Shown here one piece after another: positions 1 through 46,344 of a stretch of DNA of 46,344 nucleotides. The DNA lies in IMG/VR virus record IMGVR_UViG_3300009081_000004, positions 1-46,344 of that record; one strand, 5' to 3'. Origin of the DNA: a virus. Numbering within the stretch: the stretch's first letter is position 1; each line of letters opens with the position of its first letter. The notes beneath the pieces are model-generated. The model saw nothing but the letters and a program-made list of their open reading frames with translations, made no database searches and was not told where the DNA came from. A program made the position numbers and the translations under genes.

Positions 1-103
1 GGGCAGGGGCGGACGAATTAGGGAATTTCGTCTCTTGCCCAAAATGTGGCGAACGCCGCAATCAATATGGCGATTCTGTAATCGCTTGCCAGCATTGTGG
101 TGA
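1..103. repeat. Terminal direct repeat, left copy
   Basis: Bases 1-103 are identical to 46242-46344. The repeat lies inside a small open reading frame that is intact only when the ends are joined, so it most likely reflects a circular assembly with an overlap rather than a natural terminal redundancy. A genuine short terminal repeat cannot be excluded from sequence alone. Confidence 0.95.
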
Positions 104-128
104 TCGTACTTTTTCTTATGTGAGGTAG
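1..128 (+). CDS. Membrane-anchored zinc-ribbon protein, C-terminal part (gene crosses the map join)
   Basis: This is the 3' part of a gene that starts at 46100 and continues through the join; codons here are in phase from base 3 and the stop TAG is at 126-128. The joined product is 89 residues. It has an N-terminal hydrophobic segment (about residues 6-21), a short charged region, and a C-terminal CPKCG ... CQHCG pair typical of a single zinc ribbon. Function is unknown. The intact frame across the join is the best evidence that the genome is circular or circularly permuted. Confidence 0.75.
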   Translation, partial: AGADELGNFVSCPKCGERRNQYGDSVIACQHCGDRTFSYVR

Positions 129-223
129 GGATGAGTGCGCATACACGCCCCGCGCCCGTCGCTTATCCCGCGCCCCGTTAGCCCGCTATATCCATTCCGG
201 CGTGTGTATCCGCCGTTCTGGTC

Positions 224-261
224 GGAGGCTCGCAATACTTGTTCGTAGCAAGTGAGCCTCC
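224..261 (+). promoter_or_regulatory. Strong leader hairpin upstream of the 286 gene
   Basis: GGAGGCTC (224-231) pairs perfectly with GAGCCTCC (254-261). Inside it ACTTG (237-241) pairs with CAAGT (249-253) around a 7-base loop. No T-run follows directly, so it looks like a leader or processing structure rather than a strong terminator. A good ribosome site (AAAGGAG) for the next gene follows at about 273. The rest of 129-285 is GC-rich with no convincing gene beyond a 16-codon frame at 131. Confidence 0.6.
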
Positions 262-285
262 GTAAAAATATCTAAAGGAGTAAAA

Positions 286-510
286 ATGTCGAACATAATT
301 GGTCTGGAATTACAAGATAGCACTCGCCGTATTGTCGTCAAGGAATACGACGAAGCAGGGAATGAAATTGGTCAATATAACAAATCCGTAGAAGTGTTCG
401 GGCTAACACAGCGTGCAGCGGACGGGCTTACGCCCTGTCCAGAGTGCAAGGTTTTAGGCGGACATTTTTCGGATTGCTCGCTTCGTCGTTCCGGAATCGC
501 CCGCCGCTAA
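286..510 (+). CDS. Small Cys-containing protein, unknown
   Basis: A 74-residue protein with a clear ribosome site (AAAGGAG, about 8 bases before ATG). The N-terminal half reads as a small beta-rich domain. The C-terminal half has CPEC followed by a later Cys, possibly half a metal site. I do not recognise a family. It belongs to the rightward run of short genes that continues from the right end of the map, each separated by GC-rich spacers with hairpins. Confidence 0.65.
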   Translation: MSNIIGLELQDSTRRIVVKEYDEAGNEIGQYNKSVEVFGLTQRAADGLTPCPECKVLGGHFSDCSLRRSGIARR

Positions 511-548
511 AAACAACCGTTGTGCGGACTCGCCCAGGAAGGTAAAGA

Positions 549-773
549 ATGTCGGACAGAAATTTTGAGTTGCGTATCAATCTAACCGAGGATGAGGTTT
601 CTGTTTTGGCTAAATCGTCTCACGGCAATTCGTCAGTAGCTCAGTTCGTCGAATCGATGATCCGAGGATTTATAGCCGCCCAACAAAGCGTGCAACAGAT
701 TAGCGGTACGGATATGTCCATAATTGGCGCGGAAGAATGGGAAGATGCTTCCGTAGAAGATGATGAGTTATAA
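549..773 (+). CDS. Small protein with possible ribbon-helix-helix fold; 3' end lies in an attC-like element
   Basis: A 74-residue protein. Residues 5-42 read as a short strand followed by two helices, which would fit a ribbon-helix-helix DNA-binding fold; this is a guess from pattern only. The C-terminus is acidic. From base 678 the coding sequence runs into the attC-like element described separately, and the stretch GCCGCCCAACAAAGCGTGCA is shared exactly with the 45478 gene. The leader (TGCGGACTCGCCC then GAAGGTAA) also resembles that of the 45478 gene. Confidence 0.65.
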   Translation: MSDRNFELRINLTEDEVSVLAKSSHGNSSVAQFVESMIRGFIAAQQSVQQISGTDMSIIGAEEWEDASVEDDEL

Positions 774-802
774 CTCGCCAACCGCTAACGCAAGCCGTTA
801 GA
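678..802 (+). repeat. attC-like palindromic element A
   Basis: The left arm starts GCCCAACAAAGCGTGCA (678-694). The right arm is TAACGCAAGCCGTT (786-799), preceded by ACCGC and followed by AG. The two arms are imperfectly complementary, and TTAGCGG near 700 can also pair with CCGCTAA near 783. The distance from the start of GCCCAAC to TAACGC is 108 bases, the same as in element B. The middle is not conserved between copies. This matches the plan of integron attC sites (RYYYAAC at one end, a GTT-containing core at the other, variable centre), although the right core is not a perfect GTTRRRY. Confidence 0.6.
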
Positions 803-818
803 AAGCCTCGGAGCATAA

Positions 819-1502
819 ATGTTCAAACTCCCGATCTATCGACCCTCGCTGCTTGATTTGTTCTGTTGTGCTGGTGGTGCTGCTCGTGGCTACCAGCGGG
901 CGGGATTCTACGTCGTGGGAGTTGACATCAAGCATCAGCGCAATTACGCCGGCGATGAGTTCTACCAGGCTGATGCTCTTGAATTTCTAGCAGAGCATTA
1001 TCAGAAGTTTGATGCTATTCACGCAAGCCCACCATGTCAAGATTTTATCCCCACCATTCCAGAGAAGCATGGTACAGCGCACTTTCTCCCTGATACTCGA
1101 GACTTTCTTTTGAAAACTGGCAAACCGTGGATCATCGAAAATATACCCGGTGCGCCAATGCGTGCCGATTTCAAACTGTGCGGCTGTATGTTCCAACTTC
1201 CCCGCCTTCGTCGCCAGCGTCTATTTGAAACTTCTTGGCATGGCTTCGCGTTACTTCCCCCGTGCCATCATCCAGAGCATCCAATTAGTGTAACTGGTCA
1301 TGGCGTGCCATCTGCAAATTACTACCGAGATAATCTAAGGGGTGTTGAATACGGAATATTAGCCAAGAAAGCTATGGGTATCGACTGGATGACAAGAGAC
1401 GAATTATCTCAGGCAATCCCGCCCGCTTATACCGAATACTTAGGTGGGCAGCTAATGAACGTTCTTGGCGCAAATGGCAGGCTTTCTAATGCCAACCGTT
1501 AG
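819..1502 (+). CDS. DNA (cytosine-5) methyltransferase, short phage type
   Basis: A 227-residue C5 cytosine methyltransferase. It transfers a methyl group from S-adenosylmethionine to cytosine in DNA. Motif I is LLDLFCCAGGAARGYQRAGF (about residues 11-30), the catalytic motif IV is SPPCQ (about 70-74), motif VI is ENIPG (about 107-111), motif VIII is close to RRQRLFE, and a motif X-like segment (YTEYLGGQLM) is near the C-terminus. It is shorter than full restriction-modification enzymes and the target-recognition region is small. No restriction enzyme is adjacent, so it is probably an orphan methylase protecting phage DNA or altering its regulation. It begins right after element A. Confidence 0.88.
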   Translation: MFKLPIYRPSLLDLFCCAGGAARGYQRAGFYVVGVDIKHQRNYAGDEFYQADALEFLAEHYQKFDAIHASPPCQDFIPTIPEKHGTAHFLPDTRDFLLKTGKPWIIENIPGAPMRADFKLCGCMFQLPRLRRQRLFETSWHGFALLPPCHHPEHPISVTGHGVPSANYYRDNLRGVEYGILAKKAMGIDWMTRDELSQAIPPAYTEYLGGQLMNVLGANGRLSNANR

Positions 1503-1542
1503 AAGACTCTTGACCACCAGCTAAGTATAGGAGAAAGAAAAC

Positions 1543-1725
1543 ATGAATCTACCTTCAAAACTGTATGTCTATATCGACGACGATGGCGAAACCCAGGTAT
1601 TCATTGCCAAAGACAGCCTGCAAGGGTGTGCCGTTTTTGACGAGACGCGCATTGTCGGCGTCTACAACCTTGAAAAGACTGTGAGATTGTTGTCAGCAGA
1701 GTCCCAAGTCGTTGAAGCGGAATAA
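1543..1725 (+). CDS. Small unknown protein, last gene of the rightward block
   Basis: A 60-residue acidic protein with a good ribosome site (AGGAGAAAG) before ATG. It reads as a compact beta-rich domain (YVYIDDDGETQVFIAKDS and so on). No family is recognised. It is the last protein gene before the non-coding region 1726-2058. Confidence 0.6.
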   Translation: MNLPSKLYVYIDDDGETQVFIAKDSLQGCAVFDETRIVGVYNLEKTVRLLSAESQVVEAE

Positions 1726-1766
1726 AGCCGCTCCCGGCGCAATCCATAACCGTCTCTACAAGCCAC

Positions 1767-1784
1767 TGTAACGACTTGTTACAG
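1767..1784 (+). promoter_or_regulatory. 18-bp operator-like element TGTAACGACTTGTTACAG (copy 1)
   Basis: The core is an inverted repeat, GTAAC-GACTT-GTTAC. The identical 18 bases occur on the opposite strand at 36439-36456, just before a small HTH gene. Two exact copies of a palindromic site at distant intergenic loci suggest a regulator binding site. Confidence 0.5.
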
Positions 1785-1844
1785 GCACTCCCTGCGATTT
1801 GTACGCCTTTCAGGTCTCATACTAAGGATACTAAAATTCAGCGG

Positions 1845-1873
1845 TTGAATTTTGGTGTCTTTTTTGGTATACT
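1845..1873 (+). promoter_or_regulatory. Sigma70-type promoter for an orphan RNA
   Basis: A -35 box TTGAAT (1845-1850), a 17-base spacer and a -10 box TATACT (1868-1873). It points rightward into a region without a gene that ends in a terminator. The -35 box overlaps the right arm of a small AT-rich inverted repeat (AAAATTCA 1833-1840, TGAATTTT 1846-1853), which could be an operator or the end of a terminator for the 1543 gene. Confidence 0.55.
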
Positions 1874-1879
1874 GGTTCA

Positions 1880-2060
1880 GACGGGACGCTCCTTTATAGC
1901 CTGCCGTTACCTGTGCCAGAATGTGAGATACCGTCTAGCAGGGTAGGGACGCCGACCAACCTGCAAAAATCAGCACTTCCTGTCTTAGGCGTAAGATACA
2001 GTGCATCCCTATGAAGACCCCTCATGGTCGTGAGCCAAGCTGAGGGGTTTTCGCTTTTTT
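1880..2060 (+). ncRNA. Candidate orphan structured RNA (~180 nt)
   Basis: A transcript from the 1845 promoter would run about 180 bases to the terminator at 2018-2060, and I find no convincing reading frame with a ribosome site in it. It contains a clear stem-loop at 1973-2004 (GCA, CTGT, CTTA, loop GGCG, TAAG, ACAG, TGC, with small bulges) and a possible CCTGC/GCAGG pairing (about 1910 and 1938). I do not recognise a known RNA family. It lies at the meeting point of the rightward small-gene block and the leftward late block, so it could also act against late-operon readthrough. Confidence 0.45.
2018..2060 (+). terminator. Rho-independent terminator, rightward
   Basis: CCCCTCA (2018-2024) pairs with TGAGGGG (2041-2047); an inner TGG/CCA pair shortens the loop. 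TTT, then TCGC and six Ts follow. It ends the rightward transcript, and the leftward late genes end at 2059 directly against it. It may work weakly in the leftward direction too. Confidence 0.75.
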
Positions 2061-2727
2061 ACCTGAGATATATCTCCACGAACGATGAATAAATTATGCA
2101 GCCGTTTTGACCATTGCCAACGGTCTGCTGACCGATGTGTTTATATTCTGCGTTGTCGATCATGTACTGGATCTGGCTGGTGATGGTCGCGCCGTCCACG
2201 CGGGGGGCTTGATAGGCGCTCATTAAGACTGTTGCAATGGGTTGGCAGTTGGTGGGACCATCGTCGCACTTGACCAGCCTTACGCCCGTAGGGCTCACGC
2301 CTGTACTTGGATTCCACGCCAGAACCCACCTTGCAAAAACAACCTGCCTGCCCTGTAAATGTGATCCTGCAAAAGAGATCGTACTTGCTGTGAGTGCCTG
2401 ACCTGGAAACACCCAGTCCCCGCCGTCAACGGTTCCCGGAAGTCCGCCGTTGGGGTTTCGATAGAACTGTAACGGAATAAGGTCGGTGGTGTTTGGGGTC
2501 GGTGTAAAGGTCGGCGTGTTTGTGGGAGTCGCTGTCTCGGTCGCCGTGGGTGTAATGGTTGGTGTTTCTGTCTGAGTGGGTGTCTCTTGCGCCTCGTCGA
2601 TGCAAACCGACCCGCTGATTTCTCCAGGCGTGCCGAAGGGATAACAGACGGGGGTTTGCAGGCTCGCGGCAGGGGAGTAGCTCAACGCGAGTAAAACGAA
2701 CGCGAGGAGCAAAGGCACTTTTTTCAT
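2059..2727 (-). CDS. Secreted protein with TPT-rich linker, last late gene
   Basis: A 222-residue protein. The N-terminus (MKKVPLLLAFVLLALS) is a typical signal peptide. A low-complexity linker rich in T, P and E follows at about residues 48-80, a style very common in exported proteins of Anaerolineae and other Chloroflexota. The C-terminal ~140 residues are an unrecognised domain with Cys residues. Its start overlaps the stop of the upstream tail gene (ATGA). A phage gene with a signal peptide at the end of the tail operon might be a surface-exposed accessory or superinfection-exclusion protein; this is inference. Confidence 0.7.
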   Translation of the reverse strand: MKKVPLLLAFVLLALSYSPAASLQTPVCYPFGTPGEISGSVCIDEAQETPTQTETPTITPTATETATPTNTPTFTPTPNTTDLIPLQFYRNPNGGLPGTVDGGDWVFPGQALTASTISFAGSHLQGRQVVFARWVLAWNPSTGVSPTGVRLVKCDDGPTNCQPIATVLMSAYQAPRVDGATITSQIQYMIDNAEYKHIGQQTVGNGQNGCIIYSSFVEIYLR

Positions 2728-3884
2728 TGAAGCCGACCGCGCGTGTCGATCCAGCCCAGTACTGCGGCGCGGACAACTGTCGACGCGGTTGAGGTTTGCA
2801 CTCTCATTCTGACCTGAGCAGACGCATTGGTCATCACTTGCGTTATGGCGCCAATACTTACCGAGGCAGCCGAGCTGGAGACCAGCAGATCATACGCTCC
2901 GTTTGCGCCGCTAGGCGCCACGTCGGCGCCATCCAGATCAGAGAAATAGATTGCGCCCGGCAGATCGGTATTTGCGGTTCCGGTTCCCTGGATCGAGAGA
3001 ATCGCATCTACCTTGATGCCAAAGGGGACCGTAAAGGTCTTGGTCAGCGCGGATGTTCCGGGGTTGGTGTCGCTAACATCTGCCACCGGGGTAGACCACA
3101 TAAATTTATCGCCGTTCTGCACAAACGGCTTGATCGCTCCGGCTCTCCAGATGATCGAGCCGATGCGCCGCTTATAGTCGTAGCTGGCCGGCATGGTGGG
3201 AGAGGAGGCCGAGAGCGAGGCGAGTATATCTACCACGCCGGTGTCAGAGCGCAGGATCTGGTAGATGTGGTAGGTCTTTTCAGTGTGGACCGTTTGCGTT
3301 CCCGACTGCGACCCACTGGTGTTGATGGCTGCCCCGCCAGGCGTTGCCGAGATCTCGAAGGCGCTGGCAGTCAGACCCGCAGAAATGACGTAATAGGTGG
3401 TTCCGGCGGTCAAGCCGGTCGGCAGTGCGCCGGTCGTCGCAAAGACAACCTTATCGCCGGCCGCCAGGGGGTGCGAGTTCCATGTGACCACGCACGGGCT
3501 GGCTATCGTCATGGTGACGGTGGACGACCAGCCCGAAACCGTGCCGGTGTCCAGCATCCCGTCGTTTGTGCCCACAGCCCAGGCGGCGTCGATCTTCTTC
3601 ACCAGGGCGCTGTCCAGGACCATGTTCTGCGCGTCGGTATCATCGCGGCAGTTTCCGGCTGCGATGTCCAGATCGTTGGTGGGATCGGTCCCATCGTTGG
3701 AAAGCGTCAGGCCGTGCAGGTGTCCGGTGGGGTAGGCGCCGGTGGCGTAGAGCGTGTCAAAGAATGTTTTCATCCAGGCGCGGAGGGTGGTCAGGGAAGC
3801 CCACTGGCTGCCAGACAAGGCGATCTTCTCGGTCCCGGTCGGGGAGGAGTTTTCGCCGCTTGGAGCGTTGGAGATGGTAGGCAT
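2724..3884 (-). CDS. Probable tail fibre or tail-tip protein
   Basis: A 386-residue protein with a good ribosome site (AAAGGAA). The N-terminal ~70 residues (MPTISNAPSGENSSPTGTEK...) look like a virion-attachment segment. A Gly/Thr/Ser-rich central module (about residues 125-200) resembles small beta-sandwich repeats often found in phage tail proteins. The C-terminal part resembles the end domains of phage fibres. Receptor binding is inferred from position after the nozzle-like gene and from composition. Confidence 0.6.
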   Translation of the reverse strand: MPTISNAPSGENSSPTGTEKIALSGSQWASLTTLRAWMKTFFDTLYATGAYPTGHLHGLTLSNDGTDPTNDLDIAAGNCRDDTDAQNMVLDSALVKKIDAAWAVGTNDGMLDTGTVSGWSSTVTMTIASPCVVTWNSHPLAAGDKVVFATTGALPTGLTAGTTYYVISAGLTASAFEISATPGGAAINTSGSQSGTQTVHTEKTYHIYQILRSDTGVVDILASLSASSPTMPASYDYKRRIGSIIWRAGAIKPFVQNGDKFMWSTPVADVSDTNPGTSALTKTFTVPFGIKVDAILSIQGTGTANTDLPGAIYFSDLDGADVAPSGANGAYDLLVSSSAASVSIGAITQVMTNASAQVRMRVQTSTASTVVRAAVLGWIDTRGRLQ

Positions 3885-3901
3885 AAGGATTTCCTTTCAG
3901 A

Positions 3902-4072
3902 TCATTTCAGTTCGATCACGCTGGGGGTGATGGTCGCCTCGCCCCACTCGATGGCGCTGAGGTCGTCCCAGAGAATGGGCGTACTGTCGTCCCACAGGAT
4001 CGCACTTGTAAAAGTGGCGTCCATTTCCTCGCCCAGCGGTAGGCTGTCCAGGCTGATCGGCTGTGCGCTCAT
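3902..4072 (-). CDS. Small acidic protein with ILWDD repeats
   Basis: A 56-residue frame that starts inside the stop of the 4069 gene (GATGA) and ends 17 bases before the start of the next gene. It has two ILWDD words, then IEWGE, spaced about 7 residues apart, giving a short Trp/Asp-rich beta repeat. It fills the gap between neighbours exactly, which supports its being real. Function unknown; probably a small tail component. Confidence 0.6.
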   Translation of the reverse strand: MSAQPISLDSLPLGEEMDATFTSAILWDDSTPILWDDLSAIEWGEATITPSVIELK

Positions 4073-4290
4073 CTTGGCGCCTGGCTGGAGGTTTCGTGTT
4101 CGGTAGTCACCCTCTCGGGCGCGCCGGGGTCTGCCATCCTGGCTAGCGCCGGAAACAGGATCTTCAGTTCTGCCTCTGTGAAGTCAGGGAAGGCTTGCCT
4201 TACCTTTTCTGCCAGCGCGGGCAGGTCTTTATCCCTTTCCGCCCGCTGCTTGAGGCGTTCTTCCATGTCTTTGAATTTATCTCTTTTCAT
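4069..4290 (-). CDS. Small charged helical protein
   Basis: A 73-residue protein, strongly charged, with a predicted long helix (residues 1-45) and a short hydrophobic stretch LKILFPALARM. It sits among tail genes and overlaps the next small gene. I do not recognise it; a chaperone or tail-assembly role is possible. Confidence 0.6.
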   Translation of the reverse strand: MKRDKFKDMEERLKQRAERDKDLPALAEKVRQAFPDFTEAELKILFPALARMADPGAPERVTTEHETSSQAPR

Positions 4291-4298
4291 GTCTGCAC

Positions 4299-4943
4299 CT
4301 ATGCCAGAAAAAAACTCAGGTTGGCGGAGATGAGGGTCAGGTCTATACCCGTGCCTCCAAAGTGCCCGACGCTCAGGCGGACCGACTGGGTATCCTCGAT
4401 CACGTCATGCGCCGCGACGAGAAGGGTTGTCCAGTCCAGGTCTTGCGGGTCGTAATTGTCGGTTGCAGTGTAGGAGGCGTCATACACGCCATCTTCGTAA
4501 TAATCCAGGGCGGCATTGAAGCCGGACGGGTTGACGTCTGCAACCGGAAATGTCACCTCCGCCAGCATCATAATTGCCCGGTCTGCCTTTATGGCAGGGT
4601 TGCGGATAAAGCGCGAGGTGTACCCGGGCATCTGGATGACACAGGCGTCACTCTCTTTGATGCGCGCCCGCGAGCCTCCAAACTGAAGGTCACGCCAGGC
4701 TCCGGGCGGGACGGCTTCCCCGTTGGTGATGAACGAGTAGCAAATCCCGCGCGTGATAGGGATATCCAGGTCCAGGGAGCGAGCCTGGAGGTCCGGGAGT
4801 TTTGCAGTCCCTTTTTCGATGCCGGTTTGAAAATTCTTCTGAACATCGAAGTCACTGAAGGCGCGCTCGATCTGCTGGATCTCGGCTTCATTGAGAGTTT
4901 CGCCGCGCAGGAAGCGGCCCATAATCTGGCTGTTGGTGGTCAT
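4299..4943 (-). CDS. Tail-associated protein, unknown
   Basis: A 214-residue protein starting at a TAATG overlap with the upstream gene. After an N-terminal helical part (residues 1-60) it appears beta-rich, in the style of phage distal-tail or fibre-linked domains. No family assigned. The surrounding order (nozzle, two small proteins, this protein, fibre) suggests a virion role. Confidence 0.6.
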   Translation of the reverse strand: MTTNSQIMGRFLRGETLNEAEIQQIERAFSDFDVQKNFQTGIEKGTAKLPDLQARSLDLDIPITRGICYSFITNGEAVPPGAWRDLQFGGSRARIKESDACVIQMPGYTSRFIRNPAIKADRAIMMLAEVTFPVADVNPSGFNAALDYYEDGVYDASYTATDNYDPQDLDWTTLLVAAHDVIEDTQSVRLSVGHFGGTGIDLTLISANLSFFLA

Positions 4944-5272
4944 TAGATCGCGCTCTTCTTCCGTACCACGATCCGCAGGGTGTCGATCACCGTCGCCAGT
5001 GAGTTGAGCGAGCCCTTGATCAGCAGCTTATAAGTGCCGGAGGGCAGGGTCGAGAGGAATTTCGGTGTTGTAAAAATGACGGTCGTGCCGTCGTTCGAGA
5101 CCACCGCCGCGCCGGTGGTGTAAATGGGCGCGATATCGGTCTCATTGTTGAGCTTGAAGAGCGAGACCGTCGGGCTGATCACCGTCCCCACATTCACCTT
5201 GCGGATCTGAAAGATCTCCTCCGACCCGGCTTCCCATGTAACCGTCTTTGTTCCGGGGTCATATTGGATCAT
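4943..5272 (-). CDS. Small beta-rich tail protein
   Basis: A 109-residue protein. The chosen start (ATG at 5272) overlaps the stop of the 875-residue gene as ATGA; the longer frame upstream is a shadow of that gene. The sequence alternates in a beta pattern (TVTWEAGSEEIFQIRKVN, then SGTYKLLIKG), reminiscent of small Ig-like virion domains. Function inferred from position only. Confidence 0.65.
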   Translation of the reverse strand: MIQYDPGTKTVTWEAGSEEIFQIRKVNVGTVISPTVSLFKLNNETDIAPIYTTGAAVVSNDGTTVIFTTPKFLSTLPSGTYKLLIKGSLNSLATVIDTLRIVVRKKSAI

Positions 5273-7896
5273 TTCACTGCCTCCTCCTTGGAGGGGATGT
5301 ACAGGAACGCGCGGACCGTGCCCGTCCACTCCTTGCTGCGTTTGTCTGCGGATGTCTTCTCGGCGTGCGGCGGCATATACATCGTGGCGCTTTTCCCGTG
5401 GAGCGTGCCGTCGATGGATTCCAGCCGTATCACCTGTGCGCCCTTCGCCATCTCCTCCAGCGCCCGGAAGAGTTCGGTCGGCTTGTGGTCCTGCCCGCCG
5501 CCGTGAATGGTTGTCTGCCCCGGCGCCACTTCGCAGTCCAGAGAGATGTAGCGCGCGAACGGAGTGCGCTCGAAAAACTCCATCGACCACTGCTCCAGGA
5601 TGGGCGGGGTGGTGGAAACAGAGGTGTTCATCCTGAAGCGCGGGCGCAGCTTGCGTTTATTGCCCACACCGATCTCGATAGAGTCCTCCGGGCTTTCCAC
5701 AAATGTCCCAGCCTGGAACCAGGTGCTCCCGCCCACGTAGTTGTCCATCTGGTAATCCACAAAGATCTCCATCCCCGAGTCAGAGAGGTTCTTTGTTACC
5801 GCCGAGAGTTTGCCGAAGAATTTGGGGTTGGTGTTGAGGTCGATGGTCGAGAGCTCGAGCACGCATTCCGGCATGTACTGCACAGACGGGTCATTGATGG
5901 GTCTGGGCGTTCTCGGAAATACCTGGTAGATCAACTCCCCGCCGATCTCCGTCCAAAGGAAGGGGTTGGTTTCGTCGTTCGGCTGCCAGAACACCGAGCG
6001 GATCCTGCGCCCGACCTCGAAGCCTCGCAGGCATTCATGCCAGCTCTGGGTCTCGTTGCTCCAGATCATCACACTGGATGTACCCTCCACTCCGGCATCC
6101 AGCGCGACGAAGACCCAGCCCAGAGCCGAAATCCCGCCGCGCACATAACCCACCCGTGTCGCCGGCAGGTTGGAGAGCCACAATCTTGTATCTGAGATCG
6201 TCCCGCCAATGAGCTGCATCAGGTTTGTTTGGAAGGAAATATAAAGGGGGTCTCCGGCGATGATCATCGCTTGCCCGTTGTAGATCGAGGGCATGTCCTT
6301 CGCAGGATACTCGCGCGCCACAGCCCGGTCATTGGATACCGTGAACAGGTTATCTTCCTTATGCACGAACAGGGAGCCGTTGTGGAACCGTATCCCTGTG
6401 ATCAGTGTATTTGTAGAGCCGATGTAGATCCCTTTTGTCCCCGTGGCGTTCGGCAGGAGGAAGGCGAGTGCCACGCCCCAGCCCACTGCTTTGGCGCGCG
6501 AGGCGGTCTTCGCTCCGCCCGACCCCGTTGCGTCAGTGTTGTTGGCGCGCCACAGTTGCGGACCGTCCGCCGGGTCGAACCCGGCTTCCACGAAGGAAGC
6601 CGTCCCCTGGTTGCCCGTCGCCGCTTCGCTCCCGAAATTATGGACCTTGGTCGAGGAGTTCCACTGCATCCGCCTCATCCCCACGCTGTCACCCTGGGGG
6701 AAGTAGGCGATCCCGTTCACGACCGCCGGCTGAGAGTAGACATACCCAAGCCCGCTAGCACCCACTGCTGCGTTGGTAAACCCGTTTATGCCGGTCGCGC
6801 CCACTTTGTGGAACCAGTTCGAGGCGTAGACCACATATTCGCTGTCCGAGGATGGGTTTACAGACCAGGCCGGGGAAACCGTGAAGGCGGTCGTGTTGTT
6901 GTCGGTGATCTGCCTCGCCTGCCCCGCGCCTGTCCCGCGAATGATCTGGATCCAGGCTCCGGTGTAGCGGTCGGCGGTCATATTCAGAGCGCCATCCACC
7001 AGACTAAGGGCCGTGCCGCTGGTAGCCTTGCCGCGCCCGCCGTTGATGTAGAGAGAGGAAGCCGCGCCCGAAAGCGGGCTGTCCACCACGTACATCGCCC
7101 CGTCGAAGAAGAAGGGGTGCAGGCGTCTCTCGGTGTCTGCATCGGTCAGGCGGTAGTAAGGCGAATAGGCGGTTGCGGTCCAGGTGCTGTTATCTGCCGA
7201 GCGTTTGCCGGCCGCGGCCGCATCACAGCCGATCTCCCAGCAATTGTCGTCGTCGGTGTCACTCGAGGCGAACACCAGGTGATAGGTAGTGGAGGCCACC
7301 AGGGCGAAGGCTGTGGGTTCGCCGTCGAAGATCACCATCGGCGTGTCGGGGATGTCGCTTTTCGTGATCGTGACGGACTGGTGGAAGGTGATCGAGTGGG
7401 GTTCGCCCGCGTCGTTGGGGCGCAGGGTGACGGTGAGCGTTCCGGGGTTGCCACGCCTGCGGATCGGGAACTGGATGTGTCGGCCGGTAAAGCCTGAGGA
7501 CGCGAACGAGACACTCAGGTATGGGTCGCCGTTGGTGCTGATCTTCCTCCACTCCACCGAGCCAAACCAGTGCAAGTCCTGGCTCCTGAGGCCAAGCCCG
7601 AATCGCCAGAGCAGGGTCGGGTGCGCCTTGCCGAGGGTTTGCAGCCAGGCGTCCTTCGCGTCCCAATATCCGAAATGCCGGCTTTTGTTCAGGAACGACT
7701 CAAGCCCCCGTCCGAGGTGGTACGAGATCTGTGATACCTGATCCACCGGGGAAGTGGTCTGGGGCGCGTTGTCCCGGATGGAACCCACTCCGTCCCTGAG
7801 CCGCAATCCATACTTGAGCCCGCTGGGCAGCGCCAGCGCCACTTCGTGGGTGTAGGTCGAGGAGCCGGGGTAGACGTTGGAGACAGGAGTGGGCAT
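5269..7896 (-). CDS. Podovirus-type tail nozzle (tail tubular protein B-like)
   Basis: An 875-residue protein, close in size to podoviral nozzle proteins such as T7 gp12 (794 residues). It is beta-rich throughout with repeated aromatic/Gly motifs that suggest a propeller-like core (about residues 180-640) and a C-terminal appendage ending SIDGTLHGKSATMYMPP. It directly follows a 280-residue adaptor-like gene, the same order as gp11-gp12 in T7-like phages. With no tape measure or tail tube in the window, I read this as the short-tail nozzle. The assignment rests on size, fold style and gene order, not on a recognised motif. Confidence 0.6.
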   Translation of the reverse strand: MPTPVSNVYPGSSTYTHEVALALPSGLKYGLRLRDGVGSIRDNAPQTTSPVDQVSQISYHLGRGLESFLNKSRHFGYWDAKDAWLQTLGKAHPTLLWRFGLGLRSQDLHWFGSVEWRKISTNGDPYLSVSFASSGFTGRHIQFPIRRRGNPGTLTVTLRPNDAGEPHSITFHQSVTITKSDIPDTPMVIFDGEPTAFALVASTTYHLVFASSDTDDDNCWEIGCDAAAAGKRSADNSTWTATAYSPYYRLTDADTERRLHPFFFDGAMYVVDSPLSGAASSLYINGGRGKATSGTALSLVDGALNMTADRYTGAWIQIIRGTGAGQARQITDNNTTAFTVSPAWSVNPSSDSEYVVYASNWFHKVGATGINGFTNAAVGASGLGYVYSQPAVVNGIAYFPQGDSVGMRRMQWNSSTKVHNFGSEAATGNQGTASFVEAGFDPADGPQLWRANNTDATGSGGAKTASRAKAVGWGVALAFLLPNATGTKGIYIGSTNTLITGIRFHNGSLFVHKEDNLFTVSNDRAVAREYPAKDMPSIYNGQAMIIAGDPLYISFQTNLMQLIGGTISDTRLWLSNLPATRVGYVRGGISALGWVFVALDAGVEGTSSVMIWSNETQSWHECLRGFEVGRRIRSVFWQPNDETNPFLWTEIGGELIYQVFPRTPRPINDPSVQYMPECVLELSTIDLNTNPKFFGKLSAVTKNLSDSGMEIFVDYQMDNYVGGSTWFQAGTFVESPEDSIEIGVGNKRKLRPRFRMNTSVSTTPPILEQWSMEFFERTPFARYISLDCEVAPGQTTIHGGGQDHKPTELFRALEEMAKGAQVIRLESIDGTLHGKSATMYMPPHAEKTSADKRSKEWTGTVRAFLYIPSKEEAVK

Positions 7897-7898
7897 TT

Positions 7899-8741
7899 TT
7901 ACATATCCCGGATGTTCAGGAACTTCGAGATGGGCTTATTGGTCGACTGGATGCGGTTGCGGCTCTCGATCTGCGCCAGGTCGCCGCGCTTGATCTGGAG
8001 TCTCCTCATCATGTCCTCGCTGATCCGCCCTTCCTTTTCCAGAAGGTAGCTGAATAGTTCACTCCTCACATATTCGATAGCCAGCGGGTCGGGGATGGTG
8101 CCGGAGATTGCATCCTCGTAGGTGTCCAGTGTCGCGTGATAGCCCTTGTACCAGATGCGAAAAGTCTGGTTCGCCGGGGTGGTTCCGTCGTAAGGCGGCT
8201 GGTCTTTGAACTCCAGCACGTGCGTGCCCGTGGAGGTTGCGGGGTGGATCTTCTCGCATTTGGTGGTGTAATCGGGCCAGCCGTCTGTGTTGTTGCCGAT
8301 CTCCACTTTCTCGATCGGGTATCTGGCAACCGCCGCGGGCAGGTTGTAGCGCAGGGTGGCAGCCGCGCCGGTCAGGGAGACATCCGTCAGGGAGATCAAC
8401 CCCATCTTTTGGAACGCCTGGTTCACAAGCCTCAGCACCGTGTACAGATTCCAGATCGGGTCAGCAACCGCGTAGTAGTCGCCCGCGCCCACCACGGCGG
8501 TCAGGGCAGGGGAGAAGGTGAATGTGCCGCTGGAATCCGTGAAGGCAGAGATGACGGAATATTGATCCACCGGCGCGAGGGCATCCGTGGTCACACGGAT
8601 GAAGGTGATCGCATCCTTGAAAGAGTCGTCGTCGTATTTGCCTGTCAGAGACGAATCGGCGAGAGTAACCGACGAGCCGCCTGTACATTTGCCCTCTAAT
8701 ACAATGGGCAGAGATTGAACCAATAGTTGCCCGAGGTTCAT
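7899..8741 (-). CDS. Head-tail adaptor (tail tubular protein A-like)
   Basis: A 280-residue protein preceding the nozzle gene. The N-terminal part is a beta domain (residues 10-100), the central region has NLYTVLRLVNQAFQKMGLI, and the C-terminus is helical with an IEYVRSELFSYLLEKEG stretch, a layout like podoviral gp11-type adaptors that dock on the portal. The start overlaps the stop of a 19-residue basic peptide gene (ATGA), implying translational coupling. Confidence 0.55.
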   Translation of the reverse strand: MNLGQLLVQSLPIVLEGKCTGGSSVTLADSSLTGKYDDDSFKDAITFIRVTTDALAPVDQYSVISAFTDSSGTFTFSPALTAVVGAGDYYAVADPIWNLYTVLRLVNQAFQKMGLISLTDVSLTGAAATLRYNLPAAVARYPIEKVEIGNNTDGWPDYTTKCEKIHPATSTGTHVLEFKDQPPYDGTTPANQTFRIWYKGYHATLDTYEDAISGTIPDPLAIEYVRSELFSYLLEKEGRISEDMMRRLQIKRGDLAQIESRNRIQSTNKPISKFLNIRDM

Positions 8742-8797
8742 TTACGCCTCTTCTTCCTGCTGATCGTCTTTTTGGATTTACCTTTTTTCAATGGCAT
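8738..8797 (-). CDS. 19-residue basic peptide, short form of an MPLKKGKSKKTIS-type phage protein
   Basis: A 20-codon frame with a clear ribosome site (AGGTG, 4 bases before ATG) and an ATGA overlap with the adaptor gene. The product, MPLKKGKSKKTISRKKRRK, begins like a family of roughly 40-residue basic phage proteins I remember with the same first dozen residues, but here it ends after a Lys/Arg run. It may be a functional mini-form or a decayed gene kept for coupling. Confidence 0.55.
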   Translation of the reverse strand: MPLKKGKSKKTISRKKRRK

Positions 8798-8804
8798 ATT
8801 TCAC

Positions 8805-9548
8805 CTAGTACACCTTCCATTTTTCGTTCAGATAACTCCTGACAAGTTCTCTATTGGCAACAGACAGCGCGGAATTGAATAATAAAAACTCCATGATGTA
8901 ACCGCTCAGGTTTCCGCCGCCCTCGAAGTTGCCAAAGAGAGTGATCCCTGTCAACGCCTGCGCGCCGGCGTCCCCCGAAGAGATCCCCACGCCATTCTCG
9001 AACAGCGGACTATTTGCCCCGTTGAAAACCACCTCATAGAGGGTGCTCTCGGTTGCCACGACTCCACCACCCCAGCTCGAGCCGGCAAACCAGTTGATCT
9101 GATCGGTGTAATCAAACGCAGCGTGTCTCTTGTCTGAGGCGATCCCGTCGAAATAAACCTCTGTCCCCGAGTAAGCCGGGTTCCTTGCCACAAGAAAAAT
9201 GGTGTTGGGTTGCGCGATCTCGGTAAATGCAGCGGTGTCCAGATGGTCTCCGCCGTCACCCAGCGCCGCGGCTCTATTGCCCTGAATGCCTGTTTTGTAG
9301 GCGGGTCTCGCGCCTTCGGTGCCCTGCGTCAGGTGGTGAGCATTCCCGCTTTTATCCAAAACCTTCCCGATCGGGTCAGCGTCTGCGGCTACCGCAGTCG
9401 TCCCGTCTGCGTCCTGGAACAGTGTCGAGAGGTCCGAGAAGTCGAACCACGTATGAGGAGCCAGCGCCAGAACAGACGCGCCCGAAAGCAGATCGCGCCT
9501 TGTGCGTGAGTAACCCCTGCGTCCCTTGTCGGTAAATCCCATTCCCAT
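8805..9548 (-). CDS. Laminin-G/concanavalin-like virion protein
   Basis: A 247-residue protein. The pattern WFDFSDLSTLFQD, then DPIGKVLDKSGN (about residues 35-80) and the C-terminal FLLFNSALS ... YLNEKWKVY is characteristic of phage-borne LamG/concanavalin-like carbohydrate-binding domains. It probably binds sugar on the virion or host surface. It sits directly next to the sugar-modifying cassette. The start at 9548 follows AAGGTG; a second ATG two codons later is possible. Confidence 0.7.
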   Translation of the reverse strand: MGMGFTDKGRRGYSRTRRDLLSGASVLALAPHTWFDFSDLSTLFQDADGTTAVAADADPIGKVLDKSGNAHHLTQGTEGARPAYKTGIQGNRAAALGDGGDHLDTAAFTEIAQPNTIFLVARNPAYSGTEVYFDGIASDKRHAAFDYTDQINWFAGSSWGGGVVATESTLYEVVFNGANSPLFENGVGISSGDAGAQALTGITLFGNFEGGGNLSGYIMEFLLFNSALSVANRELVRSYLNEKWKVY

Positions 9549-9550
9549 GG

Positions 9551-9904
9551 TTACACCTTTTTCAGCCAGAGTCTGCCGGGCTTCCCGCGCACCCTGACCC
9601 ATTTATAGACATCGCCGTTGATGATCTTTTTATCCCCTGCCTTTACCTTCTTCTTCGGCATGGCTACACCAGAGAATCTATATTTGTGTCCGGGTTCTGC
9701 AAATTCAAGCGGTCCCATGGCTACGTCCTGTTTGTATTTTTCCTGGATCTCACGCGCCACCTTCTCGTCTTTGACGTAAAAAGAGTTCCTGCTGCCGAAG
9801 AACATCTTTTTGCCGCCAACCTCCACGTGGTCAAAGCCGGGCTTGGTGGTGGCTTTCATCACCAGCATTCTCTTTCCGGGTTTGTAGTAGCCGCCGATCG
9901 CCAT
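9551..9904 (-). CDS. Small basic protein linked to the glycan cassette
   Basis: A 117-residue Lys-rich protein (MAIGGYYKPGKRMLVMKATTKPG...). It starts at an ATGA overlap with the GT4-FkbM gene, so it is co-translated with the cassette. No family recognised. It could be a virion protein or the peptide substrate of the cassette; both are speculation. Confidence 0.6.
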   Translation of the reverse strand: MAIGGYYKPGKRMLVMKATTKPGFDHVEVGGKKMFFGSRNSFYVKDEKVAREIQEKYKQDVAMGPLEFAEPGHKYRFSGVAMPKKKVKAGDKKIINGDVYKWVRVRGKPGRLWLKKV

Positions 9905-11823
9905 CAGCTCACCGACACCTTGATCTTCTTCGGGTCCATGAATTTCGCGCAGTGCTCAACAAGTTTCTCAGGGGTTTCGTTCTCCAGTCCTCTGTGAAAC
10001 TCGCCGCGCATAAATTCCACTTTCGACAGATCCATATTCGGCAGGATCTCGTACTCTGCAAACTCCGCGTCGATCTTGAGCAGCTTGATCCTGCCTGTCT
10101 CTTTCAGAACATCACCGGCTGAAATAGACTTCACCTCGAACACCTGCGCGGCGGCCTCCGCCCGCAGATACATCGAAGAGGCGCCGTTGTTCTTTTCCAG
10201 GTCCCCGCCGATCTTCACGTCCCGGCCGTCTTTGGTCACAGCCAGGTTATGCGGGATGACGTTCTTCACTCCCGCCAGTTCGATATTCTTCAAGAGATAT
10301 TCATAGTTTTCGGGGATGGGTTCGTAGGCGTAGACCTTCGCCTTGGGGTACATCTTCGCCAGGTAGATGCTTACCAGTCCAATGTGCGCGCCGATGTCCA
10401 CGATCACATCGCCGTTCTTCACGCCCAACCCGTCCAGTTTGTAATCTCTCACGATCTCGCGCGCGATGATCTTGCCCACGCTCCCGGCATGGTCGGGCTC
10501 CACAAAATCGAAGGCGGGTTTATAGCCATTCGGGACGATCCGCTTCACACCCTTCGGATTAATAATGAGTTCGTCGTTACATTTGTAACAATAGGCGCTC
10601 ACTGTCCCATCCGGGTTGGTCAGTCCGGTCTCGCTCCATTCATGATCGTGTTTGGGTTTGGCGGCGATCTCTTCGATCACAGGCTTGAGGTAGGTCTGGT
10701 ACACGGTCTGGAAGTCGAAGCCTAAAGCAAAGTCTCGGGCTTTCTTTTCCAGCTTCGGCATGTATCCGGTTCTCCAGGCTTGATAGGCTTTTTCCAAAGC
10801 ATCCACGGCGCTCTTTACATCCGCGATCCCATAGAAGGAATTGTTGGGCGTCCACTGCTTCGCGATGATCGGCACCTTCCAGCCTGCCCCGCAAAGGGTT
10901 CCCTGCGCGGCGAAGTCGGTTGTGATCACCGGCACGCCGCAGGCCTGCGCCTCGATCAGGGGTACCCCAAAGCCCTCGCCCTTCGAGAGCAGAATGAACA
11001 CATCGAAGGCGTTATAGATCCTTGCCATCTGTTCAGGACCAAACATCTCGCCGGTGTAGTATTGCCACACATCCGGACCGATGATCTTGATCCCATACAT
11101 ATCCGCCAGCGCGCCCAGGTTCATCCCGCCGAACTGCCCCGAAAGTTCAGAGTGGATGTAATACGCCGAGTCGGGGTGTCTTTTGTGGAAGATTGAAAAC
11201 GCCTCGAAAGACTGCTGGAAGCCTTTACGGTCGAAGAAGCGGTCGATGTTCGCGGCAACCGTTCCCACCACGAAGGTCTTGTCGTCTACGGTGATCAGCC
11301 TCTTCTCGGGGGGGCGGGGGGCAAAGACGGCTGTGTCCACGCCGTGAGGGAAGTAGCGCGCTTTTACTCCATGCTTTTCCAGTTGGTCCTTCCCGAACAG
11401 ACTCATTGCCATCGGGTAGGGAGAAGCCTCGAAGCGCGAGAGGATGTCGCCGGGGATAGGGTCGTGGTCGATGGGGCCGATCGCCATCCACGGCACGCCC
11501 AGAGATTGCAACTCGTAGAGCGCTTCCATCGGGATCGCCCATAGGTCCATAAGGGTGATGATCAGATCCGGCTTGCCTCGCCTGGCATATTCCACCATTC
11601 CCTGCCAGCCGTAGCTGTGACCGTTGTTCGTGATGGGAGAGGGCTGCCATCCGCCCGGCAGGTGAGCAACACCGTCGTACATAATGGCAGTGGCGTCGTC
11701 TTTATCCATTGCCACCACGCCCACAGTGTGCCCGTCCTTTTGGAGCAGCTTCACAAAGGCATTCGTCTGCACGCCGTAGCCGGTGCGGTTGTAGATGCTG
11801 GAGGAATGCCAGAGAATTCTCAT
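9904..11823 (-). CDS. GT4 glycosyltransferase fused to FkbM-type methyltransferase
   Basis: A 639-residue fusion. Residues 1-390 form a GT-B fold family 4 glycosyltransferase: an N-terminal Rossmann half and the nucleotide-sugar binding signature GEGFGVPLIEAQACGVPVI. A short linker carries CYKC (about 412). Residues 430-639 are an FkbM-type S-adenosylmethionine methyltransferase with DIGAHIGLVSIYLA (about 476) and YAYEPIPENYEYL. The enzyme would add a sugar and then methylate it. It overlaps both neighbours by 1-4 bases. Methylated surface sugars are known in bacterial capsules and lipopolysaccharides; here the gene lies in a virion operon, so virion glycosylation or alteration of the host surface are the main options. 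Confidence 0.85.
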   Translation of the reverse strand: MRILWHSSSIYNRTGYGVQTNAFVKLLQKDGHTVGVVAMDKDDATAIMYDGVAHLPGGWQPSPITNNGHSYGWQGMVEYARRGKPDLIITLMDLWAIPMEALYELQSLGVPWMAIGPIDHDPIPGDILSRFEASPYPMAMSLFGKDQLEKHGVKARYFPHGVDTAVFAPRPPEKRLITVDDKTFVVGTVAANIDRFFDRKGFQQSFEAFSIFHKRHPDSAYYIHSELSGQFGGMNLGALADMYGIKIIGPDVWQYYTGEMFGPEQMARIYNAFDVFILLSKGEGFGVPLIEAQACGVPVITTDFAAQGTLCGAGWKVPIIAKQWTPNNSFYGIADVKSAVDALEKAYQAWRTGYMPKLEKKARDFALGFDFQTVYQTYLKPVIEEIAAKPKHDHEWSETGLTNPDGTVSAYCYKCNDELIINPKGVKRIVPNGYKPAFDFVEPDHAGSVGKIIAREIVRDYKLDGLGVKNGDVIVDIGAHIGLVSIYLAKMYPKAKVYAYEPIPENYEYLLKNIELAGVKNVIPHNLAVTKDGRDVKIGGDLEKNNGASSMYLRAEAAAQVFEVKSISAGDVLKETGRIKLLKIDAEFAEYEILPNMDLSKVEFMRGEFHRGLENETPEKLVEHCAKFMDPKKIKVSVS

Positions 11824-12089
11824 AACGGTTCACCCGCTGCGTCGCTCCAGACGGCTCGTCCGCCGTTGTAGGAGCAGGAGTGGTCGCTGTCACTGTGTCC
11901 TTTGGGGAGGGTGCAGGTCAGTGGCTTGCCGTCCGGTCGCTGCCGGTTGACGTGCCCGCATTTAGGGGCGGTGATCAGCTCGTCTTTTTCAAGCTCTCGC
12001 CACTCCACAACTTTGGTTACATCAGCCGGTTTCTCTTCCGGCTTTTCAGCCGGGGTTTCTTCAACAACTATTTTCTTTTTGGGTGCCAT
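11820..12089 (-). CDS. Small His/Cys protein in the glycan cassette
   Basis: An 89-residue protein starting at a TAATG overlap with the GT-A gene. The first 40 residues are Lys/Glu/Pro-rich and probably disordered. The second half has the spaced Cys/His pattern CGH ... C ... KGH ... DHSC, likely a metal site. The same kind of CxH/KGH module occurs in small zinc proteins of actinobacterial phages. It may be a scaffold or substrate of the neighbouring enzymes. Confidence 0.65.
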   Translation of the reverse strand: MAPKKKIVVEETPAEKPEEKPADVTKVVEWRELEKDELITAPKCGHVNRQRPDGKPLTCTLPKGHSDSDHSCSYNGGRAVWSDAAGEPL

Positions 12090-12679
12090 TAGATTTCCTC
12101 TGTTCTGATTGCTGTGCAATCCTCGGGTAGTGAATAGATTTTGTAAAAGCCAAAACCCGCGCCGGGAACAATTCTTTCGTAGATCTGGGCGATGGCTTTT
12201 CGCTCCGCGTAACTCTTCACCAAATACTTGTAGTGCAGGATGGGGAACGACATCACCATCCCGATCCCAAACGGTGAGCCGCTGTGGATCGTCTGCCGAC
12301 CGCCCGCCAGTTCTTTTGCGGTGAGCCGGGTTTGCAGGTCAGGGTAGAGCATGTCGTTGACGATGTAGTGTTTTTCGTCGCCCCACAGGTTCCAGCGCGG
12401 GAAGGTATATATGCCGCTGTCGAATTCGCCGCGCGAGAGCCAGTCGACGAAGTCCTCCCCGATCATCTCGTCGTCGTCCAGGCGCAGGACGTAATCGCCG
12501 TGGCACATCGCAACGGCTTCATCCAGCACGCTTTCCAGGTAGCCGCCTGAGTGAACATCCGTGCCGTCCACAACTTTTACAAACTCCGCGCCCAGGGCTT
12601 CGGCAACCAGGCACATATCAGCCAGGAAAGGCTTTGCGCGCGGCTCGTTCTTTGTCACACAAAGGATGGATAATTTCAT
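12089..12679 (-). CDS. GT-A family 2-type glycosyltransferase
   Basis: A 196-residue glycosyltransferase. It opens with MKLSILCVTKNEPRA, the usual start of GT2 enzymes, and has the metal/nucleotide-sugar DxD motif in LRLDDDEMIGEDF (about residues 85-97). It lacks the long C-terminal region of processive enzymes and has no membrane segments, so it probably transfers a single sugar in the cytoplasm. The start at 12679 gives an ATGA overlap with the radical SAM gene; the longer upstream frame has no support. Confidence 0.85.
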   Translation of the reverse strand: MKLSILCVTKNEPRAKPFLADMCLVAEALGAEFVKVVDGTDVHSGGYLESVLDEAVAMCHGDYVLRLDDDEMIGEDFVDWLSRGEFDSGIYTFPRWNLWGDEKHYIVNDMLYPDLQTRLTAKELAGGRQTIHSGSPFGIGMVMSFPILHYKYLVKSYAERKAIAQIYERIVPGAGFGFYKIYSLPEDCTAIRTEEI

Positions 12680-13443
12680 GGGATCGTACTTTCTGTCAGC
12701 CAGGTATCTTCCCCGGCTTCGCGCCATTCAATCGTCGGACCGCGCATACTCGTACAGCGGAAGCAGGAGAGCGGCGTTTCTGCCTGGTCTAAAAATGCCT
12801 GCAACTTTTGCTCGGTGATCCCATCCAGAGAGAGAGCGTCCGTCCCCTCGGGTTGGTTCATCACCACGCGAGGAATAAAAACAGAGGTGCAGCAGCGATA
12901 GAAGTATCCGTTGTTCAAGGCTCTCGTCCATTTTTTGAACCAGCAGAATTTATATCTGTGCGCGGCTTCCTGCGGGCTTCCGTGTTCGCGGGTCAACAGT
13001 GCCGAGAAATAAGATGTAACCCGCGCATCCTTGACTTCCAGGTTTCGCCCGGTTTCGATGCATTTATTGCGTATCCACAAAACATCTTCGTCGCTCACCT
13101 TGCCGGGGTAGAGAGACAGAAAAAGCGTGTCGAAGCTCTCCCAAAACTCAGGCGGCTGCCGTCTGAGCGACATGCCGTTTGTCCATACTTCGATCTCATC
13201 CGCAATGCCGCTTGCGCGGACGATATGAAGGATGTCCACCAGCCGCTTGTGCAGGGTTGGCTCGCCTCCCAGGATGGCGTACTTTTCGACGTGCGCCACC
13301 TCCCGGAAGATATGCAGATCCCGCTCCACGCTCTCCGGCTCCACAAAGGAAGGCTTGAGCGTCCCTACCATCTGTGTACAAGCCACGCATTTACACTGGC
13401 AGGCGGTCGTAATATTCGTCTCACAATGCGGTAAGAGGATCAT
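12676..13443 (-). CDS. Radical SAM enzyme with extra C-terminal cysteines
   Basis: A 255-residue radical S-adenosylmethionine enzyme. The [4Fe-4S]-binding CxxxCxxC is present in TACQCKCVAC (about residues 14-23) and the SAM-binding GGEP motif in AILGGEPTLH. The C-terminal third has more cysteines (FCW, RCCTS, SCFRC), which resemble a SPASM/twitch auxiliary cluster domain. Such enzymes modify peptides or sugars by radical chemistry. The start ATG at 13443 follows AAAGG and overlaps the upstream gene by 23 bases; a start at 13479 is possible. Its place between an MptE/DUF115-like gene and a GT gene suggests a role in making or attaching the glycan. Confidence 0.85.
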   Translation of the reverse strand: MILLPHCETNITTACQCKCVACTQMVGTLKPSFVEPESVERDLHIFREVAHVEKYAILGGEPTLHKRLVDILHIVRASGIADEIEVWTNGMSLRRQPPEFWESFDTLFLSLYPGKVSDEDVLWIRNKCIETGRNLEVKDARVTSYFSALLTREHGSPQEAAHRYKFCWFKKWTRALNNGYFYRCCTSVFIPRVVMNQPEGTDALSLDGITEQKLQAFLDQAETPLSCFRCTSMRGPTIEWREAGEDTWLTESTIP

Positions 13444-14119
13444 CCAGAGCCTTTCCAAGTTCCATTTTCGGGAACACATCCAAATGCGTGTCGAGCGTGC
13501 AGTTGTAGACCCGCCCTCCGGCTTTCTCGTACTCCAGCTTTGCCCGTCGGTAGGCTTGTTCCATGCGGGGCAGGTTGGGGTTGTGCAGGCGTGTGCCGGG
13601 TTTGAAATAGTCGTCTGTAAAGTGATCCGGGTCAGAGCCGGTGGAAAGAAGAATCTCGCCTCCGTCTTTTTTATGAGGGGGCAGTTGGTAGCAATGTTGC
13701 ACTCCCAAGAGATACGCGGTTCGTATGCCCATATAGAAAGCCAGTTGCAGCAGGAAGTATGTCACCGTGAAACCCAGCGAGAAGGTGTCTCCGTCCAGCC
13801 AGGCAGGCAACCCGTTTTCGTGCTCCGCCCAGCAGGCAGATACAGGAGTGAAATTGTCTGTGTTGGTAAAGTGCCATCTTTCGCAGGGATAGAACGCCTG
13901 CGCTTTCACCTGGTGGATGATCTCGCTGTGTCTATCCTCGATCACCAGCACGTCCTCCACCGCGTAATACCTCAACGGCAGAAGAGATTTGTAGATCAGG
14001 TTTGAGCCGAAGGTCAGCCTGCCTTCAAAATCCAGAAGGTTCCGCCTGTTCAAAGTTTTGGCGTTGCCAAAAATGAAGGCATGTTTACCTGCGTGAATGT
14101 CTTTGAAGTTACCGATCAC
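13421..14119 (-). CDS. MptE/DUF115-like protein, possible sugar transferase
   Basis: A 232-residue protein, probably GTG start. The pattern KHAFIFGNAKTLN, LTFGSNLIYKS, YYAVEDVLVIED, then LLQLAFYMGIRTAYLLGVQHCY, DHFTDDYFKPG and a final RVYNCTLDTHLDVFP matches my memory of the DUF115/MptE-like family, often found in surface-glycan loci and distantly related to sialyltransferase-like folds. There is no obvious ribosome site; the bases just upstream form a terminator-like hairpin, so translation may be low or depend on reinitiation. It is the first gene of the cassette after the head genes. Confidence 0.7.
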   Translation of the reverse strand: MIGNFKDIHAGKHAFIFGNAKTLNRRNLLDFEGRLTFGSNLIYKSLLPLRYYAVEDVLVIEDRHSEIIHQVKAQAFYPCERWHFTNTDNFTPVSACWAEHENGLPAWLDGDTFSLGFTVTYFLLQLAFYMGIRTAYLLGVQHCYQLPPHKKDGGEILLSTGSDPDHFTDDYFKPGTRLHNPNLPRMEQAYRRAKLEYEKAGGRVYNCTLDTHLDVFPKMELGKALDDPLTAL

Positions 14120-14126
14120 AGAAAGA

Positions 14127-14148
14127 GAGGGAGGGTTGCCCCTCCCTC
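14127..14148 (-). terminator. Leftward terminator-like hairpin between head genes and the glycan cassette
   Basis: GAGGGAGGG (14127-14135) pairs perfectly with CCCTCCCTC (14140-14148) around a 4-base loop. Read leftward it is followed by the pyrimidine run TCTTTCT. It would lower transcription of the cassette relative to the abundant head proteins. Confidence 0.6.
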
Positions 14149-14168
14149 ATAACCTTCCTACTCACTTG

Positions 14169-14510
14169 CTATGCGGCGGTCCCTGCAATGCGGTACAGTG
14201 TTCCGTTCTGGCGGAAATACAACTGCGCCGTGCCGGTCAGGATACCCACCCCCAGGCCTCCGTTCGTGCCGAGGTTGGCAAGTGAAATTGTCGTGGTCGC
14301 GTGCTTGGTAGCCACGTAACCGGCGGGGATCACATTCCCACTCACGTCGATGGTGAGCACTTCGGTGCCATTCGCGCTGCACACCAGGAAGTCGCCGGAT
14401 TGTCCAGATGCGCCGGTCAACGTCATGATGTCCGTCGCGGCGGTCTTTTGAACGACTTCAAATTCGCCGTTCAACATGCTATTCAGGGGGGCTGAAGTTC
14501 CTTTCGTCAT
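14169..14510 (-). CDS. Small head protein, possible decoration protein
   Basis: A 113-residue Gly/Thr/Ala-rich beta protein with a good start after AGGTGTGAA. It is directly downstream of the capsid gene, the usual place for a decoration or head-stabilising protein. The C-terminal LYFRQNGTLYRIAGTAA resembles the ends of fibre-like or decoration domains. Assigned by position and composition. Confidence 0.5.
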   Translation of the reverse strand: MTKGTSAPLNSMLNGEFEVVQKTAATDIMTLTGASGQSGDFLVCSANGTEVLTIDVSGNVIPAGYVATKHATTTISLANLGTNGGLGVGILTGTAQLYFRQNGTLYRIAGTAA

Positions 14511-14522
14511 TTCACACCTTCC

Positions 14523-15755
14523 TTATGCCTGCCCGGCGTCGCGGCTGATCGCCACTTCGCGGCGGTAGAGGCGGGTTTCGATAATCCGGGAGTAGTTCCC
14601 GTAATACTTCCAGCCCAGTTCGACAAACTGCTTCAGGTGCCCCTCGGGGTTCGGTCCAACAATGGTCCCATATTCCCCAACGTAGTCACCCAGGTTTGTC
14701 TCCATGTCCTGCGCGTAGACTTTCGCCAGGCTTTGAGGTCCGCCGAAAGTCACAGGGCAAACGCTGTTGGCGTTGCGAACAGCGGAGGCTGTCGCGTGGG
14801 CATACTTCACCCCGCCGTTCGAGCCTTCGCCGGCGATGGAGATCGTGGTCCCAGAGATGGCAGTGACTACCACGCGCTCATTGGTCGCGTAGTGGGTGCC
14901 TGCGGTTTCCTCGGTCCCGATCGTGAGCCAGCCGCCTACCACCATGCCGGTGGCGTCCGCCACAACAATGGATTCGGCGAGTTCAACCACCGCGCCGTTG
15001 AGGGTGGTCGCGATGGTGGCTGTGGTGTTGTCCGCGCCGGCGCCCCAGAACATCTTCGCCCACGGGCTGACGTTCAGCTTGAAGCGGTCCAGTTCGCCGA
15101 TTTCGTTCTTGAAGAGGATGTTGGCTTTCTGGTACTCCGCCACGGCGACGATCTTGGTATCGTTCAGGAGATCAGCCAGGGCGTAGGGATGGAAAGTGGC
15201 TAGCCACATGGAGCGATCGGCGTCCACAAAGGACGGGACTTTCAGGGTCTGCATATCCGCCCCGGCGTCGATGAAGTTCGAGAGGGCGAGCAGGTGGGTC
15301 GAGGTCCCGCCGGCCAGCGAGGCGCGTGCTACTTTGCGCTGCACAAGAGCGCCCTGCGTCGCCTGGTCGCGGGCTATGAGATCCACCGATTCCATCATGT
15401 TCTGACCGATGGCATAGTAGGCTTCCGCGCCGTACTTGGTGTAGCTCTGCGTCATCAACTTTTCAGTGTAACGAAGCAGGTTCCAGCGTGACGACCAGCC
15501 CATGGAAGCCTGCGCGTCCACAAGCGAGGTCGCCTGCACGTCGGAGTCTTCCGGAATTGCCGTGGTTGCGGGCGGCAGTTCGCTCAGGAAGTTGACATTG
15601 ATCGTTGACCCCTTGACGTACTCCTTCGGAATTGCGCCGTTCTCGGCATATGCGTCGTACAGGCGGGGAGCCTGCGCGCCCCGGATGTAATCCGGGATAT
15701 ATTGCTGACGAACAGCGTAGCTAAGGCTGCTGATCGTCTGAGTCGTGTCGGACAT
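14523..15755 (-). CDS. Major capsid protein (N4 gp56-like HK97 fold)
   Basis: A 410-residue protein between scaffold and decoration genes. The TFHPYALADLL ... FKNEIGELDRFKLN block (about residues 187-230) and the closing ETRLYRREVAISRD are reminiscent of N4-gp56-family capsid proteins, in which a similar HPY...NEIG sequence occurs. Residues ~240-335 look like an inserted beta domain (VADATGMVVGGWLTIGTEE ... VVVTAISGTTISIAGEG), absent from the basic capsid fold and perhaps surface exposed. This exposed domain is a plausible target for the adjacent glycosylation cassette. Confidence 0.75.
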   Translation of the reverse strand: MSDTTQTISSLSYAVRQQYIPDYIRGAQAPRLYDAYAENGAIPKEYVKGSTINVNFLSELPPATTAIPEDSDVQATSLVDAQASMGWSSRWNLLRYTEKLMTQSYTKYGAEAYYAIGQNMMESVDLIARDQATQGALVQRKVARASLAGGTSTHLLALSNFIDAGADMQTLKVPSFVDADRSMWLATFHPYALADLLNDTKIVAVAEYQKANILFKNEIGELDRFKLNVSPWAKMFWGAGADNTTATIATTLNGAVVELAESIVVADATGMVVGGWLTIGTEETAGTHYATNERVVVTAISGTTISIAGEGSNGGVKYAHATASAVRNANSVCPVTFGGPQSLAKVYAQDMETNLGDYVGEYGTIVGPNPEGHLKQFVELGWKYYGNYSRIIETRLYRREVAISRDAGQA

Positions 15756-15772
15756 TTCGTCCTCCTAATTTT

Positions 15773-16444
15773 TTACTGTGCCCTCCCCGTTTGGAGTTGC
15801 TCGCGCAGCTTTTCGACTTCCTTCAGATTGCCTCTCGGGTTCTCGGCTGAGAGCTTGGCAATCCTGCTTGCGATCTTGTCCTTTTGCTCGGGCGTGAGCA
15901 CCTTCGCCTGCTGATTCCCGCCTAAGATCGGCGGGTTGTCCTCGGGTCCGGGGGAGGGGGTGGTGGCTTTGGATATGGCGACCTTCATCACGGTCACAAG
16001 ATTGCCAGAGGCAACCGCAGCCGCGATATCCTTGTCGTTCACATCCAAATTCAATTGTTTCGCAATGTCCTGCACGTCCACCTGTCCCTGCCCGCGCGCT
16101 TCCGTGCCTTCGGGTTGCGTGGGAGACGTTCTGCCTTTTCGCTCGCTGAGGATCTCATCGAGTAAGAGGCGTTCCTCTATCTCCGACTGAGATTTTCCAG
16201 CTTTGGCGAGTTCGGTAATCCGTCCAATCTGCGCGGATAAGCCTTCGACTTTCTCTAAAACCCTGGCGTTCTCTTTGTTATTACCCTTCTGAACGCCTTT
16301 ATAGAGTTTCTCCAGCTCATCAACACGCTTTTGCAAGGTGGCAACGTCTGCTGAAGGTTGGCTCTGAGGGGTGGAAGATTGGGGCTGGCCGCCTTTCTCT
16401 CCCGGCTCATCAGGGTTTCCATCCAAAACAGTTTCGTCGGTCAT
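15773..16444 (-). CDS. Capsid scaffolding protein
   Basis: A 223-residue, highly charged, largely helical protein just upstream of the capsid gene. It has Pro/Gln/Ser-rich disorder at the N-terminus, a long coiled-coil (about residues 35-90), a flexible middle, and a basic C-terminal helix that usually contacts the capsid protein. The start is ATG 16444 with AAGGAA before it; the longer upstream frame would pass through a terminator. Scaffold function is inferred from composition and order. Confidence 0.7.
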   Translation of the reverse strand: MTDETVLDGNPDEPGEKGGQPQSSTPQSQPSADVATLQKRVDELEKLYKGVQKGNNKENARVLEKVEGLSAQIGRITELAKAGKSQSEIEERLLLDEILSERKGRTSPTQPEGTEARGQGQVDVQDIAKQLNLDVNDKDIAAAVASGNLVTVMKVAISKATTPSPGPEDNPPILGGNQQAKVLTPEQKDKIASRIAKLSAENPRGNLKEVEKLREQLQTGRAQ

Positions 16445-16471
16445 CGCTATATTCCTTTCAAGGTACAAAAT

Positions 16472-16507
16472 AGAAAAAAGCCAGACAGTGTTGTCACTGT
16501 CTGGCTT
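16472..16507 (-). terminator. Leftward rho-independent terminator before the scaffold gene
   Basis: AGCCAGACAGTG (16479-16490) and CACTGTCTGGCT (16495-16506) form a perfect 12-bp stem with a 4-base loop, followed leftward by a T-run (16474-16479). It ends the transcript of the giant gene; scaffold and capsid genes then need readthrough or their own promoter. I could not identify a convincing promoter here. Confidence 0.85.
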
Positions 16508-16558
16508 CATTCACTTGGCTCGGGCTTGGGTCGCCCTGTTGCAATATTACCACAAACC

Positions 16559-19500
16559 TCACGGCGCAAACAACGACTGTGCTTGTTGTGGCTTCTGCAG
16601 AGCCAGTCCAACCAATCGCAGGAAGCTCTCGGGGCTGTTTGTTCCGAGTTGCGTTCCATAGCGCGAAGCCAAATATTCGATCTGGCTCTCCGCGGCGGCT
16701 GGCAGCCTCGTAAGTTCGCCACTCCAATAACCAACCAGAATCTCCTCCATCGCCGGACTCATATCCTGCCCTGCGATCTGCTTGATCTCGTCCCATGACG
16801 GCGCCTGCTCCGGCTGCAAAGAGGCGATCAGCGCCTCCTGCTCCTGGCTCAGGTTCTCAATGTCGTCCCGCAGCGTCACATATTCACGCTCCGGCAGCAT
16901 CCCAGCCACACGCACGAATTCCCGGTTGGCTTCCTCCGTCAATCGCTTCTTGTACTGAGTGGAGGCAGAAAGCCCCGGGTGAAGTTTGAAGAACATTTTG
17001 GCGTTTTTGGTCTGCCCCTGGATCTTCAAATCATAATATTCCTTCCAGAGCGTCGCGGTATCGCCGTACTTCTCTTTCACCGCCGCCCGCACTTTGCCGT
17101 CGTAGTAATATTCGATGTTGTCTATCGACCCGAAATACTTGAACGCCTCCGGGTTTTGCATGAGCAGTTCCTGGCGGCGCGTCAAGGCGGCGTTGATCTC
17201 GGGGTGGGCATCCTTGAAGTCATAAGCCGCCTCCACGCTGGTATCTTTCAGGTCATAGTAGGCGTCCACCTTATCCCAGATGTCTGAGCCGAGTTCGTTT
17301 TCCACCTGCGAGTAGATGGCTTTATTGGTGTCGCGCGCTTCATTCCAGCCCTGCCGTGTGGCAAGGTCCGGCATCTTGAGCAACGCCCCCGCATCCAAAA
17401 TATCCGCCATGAAGCGGCTCTTGTCCTGCTCGCTCCAGGTCGAGAAGTTGCCCTTGCTCTCGTAGAATTGGTCGATCAGGTGCTTGTCGGTGATGTACTG
17501 TCCGGGCGGAATGCGAGAGAGGACGTTATAGGCGTAGGCGCCGTCCCGGTCGTCCCCGCCGCGCTTACTGAGAAGGATCGCATCGGCAAACTGGTACTCT
17601 TCTTTCAGGCGGTCGAAGGCATCCCGGTACGCCTCAGGGCTGACCTGCTCGCGCAGCGCCAGCAGTTTGTAATATTTGGTGTAGAACTCATCCACCAGCA
17701 TATCGCCCTCAGTCCGGTTCTTATAACCCACGCCCAGGAAGTAGCTGAACATCTGCCCGCCGGCGCGCTCCGTGATCGCGTTCTGCATCGCCTGATCATA
17801 TAGATCGCCCTTGCGCTCCAAAAGCTGGTCGTAGGCTTTTTCCTTGATCGACGGGTCTTTCTCGATCATGCCTGCCAGCGCCCGCCCGACCCGCTTTTCC
17901 TCATACGGGTCCACGCCGCTGCCAAACACATTCACGAACGGGTCGAATTCGCCGTACTTCGTGCCCGGCAGCCTCGAGATATTCGGCATCAGGTCCACGC
18001 CGGTCTTCTCCTCCAGCACATTCAAGCCGGCTTTTATCTTCTCGGTCTGGGGGATCAACCTCCCGATCCACCTCTGCCCGGCTTCGTCTTCGCCCTTGCG
18101 GTACAGGTTGGCAGCTACCAGCCACTGCAAAGGCGTGAAGGTGTTGAAGCCAAATTTACCCAGGTCGTCCAGGGTGGAGGAGATCCAGTCGCCGCGCCGG
18201 TAGGGGTCGTTGAAATCCGTGCCGGTCAGCCCGTAAAGGGGGTTGAGGGTCGCTTCCAAATTGAAATACATCGGGCTATCCTGCATCCCCAGCAGCTTCC
18301 CAATTGGCACATTGTAGCGGTAGTATTCCGGCATGTCGGCGTGCGCCTTGCCGGCTGCGTCCTTCCACTTCGCATACGCCGAAAGAGTCCCCGGCGTGTC
18401 CATGGCTCGCTCCAGCCAGCGCCCATACGTGCGCGATGGCCAGTAATGGTATTGCAGGAACATGCCGAAGAACTTGTCGGCATAGGTCTTGTTATAGTCG
18501 TGCAGGATGAAATTGCGGGTCTCGTCGGCGATCGCCATGGCGGAGGCTCTCACCGTCACCATGCGTTTGTCCATCTCTTTTGAGAAAGCCGCGATCCCCG
18601 TCTCGGCCTCGTCTCCCAGGTTCGACACCGGCACCGTCTCGCCCCACTTCTTCACGGTGGTCGTTACAAACTCGTTGATCGCATCCCGCGCCCCGCCATT
18701 GAGGTTTTCGTGTAGCTGTCGGGCGGTGGTGGGGGTGGTAGATCCCACGTGCGGGGGAATGGGCTTGAGCCGCGCCCTCAAAGCCTGCACCGCCTCCTCG
18801 AAAGGCACATCGTCTATTGTCGCATAGGTATCCATTCCGCGCGCGGCGCGCTCCTTGTTCACAGCGTTGAAAAGGTGAGTTTTGCCGCCCTCGAAGTCCA
18901 CACCGGTCAAGTCCATCTGCGTCAGCTTTGTGCCCGAGGGTGCGCCCTCCAGTGGCTTCAAGGCAGCAGGGGAGATGTATTCCTCCCAATCCTTGATCTG
19001 TTTGCTCAGTTGCTCCAGTTGCGTCAGTTTCGGGTTGTCTGCCCCGCCGAAGTATTGCATCTTCACATCGTCCAGGGTTGTGCCCGAGACGCGCGCCATC
19101 TCCTCTAAAATCTCGTCCTGCTTCAAGATAAACGACTGGTTGTAATTGCGCCAGAATTTCCCTTGCGTGTCCTTCACCCACTTCCACGCCATCCGCTGGA
19201 AGGAACGCGTGTTCAACTGCGCCGGGTCCACGTCCGGGAAGGACTGCCGGAGCGAGACGCGCACCATATTGCCGTTCTCGTCCAGCACCGTCGCGCGCAC
19301 GCTGTCCCATAGTTCGGCGGCGGGCTTGCCCTTGCGGCTCTGCTGGTAGGCTCCCTCGTAGAAGTCGGTCGCCAGGTCGCGCGCACCCCCCACCACTTCG
19401 TTGAAATCCGTGTTTGTTTTGGTAAATAGATCGTCGAAGTGACGGAGTTGTGATTCCGGCAGCATCCGCGAGAGTTGCATTTTTAGGCTCTGCGCCACGT

Positions 19501-22138
19501 TCTGGTACGAAAGCCGCATCTGGTCGTAGAGTTCCGTGAGCGCCTTGAACTGGCTAACTTCCTCGCGCGGCAATACGTTGTCGTTGGCGATCGCCCGTTC
19601 GATCTGCACCACCGCCTCGCCCATCGGGTTCGTGTCACCCACCTGAGGCGGTTCGTCCGCCACGCGCCGCGCCAGGTCTTCCAACTGGTTCGAGAGTTTT
19701 TGCATCCTCTCCACGAACTCATCGGCGCTGCGGGAGGTCTTGCGGATCTCCTCCAGTTCGTCCAGCTTGTTCGTTTTCCTCAACCAGTCCTTGAAAGTCG
19801 GGTCCAGCGGCAACGAGCGGAAGACCTCGAACTGTCCGCTCTTTACTTCGTTCCTGAAAGTCTTGAGTGCGGCTTTGGTGTCGCCGTAGTTTTCGAGAAC
19901 CAACTGCTTCAAGCGGTTGCCGTATTCGGTGGGCAGGTTCGGCACATCCGGGATCGAGCCATAGCGCAGCATCTTCTCGATCTCGGTCTCCACCACATTG
20001 CGCACGATGATCGCGCTCTGCACCTGCTCGATCCGTTGTCCGGTAGCCAGGGCTCCAAATCCGGTCTGCCCCGCCTGCCCGGTCCCTTTCAAGGCCGTGG
20101 TGGGCACCGCGCCGCCGAGCAGCTTTTCGAGCTTCCCGATCTCGCGCGCTTCGATGTTCTTTGCAATCGCATCGCCCGCCAGAGGCACCGCCGCAGCCAG
20201 CCCCGCCTCCAGCGCTTCACCCGCCGCTTTGCCTCCCAGGTCGTGCCAGATCGTGAAGGTGTTGTTTTGCAGGTTGCGCAGGGCATAAGCCGGGGAGAGC
20301 CCCATATAGGTATTGGCGAAGAAAGACTGGAAGCCGCGGTAGACCTTATTCTCTGCCAGCGCCTCGTAGGTTTTGGTGGAGCGTTTCACCCAAGCGGGTA
20401 GCTTGCGGTATTGTTCGGCAAGCGCCAACTTGCGGGTGTAGTCGCCTTTCTTGATCTCGTCTCCCAGGTCTAAATTCTTCCCCAACGCCTTGATCTCGTC
20501 GGCGGCCTTGCGCATATCTCCTACAGACGGGAAGGCTTCATCCACCACTTTAAACAGTTTCTCTTCCACCACCTTCGCCAGTTCAGGCAGGTTGTCGCCA
20601 TACTTCTCCACCAGCGCCCCGATCTGCACTTCATCGTCCAGCCGGGAAAGGTAGCCAAGCGACCTCATCCCGCCCTCCGAGAAGGGCAGGTTGCCATACT
20701 GCTTCAAAACAGACACCGCCTCCGCCACAAGCTGCGGGTTGCTTGATGTAATATTCTTTGCGGCCTTCACAAACTCGCCCACATCGTCCCCATCCCGGAA
20801 GGTGGAGGCAACCGCCCGGAAGGCAGTCCCAACCGTTTTCCTCATCACATCGGCCTTCGCCGAAGCGTCTCCCGCAAAGAAGCCGTAGTCACTCGCCATC
20901 TTCTTCGCCGTCCGCCCCACGCTCTCGACGGAAGCTCTCAGCGCCCGCAGCGCAGCCGAGTCGTCCGCGGCCGTCGCCAGGGTTTGCAGGGTGCGCTCCA
21001 GTTCGGGCGTGGCAATTTTGGTAAAGAGGTCGGCGCTGGAGGCAAGCCGAGCCTTGCCGATATTCTTCAAGTGGAAGATCTCAGAAAGCCCCGGCACGCG
21101 CGCCACTGTTTTCCAGGGCAGGTTGAATAACACCTTTTGCGTAAAGGGGATTCGGATGGCAGTCTTTGCCTTGCCGAAATTCCCGATCACCCCCATGCCT
21201 AAATATGTTGTTGGGTCACCCAGGATCGAGCCGCCCAATTCCACCCAGGGGTTTTGCAACTCCAGTTCCAGAAGGTCCGGGTTCTCGCCCGCCTTCAGCC
21301 GCCTGAGGTATTCCTGTTTCTTGGCTTCGTCCCAGTACATGGTATAGACCATGTCGGAGCCTTTTTGGTAGTCCTTGATCGTTTTATAACTATCGGCAAG
21401 GTTCTTGCCGCTGGTCATCACACGCAGGGCGTTATAACCCATTACAACCGGGTTGAGCCTGAGCAGCGCGTTCGCGATCCCGCCGAATTTGGTGGAGTCG
21501 TCGAAGGCGGTCACGTCCGGCAGGAGGGAGGACGAATCGCCAATGTCGTCCATAGCCGTCAAGCCTGCCTGTCCTTTACGCATCCCCTTATCCACCAGCC
21601 CCAGCGCGTCCATCCCCACCGCGATCCCCTGCGAGCCGGCTTTGTAGAAATACTTGGCGCCCGCCTGAATAAACGATTTGGCTTCCTCGCCCTTCGTCTG
21701 CTCGAGGGGGTTGCCCTCCTCGTCCACTTCCATCCCAGTCATCCTCAGCGCCAGCGCGCTGCGCGCCACTTCTCTGGCTTTGACCCCAGTCCATTTGCCG
21801 AGCCACTTGTCCCAGCCGGTGATCTGGTTGAGCTGCGCGCCGCCTGACTTTGCGCCTTGCTCCAATAACTCCGCCTGTTTTTTGGAGGGCTTCGGCACGT
21901 AGAAATCCGGGTTGAAGATGTTGGCGTAGATCTTGCGGGCATAGCCCTGCAAGCCGGCGCCGTAGTAGGGTCGTTTGAAAGCATCCTCGCCGATCGCCAG
22001 GTAGGGCGGAGGCGGGTCGGTTTCTTCGGCTGCCTTCTGTCCGGCGAGCTGTTCCTGCTCGCGCGAAGGCTTACCCTGCCGCAGGCCGCTCAGGCTTTTA
22101 TTCGACATCAATCCGGCAAGGCGCGGGTCGGTGGGCAT
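16559..22138 (-). CDS. Giant virion protein, 1859 residues (probable ejection/internal protein)
   Basis: The largest gene, between a LysM-like gene and the scaffold. The protein is mostly helical with an N-terminal charged segment, Ala/Gly-rich amphipathic stretches (about residues 150-240 and 620-670), long coiled-coil-like regions in the middle, and a Tyr/Trp-rich segment near residues 1190-1330 (FLQYHYWPSRTYGRWLERA). No enzyme motif is evident. Its size and place among head genes fit an internal protein ejected with the DNA, as in T7 or N4, or a polyvalent protein with several hidden domains. The start shares one base with the stop of the upstream gene. Identity remains open. Confidence 0.7.
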   Translation of the reverse strand: MPTDPRLAGLMSNKSLSGLRQGKPSREQEQLAGQKAAEETDPPPPYLAIGEDAFKRPYYGAGLQGYARKIYANIFNPDFYVPKPSKKQAELLEQGAKSGGAQLNQITGWDKWLGKWTGVKAREVARSALALRMTGMEVDEEGNPLEQTKGEEAKSFIQAGAKYFYKAGSQGIAVGMDALGLVDKGMRKGQAGLTAMDDIGDSSSLLPDVTAFDDSTKFGGIANALLRLNPVVMGYNALRVMTSGKNLADSYKTIKDYQKGSDMVYTMYWDEAKKQEYLRRLKAGENPDLLELELQNPWVELGGSILGDPTTYLGMGVIGNFGKAKTAIRIPFTQKVLFNLPWKTVARVPGLSEIFHLKNIGKARLASSADLFTKIATPELERTLQTLATAADDSAALRALRASVESVGRTAKKMASDYGFFAGDASAKADVMRKTVGTAFRAVASTFRDGDDVGEFVKAAKNITSSNPQLVAEAVSVLKQYGNLPFSEGGMRSLGYLSRLDDEVQIGALVEKYGDNLPELAKVVEEKLFKVVDEAFPSVGDMRKAADEIKALGKNLDLGDEIKKGDYTRKLALAEQYRKLPAWVKRSTKTYEALAENKVYRGFQSFFANTYMGLSPAYALRNLQNNTFTIWHDLGGKAAGEALEAGLAAAVPLAGDAIAKNIEAREIGKLEKLLGGAVPTTALKGTGQAGQTGFGALATGQRIEQVQSAIIVRNVVETEIEKMLRYGSIPDVPNLPTEYGNRLKQLVLENYGDTKAALKTFRNEVKSGQFEVFRSLPLDPTFKDWLRKTNKLDELEEIRKTSRSADEFVERMQKLSNQLEDLARRVADEPPQVGDTNPMGEAVVQIERAIANDNVLPREEVSQFKALTELYDQMRLSYQNVAQSLKMQLSRMLPESQLRHFDDLFTKTNTDFNEVVGGARDLATDFYEGAYQQSRKGKPAAELWDSVRATVLDENGNMVRVSLRQSFPDVDPAQLNTRSFQRMAWKWVKDTQGKFWRNYNQSFILKQDEILEEMARVSGTTLDDVKMQYFGGADNPKLTQLEQLSKQIKDWEEYISPAALKPLEGAPSGTKLTQMDLTGVDFEGGKTHLFNAVNKERAARGMDTYATIDDVPFEEAVQALRARLKPIPPHVGSTTPTTARQLHENLNGGARDAINEFVTTTVKKWGETVPVSNLGDEAETGIAAFSKEMDKRMVTVRASAMAIADETRNFILHDYNKTYADKFFGMFLQYHYWPSRTYGRWLERAMDTPGTLSAYAKWKDAAGKAHADMPEYYRYNVPIGKLLGMQDSPMYFNLEATLNPLYGLTGTDFNDPYRRGDWISSTLDDLGKFGFNTFTPLQWLVAANLYRKGEDEAGQRWIGRLIPQTEKIKAGLNVLEEKTGVDLMPNISRLPGTKYGEFDPFVNVFGSGVDPYEEKRVGRALAGMIEKDPSIKEKAYDQLLERKGDLYDQAMQNAITERAGGQMFSYFLGVGYKNRTEGDMLVDEFYTKYYKLLALREQVSPEAYRDAFDRLKEEYQFADAILLSKRGGDDRDGAYAYNVLSRIPPGQYITDKHLIDQFYESKGNFSTWSEQDKSRFMADILDAGALLKMPDLATRQGWNEARDTNKAIYSQVENELGSDIWDKVDAYYDLKDTSVEAAYDFKDAHPEINAALTRRQELLMQNPEAFKYFGSIDNIEYYYDGKVRAAVKEKYGDTATLWKEYYDLKIQGQTKNAKMFFKLHPGLSASTQYKKRLTEEANREFVRVAGMLPEREYVTLRDDIENLSQEQEALIASLQPEQAPSWDEIKQIAGQDMSPAMEEILVGYWSGELTRLPAAAESQIEYLASRYGTQLGTNSPESFLRLVGLALQKPQQAQSLFAP

Positions 22139-23055
22139 TAGGATCCTAAAATAACGCTCAGGGTGGTGGTGGCGCTGTCGCCGCGCACCTGGGCGGCAAG
22201 TTCTGCGGCTTGCTGGGCAGCCAGGATCGCGGCATCTGCGGCTTGCTGGGCAGCGATCTGTTCGGCGCTCGGTGCATAAAGCTGTCGATCCCTTTCCCGG
22301 TTGCGGTAGCGCCGCTTGGCTTGCCTGTATTTGCTCTGTCCGGGCTGGGCGTAATACAGCCGCCCGTTCTTGTCAGAGAGCAGCAGGCGCTTGGAGCCAT
22401 CCTTGAGGGTGATGTTCTGCCCCACAAAAGGCGCGGTCTTTTCGTCCACGTAATAATGTCCCGGCGTGCCCGCCAGTGGGTCGTTGGAGAACGCTTCCGC
22501 CTGCGCGCCTCCCACCATTGCCTTCTGCACCAGCGCCGGGTCTGCGCCCTGCGAGATCAGGAAGTTGATCACGTTCTGGTTGAGGCCGGCCGGCAGGGTG
22601 CCGGTCGTCGCAAACTGGTTTAGGGCAGCGTCCGCGTTCAGAGCCTGCGCTCCGGCGCGCTGGGCGTAGTCGGTATAGGGGGTGTTCCCGGCAGGTTTGG
22701 CGGGTGTCTTGCCTGAAACCCTTGCAAGCCATTCGTTTGCCTGTGCGTTGGGAGTGACGGGCGGGGCAGCCGCGCGCCGAAGAGTAGCTGTGCCGCTGGC
22801 GCCGCCTGTCCCTGAGGCAAGGTTAGTCGGTCTCGGGATGACCGCTTGCTCAAACGAAGCCACCGCCCCCGGGTCTGTTCCGAGTGCAGAGGCCCCGGTC
22901 AGTGTGCCCGAGGGCACATTAATAAACTGTCCCTGGCTCAGGCTTTGAACGTATGGGTTTGCCGCTCTCAGCGCCTGGTAATCCACTCCCAGGTTGGCGG
23001 AGAGCGTCAGGAAGTCCTTGTCGTCCGCTGATACCTGATACGGTTTGTCGGGCAT
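22138..23055 (-). CDS. LysM-like domain virion protein
   Basis: A 305-residue protein (ATG at 23055, two codons after a GTG). Residues 1-50 read as a LysM peptidoglycan-binding motif (PYQVSADDKDFLTLSANLGVDYQALRAANP ... LSQGQFINVPSG). A long Ala/Gly/Pro linker follows, then a small domain (about 185-235) and a C-terminal Ala/Gln-rich helix. It lies between portal and giant protein and may help the internal virion proteins pass the cell wall. The LysM call is from pattern; no hydrolase motif is visible. Confidence 0.6.
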   Translation of the reverse strand: MPDKPYQVSADDKDFLTLSANLGVDYQALRAANPYVQSLSQGQFINVPSGTLTGASALGTDPGAVASFEQAVIPRPTNLASGTGGASGTATLRRAAAPPVTPNAQANEWLARVSGKTPAKPAGNTPYTDYAQRAGAQALNADAALNQFATTGTLPAGLNQNVINFLISQGADPALVQKAMVGGAQAEAFSNDPLAGTPGHYYVDEKTAPFVGQNITLKDGSKRLLLSDKNGRLYYAQPGQSKYRQAKRRYRNRERDRQLYAPSAEQIAAQQAADAAILAAQQAAELAAQVRGDSATTTLSVILGS

Positions 23056-23140
23056 TTTCACCTTCCAGTTCTTCGATCAATCCCCGAAGCCAGACCTCCG
23101 CTTCGAGTTCCATAAGAGCAAGCCATAGGTCGAGGTTCAT
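22919..23140 (-). CDS. Possible small helical protein between portal and LysM gene
   Basis: A 73-residue frame starting at a TAATG overlap with the portal stop. Its first 29 residues are acidic and helical (MNLDLWLALMELEAEVWLRG...) and fill the only gap between the portal and LysM-like genes. The remaining part overlaps the LysM-like gene in another frame and looks less natural. It may be real and short, or merely the leader that couples the two genes. Confidence 0.35.
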   Translation of the reverse strand: MNLDLWLALMELEAEVWLRGLIEELEGENARQTVSGISGRQGLPDALRQPGSGLPGAESGKPIRSKPEPGTVY

Positions 23141-25035
23141 TATGCCGCCACATCCTCGCCGGTCCTGTCCATCCCGGTCATCTGCTCGCGCCCCATCCCC
23201 GGCGCGCCTTCCATCGGCGGCATCCCGCCTTCCGCCGGATTCATTCCACTCCCGCCCATCCCGCTAAATGGGGTAGGGGAGGGTTCGCCTCCCGGCGCGC
23301 CCTGTCCGGCTTGTGCGGCTTGCGCCTGCTCCATCTTTTGCTGTTCGAGGGCGGCGAGTTTCTGCTGCGTCGCCACCTGCACGTCTGCCTGCGCCTGAGC
23401 GTTGAACTTCGTGATCAGCGCGTTCACCTTGCCGTCCTTCAGCATCTCTTTGGCGCGCTTGTCCTTTTGCAGGGCGGCGTGCGACACGTTCATCATCTCC
23501 AGCGCCTCTTCCATGCTCATGCCCAGCCCCACCAGCTTCTCCACAATGTTCATCTGCTGCATCTTGTCGGTCGGGGTCTCCGGCGTGATCGTACACTTGA
23601 TGAACGTCCGGTATAAGTCGTAGTCGTTCTCGCCGATCTGGATCTCCTCCCCCCTTGGAAGTTCCGTGTTCATCACCTTTGCCGGCTCCTCCCTCCAGGC
23701 CTGGATCGGGATTTTTGTGAACTTCGCCCACTCACAAAAAAGATAAACCTCATCTGCAATGGTGTCCTGGATGATGTTCTTCTGCGGGTTGAGTTTCCCC
23801 ATCTCCACCTGCACAATGGCGTTCATGGTGGAAAAGGCAGTGTTGGAATATCGGCTCAGGTTCCCGATCGCGCTGGCTGAGGTCGTGCCCTGCAAAGACT
23901 GCTCAATGGCTCCCAGCACCTGGAAGGACTGCGGGTCCACAGTGGTCGGTTGCGGGCGCACCACATCCACGTTCGGCGGCAGGGCTTTTGCGCCGCCCGA
24001 GCCGTCGTCGGCGGGGGCCTGGTCCTGCGTGCCGGGTCCGCGGTAGAACTCGCGCGTCTCCCGCACCCGCCGGATGATGTCAGAAAACACCAGCGAGCGC
24101 ACCAGGACCGAATTTTGCCAGAGTTCATGCCAGTGAGCCGAGGCGAGCATCGGGTGGTATTTGTACTTCGGGTCCACTTCCACTTCGCTCGCGCCGCCTC
24201 GCACTGTGTAAGGCAGGAAGGGGATTTTGTTCTCGGTGTCCACGAAAATAAAATCGTCCGCTCCACCGCCGGCCTCGTCCACGGTCTCATCGCCCGCCAA
24301 ATGTCCATAGTCCAGGCGCTTGTCGTCGTCGGTGTACTGGTAGAGCATGAAGCGCAGTTCGGAATATTCCTCGTTCCCGGCTTCTTCCTTCACCGCCTGG
24401 ATCGTTGCCTTGATCTTCCGTCCCTCCTTGTTGGTGCCGGCCAGCGATTCGTAGTAATCCAGCACCTCCGAAAGCGGCAGGTTGCGCGCCGAGAGAACAC
24501 AGAACGCGCCGGAGGTGGATGAGATCTGAGTATGGATGTTGTGCGGCGGGATGACCGTGATCGGGAAGCGCCCGAGGCGGGCCGCGCGCTTGTTGGCTTT
24601 ACTCCACTTGCTCTTGTCCTTCGGCAGCCAGAACATCAGGTCGTCCACCCGGGTCACACACAGGTCATAGCGCAGCGCCGAGTGCGAGATATCCCAGATC
24701 TTGCGAGACGGTCCGCGCATGTTGGCTTTCTCCCAATTCCACTGCAAGGCCTGCTCCATGCGGTTGGCAGACACAAACTCCGCCTCGGCATCCCCCAGCG
24801 GGGTCACATCCAGCCGCATCCGCGAGTTCGCAAGCGCCACGGTGGCATTGTACAGGGCGTCGTGCGGGCTTGAGTCCTTGATCAGCCGCACGTCGTCCAG
24901 GTCCTGCAACTGCGCCGGCAGGGCGATCTCTCCGTGGAACATCTTATCCACCTGGTAGAAGATGTCGTAGGAGTCAGAATCGTTCGCCATCATCTCGGCG
25001 ATCTTGCCGCGGTAGTATTCAAAGGTTCTTGGCAT
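23140..25035 (-). CDS. Portal protein
   Basis: A 631-residue protein directly after the large terminase (TAA then ATG). Helical N-terminal segment, mixed central wing and stem regions, and a C-terminal Gln/Ala-rich coiled-coil followed by a Gly/Pro/Met-rich tail (from about residue 555) are typical of podovirus-size portals. It would form the ring at the packaging vertex and dock terminase and adaptor. Assigned from order terminase-portal-scaffold-capsid and architecture. Confidence 0.75.
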   Translation of the reverse strand: MPRTFEYYRGKIAEMMANDSDSYDIFYQVDKMFHGEIALPAQLQDLDDVRLIKDSSPHDALYNATVALANSRMRLDVTPLGDAEAEFVSANRMEQALQWNWEKANMRGPSRKIWDISHSALRYDLCVTRVDDLMFWLPKDKSKWSKANKRAARLGRFPITVIPPHNIHTQISSTSGAFCVLSARNLPLSEVLDYYESLAGTNKEGRKIKATIQAVKEEAGNEEYSELRFMLYQYTDDDKRLDYGHLAGDETVDEAGGGADDFIFVDTENKIPFLPYTVRGGASEVEVDPKYKYHPMLASAHWHELWQNSVLVRSLVFSDIIRRVRETREFYRGPGTQDQAPADDGSGGAKALPPNVDVVRPQPTTVDPQSFQVLGAIEQSLQGTTSASAIGNLSRYSNTAFSTMNAIVQVEMGKLNPQKNIIQDTIADEVYLFCEWAKFTKIPIQAWREEPAKVMNTELPRGEEIQIGENDYDLYRTFIKCTITPETPTDKMQQMNIVEKLVGLGMSMEEALEMMNVSHAALQKDKRAKEMLKDGKVNALITKFNAQAQADVQVATQQKLAALEQQKMEQAQAAQAGQGAPGGEPSPTPFSGMGGSGMNPAEGGMPPMEGAPGMGREQMTGMDRTGEDVAA

Positions 25036-26766
25036 TTACCCTCTCCATTCGTTCCAGTGGATACGCGGAGGGCGGAAGCTATTTGCGCCCAGCCTGGTCC
25101 TCTGGAACAACTGTTCGGTCATCTGGTCATTGGCGCTATTGACCGCCCGAGCCCGCACGTCGAAGTAACCATACAGCAGCGCCACCAGGGCGTCCGCCAC
25201 ATCCCACTCCGGCGCCAGCGGGCTCGAGATATTGGGGTAGCGGTTCAGGTAATTGCGCAGGACGTTCAGGATCGGGATATCCTCGTCCGAAATGAAGAAG
25301 AAGCCCGAGGCGAGCAGCGGCTGCAAAAAGGTATACTGCCGGTCGCCCTTCTTCTCGTTCGGCAACTGCTTGCTCTCGATCGGGTTGATCCGCACGCCCG
25401 GGTTCTGCTGCACCATCTGCACAAAGAGCGCCCCGCCGCCGTAGGTCTCGCACCAGGCCCGGTTGAAGTTCGGATAGGTCCGCTGGGTCTGCACCACATA
25501 ACCCATGCCGGCGCTCGCCGAACACTTCTCAAGTATCCCCCCCGAGACGCACACGCCACCCATCGGGATCCGCAATCCATACAACATGCAGAAGTGCGAC
25601 GTGCCGCCTTCCTTCTTGTCCGAGTAGACCGGGTCGATCCCGGCGTCCATCAGCCATTCCGTTTTACGGATCGTCTCATGCCCGATCGTGTAATACTTGT
25701 AGACCGCCCCGGCGCGCCCGGCTTTGTCGTCCAGAAGGAACATTTGCCAGAACCTCTTCGGGTTCATCTGCTGGCTGTTCCAGATCCGCACCACTGCCTC
25801 CATGGTGTAGACCTCGGGCCAGGTCAATTTCACGCGGCGGTTCAGCGGCTCGAACATTTCCCCTTCCGGGTCGTCTGTAAAGATCGGGATCTTCACCAGC
25901 TCGAGTAGTCCCGTCCCCAGCATGAAGGCATACACATCGTTGTCACTGTCCCACGGCGTACACACCACTGCAAACGTCATGGGGCGCTTCGGGTCGGTCC
26001 AGGTCGGCAGTACATTGCCGTCGAACATATCCACCACGTTCTTCATCTCGGTCGCGCTTTTGGTATTCTTCTCGTCGTGCAGGTCGTCGAACCATTCGCC
26101 GTTCGTGGGGTGTAAGCCGATCAGCATCCCGCTTTCAATTCCCGCACACACCAGGCTCGCCTCTGAGGTATGGTCGGCGAAACACATCTCCCGCCAGCGG
26201 CTATACCCGCCCTCGGCGTTCACAATATTCGTATCCTGCACAAAGAAGCCCGCCTTCTTGCTCCAGCCGGCTTTCTCGTCCGGGATCACATTGGGAAAGC
26301 ACGCCTTCCAGGCGAAACTATTCTCGATGATCATGGCAATCGCATCGCCCGATTCCTGCGCCTTCGTGTCGTTGATCCGAATGAATGCCATCGAGCCGAC
26401 CGGGTTGTTCCCCAGAAGCAGCAGCACCCAGACCAGCAGATCCGTAGACTTGCCAATGCCGCGCCACGCCTGCACCATCACACCCTTTTTCTCTTTGTAC
26501 GCCTTTAGCAACCCACGCAGGATCGGCATGTGCGACTTCGGATACTCCCGCCGGGTAAGACACCAATATAAATTCTTGTAGCCCGGCTCAGAAATCTCAC
26601 GCGCCAGCGTCCCGCGCGCCCTCAGAACCTCCCGCTCCCGCTCGCTCGCCGGCGCATCTGCCCAGGCTTTCAACAGGTCGGCAACCGGAACGTTCCCCGC
26701 CTCCTTCTGGATCATTTCGATCAGCTTTTCGGTAGGAATGTTCGAAAGGTCGGAATAGTCGATCAC
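25036..26766 (-). CDS. terL: Terminase large subunit
   Basis: A 576-residue packaging ATPase-nuclease. Walker A is in AWRGIGKST (about 100-108) and the Walker B-like acidic motif in EWFDDLHDE (about 224-232). The C-terminal half has nuclease-type acidic segments (DAGIDPVYSD near 372 and DVADALVALLYG near the end). It couples ATP use to DNA translocation into the head through the portal. The start is GTG at 26766, overlapping the stop of an 11-codon frame (26763-26798, MNKELDREIDA) that follows the ribosome site CAGGAAGCG; this mini-frame may serve only to couple translation. Confidence 0.88.
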   Translation of the reverse strand: MIDYSDLSNIPTEKLIEMIQKEAGNVPVADLLKAWADAPASEREREVLRARGTLAREISEPGYKNLYWCLTRREYPKSHMPILRGLLKAYKEKKGVMVQAWRGIGKSTDLLVWVLLLLGNNPVGSMAFIRINDTKAQESGDAIAMIIENSFAWKACFPNVIPDEKAGWSKKAGFFVQDTNIVNAEGGYSRWREMCFADHTSEASLVCAGIESGMLIGLHPTNGEWFDDLHDEKNTKSATEMKNVVDMFDGNVLPTWTDPKRPMTFAVVCTPWDSDNDVYAFMLGTGLLELVKIPIFTDDPEGEMFEPLNRRVKLTWPEVYTMEAVVRIWNSQQMNPKRFWQMFLLDDKAGRAGAVYKYYTIGHETIRKTEWLMDAGIDPVYSDKKEGGTSHFCMLYGLRIPMGGVCVSGGILEKCSASAGMGYVVQTQRTYPNFNRAWCETYGGGALFVQMVQQNPGVRINPIESKQLPNEKKGDRQYTFLQPLLASGFFFISDEDIPILNVLRNYLNRYPNISSPLAPEWDVADALVALLYGYFDVRARAVNSANDQMTEQLFQRTRLGANSFRPPRIHWNEWRG

Positions 26767-26795
26767 GCGTCGATCTCCCTGTCAAGTTCTTTGTT

Positions 26796-26811
26796 CATTT
26801 CACGCTTCCTG
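26796..26811. repeat. 16-bp direct repeat CATTTCACGCTTCCTG, left copy
   Basis: Identical to 27016-27031. On the coding (minus) strand it holds the end of one frame (QEA stop), the ribosome site and the ATG of the next. The two copies bracket the 72-residue zinc-ribbon gene and are consistent with an insertion or tandem duplication. Confidence 0.8.
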
Positions 26812-27018
26812 TTTTATTGGGACGCCTCGATGGCGGCGAAATGCAACCGTGCTGCGATTGTCACGCCAAGCCCGGATGCGCAACTTGTCGCCGACGACAG
26901 TAAACCGGAACCTGTGAACCAAGCCGCAATCACAGCAGGCTATTTTGTAATCTTTACGACGCCAATCTAAATCCACCTTCTGACCTGCCTCGATGTTGGG
27001 ATAGAGTTTTTTTGACAT
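26800..27018 (-). CDS. Zinc-ribbon-like protein, copy 1 (paralogue of the 34890 gene)
   Basis: A 72-residue protein. The core PNIEAGQKVDLDWRRKDYKIA followed by CCDCGLVHRFRFTV is nearly the same as in the gene at 34890-35207, and the DNA of the two is clearly similar (roughly 80% by eye). CCDCG suggests a partial metal site. This copy ends shortly after the common core (HRGVPIKQEA), whereas the other has 36 more residues encoded within an attC-like element. It sits between a remnant of the large terminase start and the intact gene. Confidence 0.75.
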   Translation of the reverse strand: MSKKLYPNIEAGQKVDLDWRRKDYKIACCDCGLVHRFRFTVVGDKLRIRAWRDNRSTVAFRRHRGVPIKQEA

Positions 27019-27031
27019 TTCACGCTTCCTG
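27016..27031. repeat. 16-bp direct repeat CATTTCACGCTTCCTG, right copy
   Basis: Right partner of 26796-26811, 220 bases apart. It supplies the ribosome site (CAGGAAGCG) of the 26800 gene. Confidence 0.8.
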
Positions 27032-27088
27032 CGAACGGTTGGTGGTCAGTTCTTCGGTCGAGATCTTGGAAGGGTCAGAATAGTTCAT
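27020..27088 (-). pseudogene. Remnant copy of the start of the large terminase gene
   Basis: A 22-residue frame, MNYSDPSKISTEELTTNRSQ(EA), starting at an ATGA overlap with the upstream HExxH gene. It matches the terminase start (IDYSDLSNIPTEKLIEMIQKEAG) at YSD, S, I, TE, L, and the DNA is about three-quarters identical over ~40 bases. It probably marks the original terminase start before insertion of the zinc-ribbon gene. Confidence 0.6.
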
Positions 27089-27375
27089 GTGACGATCATT
27101 TGCACAAACTCGGGGTTATCGCGCATAACCTGATAAACACCAAACGATAAAACATCTACCGTCTCTTCGTCCACATCTCGACATGCTTGCATGAGAATGC
27201 CGTGGATAACCTCATGCAAAAGTACTTGTGTGTTTGCCTGATGATTCATAGACGCCTCAGTCTGAATGGTGGTACTGTGGTGACTGATATGTCCATCCAG
27301 CTTCTTTTTGCCTCTGTGTAAATCACCAACACGCAGCACATCGTAAACGAGCGCGCCTATTTTTATCTTGTTCAC
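27085..27375 (-). CDS. HExxH metallopeptidase-like protein
   Basis: A 96-residue protein from GTG 27375, overlapping the stop of the small membrane protein as GTGA. The motif LLHEVIHGIL (about residues 55-64) is an HExxH zinc-peptidase signature; a conserved acidic patch follows (CRDVDEETVDVLS). Small phage proteins with this HEVIHGI motif are common and of unknown target. An upstream frame extension has no ribosome site and is a shadow of the membrane gene. Confidence 0.6.
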   Translation of the reverse strand: MNKIKIGALVYDVLRVGDLHRGKKKLDGHISHHSTTIQTEASMNHQANTQVLLHEVIHGILMQACRDVDEETVDVLSFGVYQVMRDNPEFVQMIVT

Positions 27376-27515
27376 GGCAGCGGTCTCGCAAAAATACCCA
27401 GGATCACAACACCCGCAAATGCCATCATCAGCAACCAGACAAGGACATACGCCACTTTGCGCGGTATGCCCTTGAGCTTTTCGCCGATGATAATGTCGAT
27501 AATGTCGTAGTCCAT
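27372..27515 (-). CDS. 47-residue single-span membrane protein
   Basis: Starts at ATG 27515 with a good ribosome site (TTGGAG, 8 bases upstream), ends in a GTGA overlap with the HExxH gene. The sequence has an amphipathic N-terminus and a clear transmembrane span (VAYVLVWLLMMAFAGVVILG). Between terminase genes, so not an obvious lysis protein; it may anchor or regulate the metallopeptidase-like partner. Confidence 0.65.
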   Translation of the reverse strand: MDYDIIDIIIGEKLKGIPRKVAYVLVWLLMMAFAGVVILGIFARPLP

Positions 27516-27518
27516 GTT

Positions 27519-28052
27519 TCACACTCCAAGATAATTAGCAACTCTGCGATAGGTTTCAGCAGATAGGAAGTCGGCAGGATGCTTGTTGCGCTTCTTATTG
27601 TTACAGGAGCAGCAGGCTGGAACTATATTTCGTTTCGTGTATTCGCCGCCTTTCGAAACAGGGATGAAGTGTTCCTGAATCAGCCTTTTGTCAGAGCCGC
27701 AATAAGCACACCTGCTGTCAAAATCTATTAGTATTTGCTTCCACTCTTTAGCAGTCAAAGATGATGGAAGCCCATTCTTTTTTGCTGCGTATCGCTGGAC
27801 AGCCATCATTCGAGCCAAGCGTCCCTTTGCTGTTTCGAAGTAACTATTTATCGCTCTTCGAAGCGAAGACTTGCCCTTGTCGCTTTGAAAATACCTTTTG
27901 TTTGCGCCTTTGTTTGATTCGTACATAAAACTTCTGTAAAGGGGATCGCCTCTCCGTGCTTTCATGCCGCAACGAGGCGAGCAATACGAGTTCTTTGACT
28001 GATTGCCTATATATTGCTTTCTACAAACCGAGCATGTCTTTTGAATTCTCAT
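27519..28052 (-). CDS. HNH endonuclease inserted between terminase genes
   Basis: A 177-residue protein. An N-terminal Cys pair region (CSVCRKQYIG ... YCSPRCG) is followed by a basic linker and a classic HNH nuclease with zinc (CAYCGS ... LIQEHFIPVSKGGEYTKRNIVPACCSCNNKK). The gene and the bases after it (28050-28120) are richer in A/T than the neighbours, suggesting a recent homing-type insertion. HNH proteins beside terminases also assist packaging in some phages, so either role is possible. Confidence 0.85.
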   Translation of the reverse strand: MRIQKTCSVCRKQYIGNQSKNSYCSPRCGMKARRGDPLYRSFMYESNKGANKRYFQSDKGKSSLRRAINSYFETAKGRLARMMAVQRYAAKKNGLPSSLTAKEWKQILIDFDSRCAYCGSDKRLIQEHFIPVSKGGEYTKRNIVPACCSCNNKKRNKHPADFLSAETYRRVANYLGV

Positions 28053-28091
28053 AAAATTCTTATCGGTATATTGTTAATCATCGGATAGGTA

Positions 28092-28307
28092 TTAATATAA
28101 TAGGTTAAATAATTTAACAACGTGGCGCCGGGGTGTACGGGGTTTCGTCCCCCCACCCCCCTGGCATCGAAAGTGATTTTGCCGTTTCAAATTTTCAGCC
28201 TTTCTCTCACGCAGTGGGGGAGTGGCTGGCTTGTGTGTGTCGTGCGCTGGCACATGCACCACATCGTAGTCATACTCAGGTACGTATGCGATCATCGGCG
28301 CTGTCAT
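28092..28307 (-). CDS. Unknown 71-residue protein after small terminase
   Basis: Starts at an ATGA overlap with the upstream gene. The first 30 residues (MTAPMIAYVPEYDYDVVHVPAHDT) look like protein; the C-terminal half passes through a run of G/C and becomes basic and low in structure, so the true end may differ or be frameshifted. A palindrome GTTAAATAATTTAAC lies at 28105-28119 in its last codons, before the HNH gene. Confidence 0.45.
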   Translation of the reverse strand: MTAPMIAYVPEYDYDVVHVPAHDTHKPATPPLRERKAENLKRQNHFRCQGGGGTKPRTPRRHVVKLFNLLY

Positions 28308-28867
28308 TCGTCTGCCTTCTGGTCGGTGGGGGAGGCGTCGATCACGCCGTTATCCTGCTCATCTATGCGCACTTTATTACTTGCGGATATGTCGCTTTCC
28401 GTAACTAATCCCTCTATTGCCTCCGGCTCTCGTTCGTGTAGGTGAGACAACAGCAACACAAGCGTTGGTATGCCTGGCGGCGGTGGCTCTACCTCGCCGC
28501 GCTCCTGTGATGCCGACAAGCCAGACTCTTGCAGGATGAAGCGGGCCGCGTCGACCTGCTTCGCGTTGTCTGGATTGAGAGCTTTCATCATTACGGCCTC
28601 GCCAAGAGCCTCCACTACGTCCAGATCACTGGGCGTTTCCCAATCGCCGCCGCGCTCCAGGGTCTTGGCAGCCCCTGCAAGAAGCCTGGCGCGCTTCTGT
28701 TCCTGCCTCGCGCGATGGAGCGCGATAGATTTGTCACTGCTGTCTATGAGTACATGCGGCGGCGGCTTGACAATGTGACCATTGCTTGCGTCCTTCTCCA
28801 TGCCGTTGTCATATACCCAAATGGTTTTGCCGCCTCTCTCGACGGTTTCTATTACCTGTGATGCCAT
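28304..28867 (-). CDS. terS: Probable terminase small subunit
   Basis: A 187-residue helical protein at the start of the packaging genes. It begins MASQVIETVERGGKTIWVYDNG, has a long basic helix region (IALHRARQEQKRARLLAGAAKTLE), then WETPSDLDVVEALGEAVMMKALNPDNAKQVDAARFILQESG, a style seen in small terminases and helical HTH DNA-binders, and an acidic tail. It would recognise the packaging site and load the large terminase. The ribosome site is weak; the call rests on position and architecture. Confidence 0.5.
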   Translation of the reverse strand: MASQVIETVERGGKTIWVYDNGMEKDASNGHIVKPPPHVLIDSSDKSIALHRARQEQKRARLLAGAAKTLERGGDWETPSDLDVVEALGEAVMMKALNPDNAKQVDAARFILQESGLSASQERGEVEPPPPGIPTLVLLLSHLHEREPEAIEGLVTESDISASNKVRIDEQDNGVIDASPTDQKADE

Positions 28868-28886
28868 ATCGGCTATCCGCAATCCA

Positions 28887-29018
28887 CTACAACCAGATCC
28901 CAATGCCGGCGAGACACAATCCGGCACACAACCAATTGACTCGGCTTGGGCCGCCTATCAACGGCTCAAGCGCGCCAATGCCCCAGGCGATCACGGCTAA
29001 GACTAAAAAGATATTCAT
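28887..29018 (-). CDS. 43-residue membrane protein, first gene of the late block
   Basis: ATG at 29018 with a strong ribosome site (AGAAGGAG). Two hydrophobic spans (NIFLVLAVIAWGIGALEPLI and WLCAGLCLAGIGIWL) joined by a short turn, so a two-span hairpin membrane protein is likely. It is the first leftward gene after the 29045-29075 hairpin. Function unknown. Confidence 0.65.
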   Translation of the reverse strand: MNIFLVLAVIAWGIGALEPLIGGPSRVNWLCAGLCLAGIGIWL

Positions 29019-29044
29019 ATCACACTCCTTCTATAAACACAGAA

Positions 29045-29075
29045 AGCCGACAGGGACATAATGTCACTGCCGGCT
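29045..29075 (-). terminator. Leftward hairpin upstream of the late block
   Basis: A ~13-bp stem (29046-29058 with 29062-29074, one mismatch on the leftward RNA), 3-base loop, then TTTCTGTGTTT. It resembles the 16472 and 34376 terminators in both sequence style and placement just before a ribosome site. It may stop leftward readthrough or serve as an attenuator. The stretch 29076-29214 shows no gene; it is A/T-rich with a near-repeat TACAAATGTCA/TACAAATATCA. Confidence 0.5.
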
Positions 29076-29214
29076 GATATTTGATTTACTGCCCGTATAT
29101 TATCACACTTCCCCGCGGCTATACAACCTCCCCGCCCCTTGCACGATCACACTCCATCTTCCGAGTAGTACAAATGTCATATGTAAGATATTACAAATAT
29201 CACTGTTTCACCCC

Positions 29215-29242
29215 TTGACACAGTATCATTACGTGATACACT
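29215..29242 (+). promoter_or_regulatory. Promoter with operator-like palindrome for the lysogeny unit
   Basis: -35 TTGACA (29215-29220), 16-base spacer, -10 TACACT (29237-29242). Between the boxes lies the palindrome GTATCATTACGTGATAC (29223-29239), placed to block polymerase if bound. It drives the rightward unit ending in the integrase. Confidence 0.65.
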
Positions 29243-29282
29243 AAGAGAGTAAGAGCACATTGACAACCGAACAGGTACAAAA

Positions 29283-29310
29283 GCCCGCCTCTGCGACAAC
29301 AGAGACGGGC
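29283..29310 (+). promoter_or_regulatory. Leader hairpin in the lysogeny transcript
   Basis: GCCCG-C-CTCTG pairs with CAGAG-A-CGGGC around a 6-base loop. There is no T-run after it, so it is more likely an mRNA leader structure or pause site than a terminator. The rest of 29243-29376 shows no gene. Confidence 0.45.
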
Positions 29311-29376
29311 CGGCTCACCCGCTAGGATAAGCCGCTCCAATTGTACCCCACTCACCCGCTAAAAAAGGAATAAGCC

Positions 29377-29469
29377 ATGATCACTCTCGCCAACGCCCCC
29401 ACCATCATTATCCTGATCGTAATCGTCCCCTTCGCAATCGCAATCTATAACACCTATTTCAAGTCATAA
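29377..29469 (+). CDS. 30-residue membrane peptide, first in the lysogeny unit
   Basis: ATG 29377 with a good ribosome site (AAAAGGA). Product MITLANAPTIIILIVIVPFA... then a short polar end: a single transmembrane span. It opens the unit that holds the HTH protein and integrase. It could be a lysogenic conversion or exclusion peptide, or a leader that sets downstream expression. Confidence 0.55.
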   Translation: MITLANAPTIIILIVIVPFAIAIYNTYFKS

Positions 29470-29480
29470 GGAAAAACATC

Positions 29481-29771
29481 ATGTTACAAATTATTGAAGT
29501 CAAGCCCCGCACATACAAGGTTCCTTCCATAGACAACCGCAACCGCAAAGGTTACGCAATGTACTCGCTGGTTGCCGGCAAACTCGGCACACCCCTAACT
29601 GCTGAACTGACCACCCTGAGCGGCGATAAGGTAGAAGTTCGGTTCTCAGCGACCGGCTGGACGCTGGATTGCAAACACCCCGCAACCCGCATTTACTCCT
29701 GGCTTGTTGGTGAAACTCTATGCGCCGGCTGTTGTGTGTGTGGCGCGGTCCTCTCCGGCGGCGTATCATGA
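29481..29771 (+). CDS. Cys-rich small protein
   Basis: A 96-residue protein with a good ribosome site (AAGGA). Residues 1-60 are beta-rich (LQIIEVKPRTYKVPSIDNRNRKGYAMYSLVAGKLG). The C-terminus has CKH ... CAGCCVCG, a possible metal site. Its stop overlaps the start of the HTH gene (ATGA). Unknown function. Confidence 0.6.
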   Translation: MLQIIEVKPRTYKVPSIDNRNRKGYAMYSLVAGKLGTPLTAELTTLSGDKVEVRFSATGWTLDCKHPATRIYSWLVGETLCAGCCVCGAVLSGGVS

Positions 29772-29974
29772 CCCCTCAACGCATCGGCTCCCTCTCCAAG
29801 TCCGCCCGCCTGATCGTCCTGCAAAGGATGATCGACGCCGGCACCCTGTCCACCAATAAGAACGAACTGGCGCGGCTATTCAAAGTCTCCCGCTTCACCC
29901 TCTACCGCGACCTGGCAGACCTTGAAGAACTCAAGCCCATCTTGAAGGAACTACTCAAGAAGGTGCAATCATGA
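29768..29974 (+). CDS. HTH DNA-binding protein upstream of integrase
   Basis: A 68-residue protein starting at an ATGA overlap and ending in an ATGA overlap with the integrase. Residues 30-52 (NKNELARLFKVSRFTLYRDLADL) form a clear helix-turn-helix of the DeoR/resolvase style. Its position suggests an excisionase or a regulator of integration. Confidence 0.7.
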   Translation: MTPQRIGSLSKSARLIVLQRMIDAGTLSTNKNELARLFKVSRFTLYRDLADLEELKPILKELLKKVQS

Positions 29975-30906
29975 ACTCCCTTACTCTCTCCCCTTCCACT
30001 TTCGACTACTCCGCCCTGGACCGCGCCGACCTTGCACACGGCACCCTCCGGCACTATAAAGCCGCCATTGCCCTGCTGATCGCCTCGAACATCAACCCCT
30101 TCGACTACCACCAGCTTGCAGACTACGCCGCGGCTCTGCCTTCCTCCGGGCGCTCCAACCTCAAAGCCGCGCTGGCGATCATCACAAGGGATTACGTCAA
30201 CCAGGTCAAAGCCGGCGCGACCGTGGATAATCACGCAGCCGTGCAGGCGTTCCTCTGGAAGATCGACGCCATGAACGAAGCGATCACCATCACCCAGCCC
30301 GACTCCCAGCGCCAGCCGCATTGGCTCTCGCAAAGCCAGGTCGACCAGATCACCTCCCTCGCCCTCTCTCGCTCCATGCGGGATTACATCGTTCTGGCTA
30401 CCCTCCTGGGTGCAGGCCTCAGACGGGAAGAGATGGAGACTTTGACCTTTGACTCCCTGCGCCAGATCCCAAACCAGAACACCCTACTCGATGTCCTGGT
30501 CATCCACGGCAAGGGTGATAAAAAGCGCGTCGTCCGTATCTCCTCCCTGCTCGCCTCCCACTTGCGCGAATGGAAAGCGATCACCGGCGGCGGGCGCGTG
30601 GCTCGCTCTCTTGATAAGACAGGCGCGCTTGGGTCCAGCCTGTCCGCGGTCGGCATCTTCAGCATCGTCCGCAAATATGGCGCGCTTCTCGGCATCCCCA
30701 ACCTGGACCCCCACGACCTCAGGCGCTCCTACGGCCGGCTTATGTACGAAGCCACCGGCGATATTATCCTGGTCATGAGCCTGCTGGGTCACTCCAGCGT
30801 CAGGACCACCCAGAAATACATCGGACTGGACATCCGCCTGGACATCGACGAGGCCGCTTTCCCGGTCGGCGACAGGGATTATGTTATGAAGGTATCCGGC
30901 GATTGA
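29971..30906 (+). CDS. int: Tyrosine integrase
   Basis: A 311-residue site-specific recombinase. The N-terminal ~115 residues form a SAM-like core-binding domain. The catalytic residues are visible: Arg in GAGLRREE (about 150), Lys in GKGDKKR, His-x-x-Arg in DPHDLRRSY (about 248-256), His in LGHSSVRTT and the nucleophile Tyr in QKYIG (about 280). It would integrate and excise the phage at attP/attB. It lacks the extra helix insertion I associate with IntI, so I do not call it an integron integrase even though attC-like elements are present. Confidence 0.92.
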   Translation: MNSLTLSPSTFDYSALDRADLAHGTLRHYKAAIALLIASNINPFDYHQLADYAAALPSSGRSNLKAALAIITRDYVNQVKAGATVDNHAAVQAFLWKIDAMNEAITITQPDSQRQPHWLSQSQVDQITSLALSRSMRDYIVLATLLGAGLRREEMETLTFDSLRQIPNQNTLLDVLVIHGKGDKKRVVRISSLLASHLREWKAITGGGRVARSLDKTGALGSSLSAVGIFSIVRKYGALLGIPNLDPHDLRRSYGRLMYEATGDIILVMSLLGHSSVRTTQKYIGLDIRLDIDEAAFPVGDRDYVMKVSGD

Positions 30907-30912
30907 AACACA

Positions 30913-30941
30913 TAAGCCCTCATCAAAACGATGAGGGCTTA
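30913..30941. terminator. Bidirectional terminator after the integrase
   Basis: TAAGCCCTCAT and ATGAGGGCTTA form a perfect 11-bp stem with a 7-base loop between the convergent integrase and lysis operons. Confidence 0.75.
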
Positions 30942-30960
30942 CAATAAGTGCTCCCCTTGA

Positions 30961-31007
30961 ACACCCCGTAGATGAGACGACAGTGACGAGATCCACCTAC
31001 GGGGTGT
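30961..31007. repeat. Long inverted repeat next to the integrase (possible att region or terminator)
   Basis: ACACCCCGTAG (30961-30971) and CTACGGGGTGT (30997-31007) are perfect 11-bp arms around 25 bases. The loop is long for a terminator. Being just downstream of the integrase gene it could contain the attachment site; no tRNA-like sequence is seen and no second att copy is available here. Confidence 0.5.
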
Positions 31008-31013
31008 AATTCA

Positions 31014-31661
31014 TTATGGATATTGATACACACTCGGCAGTGGCTGCGAGGTGTCCATCTCTGTTAGCAACTCAAGCGGATAACTCGCATCTGTCGAGGT
31101 CAGTACCGGCACATAGACCGGCTTCCCCCATCCGCCTTTGAAGGGTCTGATCACAATGCTCCTGAGTTCCACCGACCAATCCACATTGACAGCCTCGAAC
31201 CACAGGAACCGCCGCGCCATGACATATTCCACAGACGGGATCGGCTTGCGGGTATCGATGGCGTCGATCAGCAGCCTGGACCCGCTAGGAGTACCCGTCA
31301 GGAACGCTCCACCACACACCCGCATTTGATCGAAGGCAGGGTCTTTTTCGGTCACGTCCATGTTGTTGATGTAGTCGTGCCGTCCGGGAAATCCCGTCCC
31401 GTTCGTGAACGCCAGCGTATTCCCCAAACATCGCCGCCACTGGTCGTCTGTGAGTTGTGGATTCATTCCCCGCCATAGCCGCTGTAGGGGTTCGGTTAGG
31501 ATGACGTGCAGGTCTGGGTCGAGCCTGAATACCTCCGGCAGGTTCGCTCGCCAGGAGGTTTTGTCGTGGTTGACGCGCCAGATACGCGGCGAAGCGGAAG
31601 GAAGTTCCAGCGCGCCACTTACGGGCTTCTGCCCCTCGACGGCGAGAGTGAAGGCGGTCAC
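31014..31661 (-). CDS. Unknown protein sharing an FTLAV motif with the lysozyme
   Basis: A 215-residue protein beginning with GTG at 31661 (GTGA overlap with the lysozyme stop). Residues 3-18 (AFTLAVEGQKPVSGAL) match the last residues of the lysozyme (PFTLAVDGYKPYSGEL). The remainder is a Trp/Pro-rich domain I do not recognise. It is the last gene of the lysis block. Confidence 0.65.
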   Translation of the reverse strand: MTAFTLAVEGQKPVSGALELPSASPRIWRVNHDKTSWRANLPEVFRLDPDLHVILTEPLQRLWRGMNPQLTDDQWRRCLGNTLAFTNGTGFPGRHDYINNMDVTEKDPAFDQMRVCGGAFLTGTPSGSRLLIDAIDTRKPIPSVEYVMARRFLWFEAVNVDWSVELRSIVIRPFKGGWGKPVYVPVLTSTDASYPLELLTEMDTSQPLPSVYQYP

Positions 31662-32767
31662 GCCTTCTCCAATTCCCCGCTATAAGGCTTGTATCCATCC
31701 ACCGCGAGAGTGAACGGCGTTTTCACAACCGGATCGGGCGGCGGCTCATCCGGCACACTCACCCACTGCCAGCCAATGTATTGCTGGCTGGTCCCGGCGC
31801 TTGCCCACTCATCGCCCACCACCGCCGCGCCATTGATCTTTGTCAGGTGCAGCCACTGCGGGAGGGTGGTGTCCTGCCGGTCTGCCTCGATCGTGTCACC
31901 GGTGACGAGATAGCGCGAAGGGGAAAACGTGCTGCCGGCCGGCGCATTGCGCCGCGTAACATTTCCCTTGGCTGTGCCTTTTATGATATTCATCGTGCCT
32001 CCATTCGGCGCAGGTGCGCCAAGTCCAAACCGCAGACTAAAACTGCGAGCGCTACAGCAGTACCAATTGAGGTCGATCTCAAGCGACCCGACCCCGTGCA
32101 GCTTTCCGTCTCCACTCGAAGTACGCTGCCAGAAGAGAAGGTCCGACTCACTCCACGGAGCAGGCACCCGCACGACACTCATATTTGCGTACCATGCCAG
32201 CCACAACGGGTAGCGCTCGAAGAAGGGATCGTTCCCGATGCGCTCTGTGAACCAGAAGAAGCCGGTGTAGATGACAATGCGATCATCCGGCAGACGGGAG
32301 AGCCGCTGGAACTCAAGGATGAATTCCTTCATGTGCGCCTTACTGCCATACGCCCCCCCGTACCCTTCTTCCAGGTCTGCCGCATGTACCAGCTCGCCCG
32401 GGTCGTCCTTGATCAGAGACCACCACAACGCGGCTTGTTTCTTTGGATCCTCCCGGCTGTCGTAGAGCCAGTACGAGCCGCGCGGCAGTCTGGCTTCCTT
32501 CGCCTTCTGCCAGTTCTCCTTGAAGCGGACATCCACCCAGAACCTTTGCCCGGCACGGATGATCACGCCGTCGATCCCCGTTGCTCGCATCACCCGGAAG
32601 TCGATCTCGCCCTGGTAGTACGAAACATCTGCAAGCTGGACCTGTGTCTCAATTGCAATGGACGGAGCAAGCAGGGCGAGAAGCGAAGGATCAAACGCCC
32701 GCCCCGCGCTCATTCCAGGACGCTCGCCGCGCAAATGACGGATAACGGACAGTAGACTTGCTTTCAT
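31658..32767 (-). CDS. GH25 lysozyme (endolysin)
   Basis: A 369-residue muramidase. After an N-terminal hydrophobic segment (LLALLAPSIAI, about residues 29-39) comes the GH25 fold: QLADVSYYQGEIDF with the first catalytic Asp, YWLYDSREDPKKQA, and AADLEEGYGG carrying the Asp-x-Glu catalytic motif. A bacterial-SH3-like domain follows (about 255-350) and the C-terminus has the FTLAVDGYKP motif. It cleaves the peptidoglycan glycan backbone at the end of infection. The start ATG 32767 follows AGGATA and overlaps the 30-residue membrane peptide; the longer frame upstream is out of coding context. Confidence 0.88.
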   Translation of the reverse strand: MKASLLSVIRHLRGERPGMSAGRAFDPSLLALLAPSIAIETQVQLADVSYYQGEIDFRVMRATGIDGVIIRAGQRFWVDVRFKENWQKAKEARLPRGSYWLYDSREDPKKQAALWWSLIKDDPGELVHAADLEEGYGGAYGSKAHMKEFILEFQRLSRLPDDRIVIYTGFFWFTERIGNDPFFERYPLWLAWYANMSVVRVPAPWSESDLLFWQRTSSGDGKLHGVGSLEIDLNWYCCSARSFSLRFGLGAPAPNGGTMNIIKGTAKGNVTRRNAPAGSTFSPSRYLVTGDTIEADRQDTTLPQWLHLTKINGAAVVGDEWASAGTSQQYIGWQWVSVPDEPPPDPVVKTPFTLAVDGYKPYSGELEKA

Positions 32768-32856
32768 GTGGGATATCCTGTAAGGTACAAGCATAGGAGA
32801 ATGATCAAAGTGATCAGTAGGATCCGCAGCAGCGACCAGAGCAGACGCCGCTTCAC
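32764..32856 (-). CDS. 30-residue basic membrane peptide in the lysis block
   Basis: GTG 32856 overlaps the upstream stop (GTGA) and the stop overlaps the lysozyme start (ATGA), so three genes are coupled. The product is KRRLLWSLLR, then a Leu/Ile-rich span (ILLITLIILLCLYL), then TGYPT: a positively charged end and one transmembrane helix, reminiscent of small holins or phage lysis regulators. It falls below common gene-size limits. Confidence 0.65.
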   Translation of the reverse strand: MKRRLLWSLLRILLITLIILLCLYLTGYPT

Positions 32857-33272
32857 TCCAGCTCCTCTGTGTACTTCCCGGCGAGTGCATCCGTGCGCGC
32901 GTTCGCCTTGTCCCGACCTTCCTGTAATCCCTCCGCCCGCGCCGCGTCCGAAGCCGACTTGATAAAGGCATCCAGGCGGCTATTGACCGACAGGTGCGTT
33001 TCCCGAGCCTGCCGGTTCGTCTCCTGCGATTTCATCAGAGATAGTATCGACGTGGTCGTGGGAGTGAGGAACGCGAACACGACTCCAGACACAACCAGAA
33101 CATCGAAGTCGGGGCGCAGAGAAACAAGCGCCACTACCCCGCCGATGCCGATCACGAGCGAGATCAGCACGGCCACCAGGTAGGGCGTATTGGTGTTCGG
33201 GTTCATCTTGGCAAACATTGCCCGGAATTTATCTGTGTCTGAAAGTTCTTCCGGCGTCTTTTTCTTTTTCAT
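32853..33272 (-). CDS. Two-span membrane protein, holin candidate
   Basis: A 139-residue protein starting at ATG 33272 (ATGA overlap). A charged N-terminus (MKKKKTPEELSDTDKF), two transmembrane spans (about residues 32-54 and 60-82), then a soluble charged coiled-coil tail. Two spans immediately upstream of the lysozyme fit a class II-like holin, though the long tail is unusual. Confidence 0.65.
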   Translation of the reverse strand: MKKKKTPEELSDTDKFRAMFAKMNPNTNTPYLVAVLISLVIGIGGVVALVSLRPDFDVLVVSGVVFAFLTPTTTSILSLMKSQETNRQARETHLSVNSRLDAFIKSASDAARAEGLQEGRDKANARTDALAGKYTEELE

Positions 33273-33643
33273 CCGACCGCCTTTCTGCTGATATCCTGAA
33301 TGATCTTCATCAGCTTCGGGTCCGTCTCCAGTTCGAGCGGCGGCAGCGGCGGTTGTTTTCCGATCTGGACGATGTACTCCAGAAGGGCATACACGTACTG
33401 CCACAGGGCTGTGTTCTTGGAAATGAACATCGACTGCTCGCGCTTGAGATTGATCACCTCATCCGACAGCTCGCGGACCTTGTCCACCAATTCCTGGAAC
33501 GTCTCGATTTCCACGGCGCTGGCGTCGGCTTTGTCCTTGCGAGCCTTGGCTTGGTTGGTTGCCCGGTTTCCGAAAAAGACAATCGCGCCGCCCACAACCG
33601 ATGCAATGGCAGCAATGATCGAGATCAGTATGGGATTATCCAT
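33269..33643 (-). CDS. Membrane-anchored coiled-coil protein
   Basis: A 124-residue protein with one N-terminal transmembrane span (PILISIIAAIASVVGGAIVFF), then a long coiled coil (about residues 30-75) and a C-terminal helical end. In a lysis block this resembles inner-membrane spanin-type or holin-associated proteins. It overlaps both neighbours. Confidence 0.65.
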   Translation of the reverse strand: MDNPILISIIAAIASVVGGAIVFFGNRATNQAKARKDKADASAVEIETFQELVDKVRELSDEVINLKREQSMFISKNTALWQYVYALLEYIVQIGKQPPLPPLELETDPKLMKIIQDISRKAVG

Positions 33644-33890
33644 TCAAGGCCTCAGAGATCAGATAGGCAAGGATCACAGCTTGAAAGAAACGCATCCATA
33701 ACCTGACCTCAAACTCTGGAATAACCCCCAGGATCACCAGTCCGTAGACCACCGCGACATACAGGGCGATAAATAGCCCGCTGATACGCAACCCCCTGCG
33801 CAAATTCTCTTTGCCAGTGCGCCGCCAGTTGACCCAGATGGCAATGACCGCCAGCGCAAAATTGAGCACAACCCAGATATCGATCATCAT
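33636..33890 (-). CDS. Three-span membrane protein in the lysis block
   Basis: An 84-residue protein with three hydrophobic spans (WVVLNFALAVIAIWVNW, LFIALYVAVVYGLVIL, FFQAVILAYLISEAL) separated by basic loops: a holin-like topology. There are two ATGs at the start and no clear ribosome site; upstream is the 33906 hairpin, which may control its translation. Confidence 0.65.
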   Translation of the reverse strand: MMIDIWVVLNFALAVIAIWVNWRRTGKENLRRGLRISGLFIALYVAVVYGLVILGVIPEFEVRLWMRFFQAVILAYLISEALNG

Positions 33891-33905
33891 GAGGAGATGT
33901 CCCGA

Positions 33906-33939
33906 GTGGGCGTCCAGGCCTTCCGAGGAGGACGCCCAC
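33906..33939 (-). promoter_or_regulatory. Perfect 10-bp hairpin before the membrane-protein cluster
   Basis: GTGGGCGTCC and GGACGCCCAC with a 14-base loop, inside the 62-base gap 33891-33952. No T-run. Could reduce or time expression of the holin-like genes. Confidence 0.55.
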
Positions 33940-33952
33940 CCGTATCGAAGGA

Positions 33953-34357
33953 CTACTTGAGCAGCGCCTGCGCCCGTTCGCGATGGAACACAACCCGGAT
34001 GTATCCGAGGGTGGCAAGCACCGCAAGCAGGACATTCAAACCGATCATCACGTAGATGTCATACTGGGCCGGCACCACGTCGATTAGTCCCTGGAGTTGC
34101 AGGATCAGGAACTCGGAGACGCCCACCGCCAGCCCTGCACCCAGACCGCGCAGATCGATACCCACTTTGTCGAATGCCCATTGGAGCCCAAACGTCACCC
34201 CAAACAGAACCAGGGCGTTGATCGCCAATTTGAGTTCGATCGGAAGCTGGACTGCCTGGGATGTGGCAATTGCACCGGGGGCCGGAGTACACGCCGAGAG
34301 GGAAAAGAGAAACACCAACGCCAGGACTGCAAACAAGAACAACTTACTTATCTTCAT
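33953..34357 (-). CDS. Lipoprotein with two membrane spans
   Basis: A 134-residue protein with a lipoprotein signal (MKISKLFLFAVLALVFLFSLSAC, lipobox LSAC) and two later hydrophobic spans (about residues 45-65 and 100-120). Good ribosome site (AAGGAG). It is the first gene of the lysis block. An outer-surface lipoprotein suits spanin-like or exclusion functions; in a host that may lack a typical outer membrane the role is unclear. Confidence 0.7.
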   Translation of the reverse strand: MKISKLFLFAVLALVFLFSLSACTPAPGAIATSQAVQLPIELKLAINALVLFGVTFGLQWAFDKVGIDLRGLGAGLAVGVSEFLILQLQGLIDVVPAQYDIYVMIGLNVLLAVLATLGYIRVVFHRERAQALLK

Positions 34358-34375
34358 GGGAAACTCCTTTTGTGA

Positions 34376-34421
34376 ACAAAAAAAGACGGCCGCGCAAAAC
34401 CTTATCAGGTTTCACACGGCC
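34376..34421 (-). terminator. Leftward rho-independent terminator
   Basis: A 14-bp stem (34388-34401 with 34408-34421; the leftward RNA pairs fully if G-U is allowed), 6-base loop, then a 7-base T-run. It ends the short 34499 unit and separates it from the lysis block, whose ribosome site lies only a few bases on. Confidence 0.85.
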
Positions 34422-34498
34422 ATCCTTGGATCTCCGTCTCGCTCGCGCCCATCCGTAGATCTGCGCGAACTATTTACTTGACAAGATTCATTCTACCA

Positions 34499-34783
34499 CT
34501 ACTTGAGCAGTTTATCCCCTTCCGCCTTGACGGTCCCGGCTGCCTTCCAGAACGATTGCCACAACCCGCGCAGCGTACGCCTCTGCCCATCTTCGATCCG
34601 GGAGAGCTTCGCGTCGATGCCATGCAGGGAGTCGTTCACCTGCCGGAACACCTTCACTACATCCGGCGCTTCGAGGTCTGCGTTCTCCGGGCGCTCGTGG
34701 AGGTTCAGGAGGGCGTGATATACCGCGCGCGTCTTGGTTGTGTCGTTGCCGAACCATTTAGGGACCGATAAAGGGTTGTTCAT
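34499..34783 (-). CDS. Small helical protein with its own promoter and terminator
   Basis: A 94-residue charged helical protein (MNNPLSVPKWFGNDTTKTRA ... KVFRQVNDSLHGIDAKLSRIEDGQRR) with a ribosome site (TGGAG). A strong promoter lies 25-50 bases upstream and a strong terminator follows, so it is a single-gene unit. That isolation is unusual in this genome and hints at expression in the prophage or at a special time. Function unknown. Confidence 0.65.
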   Translation of the reverse strand: MNNPLSVPKWFGNDTTKTRAVYHALLNLHERPENADLEAPDVVKVFRQVNDSLHGIDAKLSRIEDGQRRTLRGLWQSFWKAAGTVKAEGDKLLK

Positions 34784-34805
34784 GCTTGCTCCAGTGGCAC
34801 CGCGC

Positions 34806-34834
34806 TTTGTAGCACCGACGCGCGCGGTTGTCAA
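34806..34834 (-). promoter_or_regulatory. Leftward sigma70-type promoter
   Basis: Read leftward: -35 TTGACA (34834-34829), 17-base spacer, -10 TACAAA (34811-34806). It lies just beyond attC-like element C and drives the 34499 gene. Confidence 0.7.
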
Positions 34835-34874
34835 TACAAATATCCTACAATAGGGCTACGGGGTGAGTGCAGCG

Positions 34875-34999
34875 TCGCCGAACGGCGCGTTACTTGCGGG
34901 GCGGTTCTTCGGTGATATTCGACCAATCGAAACCGCCTATCGAGCCATCATCCATTTTTCGCCAGCTTTTAGCCCCGTCAGGTGCACGCTTTGTTAGGT
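34875..34999 (-). repeat. attC-like palindromic element C
   Basis: On the minus strand the left arm is ACCTAACAAAGCGTGCACC (34999-34981) followed by TGACGGGGC, and the right arm is GCCCCGCAAGTAACGCGCCG (to 34883), then TTCGG. ACCTAAC fits RYYYAAC. GACGGGGC and GCCCCGC pair. The interval from ACCTAAC to TAACGC is 107 bases, against 108 in elements A and B. The stop codon of the 34890 gene is the TAA of TAACGC. Confidence 0.65.
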
Positions 35000-35207
35000 G
35001 CGGCACAACTGGAGTATTACGATGGCGACGAAATGCTGACGTACTGCGGTTGTCTCTCCATGCGCGGATTCGCAACTTGCCACCAGCCACTGTAAAGCGG
35101 AACCGATGAACCAAACCGCAATCACAACAGGCGATTTTATAATCTTTATGCCGCCAATCTAAATCAACGGCTTGTCCTTCTTCAATGTTTGGATAATCAT
35201 TTGCCAT
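34890..35207 (-). CDS. Zinc-ribbon-like protein, copy 2, extended by an attC-like element
   Basis: A 105-residue protein with a good ribosome site (AGGTGG) at ATG 35207. Residues 1-69 match the 26800 protein closely (YPNIEEGQAVDLDWRHKDYKIA then CCDCGLVHRFRF). The last ~36 residues (from about VPHLTKRAPDG to EEPPRK) have no counterpart there and are encoded entirely inside element C. The duplication followed by a new C-terminus is a clear sign of modular gene movement. Confidence 0.75.
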   Translation of the reverse strand: MANDYPNIEEGQAVDLDWRHKDYKIACCDCGLVHRFRFTVAGGKLRIRAWRDNRSTSAFRRHRNTPVVPHLTKRAPDGAKSWRKMDDGSIGGFDWSNITEEPPRK

Positions 35208-35221
35208 GTGAACCACCTAAC

Positions 35222-35506
35222 TTATGACTTTACAAGCACGCGCTTTATTTCGCGTGCAGGTTCAAGGCTCTCCGCCTCTTTCATGATATCCGCCGCAAGT
35301 CTTGGACAGCCGCCATGTGTTCCAAGCAGCATATACTCCCCCGCCAGTTCCAGCAGCGCCTCCCGGTCTCCTGCCACAAGCGCCCGCGTGTGCCTCTCGT
35401 TCATCTGCCCAAGCTGTTCAATGGCGGCGGTCTCTTTCGGCTTGCGCTTCACCTGCATCGCGAAGCGTTCCACGATCTTGGGCTGTTCAGCAATAATGGT
35501 ATTCAT
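35222..35506 (-). CDS. Unknown early protein
   Basis: A 94-residue helical, charged protein (MNTIIAEQPKIVERFAMQVKRKPKETAAIEQLGQMNERH...). It starts at a TAATG overlap. No family recognised. Part of a run of short, tightly overlapped leftward genes. Confidence 0.6.
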   Translation of the reverse strand: MNTIIAEQPKIVERFAMQVKRKPKETAAIEQLGQMNERHTRALVAGDREALLELAGEYMLLGTHGGCPRLAADIMKEAESLEPAREIKRVLVKS

Positions 35507-35733
35507 TAGCGCTCCAGCATGATATGAACACTGCCAACTCTTTCGGAGCAGGGAACACGGACAGGCGCTCCGTTTTGATAGGGGCTTTCGGGTCCGCGTA
35601 TCTTCCAGCCCAATTCCGTCCCTGCCGGGTTTTTCCGGTTAGCAAACTCGATCACCTGCTCGTCTGTCCAATCCGCAGGTACACAGACCTGCATGTCTAA
35701 GGCTCCCGACCGCGTCATGACTGCCGTGTTCAT
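35506..35733 (-). CDS. Small unknown protein
   Basis: A 75-residue protein (VCVPADWTDEQVIEFANRKNPAGTELGWKI) with an alpha/beta pattern; the word 'DWTDEQVIEFAN' recurs in many small phage proteins of unknown role as I recall. ATGA overlap with the upstream gene. Confidence 0.6.
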   Translation of the reverse strand: MNTAVMTRSGALDMQVCVPADWTDEQVIEFANRKNPAGTELGWKIRGPESPYQNGAPVRVPCSERVGSVHIMLER

Positions 35734-35849
35734 AGTTCCTCGTCGGAGTTGATGCGCTTCTCAAATCGACCGCCGGCGAAGCCTGTCTTATATCCAACAA
35801 TCAAGCCGATGATCAAGCCAGCCAGAAAAATGATGATATAGATTGTCAT
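35730..35849 (-). CDS. 39-residue membrane protein
   Basis: ATG 35849 with a strong site (GGAGG, 5 bases) and an ATGA overlap with the upstream stop. One transmembrane span (TIYIIIFLAGLIIGLIVGY) then a charged tail. Unknown role. Confidence 0.65.
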   Translation of the reverse strand: MTIYIIIFLAGLIIGLIVGYKTGFAGGRFEKRINSDEEL

Positions 35850-36082
35850 TTCAGCCTCCAATAGCTGTTCGCTTCCGCCAGGATCTTCTCGGCGCGCTCT
35901 TTGCCGAAGATCTCCAGGCACCTCTCACAAGTCACGATAAGAGACTTGTTCCCACTCTTATCCGTCTTTGAAATATCTTCCTTGAACTCGCTCTTGTTCT
36001 CGGAGATGTAGCCGCACGCGGCTTTGTAGGTCGTGGGTTCGCCCGGCGTACAGGACGTGCGAGCGACGAGGTGGGTGTTCAT
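35846..36082 (-). CDS. Small Cys-containing protein
   Basis: A 78-residue protein with a possible metal site (CGY ... TCERCLEIFG) and a basic helix at the end. ATGA overlap upstream. Unknown role. Confidence 0.6.
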   Translation of the reverse strand: MNTHLVARTSCTPGEPTTYKAACGYISENKSEFKEDISKTDKSGNKSLIVTCERCLEIFGKERAEKILAEANSYWRLK

Positions 36083-36411
36083 AGCTTCTTTCTCATTTCG
36101 TCTCTCGTTGCCTTTGCCATCTGTCCGACCTTCTGCCTCTGCCCGTCGAACCAGGCTCGCGCCTCAGGGGTATCCTGTAACCATTTCGGCAAAGGTCGCA
36201 CCCCGCGCGGCTTCTTCAAGCCCAGCAAGACCAACAGGCGCTTATCCTTCGGCAACCACTCGCCGCCTTTGTTTGCAATCCGGTTGATGGTTGCATGGCT
36301 GATCTGGTTGCCGTAATCCTCGCGGGCGATCGTGCGCCACGATCTGCCTTTGGCGTTTTCGTCGCAGAGGCGTTTTGCGAGTTTCCGGGCGCGGGCAGCA
36401 GAAATGTACAT
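36079..36411 (-). CDS. HTH-type DNA-binding protein
   Basis: A 110-residue basic protein from ATG 36411 (GGAAAG upstream). Residues ~20-55 (RSWRTIAREDYGNQISHATINRIANKGGEWLP) read as a helix-turn-helix. The palindromic 18-bp element at 36439-36456 lies 28 bases upstream of the start, consistent with autoregulation. A second exact copy of that element is near 1767, so this protein may control the orphan RNA region as well. Confidence 0.6.
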   Translation of the reverse strand: MYISAARARKLAKRLCDENAKGRSWRTIAREDYGNQISHATINRIANKGGEWLPKDKRLLVLLGLKKPRGVRPLPKWLQDTPEARAWFDGQRQKVGQMAKATRDEMRKKL

Positions 36412-36438
36412 TGATGTCTTTCCGTGATGCTGGAGGGG

Positions 36439-36456
36439 CTGTAACAAGTCGTTACA
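36439..36456 (-). promoter_or_regulatory. 18-bp operator-like element (copy 2)
   Basis: Reverse complement of 1767-1784, reading TGTAACGACTTGTTACAG on the minus strand, with GTAAC/GTTAC arms. It spans the end of the 36452 gene and precedes the HTH gene. Confidence 0.5.
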
Positions 36457-36613
36457 ACTGCCTCAGAGCCATGTCGACCAGCCGGCGGTTCACCGGGTGG
36501 AAGCCGTCCACGCTCGGCGCAGGTTTTGCGCGCTCTCGCTCCACGTCCAGGATGAACGATGCGACCGCCGCCAGCATGGTTAGTTTGATTAGGATGGCGA
36601 CTAAGTCTGGCAT
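36452..36613 (-). CDS. 53-residue membrane-anchored protein
   Basis: ATG 36613 lies inside the last codons of the lipoprotein gene. One hydrophobic segment (LVAILIKLTMLAAVASFIL) then a basic polar tail. Tight packing supports it. Unknown role. Confidence 0.55.
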   Translation of the reverse strand: MPDLVAILIKLTMLAAVASFILDVERERAKPAPSVDGFHPVNRRLVDMALRQL

Positions 36614-36972
36614 TCGTTCTCACTCAGGAAGCTGGCGTTGACCCAGGCCACGTCGCCGTTCCATTCGATCTGTGCCCAGCCTCCCAGGCATTCGCCGGTC
36701 AGGGTTACATTGTCGCCGGAGTAGAGATAGCCGATCACAGACGCGTTCTCGTTCGGCTCCTGCCGGACGTGGAGGGACTGGATCGCCGTGACTGTGGAAA
36801 CTGTTGGCAGTTCCGCGGTAGGCGTTGATACTGCGGGGACTGCCAACGCTTCGGCGGTCGGGGTGGGTGAAACTGTTGGCAACGGGTCTGTGATCGCCGG
36901 CATGATCTCAGGAGAGCAGGCCGCGAGTATCAGGCTTGCCAGTATCAGATGTTTTGCCAGTATCGAATTCAT
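36601..36972 (-). CDS. Lipoprotein with SH3b domain
   Basis: A 123-residue protein: lipoprotein signal (ILAKHLILASLILAACS), a Thr/Pro-rich linker (about 25-62), then a bacterial SH3 domain (LHVRQEPNENASVIGYLYSGDNVTLTGECLGGWAQIEWNGDVAWVNASFL). SH3b domains bind cell-wall peptides. Such a surface lipoprotein made early may block superinfection or alter the wall; inference. The linker style resembles exported Chloroflexota proteins. Confidence 0.8.
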   Translation of the reverse strand: MNSILAKHLILASLILAACSPEIMPAITDPLPTVSPTPTAEALAVPAVSTPTAELPTVSTVTAIQSLHVRQEPNENASVIGYLYSGDNVTLTGECLGGWAQIEWNGDVAWVNASFLSENECQT

Positions 36973-37442
36973 AGTTCAGCCTCTTGTCACCGCGATACTG
37001 TCAATCAGGATGTTTCCTTTGCCAGTATCGAATCCAAAGGAATGTTCGGGATGCTCAACTGCTATGTAAATCTTCCCGTCCTTTGCCAGTATCGCGACTT
37101 TGCACCCGAACGAGCGGAGGTCGAAACAGTCGGTCTGCAAGAGTGATACTGTCTCGCCCAGGGTCTGCGGCTTTGTTCCGTTCGTTTCTTTCGCGATACT
37201 GGCTGGCTCGATACTGGCGACTTCGGGGAGTGGTTGCGATGGGGCCGCCGTAGGGTCGTTTTCGCTTGCCAGTATCGGGGTCTTTGTAGTCCCATTGCCA
37301 GTAGTGATGTCCGGTTTTTCGAGTTGTTCCATCTTTACCTTTGCGCTTTCCTTCAAAGAACGAGATACGTCTGCCTTCAGAAACGTCCGTGCCAGTATCG
37401 CTTGCCAGTATCGAATCCAATTGTTCCAGTACCGATACTGAC
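36827..37442. repeat. Cluster of CGATACTGGC decamers
   Basis: Eight exact copies on either strand (36956, 37021, 37085, 37194, 37209, 37268, 37391, 37404), plus near copies at 36827, 36938, 36993, 37145, 37297 and 37433. Spacing is irregular and orientation is mixed. The copies lie within two to three coding frames and encode words such as SILA, ILAS and DTG, so they are not simply a protein repeat. Confidence 0.8.
36976..37332 (-). CDS. Unknown early protein
   Basis: A 118-residue protein from ATG 37332 (AAAGG upstream). The N-terminal ~55 residues are Pro/Thr/Ala-rich. The C-terminal part (FGCKVAILAKDGKIYIAVEHPEHSFGFDTGKGNILIDSIAV) is a compact beta domain. It shares most of its length with the 37055 frame. 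The decamer cluster runs through it. Confidence 0.6.
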   Translation of the reverse strand: MEQLEKPDITTGNGTTKTPILASENDPTAAPSQPLPEVASIEPASIAKETNGTKPQTLGETVSLLQTDCFDLRSFGCKVAILAKDGKIYIAVEHPEHSFGFDTGKGNILIDSIAVTRG

Positions 37443-37462
37443 ACGGACTCTGCTCTATACAC
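37055..37462 (-). CDS. Overlapping frame, possible 135-residue protein
   Basis: GTG 37462 follows a GGAGG-rich stretch just after the stop of the 37474 gene. Residues 10-70 (VLEQLDSILASDTGTDVSEG ... FFEGKRKGKDG, GHHYWQWDYKDPDTGKRKRPYGG) look like a real small domain, similar in style to short 'YYxWxYxDPxTGKxK' proteins. Its 3' half overlaps the 36976 gene in another frame and looks less natural, so either the two genes truly overlap or one is a frameshifted continuation. Confidence 0.4.
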   Translation of the reverse strand: MYRAESVSVSVLEQLDSILASDTGTDVSEGRRISFFEGKRKGKDGTTRKTGHHYWQWDYKDPDTGKRKRPYGGPIATTPRSRQYRASQYRERNERNKAADPGRDSITLADRLFRPPLVRVQSRDTGKGREDLHSS

Positions 37463-37473
37463 CTCCGCCGGCT

Positions 37474-38190
37474 CTACCTCCGCGACGGAGGCCGGATAGG
37501 GTCCGGGCTGCTGTGCCCGTTGTTTCCGGCTTCTGTTGACACTCGCAGGGTCCGCTCCATATCCTGCCAACTCTTTTCGCCCTGCTCCCTTCCGAGTACC
37601 GGGGCGCTCTCCTCTGCCAGTTCTTTGTAGCGTTTGGCGCGGGCTTGCGCCATGTTTTTTCGTGCGTCGGCGTCTGCCTGTTTGATCGCCTTCTCCGCCT
37701 CCCTGTTCGTCTTGGCAATCACGCGCCGCAGCGACGCTTCCTCGCTGAAGAAGTAGTGCAGGGTTGCCAGCACTCCCTGCGCTACCGCAAGAGTCGGAAC
37801 CACATACACCACCGTCTTTTGTGCCCACTCCGGCACATTTGCAAAGACAGTAAAGATCTGTTCGAGCTGCGCATTCTTCGCCACAATAGTCACAGAGGCC
37901 AGGTCGGTCACGGCGATAGAGACCCACGCCAACCCGGACCCAAGGATAGCGGCTCCCATCTGTACATAATTGCCGTAGTCCTCGATCCGGTTTGCCCAAT
38001 ACAGACTCGCCCCCTCCGCCAGGAGGACGAGAGCGATCACATAGAGCCAGTTGTGGGTGTACGACCATGCGGCGTAACCTGTCAGGCAACCCGTCACGGT
38101 CAGGGCGGCATAGCGAAGCCAGTGCCGGGAGAGTCCGGCGAAAAAGTTGATCAGTTTTCGATTTGTCTGGTTTTGGTTTTCTGTTTCCAT
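37474..38190 (-). CDS. Multi-span membrane protein with coiled-coil tail
   Basis: A 238-residue protein. About four hydrophobic spans (residues ~27-45, 48-66, 78-100, 122-145) are followed by a basic coiled coil (about 150-200) and a polar tail. ATG has AAGGA upstream. Unknown; possibly membrane remodelling or exclusion. Confidence 0.65.
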   Translation of the reverse strand: METENQNQTNRKLINFFAGLSRHWLRYAALTVTGCLTGYAAWSYTHNWLYVIALVLLAEGASLYWANRIEDYGNYVQMGAAILGSGLAWVSIAVTDLASVTIVAKNAQLEQIFTVFANVPEWAQKTVVYVVPTLAVAQGVLATLHYFFSEEASLRRVIAKTNREAEKAIKQADADARKNMAQARAKRYKELAEESAPVLGREQGEKSWQDMERTLRVSTEAGNNGHSSPDPIRPPSRR

Positions 38191-38205
38191 AACTAAATTC
38201 CTTTC

Positions 38206-38481
38206 CTACAAATCGTCGTTATCGACAAATGAGATTTCCCAGCGGTTGGGTCCAACGTGCGTATGCACTTCGGTAACATTGCCGGCCTCGGTCGTGCCGG
38301 CTGTGATCCTGCTGACATCCTCGCCGCTGCAGGCCCGCACCTCGATGACCGTCCGACCGCACTTGTCTTTGTGCGTGCCGGTGATCGAAGGCGGAATATA
38401 TACGTCGTAGGGGTCTGGCTGGGAAGCTAACTCGGACATAATCCCTACTGTGTGGCGAACTAAAGATTTCAAGAAACTCAT
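38206..38481 (-). CDS. Unknown small protein
   Basis: A 91-residue protein with a strong site (AAGGAG). An N-terminal basic helix, then a beta-rich domain (GRTVIEVRACSGEDVSR ... TEVHTHVGPNRWEISFVDNDDL). Unknown family. Confidence 0.65.
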   Translation of the reverse strand: MSFLKSLVRHTVGIMSELASQPDPYDVYIPPSITGTHKDKCGRTVIEVRACSGEDVSRITAGTTEAGNVTEVHTHVGPNRWEISFVDNDDL

Positions 38482-38508
38482 ACGGTGCTCCTTTTGGTAA
38501 AATCTGGC

Positions 38509-38568
38509 TGTCCGCTTGCGCGGGTAGGTGCTCCGCTGCTCTTGCCAGCAGCTCCGCGCAGGCGGACA
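38509..38568 (-). promoter_or_regulatory. Branched inverted repeat between early genes
   Basis: TGTCCGC (38509-38515) pairs with GCGGACA (38562-38568) and GCTGCT/AGCAGC pair inside, giving a branched stem in the 91-base gap 38482-38572. No T-run. A GTG frame starting at 38569 crosses it but has poor support. Confidence 0.5.
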
Positions 38569-38572
38569 CTAA

Positions 38573-38794
38573 TTATTTGCTTGCCCGTCTCTTCTCGACC
38601 AGATCCAGGACAAACGCGGCGAGCAGGATGAGCGCAGACGCAATGCCGACGACGATCCAGTAGATGTCTATAAGGCGCAGCGTCATATATGCGATCACGA
38701 CGAACAACACAAGCGTGTAGTATCGTTCGCGCTTTGCCTGAGCTGCTCGGGCGATCTCGTCGGCGCGGTCTGCGTCGGCAGTGAAGGGAGTCAT
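38573..38794 (-). CDS. Two-span membrane protein
   Basis: A 73-residue protein, ATGA overlap with the J-domain gene. A charged N-terminus (TADADRADEIARAAQAKRERYY) and two spans (TLVLFVVIAYMTLRLIDIYW and VVGIASALILLAAFVLDLV) with a basic tail. Unknown role; coupled to the J-domain protein. Confidence 0.65.
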   Translation of the reverse strand: MTPFTADADRADEIARAAQAKRERYYTLVLFVVIAYMTLRLIDIYWIVVGIASALILLAAFVLDLVEKRRASK

Positions 38795-39309
38795 TTCTTT
38801 GCCGCCTTCATACCTTCCTTGAAGGCTTCGTTTAGCCGCTTGAAATCCTCTTCTTTCCCGCCAACGTCGGGGTGGTGGACCATCGACAGGGCACGGAAGG
38901 CGCTGCGGATATCCTCACGCGTGGCGTCTGCCTGCACGCCCAATATCTTGAACCATGGATCCTTCCCATCCCCAAGCAGCAGGGCAGTGTCGTCCGGCGT
39001 TGCCAGGAAGCCATTGAAAATACGGTCGAATTCGATGTCGAAGGACGACTCGATAATGTCTTCGGCGTAGACTTCCAGCGCCCGGTACAGGTACTCGATC
39101 TGTAAGCCGATCACCCGCAGGTTGTCCAGGGAGTTTTCGTACTTTGAGCACTCCCGGACGTAGCGCTTCCCGGCGCGGTCGAAGGTGACTTTCACGCCGC
39201 CGCCCATCACGTCCTGCTCCAGGCGCAGGGACGTGGCATTGATCTTTGTCATGACCCGCTGGAGGTCGCGGGTGGTCGTGCTCTGTTGTGCCGCAAAACG
39301 TCGTGGCAT
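38791..39309 (-). CDS. J-domain (DnaJ-like) protein
   Basis: A 172-residue protein from ATG 39309 (TAATG overlap). The C-terminal ~58 residues form a J domain: PWFKILGVQADATREDIRSA, the essential HPD in VHHPDVGG, and the closing FKRLNEAFKEG helix. The N-terminal ~110 residues are a separate alpha/beta region. J proteins stimulate Hsp70 (DnaK) ATPase; this one could recruit host DnaK to replication or assembly complexes. A C-terminal J domain is less usual than an N-terminal one. Confidence 0.85.
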   Translation of the reverse strand: MPRRFAAQQSTTTRDLQRVMTKINATSLRLEQDVMGGGVKVTFDRAGKRYVRECSKYENSLDNLRVIGLQIEYLYRALEVYAEDIIESSFDIEFDRIFNGFLATPDDTALLLGDGKDPWFKILGVQADATREDIRSAFRALSMVHHPDVGGKEEDFKRLNEAFKEGMKAAKK

Positions 39310-39437
39310 TACAAAATTCCTTTCTCGATCAGGATCGACATCACAACAATGACGACGATAGCCCATATAATGGGGGCGCATCCGTCCCGCCAATCACCGC
39401 CGCCTGAACCCGGGAAGGTGCTAGGAAACATGCTCAT
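39309..39437 (-). CDS. 42-residue membrane protein
   Basis: ATG 39437 with an excellent ribosome site (GGAGG, 6 bases). A Gly/Ser-rich start (FPSTFPGSGGGDWRDG) then one span (APIIWAIVVIVVMSILI). It overlaps the upstream gene and is coupled to the J-domain gene (TAATG). Confidence 0.7.
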   Translation of the reverse strand: MSMFPSTFPGSGGGDWRDGCAPIIWAIVVIVVMSILIEKGIL

Positions 39438-39651
39438 GGATCACCTCCACTTCTCGCATCGAAGAATTCCCGGTGGGTATCTGGCTGGTTTCATAAGTCC
39501 TCTCTTTCTGAATAAAAACTATCGGTATTTTTTCTGTGATCGGCTGCGCGCCCTTGCACATCCACACATCGCGGATGTCCAGGACCGTCTCGGCCGTGAC
39601 GACCGCGCGGGCCGGGGTGAGGGGAAAGTGGCAATGAGGGCAGGTGATCAT
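39421..39651 (-). CDS. Small CxxC protein
   Basis: A 76-residue protein starting CPHCHFPLTP, a typical half zinc-ribbon, followed by a beta-rich part. It lies just downstream of the ATPase gene. Unknown role. Confidence 0.65.
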   Translation of the reverse strand: MITCPHCHFPLTPARAVVTAETVLDIRDVWMCKGAQPITEKIPIVFIQKERTYETSQIPTGNSSMREVEVIHEHVS

Positions 39652-39653
39652 AG

Positions 39654-40463
39654 CTAAAACCGATAGCCTTCCGGCATGACTTTGCGCCCATCCGGTCCAT
39701 TCAGATACACAACCGGACCCAGGCGGCGATCTGCAAGGCGACTCCTGAGGTACCCATCCAGCGCAGCTTCGCTTTTGTTGGAAGCGATCACCGTCAGGGC
39801 TTCCTCCCGGATCGCCCGCATGTAGCGCTGGTCAAGGAGTTGGAAGAGTCGCTCCTGCGCCCACGGCGTATCGTTGGATTTATCCAACTCATCCAGAAAG
39901 AGCACATCCCGCGAAACCCACCAGTCGATCCGGCGCAGAAGTTCGGTGGTCTTATGTTCCTGTGCATCAAATGCCAGGCGGATATCATCCAGGACCGAGG
40001 ACATATTGGCATAAGCCGCGCGCTTTCCATCTCGCAGGGCTGTGGAAGTCAGGATCTTGCCGATCAATGTCTTTGCCTGCCCCCATGTGCCCCACAGAAA
40101 GATCATGCCGTAACCACGCATGTAAGCCGGGCGCACGGCATCCATAGCCAATACACCGTCTGAGACTCCGGGTTTGATCAGCGACCAATCCATGTTCAAT
40201 TCATCCTCTCGCAGTCCCATACGGGAATAATCGGGCTTGTTCTTCTCAGCCAGAAGCCGGGCCCGCATCTGCGAGGTGCAGGGACAGGTGAACCAGGTTC
40301 CGTATTTCTCGGACTTCTTCCAGCCCCATCCGCCACAGTGGCGGCAGTCCGAGTCAGCGTCCGAGTGCGGAGTGGGCGGGCGCTCCGGCGCGCCAGGAAC
40401 GCCACGGCTTTGGATCCTCTCTCGCAGAGTGAGGGACTCTTTTCGCAAAGTTGATAATGTCAT
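39654..40463 (-). CDS. DnaC/IstB-type AAA ATPase (helicase loader)
   Basis: A 269-residue protein. A small zinc finger-like segment (CRHCGGWGWKKSEKYGTWFTCPC, residues 40-62), then an AAA core. Walker A reads LWGTWGQAKT (about 121-130), with Ala in place of the usual Gly before Lys; Walker B is VLFLDELDKS (about 185-194). An Arg-finger region follows (RLADRRLGP). It would load a replicative helicase, probably the host DnaB, at the origin defined by the adjacent initiator. Start overlaps the initiator stop. Confidence 0.82.
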   Translation of the reverse strand: MTLSTLRKESLTLRERIQSRGVPGAPERPPTPHSDADSDCRHCGGWGWKKSEKYGTWFTCPCTSQMRARLLAEKNKPDYSRMGLREDELNMDWSLIKPGVSDGVLAMDAVRPAYMRGYGMIFLWGTWGQAKTLIGKILTSTALRDGKRAAYANMSSVLDDIRLAFDAQEHKTTELLRRIDWWVSRDVLFLDELDKSNDTPWAQERLFQLLDQRYMRAIREEALTVIASNKSEAALDGYLRSRLADRRLGPVVYLNGPDGRKVMPEGYRF

Positions 40464-41371
40464 TTCATGCCTCCAAACATTTCATCTGCTCTGGCGCGGG
40501 CAAGTTCCAGCTCTTCGCCGGTGAGTTCGGGTTGAACCGGAGACCCAGCGCGTTTTCCATTGGAGCGGGAGGGTTTCTCTTTCCAGTTCTTCACGGCTGT
40601 CTCCAGACTGTCCAGCAGGCCGGCGCGGTTCATCAGGTGGATCTCTTTCTTGAAAGCCCACTGTAACAACTCTTCGGCTTGGTCTTCGCCGGCCGCCTCG
40701 TAAATGACCATCCAGCGGAGAAGCTCTTTTTCGCTAAGGAATTTTCCGAAGTAGCCTCTGAATATTTCTAAGGCAGGGCGGTCGCTATTAATTAATGTGT
40801 TTCCCTGGGTTTCCCTGGGTTTTGTGTTGTTGTCCGACAGCACACTAGTCTGTTGTGGGACAACAGGGGTAGGGTGTTGTGGGACAACAGGCTCGCTTTC
40901 TTTTTGGGTGTGTTGTGGGACAACAGACCTTGCTTTTTCGGTCCGTACACGCTCTCGCTCTTCTTGTTCCGCTAGTCTTTTTTCAAGAAGATCCCAGTTG
41001 ATTTCTTTCTCGTTATCTTGTAGCCAGTATTCCTGCCCTCTGCGCGGATCAGCTTTGTCGGTGGTTGGCAGAAGAATGTTGAACTTATACAAGGCGTACA
41101 GCGCACGTCGAACAGCGCCTGTCTTTAGTCCGCAACCTTTTGATAAATCGCTTCCGTCTTTCGTTGACTTTACGCCCTCGACAAACTGCGAGAGGCTGAT
41201 ATTGTCTTTCCGGCTTGAAATATTCTCCTGAAAGCCAAGGATGCGACGCACAGCAAAAGTCAGCACAACATTCTCCTCAGGCGTGAGGTAGTACATCAAA
41301 CGATCAATAAAGATGTTTGGGTGCTGGAATGTGTTTGGCAGTATAGCGTTGCCGGATTCGCTGATCTTCAT
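40460..41371 (-). CDS. Replication initiator with winged-helix N-terminus
   Basis: A 303-residue protein. Residues 1-110 form a winged-helix domain like phage replisome organisers (NIFIDRLMYYLTPEENVVLTFAVRRILGFQE ... KTGAVRRALYALYKFNIL). A charged linker carries repeats of VVPQH (about 147-175), which are encoded by the iterons described separately. The C-terminal part resembles DnaD-like/loader-binding regions (EIFRGYFGKFLSEKELLRWMVIYEAAGED). Carrying the origin within the initiator gene parallels lambda O. Confidence 0.75.
   Translation of the reverse strand: MKISESGNAILPNTFQHPNIFIDRLMYYLTPEENVVLTFAVRRILGFQENISSRKDNISLSQFVEGVKSTKDGSDLSKGCGLKTGAVRRALYALYKFNILLPTTDKADPRRGQEYWLQDNEKEINWDLLEKRLAEQEERERVRTEKARSVVPQHTQKESEPVVPQHPTPVVPQQTSVLSDNNTKPRETQGNTLINSDRPALEIFRGYFGKFLSEKELLRWMVIYEAAGEDQAEELLQWAFKKEIHLMNRAGLLDSLETAVKNWKEKPSRSNGKRAGSPVQPELTGEELELARARADEMFGGMK
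40851..40926. repeat. Iterons of the probable replication origin
   Basis: TGTTGTGGGACAACAG occurs exactly at 40851, 40875 and 40911; each contains TGTTGT/ACAACA arms. A degenerate copy lies near 40825-40840, and TTTCCCTGGG is repeated at 40799 and 40809. An A/T-rich stretch (40740-40800) is adjacent. Position within the initiator gene is typical for a theta-type phage origin. Confidence 0.7.
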
Positions 41372-41520
41372 TTCGGCGCCTTCGCTTTTGCCTTCTCCGC
41401 CTGAAGAACAGCCAGGATCGCCCGGCGTTTACTCGCGACAGCCTCAATGATGGCGCGCTCGGCAGGTTTGAGCACTTTGTACTTCGGGGTTGTCTCGTCG
41501 GTTTTGTAAATTGTCATCAT
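41368..41520 (-). CDS. 50-residue basic helical protein
   Basis: ATG 41520 (second ATG next codon), GAGG upstream, ATGA overlap with the initiator. Sequence MMTIYKTDETTPKYKVLKPA then a basic helix rich in Ala/Lys. It fills the gap between the HNH and initiator genes. Unknown role. Confidence 0.6.
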   Translation of the reverse strand: MMTIYKTDETTPKYKVLKPAERAIIEAVASKRRAILAVLQAEKAKAKAPK

Positions 41521-41525
41521 TGCCT

Positions 41526-41948
41526 CTATGCCGTTTGCGGCATTCCAAGTGCTAAAAACTTATCCAGGTTTTTTGCGACCTGCTCGCGTGGTACAAACTT
41601 CAAACTCTCGAAATAATCAGTTGTCGGGTGCAGTAGACCTTCGCGCACCGCGTAGTATGCAGCGACATACGGCTTGAACCATTCCGAATGGGGGAACATC
41701 CATTCTCGGTCCATCACCACTTTGCTTTGAATTGATAGGTGACATCGCTGGCAAAGCGGCGGGATGTTCCACCAGGCACAGTTCACAGGGTTGATGTCCA
41801 GGTGGTGGACGGTCAGGGTGTAGCCGTTTTGCGGGTCGTGCAGTTTGCCGCAGCGCACACACTTCCACTGCGCGGCGTCTTTGACGGCCTTGGCGATCTC
41901 GCGCCAGTTGTCCGGGTATTTGCTGTCTGGAGGGCTTTTTCGTTTCAT
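41526..41948 (-). CDS. HNH endonuclease
   Basis: A 140-residue HNH protein: CVRCGKLH, then LTVHHLDINPVNCAWWNIPPLCQRCH, giving the zinc-linked CxxC pairs and the HH...N...H core. It may be a homing nuclease or a recombination/packaging nuclease. Upstream, 41949-42036 holds a small hairpin (CCTGGGTG/CACCCAGG) and at most a 21-codon frame. Confidence 0.8.
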   Translation of the reverse strand: MKRKSPPDSKYPDNWREIAKAVKDAAQWKCVRCGKLHDPQNGYTLTVHHLDINPVNCAWWNIPPLCQRCHLSIQSKVVMDREWMFPHSEWFKPYVAAYYAVREGLLHPTTDYFESLKFVPREQVAKNLDKFLALGMPQTA

Positions 41949-42036
41949 TGCCTTTTCCTTTCGCCTGGGTGAGCGCCAGTACCCACCCAGGCTTCGTAAA
42001 GGAGGTGCATCAGCGCGTAGGAGTCGCGCGAAATGC

Positions 42037-43191
42037 CTAATTGGGTTGCGGCTCGCCCTGTGGGTTCGCCACGAATTTCTTGAACTCTTCCTTCGGCATC
42101 GGGTTCTTCAGCCTGCCGTCCGCGATTGCCTTCTCGATAGATTGCTTTGCGGATTTCGCCGGGATGTTCCATACATTCGCGGCAAAGCCAACGGCTTGCT
42201 TGTCGAGTGGGTCGATCATCTGGATCTCGACAGGTGGCGCCGGCGCTTCCTGCTCCGCCTCTTCCTGGATCTCCTCAGCCGTAACAGGAATGTCTTCCTC
42301 TTCGATCTCTTCGGGTTCGTTCACACCTTGCACTTCGGGACCAGTGTCCAGGAGCGCCACGGCCGGCATTGCCAGCTTCCTGCTCTTGGCGAGTGCCAGT
42401 TCCACAAATTCAGGATCGGCTTCAATGTGAACAAGCCAGCGTTTCATGCGGCCTTGTTTGCCGGCCTCGTCGGTGTAGGCGATCATCTGAGGTTTACGGC
42501 GCAAGATCAATGGCACTCCCGCGAAGGGGAGCCCGAGTTGGTCACAGAAGACCTTGATCGCCCCAAGCTCTCCGCTATCGGGTCCGCCCAGCGCAATGAT
42601 GTCGTTCAGAGACGTGGTAGGCAGGAGCAGGTAGCCAAGCCGCTTGAGTTCGTACAGAGTGACGCGCAATCTGCCGACCGGCTTGGCTTCGACGATTGTC
42701 TTTTCTGTGCGATGGAAAACCATACCCTCCACGAAAGAGACAGGCTGCCCGACGCGCATGGGAACTTCCAGAGGCTCGGTGTGTTTGCCTTCGGTCTTGC
42801 GCCAGATCTTCGCAGTGTGATCGAGCAGCGCCAAGCCATTCTTGATCAGGGTTTGTTTACCCTCTTTCCAGTAGAGAATGAATTCGCCGTCGCTGCGGGC
42901 GATCAGGCGATTCGATGTATACGCCTCCAGCCAGGCGCTCCAGACCCGGTCGATCTCGTTGAACGGGAACGTCACACGCAGGGCAGAAGGGCGTTCGCCG
43001 TATATTTTTGTGAAGGTTTCGCGCGCCTTCACTTCCGACTCGTCGATCTCGACCCTGAAATATTGCAAGTCCTTGCCCTGGATCTCGTACTCCCGGCCGT
43101 CTTTCACACGCTTCTCTTTCGGCGAACCCTTGCGGATCACGCCGATCTGCGGGAAAGACAAACCCCTGTCTGATAAACCTTTTATTGGCAC
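42037..43191 (-). CDS. Gp3-like protein (recombination directionality factor-like)
   Basis: A 384-residue protein, GTG start with GGAGG 5 bases upstream. The opening PIKGLSDRGLSFPQIGVIRKG and the YFRVEIDESEVKA ... LRVTFPFNEIDRVWSAWLEAY ... LIARSDGE blocks match my memory of the phage Gp3-like family, whose founder controls serine integrase direction. Many relatives occur in phages without a serine integrase and have unknown or DNA-recombination functions; this phage has a tyrosine integrase, so a direct recombination-direction role is doubtful. A Glu-rich linker (about 290-325) precedes a small C-terminal domain. Confidence 0.65.
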   Translation of the reverse strand: MPIKGLSDRGLSFPQIGVIRKGSPKEKRVKDGREYEIQGKDLQYFRVEIDESEVKARETFTKIYGERPSALRVTFPFNEIDRVWSAWLEAYTSNRLIARSDGEFILYWKEGKQTLIKNGLALLDHTAKIWRKTEGKHTEPLEVPMRVGQPVSFVEGMVFHRTEKTIVEAKPVGRLRVTLYELKRLGYLLLPTTSLNDIIALGGPDSGELGAIKVFCDQLGLPFAGVPLILRRKPQMIAYTDEAGKQGRMKRWLVHIEADPEFVELALAKSRKLAMPAVALLDTGPEVQGVNEPEEIEEEDIPVTAEEIQEEAEQEAPAPPVEIQMIDPLDKQAVGFAANVWNIPAKSAKQSIEKAIADGRLKNPMPKEEFKKFVANPQGEPQPN

Positions 43192-43204
43192 AGTAACCTC
43201 CTAT

Positions 43205-43498
43205 TCAAAATCCAATATCTTTCAAATTCTTTTCGACAGTCTGCTTCTCGTGCAGACCCATGATCTCGCGCAAGTTCCGCTCGGCTTCAAACAACTCGCT
43301 TGTGCTCTCCTCCCGCCGGCGCTCTGCAAACGCCTTCGAGGTGTATCCCTTCGTCTCCTCGCCGCAACCAGGACAGACGGCATACCATCTGCCTTCGATG
43401 TAGTGAAACGAGAGACTCCCCCAGCAGGTCGAGCAGACGTAATCCCTGAGGATGTCATCCAGTTCATCGCGAGACAGAGGGGAGACGGAATAAGCCAC
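43205..43498 (-). CDS. Zinc-ribbon protein
   Basis: A 97-residue protein from GTG 43498, overlapping the upstream stop as TAGTG. It contains CSTCW ... CPGCGEE, a full zinc ribbon (about residues 21-49), followed by a charged helix. The longer frame upstream is a shadow of the 43498 gene. Unknown partner; early zinc proteins often bind DNA or RNA polymerase. Confidence 0.65.
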   Translation of the reverse strand: MAYSVSPLSRDELDDILRDYVCSTCWGSLSFHYIEGRWYAVCPGCGEETKGYTSKAFAERRREESTSELFEAERNLREIMGLHEKQTVEKNLKDIGF

Positions 43499-43665
43499 TA
43501 CTTTCCCTTCTTCCCATGCACCGGGCAATTCGGGTTGTCGCCGGCCCGCTCCAGGCAACAACACAGCTTCGAGATATCGGGGTCTTTTACGATGTCCTTC
43601 GGCTCTACCTTGGGATCTGCCAGGCTTTGGATGAATTCCAGCCGTTCCAATAATTGTGTTTGCAT
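43498..43665 (-). CDS. 55-residue Cys-rich early protein
   Basis: ATG 43665 with AGGAG upstream; stop overlaps the next GTG. A helical start (QTQLLERLEFIQSLA) then KLCCCLERAG ... NCPVH, a likely metal site. Short but with strong signals on both ends. Confidence 0.65.
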   Translation of the reverse strand: MQTQLLERLEFIQSLADPKVEPKDIVKDPDISKLCCCLERAGDNPNCPVHGKKGK

Positions 43666-43691
43666 TGCAATTCTCCTGTGGTATAAATACA

Positions 43692-43757
43692 GTGTTTCTC
43701 TATCAAATTTAGAGAGACACCAAACGCCAGGCAGGCCACCTCGGAGGGTGGTCTGCC
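43692..43757 (-). promoter_or_regulatory. Two inverted repeats between early genes
   Basis: GGCAGGCCACC (43730-43740) with GGTGGTCTGCC (43747-43757), and GTGTTTCTCT (43692-43701) with AGAGAGACAC (43711-43720), each with one mismatch or wobble. They fill the 95-base gap after the 43761 gene and could terminate or attenuate. A weak leftward promoter may also be present (TTGATA ... TATACC, spacing short). Confidence 0.45.
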
Positions 43758-43760
43758 ACT

Positions 43761-44081
43761 TTAAACAGACTTTACCTTTTCCACAAAATCGGCGCGGCGT
43801 GCAGCCAGAAGCCCCGCCGGATATTCCACCTCGATCGCCGCAATTCTTTCCAGCATCTGCGCAGTCTCTTCCTGCTTCTCTTCAAGTCCGCGCCGGAAGG
43901 CAGCCGCCATGTGCTCCCAGACTTCCACAAAGCCGGTATGTTTGCATGCCATACAAGCCAGCTCCCCGCTCGGAGGCAGGGAGATTACATGCGCGCCGCA
44001 CTCTTCGCACAGGCGCACGAGGCGGGAGACAACGAGTATTTGTTTTTCATAGTCGTGGGGGGCAGTACGGGTGATAGCCAT
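43761..44081 (-). CDS. First early protein, zinc ribbon with coiled coil
   Basis: A 106-residue protein with a ribbon LCEECGAHVI ... CMACKHTG (about residues 24-49) and a helical C-terminal half. It is the first clear gene of the leftward early transcript. Zinc-ribbon proteins at this position are often regulators or antiterminators; this is inference only. Confidence 0.65.
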   Translation of the reverse strand: MAITRTAPHDYEKQILVVSRLVRLCEECGAHVISLPPSGELACMACKHTGFVEVWEHMAAAFRRGLEEKQEETAQMLERIAAIEVEYPAGLLAARRADFVEKVKSV

Positions 44082-44111
44082 TTACCAAACGCCTTTCTCG
44101 GGGGTGAGCCT

Positions 44112-44135
44112 GTCTGACAAGTCGGAGTGTCAGAC
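44112..44135 (-). promoter_or_regulatory. Leader hairpin 2 of the early operon
   Basis: GTCTGACA and TGTCAGAC form a perfect 8-bp stem with an 8-base loop, about 30 bases before the first early gene. Confidence 0.5.
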
Positions 44136-44217
44136 GGGGATGGGCTGTTTATTTTTCTAGTTACATTCGTCCATTGAAAACAGTGATTCTGCGTGCATAA
44201 TTAGAGATGTGGGAAAT

Positions 44218-44355
44218 TCATGACTTAGGGGACATAATTTTGATTAGATGGAATGGTACCGTAAATAGGCACCTTACCTGAGTATGGACGACGCAACACA
44301 AGCCTTTTGAAGGGGTGTGTTGCGCCGTATTTTTGTATTGGGAGGTCGTGATCAT
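44218..44355 (-). CDS. Possible 45-residue leader peptide
   Basis: A frame from ATG 44355 (AAGGAA upstream) in the leader of the leftward early transcript. It contains several Cys and a hydrophobic part (VRCLFTVPFHLIKIM). The large leader hairpin lies inside it. It may be a real peptide, an attenuator leader or chance. Confidence 0.3.
   Translation of the reverse strand: MITTSQYKNTAQHTPSKGLCCVVHTQVRCLFTVPFHLIKIMSPKS
44288..44328 (-). promoter_or_regulatory. Large leader hairpin 1 of the early operon
   Basis: A 13-bp stem (44288-44300 with 44316-44328; the leftward RNA pairs throughout with one G-U) extended by CCTT/AAGG in the loop. Read rightward it is followed by ATTTTTGTATTG and could also act as a terminator of antisense transcription. 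Its site in the leader resembles an attenuator or antitermination element. Confidence 0.5.
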
Positions 44356-44402
44356 AAGTTCCTTTGTCTGATTACTTGACGAGTTCAACCTTGATTGGTT
44401 AC

Positions 44403-44431
44403 ATGATAGCACTTTTGCCTTTGGTTGTCAA
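44403..44431 (-). promoter_or_regulatory. Leftward early promoter
   Basis: Read leftward: -35 TTGACA (44431-44426), 17-base spacer, -10 TATCAT (44408-44403). The -35 is inside the shared 20-bp palindrome. Start would be near 44396, driving the early/replication block. Confidence 0.75.
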
Positions 44432-44444
44432 TAGCTATTGACAA
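44425..44444. promoter_or_regulatory. 20-bp perfect palindromic operator
   Basis: TTGTCAATAGCTATTGACAA is a perfect palindrome holding both divergent -35 boxes. Bound protein would block both promoters at once. Confidence 0.7.
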
Positions 44445-44466
44445 TACTTTTTTATTATGCTATATT
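44438..44466 (+). promoter_or_regulatory. Rightward promoter for the HTH gene
   Basis: -35 TTGACA (44438-44443), 17-base spacer, -10 TATATT (44461-44466), only 6 bases before the ATG. The start point falls on or next to the ATG, predicting a leaderless mRNA. Confidence 0.75.
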
Positions 44467-44472
44467 AGGAGA

Positions 44473-44667
44473 ATGGAAGAAGTGAAATTAACCCCCGAAC
44501 AGTTTGAGAGCACAAAGCGCGCCTACGAAGAAGCCGTAAAAGAGCGCGCTAGGCAAGTCAGGATTATGAGGGAGGAATTAGGCTGGAGCTTTGAAAAGAT
44601 TGGAGCCGAGTTTGGTATATCAAGACAGGCCGCTCAAAATATATATAAGAACCTCAAGGAAGAATAA
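44473..44667 (+). CDS. Small HTH regulator (repressor candidate), probably leaderless
   Basis: A 64-residue protein: a charged N-terminal helix (EEVKLTPEQFESTKRAYEEA) then a helix-turn-helix (GWSFEKIGAEFGISRQAAQNIYKNL, about residues 36-60) of the sigma-region-4/Cro style. It has no dimerisation or cleavage domain, unlike LexA/CI-type repressors. Its promoter overlaps the shared palindrome, so it probably regulates itself and the divergent early operon. The AGGAG before ATG is too close (1-2 bases) to act as a ribosome site, in line with leaderless translation. Confidence 0.7.
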   Translation: MEEVKLTPEQFESTKRAYEEAVKERARQVRIMREELGWSFEKIGAEFGISRQAAQNIYKNLKEE

Positions 44668-44673
44668 ATAAAA

Positions 44674-44704
44674 CCCTCGCGGCGTGCGCGAACACGTCCG
44701 AGGG
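44674..44704 (+). promoter_or_regulatory. Hairpin after the HTH gene
   Basis: CCCTCG (44674-44679) pairs with CGAGGG (44699-44704) with an inner CGTG/CACG. No T-run. It may limit readthrough into the HNH gene. Confidence 0.45.
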
Positions 44705-44735
44705 ATTGATCTCTGCGCACTGGAGGCGCTTCGAC

Positions 44736-45227
44736 ATGAAAATGATACCACTCTCTCAAGGAAAATCTGCTATTGTGGACGACGAAGACTACGAAGGGTT
44801 GATGCGATGGAAATGGGGAGCGCACTACGTTAGAAAATACAATGAGTGGTCTGTGGTTCGCTCAGAGCATAAATTGACTGGGCGTAAGTTTATTTATATT
44901 CACCGACAGATTATGAACGCACCTGGCGGAATGGAGGTTGACCACAAGGATGGCAATCGATTCAACAACCAGAAAAGCAACCTGCGTCTTTGTAGTCATC
45001 AGCAAAACATGTTCAATCGTAGGCCGCAAAAAGGATCGGTGTCTATATACAAGGGCGTGTCTTGGCATAAAGGTAATCAGAAATGGCAAGCCAGAATAAC
45101 GGTGAGCGGGAAACCGATTCATCTGGGTTATTATGGTAGCGAAATTGAGGCCGCGAAAACGTACGACGATTCGGCAATTAAATATTACGGAGACTATGCT
45201 TATCTGAACTTTCCAGGAGAATCATGA
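44736..45227 (+). CDS. HNH endonuclease with AP2 DNA-binding domain
   Basis: A 163-residue homing-type nuclease. An N-terminal NUMOD4-like part (IPLSQGKSAIVDDEDYEGLMRWKW), the HNH core (YIHRQIMNAPGGMEVDHKDGNRFNNQKSNLRLCSHQQN) and a C-terminal AP2 domain (YKGVSWHKGNQKWQARITVSGKPIHLGYY) are in the usual order. Such genes move by cutting alleles that lack them. It lies between the small HTH gene and the small-gene block. Confidence 0.9.
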   Translation: MKMIPLSQGKSAIVDDEDYEGLMRWKWGAHYVRKYNEWSVVRSEHKLTGRKFIYIHRQIMNAPGGMEVDHKDGNRFNNQKSNLRLCSHQQNMFNRRPQKGSVSIYKGVSWHKGNQKWQARITVSGKPIHLGYYGSEIEAAKTYDDSAIKYYGDYAYLNFPGES

Positions 45228-45424
45228 AGCGTCAGTTCCGCCCTGATTTAACTGATTACCTTCCATACGTGGAGGCTCTCAAAGACAGGTTGAACGACGA
45301 CGGTCTTTATACGATGTCTTTGACAGACGCGGTAAAGATTGCAGTCGAGAAAGCGATCGAGAAAGTCGTTCCCGATGTCATTGTTAATAAAAAACGTAAG
45401 AAGTACATCAGGATTAATTTCTGA
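45224..45424 (+). CDS. Small basic protein
   Basis: A 66-residue helical protein, ATGA overlap with the HNH gene (LTDYLPYVEALKDRLNDDGLYTMSLTDAVKIAVEKA ... KKYIRINF). Unknown. The spacer after it (45425-45477) carries GTTGGGC, which fits the attC core GTTRRRY, then GGCGGACTCGCC. Confidence 0.6.
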   Translation: MKRQFRPDLTDYLPYVEALKDRLNDDGLYTMSLTDAVKIAVEKAIEKVVPDVIVNKKRKKYIRINF

Positions 45425-45477
45425 GTGTACATTCAGCTTAATCACTAGTTGGGCGGACTCGCCCGAAAGAAGGTAAT

Positions 45478-45711
45478 ATGCAATCAGTTTCTTTAGTTGT
45501 TCGTGTTGATGCTGGCGCGGTGAATATCACCCCCGAATTAGTTGAAGAGGCTATAAATTTCTACATTGGTTCAGATGGTGCTGTGTCTGTATTTCACGCC
45601 GCCCAACAAAGCGTGCACTTGACGGGGGGCGGGCTGTGTGTTTGCGATGTTGATCCCTCCGTCAATCGTATTGATGGTGTCTGCCTACTCTGCGGGCTCC
45701 CCCGCAAGTAA
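45478..45711 (+). CDS. Small Cys protein ending in an attC-like element
   Basis: A 77-residue protein with AAGG before ATG. The N-terminal ~40 residues are a small alpha/beta unit. From base 45601 the code runs through element B and its stop (TAA) is part of TAACGC, giving the ending LPRK, similar to PPRK in the 34890 gene. The C-terminal Cys pairs (CVCD, CLLCG) could still bind metal. Confidence 0.55.
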   Translation: MQSVSLVVRVDAGAVNITPELVEEAINFYIGSDGAVSVFHAAQQSVHLTGGGLCVCDVDPSVNRIDGVCLLCGLPRK

Positions 45712-45728
45712 CGCAAGCCGTTCGGTGG
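45601..45728 (+). repeat. attC-like palindromic element B
   Basis: Left arm GCCCAACAAAGCGTGCACTT (45601-45620) followed by GACGGGGGGC; right arm CTCCCCCGCAAGTAACGCA (45697-45715), then AGCCGTTCGG. The arms pair (AAC/GTT, GCGT/ACGC, CTTG/CAAG, GGGGG/CCCCC). The spacing from GCCCAAC to TAACGC is 108 bases, as in element A. Confidence 0.65.
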
Positions 45729-45801
45729 CGCTCGGAGACTGATGAGTACATCAGCCCCCTCGTTAGCCCCCGTTTGCCCGCAATGAGAAGTTAGGTACTA
45801 C

Positions 45802-46077
45802 ATGGCTAAATGTGTTGAGTGTGAAAATAAAGCGATTGGCTATATAGGCAACATTCCCGTGTGTGGGATGAGTTGCGGAAAGGTCGTACTTATGAAAGTT
45901 ATGAAACGATCAATATCTATCTGCCCTAAATGCGGGGCGGATATGGATCTAAAGATCGATGATGGGCGGTCGTGGCGTGAATGTTATATCTGTCATTACA
46001 TCCAGGATGATGCCCCGGAGCCCGCAGTGTCGAATCCTCGCCTCGCCACCGAACGGGGCGCGGGATCATTCACGTAG
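45802..46077 (+). CDS. Double zinc-ribbon protein
   Basis: A 91-residue protein. Two Cys clusters: CVECENKAIGYIGNIPVCGMSCG (about 4-26) and CPKCGADM ... ECYICH (about 38-62). Probably two small zinc ribbons. The spacer before it (45729-45801) has a perfect CTGATG/CATCAG hairpin (45739-45754) and GTTAGGT, which fits the attC core pattern. Confidence 0.65.
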   Translation: MAKCVECENKAIGYIGNIPVCGMSCGKVVLMKVMKRSISICPKCGADMDLKIDDGRSWRECYICHYIQDDAPEPAVSNPRLATERGAGSFT

Positions 46078-46099
46078 TTCTTGAAAGCAAAGAGGTGTC

Positions 46100-46344
46100 A
46101 TGAGCAAAGAAGAATTCATTATCTGGGTATTCTTGTTTGTTGCGATAGCTTCCCTAATTAGGGATGTGGCGTCTCTTCGTCATGAGATAGCAAAATTGAC
46201 TTCTTCGTTACGCGCCACCGAACTACGGAATGAAGCGATCGGGGCAGGGGCGGACGAATTAGGGAATTTCGTCTCTTGCCCAAAATGTGGCGAACGCCGC
46301 AATCAATATGGCGATTCTGTAATCGCTTGCCAGCATTGTGGTGA
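46100..46344 (+). CDS. Membrane-anchored zinc-ribbon protein, N-terminal part (crosses the join)
   Basis: ATG 46100 (GAGGTG upstream). This part encodes the N-terminal membrane span (EEFIIWVFLFVAIASLI), a charged helix and the ribbon; the last codons and stop are at 104-128 on the joined map. See the entry at 1-128. Confidence 0.75.
   Translation, partial: MSKEEFIIWVFLFVAIASLIRDVASLRHEIAKLTSSLRATELRNEAIGAGADELGNFVSCPKCGERRNQYGDSVIACQHCG
46242..46344. repeat. Terminal direct repeat, right copy
   Basis: Identical to 1-103. Confidence 0.95.

Follow-up and report, generated by a model that had tools for sequence, protein, structure and literature searches.

Putative integron attC sites and gene cassettes in a phage genome that lacks an integron integrase

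We asked whether repeated elements in a phage genome are the attC sites of integron gene cassettes and, if so, how such cassettes could have come to lie there. Integrons are generally regarded as bacterial devices. The window, that is the whole stretch of DNA analysed, comprises the 46,344 nucleotides of IMG/VR virus record IMGVR_UViG_3300009081_000004. A sequence-only reading had placed attC-like elements at 678-802 and 45601-45728 on the plus strand and at 34875-34999 on the minus strand, and these positions were confirmed: R1, a covariance model of 60 elements, matched all three with scores of 72-92 bits. Two of the three were part of the R1 training set; the element at 674-807 was not. R1 also matched a decayed element that the reading had missed (397-529, E 1.7e-9) and gave no match above 7 bits in the window beyond these four sites. 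The count is corrected to four recognisable attC sites and a fifth, at 1481-1500, with its stem deleted. The arm AACAAAGCGTGCA occurs in three exact copies in the window and AACAAAGCGTGCANNTGACGGGG in two, and the longer AACAAAGCGTGCANNTGACGGGG pattern had no occurrence in 100 shuffles. An Rfam scan of the window returned no match, and a tRNA search found none. Folding the three elements singly gave z-scores of -1.8 to +0.2; the long loop dominates these values and the test is uninformative.

Bases 1-103 are an exact direct repeat of 46242-46344, indicating that the genome is circular or terminally redundant. Since the map closes across its ends, 45605, 405 and 682 are neighbouring sites of a single array rather than scattered elements, and the two plus-strand elements that appear to be 45 kb apart are adjacent across the junction. 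These three sites satisfy the definition of a CALIN, namely two or more attC close together on one strand without intI. The large terminase TerL (25036-26766) had no tblastn match among about 50,000 GenBank phages (INPHARED), as would be the case for a phage lineage without close cultured relatives, and a search of viral contigs with it found no relatives beyond G021. This one close relative matches the window at 99.98-100% identity over 5491-40682, carries the same minus-strand cassette and is essentially the same phage; two more distant contigs (L005 and L006) have only one gene in common with the window. With G021 as the only near relative, none with an empty site, lacking cassettes, was found. 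Among the other genes of the window, 9904-11823 encodes a single protein whose N-terminal half resembles glycosyltransferases and whose C-terminal part resembles methyltransferases, and 42037-43191 encodes a Gp3-like or recombination-directionality-factor-like domain (PF18897).

The elements belong to a larger family. The pattern AACAAAGCGTGCA-N70-100-TAACGC matched 68 stretches of viral contigs and at least 120 stretches of bacterial genomes. Around four fifths of the bacterial stretches are from Chloroflexota, as judged from record titles, and many have tandem copies on the same strand. The exact seed pattern biases this collection towards a single attC type; sites were dereplicated by sequence rather than by contig, and loci overlap between searches. 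About 200 relatives have one covarying, bulged hairpin in common with the window elements. In an alignment of 60 sequences, 94% of cells were paired and nine of the 18 pairs had compensatory changes. Double changes numbered 198 as against 74 after shuffling, and the covariation score was 0.43 as against 0.11, with none of 500 shuffles reaching the observed score. When the pairing partners were slid by one to three columns, the score fell to at most 0.11. In 97 dereplicated elements the variable pairs of the inner stem covaried (z up to 12), and in 83 of these the left arm contained an unpaired A beyond which the register was shifted by one. This one-sided unpaired A sits where class 1 attC have theirs.

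The cassette boundaries were examined by delimiting cassettes as [TT...G], cut at G|TT. Within a single site, the bases flanking AAC and GTT showed no covariation in the 97 elements. The seven-base flank of R'' instead pairs with the opening bases of its own cassette, which follow the GTT of the preceding site. Over 87 pairs, own-start pairing was 84-98% at positions 1-6 (z 6-11), whereas same-site pairing, with the nearly invariant second position set aside, was 34-55%. In viral arrays alone the mean own-start match was 5.38 of seven bases versus 3.72 for the same site (shuffled, 3.75 +/- 0.15), and in host arrays the values were 6.38 and 3.55. To our knowledge, no process other than integrase cleavage at G|TT yields such pairing. 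It is very likely that own-start pairing is the trace of this cleavage, inferred here from sequence alone, and that the R' following a cassette belongs to its neighbour.

AAC is invariant in the family consensus and GTT nearly so. The R'' sequences GCCCAAC/ACCTAAC agree with RYYYAAC, while R' is GTTAGAA in S1 and GTTCGG in S2 and S3 (sites as in Table 1), and GTTCGG deviates from the classical GTTRRRY. R2, a small attC model made from Vibrio and Shewanella sites, found no match in the window. R2 also missed every site in three IntI-adjacent Chloroflexota arrays, yet it finds class 1 attC; its failure on the window is therefore uninformative, and the check that could have refuted the sequence-only reading, attC models scoring at background, gave a mixed result. 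The attC plan that had been claimed held, being supported by covariation, by the own-cassette signature and by arrays of such sites adjoining genuine IntI. The claim that an element supplies the stop codon and a C-terminal PRK held for the elements at 45601 and 34875. Complementarity of the inner arms held in part: the element at 678-802 is unpaired in the family register (three of five pairs in an ungapped test), and its arms AGCGGT/ACCGCT pair with an enlarged internal loop. With the structural and boundary tests met and the classical consensus partly met, we regard the window elements as very probable attC sites; recombination at them is inferred and has not been assayed.

Table 1 Features of the window that bear on the cassette reading; cassettes, attC sites and the attI-like site are predictions
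Feature	Positions	Strand	Remarks
Direct terminal repeat	1-103 = 46242-46344		exact identity, repeat family D2
Cassette 1	45449-45720	+	begins G|TTGGGCGGAC, closes at G of R'; ORF 45478-45711
attC S3	45605-45722	+	R'' AAC 45605-45607, R' GTT 45720-45722; R1 92.3 bits
Cassette 2	45721-46344, on through terminal repeat to about 177	+	delimited from sequence
Cassette 3	178-519	+	begins G|TTAGCCCGC; ORF 286-510 (74 aa)
attC S4, decayed	405-521	+	R1 38.5 bits; L' TAACGC changed to TAAAAAC
Cassette 4	520-797	+	begins G|TTGTGCGGAC; ORF 549-773 (74 aa)
attC S1	682-799	+	R1 71.7 bits; left arm with enlarged internal loop
Cassette 5	798-1498	+	DNA methyltransferase ORF 819-1502 (phrog_363)
Dead attC of methyltransferase cassette	1481-1500	+	R'' GCTTTCT-AA fused to TGCCAACC-GTT; no R1 match
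S2 cassette	34883-35220	-	begins G|TTAGGTGGTTCACA; gene 34890-35207
attC S2	34881-34995	-	R1 73.1 bits
S2-gene paralogue	26800-27018	-	72 aa; without attC and without attC-encoded tail
attI-like insertion site	35219-35243	-	GCGCGTGCTTGTAAAGTCATAA|GTT at end of gene 35222-35506
Tyrosine recombinase	29971-30906	+	PF00589; TIGR02249 19.6 bits, cut-off 265

The plus-strand array extends from 45449 to about 1500. The ORF of cassette 1 (77 aa, C-terminus PRK) reads through S3 and stops at the TAA in L', and the start of this cassette is complementary to its own R'' at six of seven bases. In cassette 2, the ORF at 45802-46077 has weak Lar-like and zinc-ribbon matches (PHROG/Pfam), a second ORF, running from 46100 over the map ends to 128, is zinc-ribbon-like with a weak match, and no attC of its own is recognisable. 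The start of cassette 3 is complementary to R'' of S4 (GGGCT|AAC), and that of cassette 4 to R'' of S1 at five of seven bases. Cassette 5 begins with AGAAAGC, a 7/7 complement of its R'' GCTTTCT, but its 3' end reads GGCTTTCTAATGCCAACCGTT and the whole stem is absent. The stem may have been lost as if by deletion between two CTAA copies, a possibility that we infer only. Since the stem is missing, the methyltransferase cassette is probably fixed in place. An HNH-AP2 homing-type endonuclease gene (44706-45227) lies directly upstream of the array. Several cassettes open with TTGGGCGGACTCGCCC or near variants of it (45449-45465 and 520-535 in the window; contigs L054 and L021); starts of this type form a small hairpin right after the boundary, possibly a cassette leader or terminator element.

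An integrase that could act on these sites was sought with TIGR02249, for which the integron integrase cut-off is 265 bits. The window contains no intI and is not a complete integron. Its sole tyrosine recombinase was ruled out as IntI by its score (Table 1), and the earlier statement that no IntI is recognisable held. In contrast to the window, among 38 related viral contigs that carry these attC, seven encode an IntI over the cut-off (376-428 bits), and the viral IntI bear the IntI-specific patch ALxxKYPNA..W.WQYVFPA. IMG/VR records may include plasmids or host flanks; phage identity was checked for four of these seven contigs, which carry genes for TerL (G025, G046) or HK97 capsid (G044, G047). 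In G046, intI, three attC and genes for a terminase, a GH25 lysin and an AAA_24 ATPase all lie on one strand. A profile search of viral contigs yielded 162 IntI-encoding stretches, and the top 80 were retained. A quick tree of 105 IntI placed 19 viral IntI in one clade (SH-aLRT 99) and four further viral IntI in a second (SH-aLRT 100), both standing apart from the Chloroflexota IntI; the closest bacterial match to a phage IntI had 60% identity. About 40 other viral IntI fall outside the two clades, and the clade claim does not concern all viral IntI. The second clade (L295, L296, L297, L318) has a different end-of-intI sequence, GGATA|GTT, and L298 (IMGVR_UViG_2834908352_000001) and about 40 other loci outside the 19-member clade have no R1-type attC nearby.

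Host arrays with the same arms were also found. An IntI over the TIGR02249 cut-off, scoring up to 462 bits, was present in 12 of 20 genomes with these elements, and R1 found arrays around seven of those IntI, every one lying 5' of intI on the strand opposite to it. Over eight host loci, 50 of 50 sites were opposite to intI and 5' of it. These Anaerolineae arrays, divergent from genuine intI, are ordinary complete chromosomal integrons. Strong IntI matches are present in 71 of 298 genomes of the host class to which one Anaerolineales bin (G001) belongs. The window's own host is possibly of the Chloroflexota type, as judged from the attC type only.

The viral loci are built differently. Over 16 of them, 35 of 35 sites lie on the intI strand and 3' of intI; in a few cases two loci may derive from one contig. 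A GTT adjoins the 3' end of intI at 20 viral loci, as TGAATCATGA|GTT or variants, and at several of these the predicted start of the first cassette is exactly at that GTT. It therefore appears that attI consists of the last codons and stop of intI, which we consider likely but infer without assay. The median gap between sites is 360 nt in viruses versus 794 nt in hosts. We infer that the viral integrons are likely a distinct type with its own integrase clade and architecture.

The minus-strand S2 cassette lies apart from the array. Its gene has a CxxC (zinc-ribbon-like) body and a C-terminal tail encoded by attC, and its start matches R'' at 12 of 15 bases by eye, with five of seven over the first seven. 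The paralogue elsewhere in the genome is 80% identical over 176 nt, and the roughly 36 additional residues of the S2 copy are those encoded by attC. The insertion site shares 20 of 25 bases with the intI-end attI of a phage; it encodes IKRVLVKS*, and the IntI of that phage ends in MRRVVVES*. A matrix was built from viral intI-end sites and scored on all 1261 GTT of the window, where the S2 cassette start ranked 1st and the array start at 45448 ranked 12th. By local alignment, the S2 junction ranked 2nd of 1260. Both rankings are convincing, and the S2 insertion point is likely an attI-like target, though this too rests on inference. The array start was not convincing as such a site, being 118th of 1260 by alignment despite its matrix rank. 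The uninterrupted form of the S2 insertion site would read GTCATAAGTT.

The S2 gene and the ORF of cassette 1 continue into their attC, and this proved common in viruses. Of 110 sites in viral contigs, 67 (61%) have an ORF that spans the two arms with their loop and ends at the L' TAA, compared with 18 and 4 sites open in the two remaining frames. The corresponding counts for the 216 host sites, 22 (10%), 24 and 13, are at background level; a first count by pattern had given read-through in 38 of 60 viral versus 12 of 185 host sites. Knuckles of the form CxxC-n-CxxC/H occur in 18 of the 67 tails versus three of 220 control frames, and the remaining tail types include basic and hydrophobic ones. 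A codon-position test on related loops (0.35/0.27/0.38) went in the expected direction and was not significant. It is likely that attC supplies a C-terminal protein tail, often a zinc knuckle, with translation and function of the tail inferred.

Bodies and tails have also been reassorted. Read-through proteins were split at AAC and exact duplicates removed before comparison. Five pairs shared the body with different tails, 16 shared the tail with different bodies and none shared both. At the DNA level, three of four inspected same-body pairs were 71-89% identical up to AAC and unrelated beyond it, the fourth being offset near the joint; same-tail pairs were unrelated before AAC and 69-81% identical after it. 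L021/L024 and L052 have a zinc-knuckle tail in common, preceded by left arms that are read in different frames. As identity switches at AAC, the joint must lie at R'' or inside the shared 13-mer. Bottom-strand recombination at R' was rejected as the cause, as it cannot produce a joint at R''. The swaps could arise by top-strand recombination at R'' or by homologous exchange.

We propose that the window elements are very likely attC of gene cassettes, forming an integrase-less array and one cassette on the opposite strand, with recombination activity inferred. As single strands the sites would fold into bulged hairpins, IntI would cut the R box and cassettes would be joined at G|TT. Since the window lacks IntI, its cassettes could be inserted and moved only by an IntI in trans, the putative source being an IntI-bearing phage or prophage of a related lineage or a Chloroflexota host with a chromosomal integron. 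An insertion of this kind would be expected to leave a cassette placed as S2 is, in attI-like sequence where a phage gene ends. The wider set of viral integrons is likely a phage-adapted type, with intI upstream on the array strand, attI formed by the intI end, compact cassettes and coding attC. Against the attC reading speak the absence of IntI from the window, the decay of two of its five sites, the GTTCGG of S2 and S3, the missing R2 match and the lack of an empty-site relative. An origin in a phage cassette pool fits better than the earlier suggestion of cassettes taken from a host array, since phage-type sites differ from host sites in their coding loops and shorter cassettes and since other phages carry their own IntI.

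The rival that survives best concerns the tails only: the read-through ORFs may be chance open frames, with real genes stopping before attC. The non-significant codon-position test and the tailless S2 paralogue support this view. It is unlikely, since only the L'-TAA frame is commonly open in viruses (67 versus 18 and 4; hosts 22/24/13), knuckle pairs are found in 18/67 tails but only 3/220 control frames, and related tails hold the tail frame even where the left arm is read in different frames. A second rival regards the cassettes as passive passengers, part of a host integron taken by imprecise prophage excision or recombination and inert in phages. Such acquisition is documented for Vibrio anguillarum phages (PMC9892861), and the lack of intI and the decay of sites 405 and 1481 would agree with it. 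We consider it very unlikely, as host attC have a non-coding loop and a median spacing of 794 nt whereas phage attC are coding with 360 nt, the S2 cassette stands apart at an attI-like position of the opposite strand, a paralogue of the S2 gene occurs elsewhere in the same phage, and other phages have their own IntI clade. The weakest rival takes the elements for gene-end repeats, terminator-like hairpins spread in Chloroflexota and their phages and unrelated to an integrase; they do sit at gene ends, fold and abound in Chloroflexota, but terminators predict neither own-start pairing nor IntI-adjacent arrays nor a bulged A, whereas here the R'' flank pairs with its own cassette start hundreds of bases upstream and not with the same-site flank, tandem single-strand arrays adjoin IntI and the bulged A is one-sided as in attC, so that the own-start signature, unless it is an alignment artefact, all but excludes this rival.

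Beyond the cassette reading itself, we lean, by a narrow margin, towards a bolder one in which phages of Chloroflexota-type hosts, and perhaps others, have their own integron lineage with exchangeable attC-encoded tails. Exchange at R'' would then join new ORF bodies to attC-borne tails, giving new cassettes and new fusion proteins; top-strand recombination between two attC and homologous exchange within the conserved 13-mer are two conceivable routes. How an ordinary gene acquires an attC is an old open question. Body and tail swaps with a joint at R'' make the genesis of cassettes testable, and the bolder reading, if true, would offer a direct view of a gene acquiring its attC. The cassette reading also implies that phages trade small genes as cassettes, methyltransferases and possible anti-restriction proteins among them, and that protein tails, whose translation is inferred, can be supplied by a recombination site.

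In the open-access literature, excluding subscription papers and preprints, we found no phage IntI clade and no attI at a phage intI end, nor, within the same limits, attC coding for protein tails. The viral IntI clade, the intI-end attI, the coding attC and the mixing of bodies and tails are thus likely undescribed, as far as that literature goes. Already published are attC clusters in phages, their recombination by IntI1 and same-orientation integrons in Treponema. Qi et al. 2023 (PMC9892861) described attC-only clusters (CALINs) in virulent and temperate phages such as TJE1, P12002L and PH101, and five of six such phage sites were shown experimentally to be IntI1 substrates. The window resembles these CALINs in having attC arrays without intI in a phage and cassette-borne DNA methyltransferases. 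Its attC, however, are Chloroflexota-like whereas those CALIN attC are of a different type; that study reported no phage IntI clade, intI-end attI or coding attC, and its complete integrons are segments of host or class 1 integrons. The chromosomal integrons of Anaerolineae share with the window the 13-nt left arm, the L' TAACGC, the bulged A and the own-start signature, but differ in their divergent intI (50/50 sites), non-coding loop and longer cassettes. Vibrio VCR and Shewanella attC (AACAA[AG]GCGTT...TTAACGC.GCGTTA) have the same R/L box layout as the window sites, while their stem and loop sequences differ. R1 matched one Shewanella phage attC (16.9 bits, E 0.006). A Shewanella prophage attC (L224:14964-15082) reads GCACCTGACG...CGCAGGTGAACGC and comes very close to the Chloroflexota arm, a likeness that might reflect a common origin or convergent constraint. 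The same-orientation integrons of Treponema (PMC3607928) have intI and cassettes on one strand, as the viral type does, but they reside in spirochaete chromosomes.
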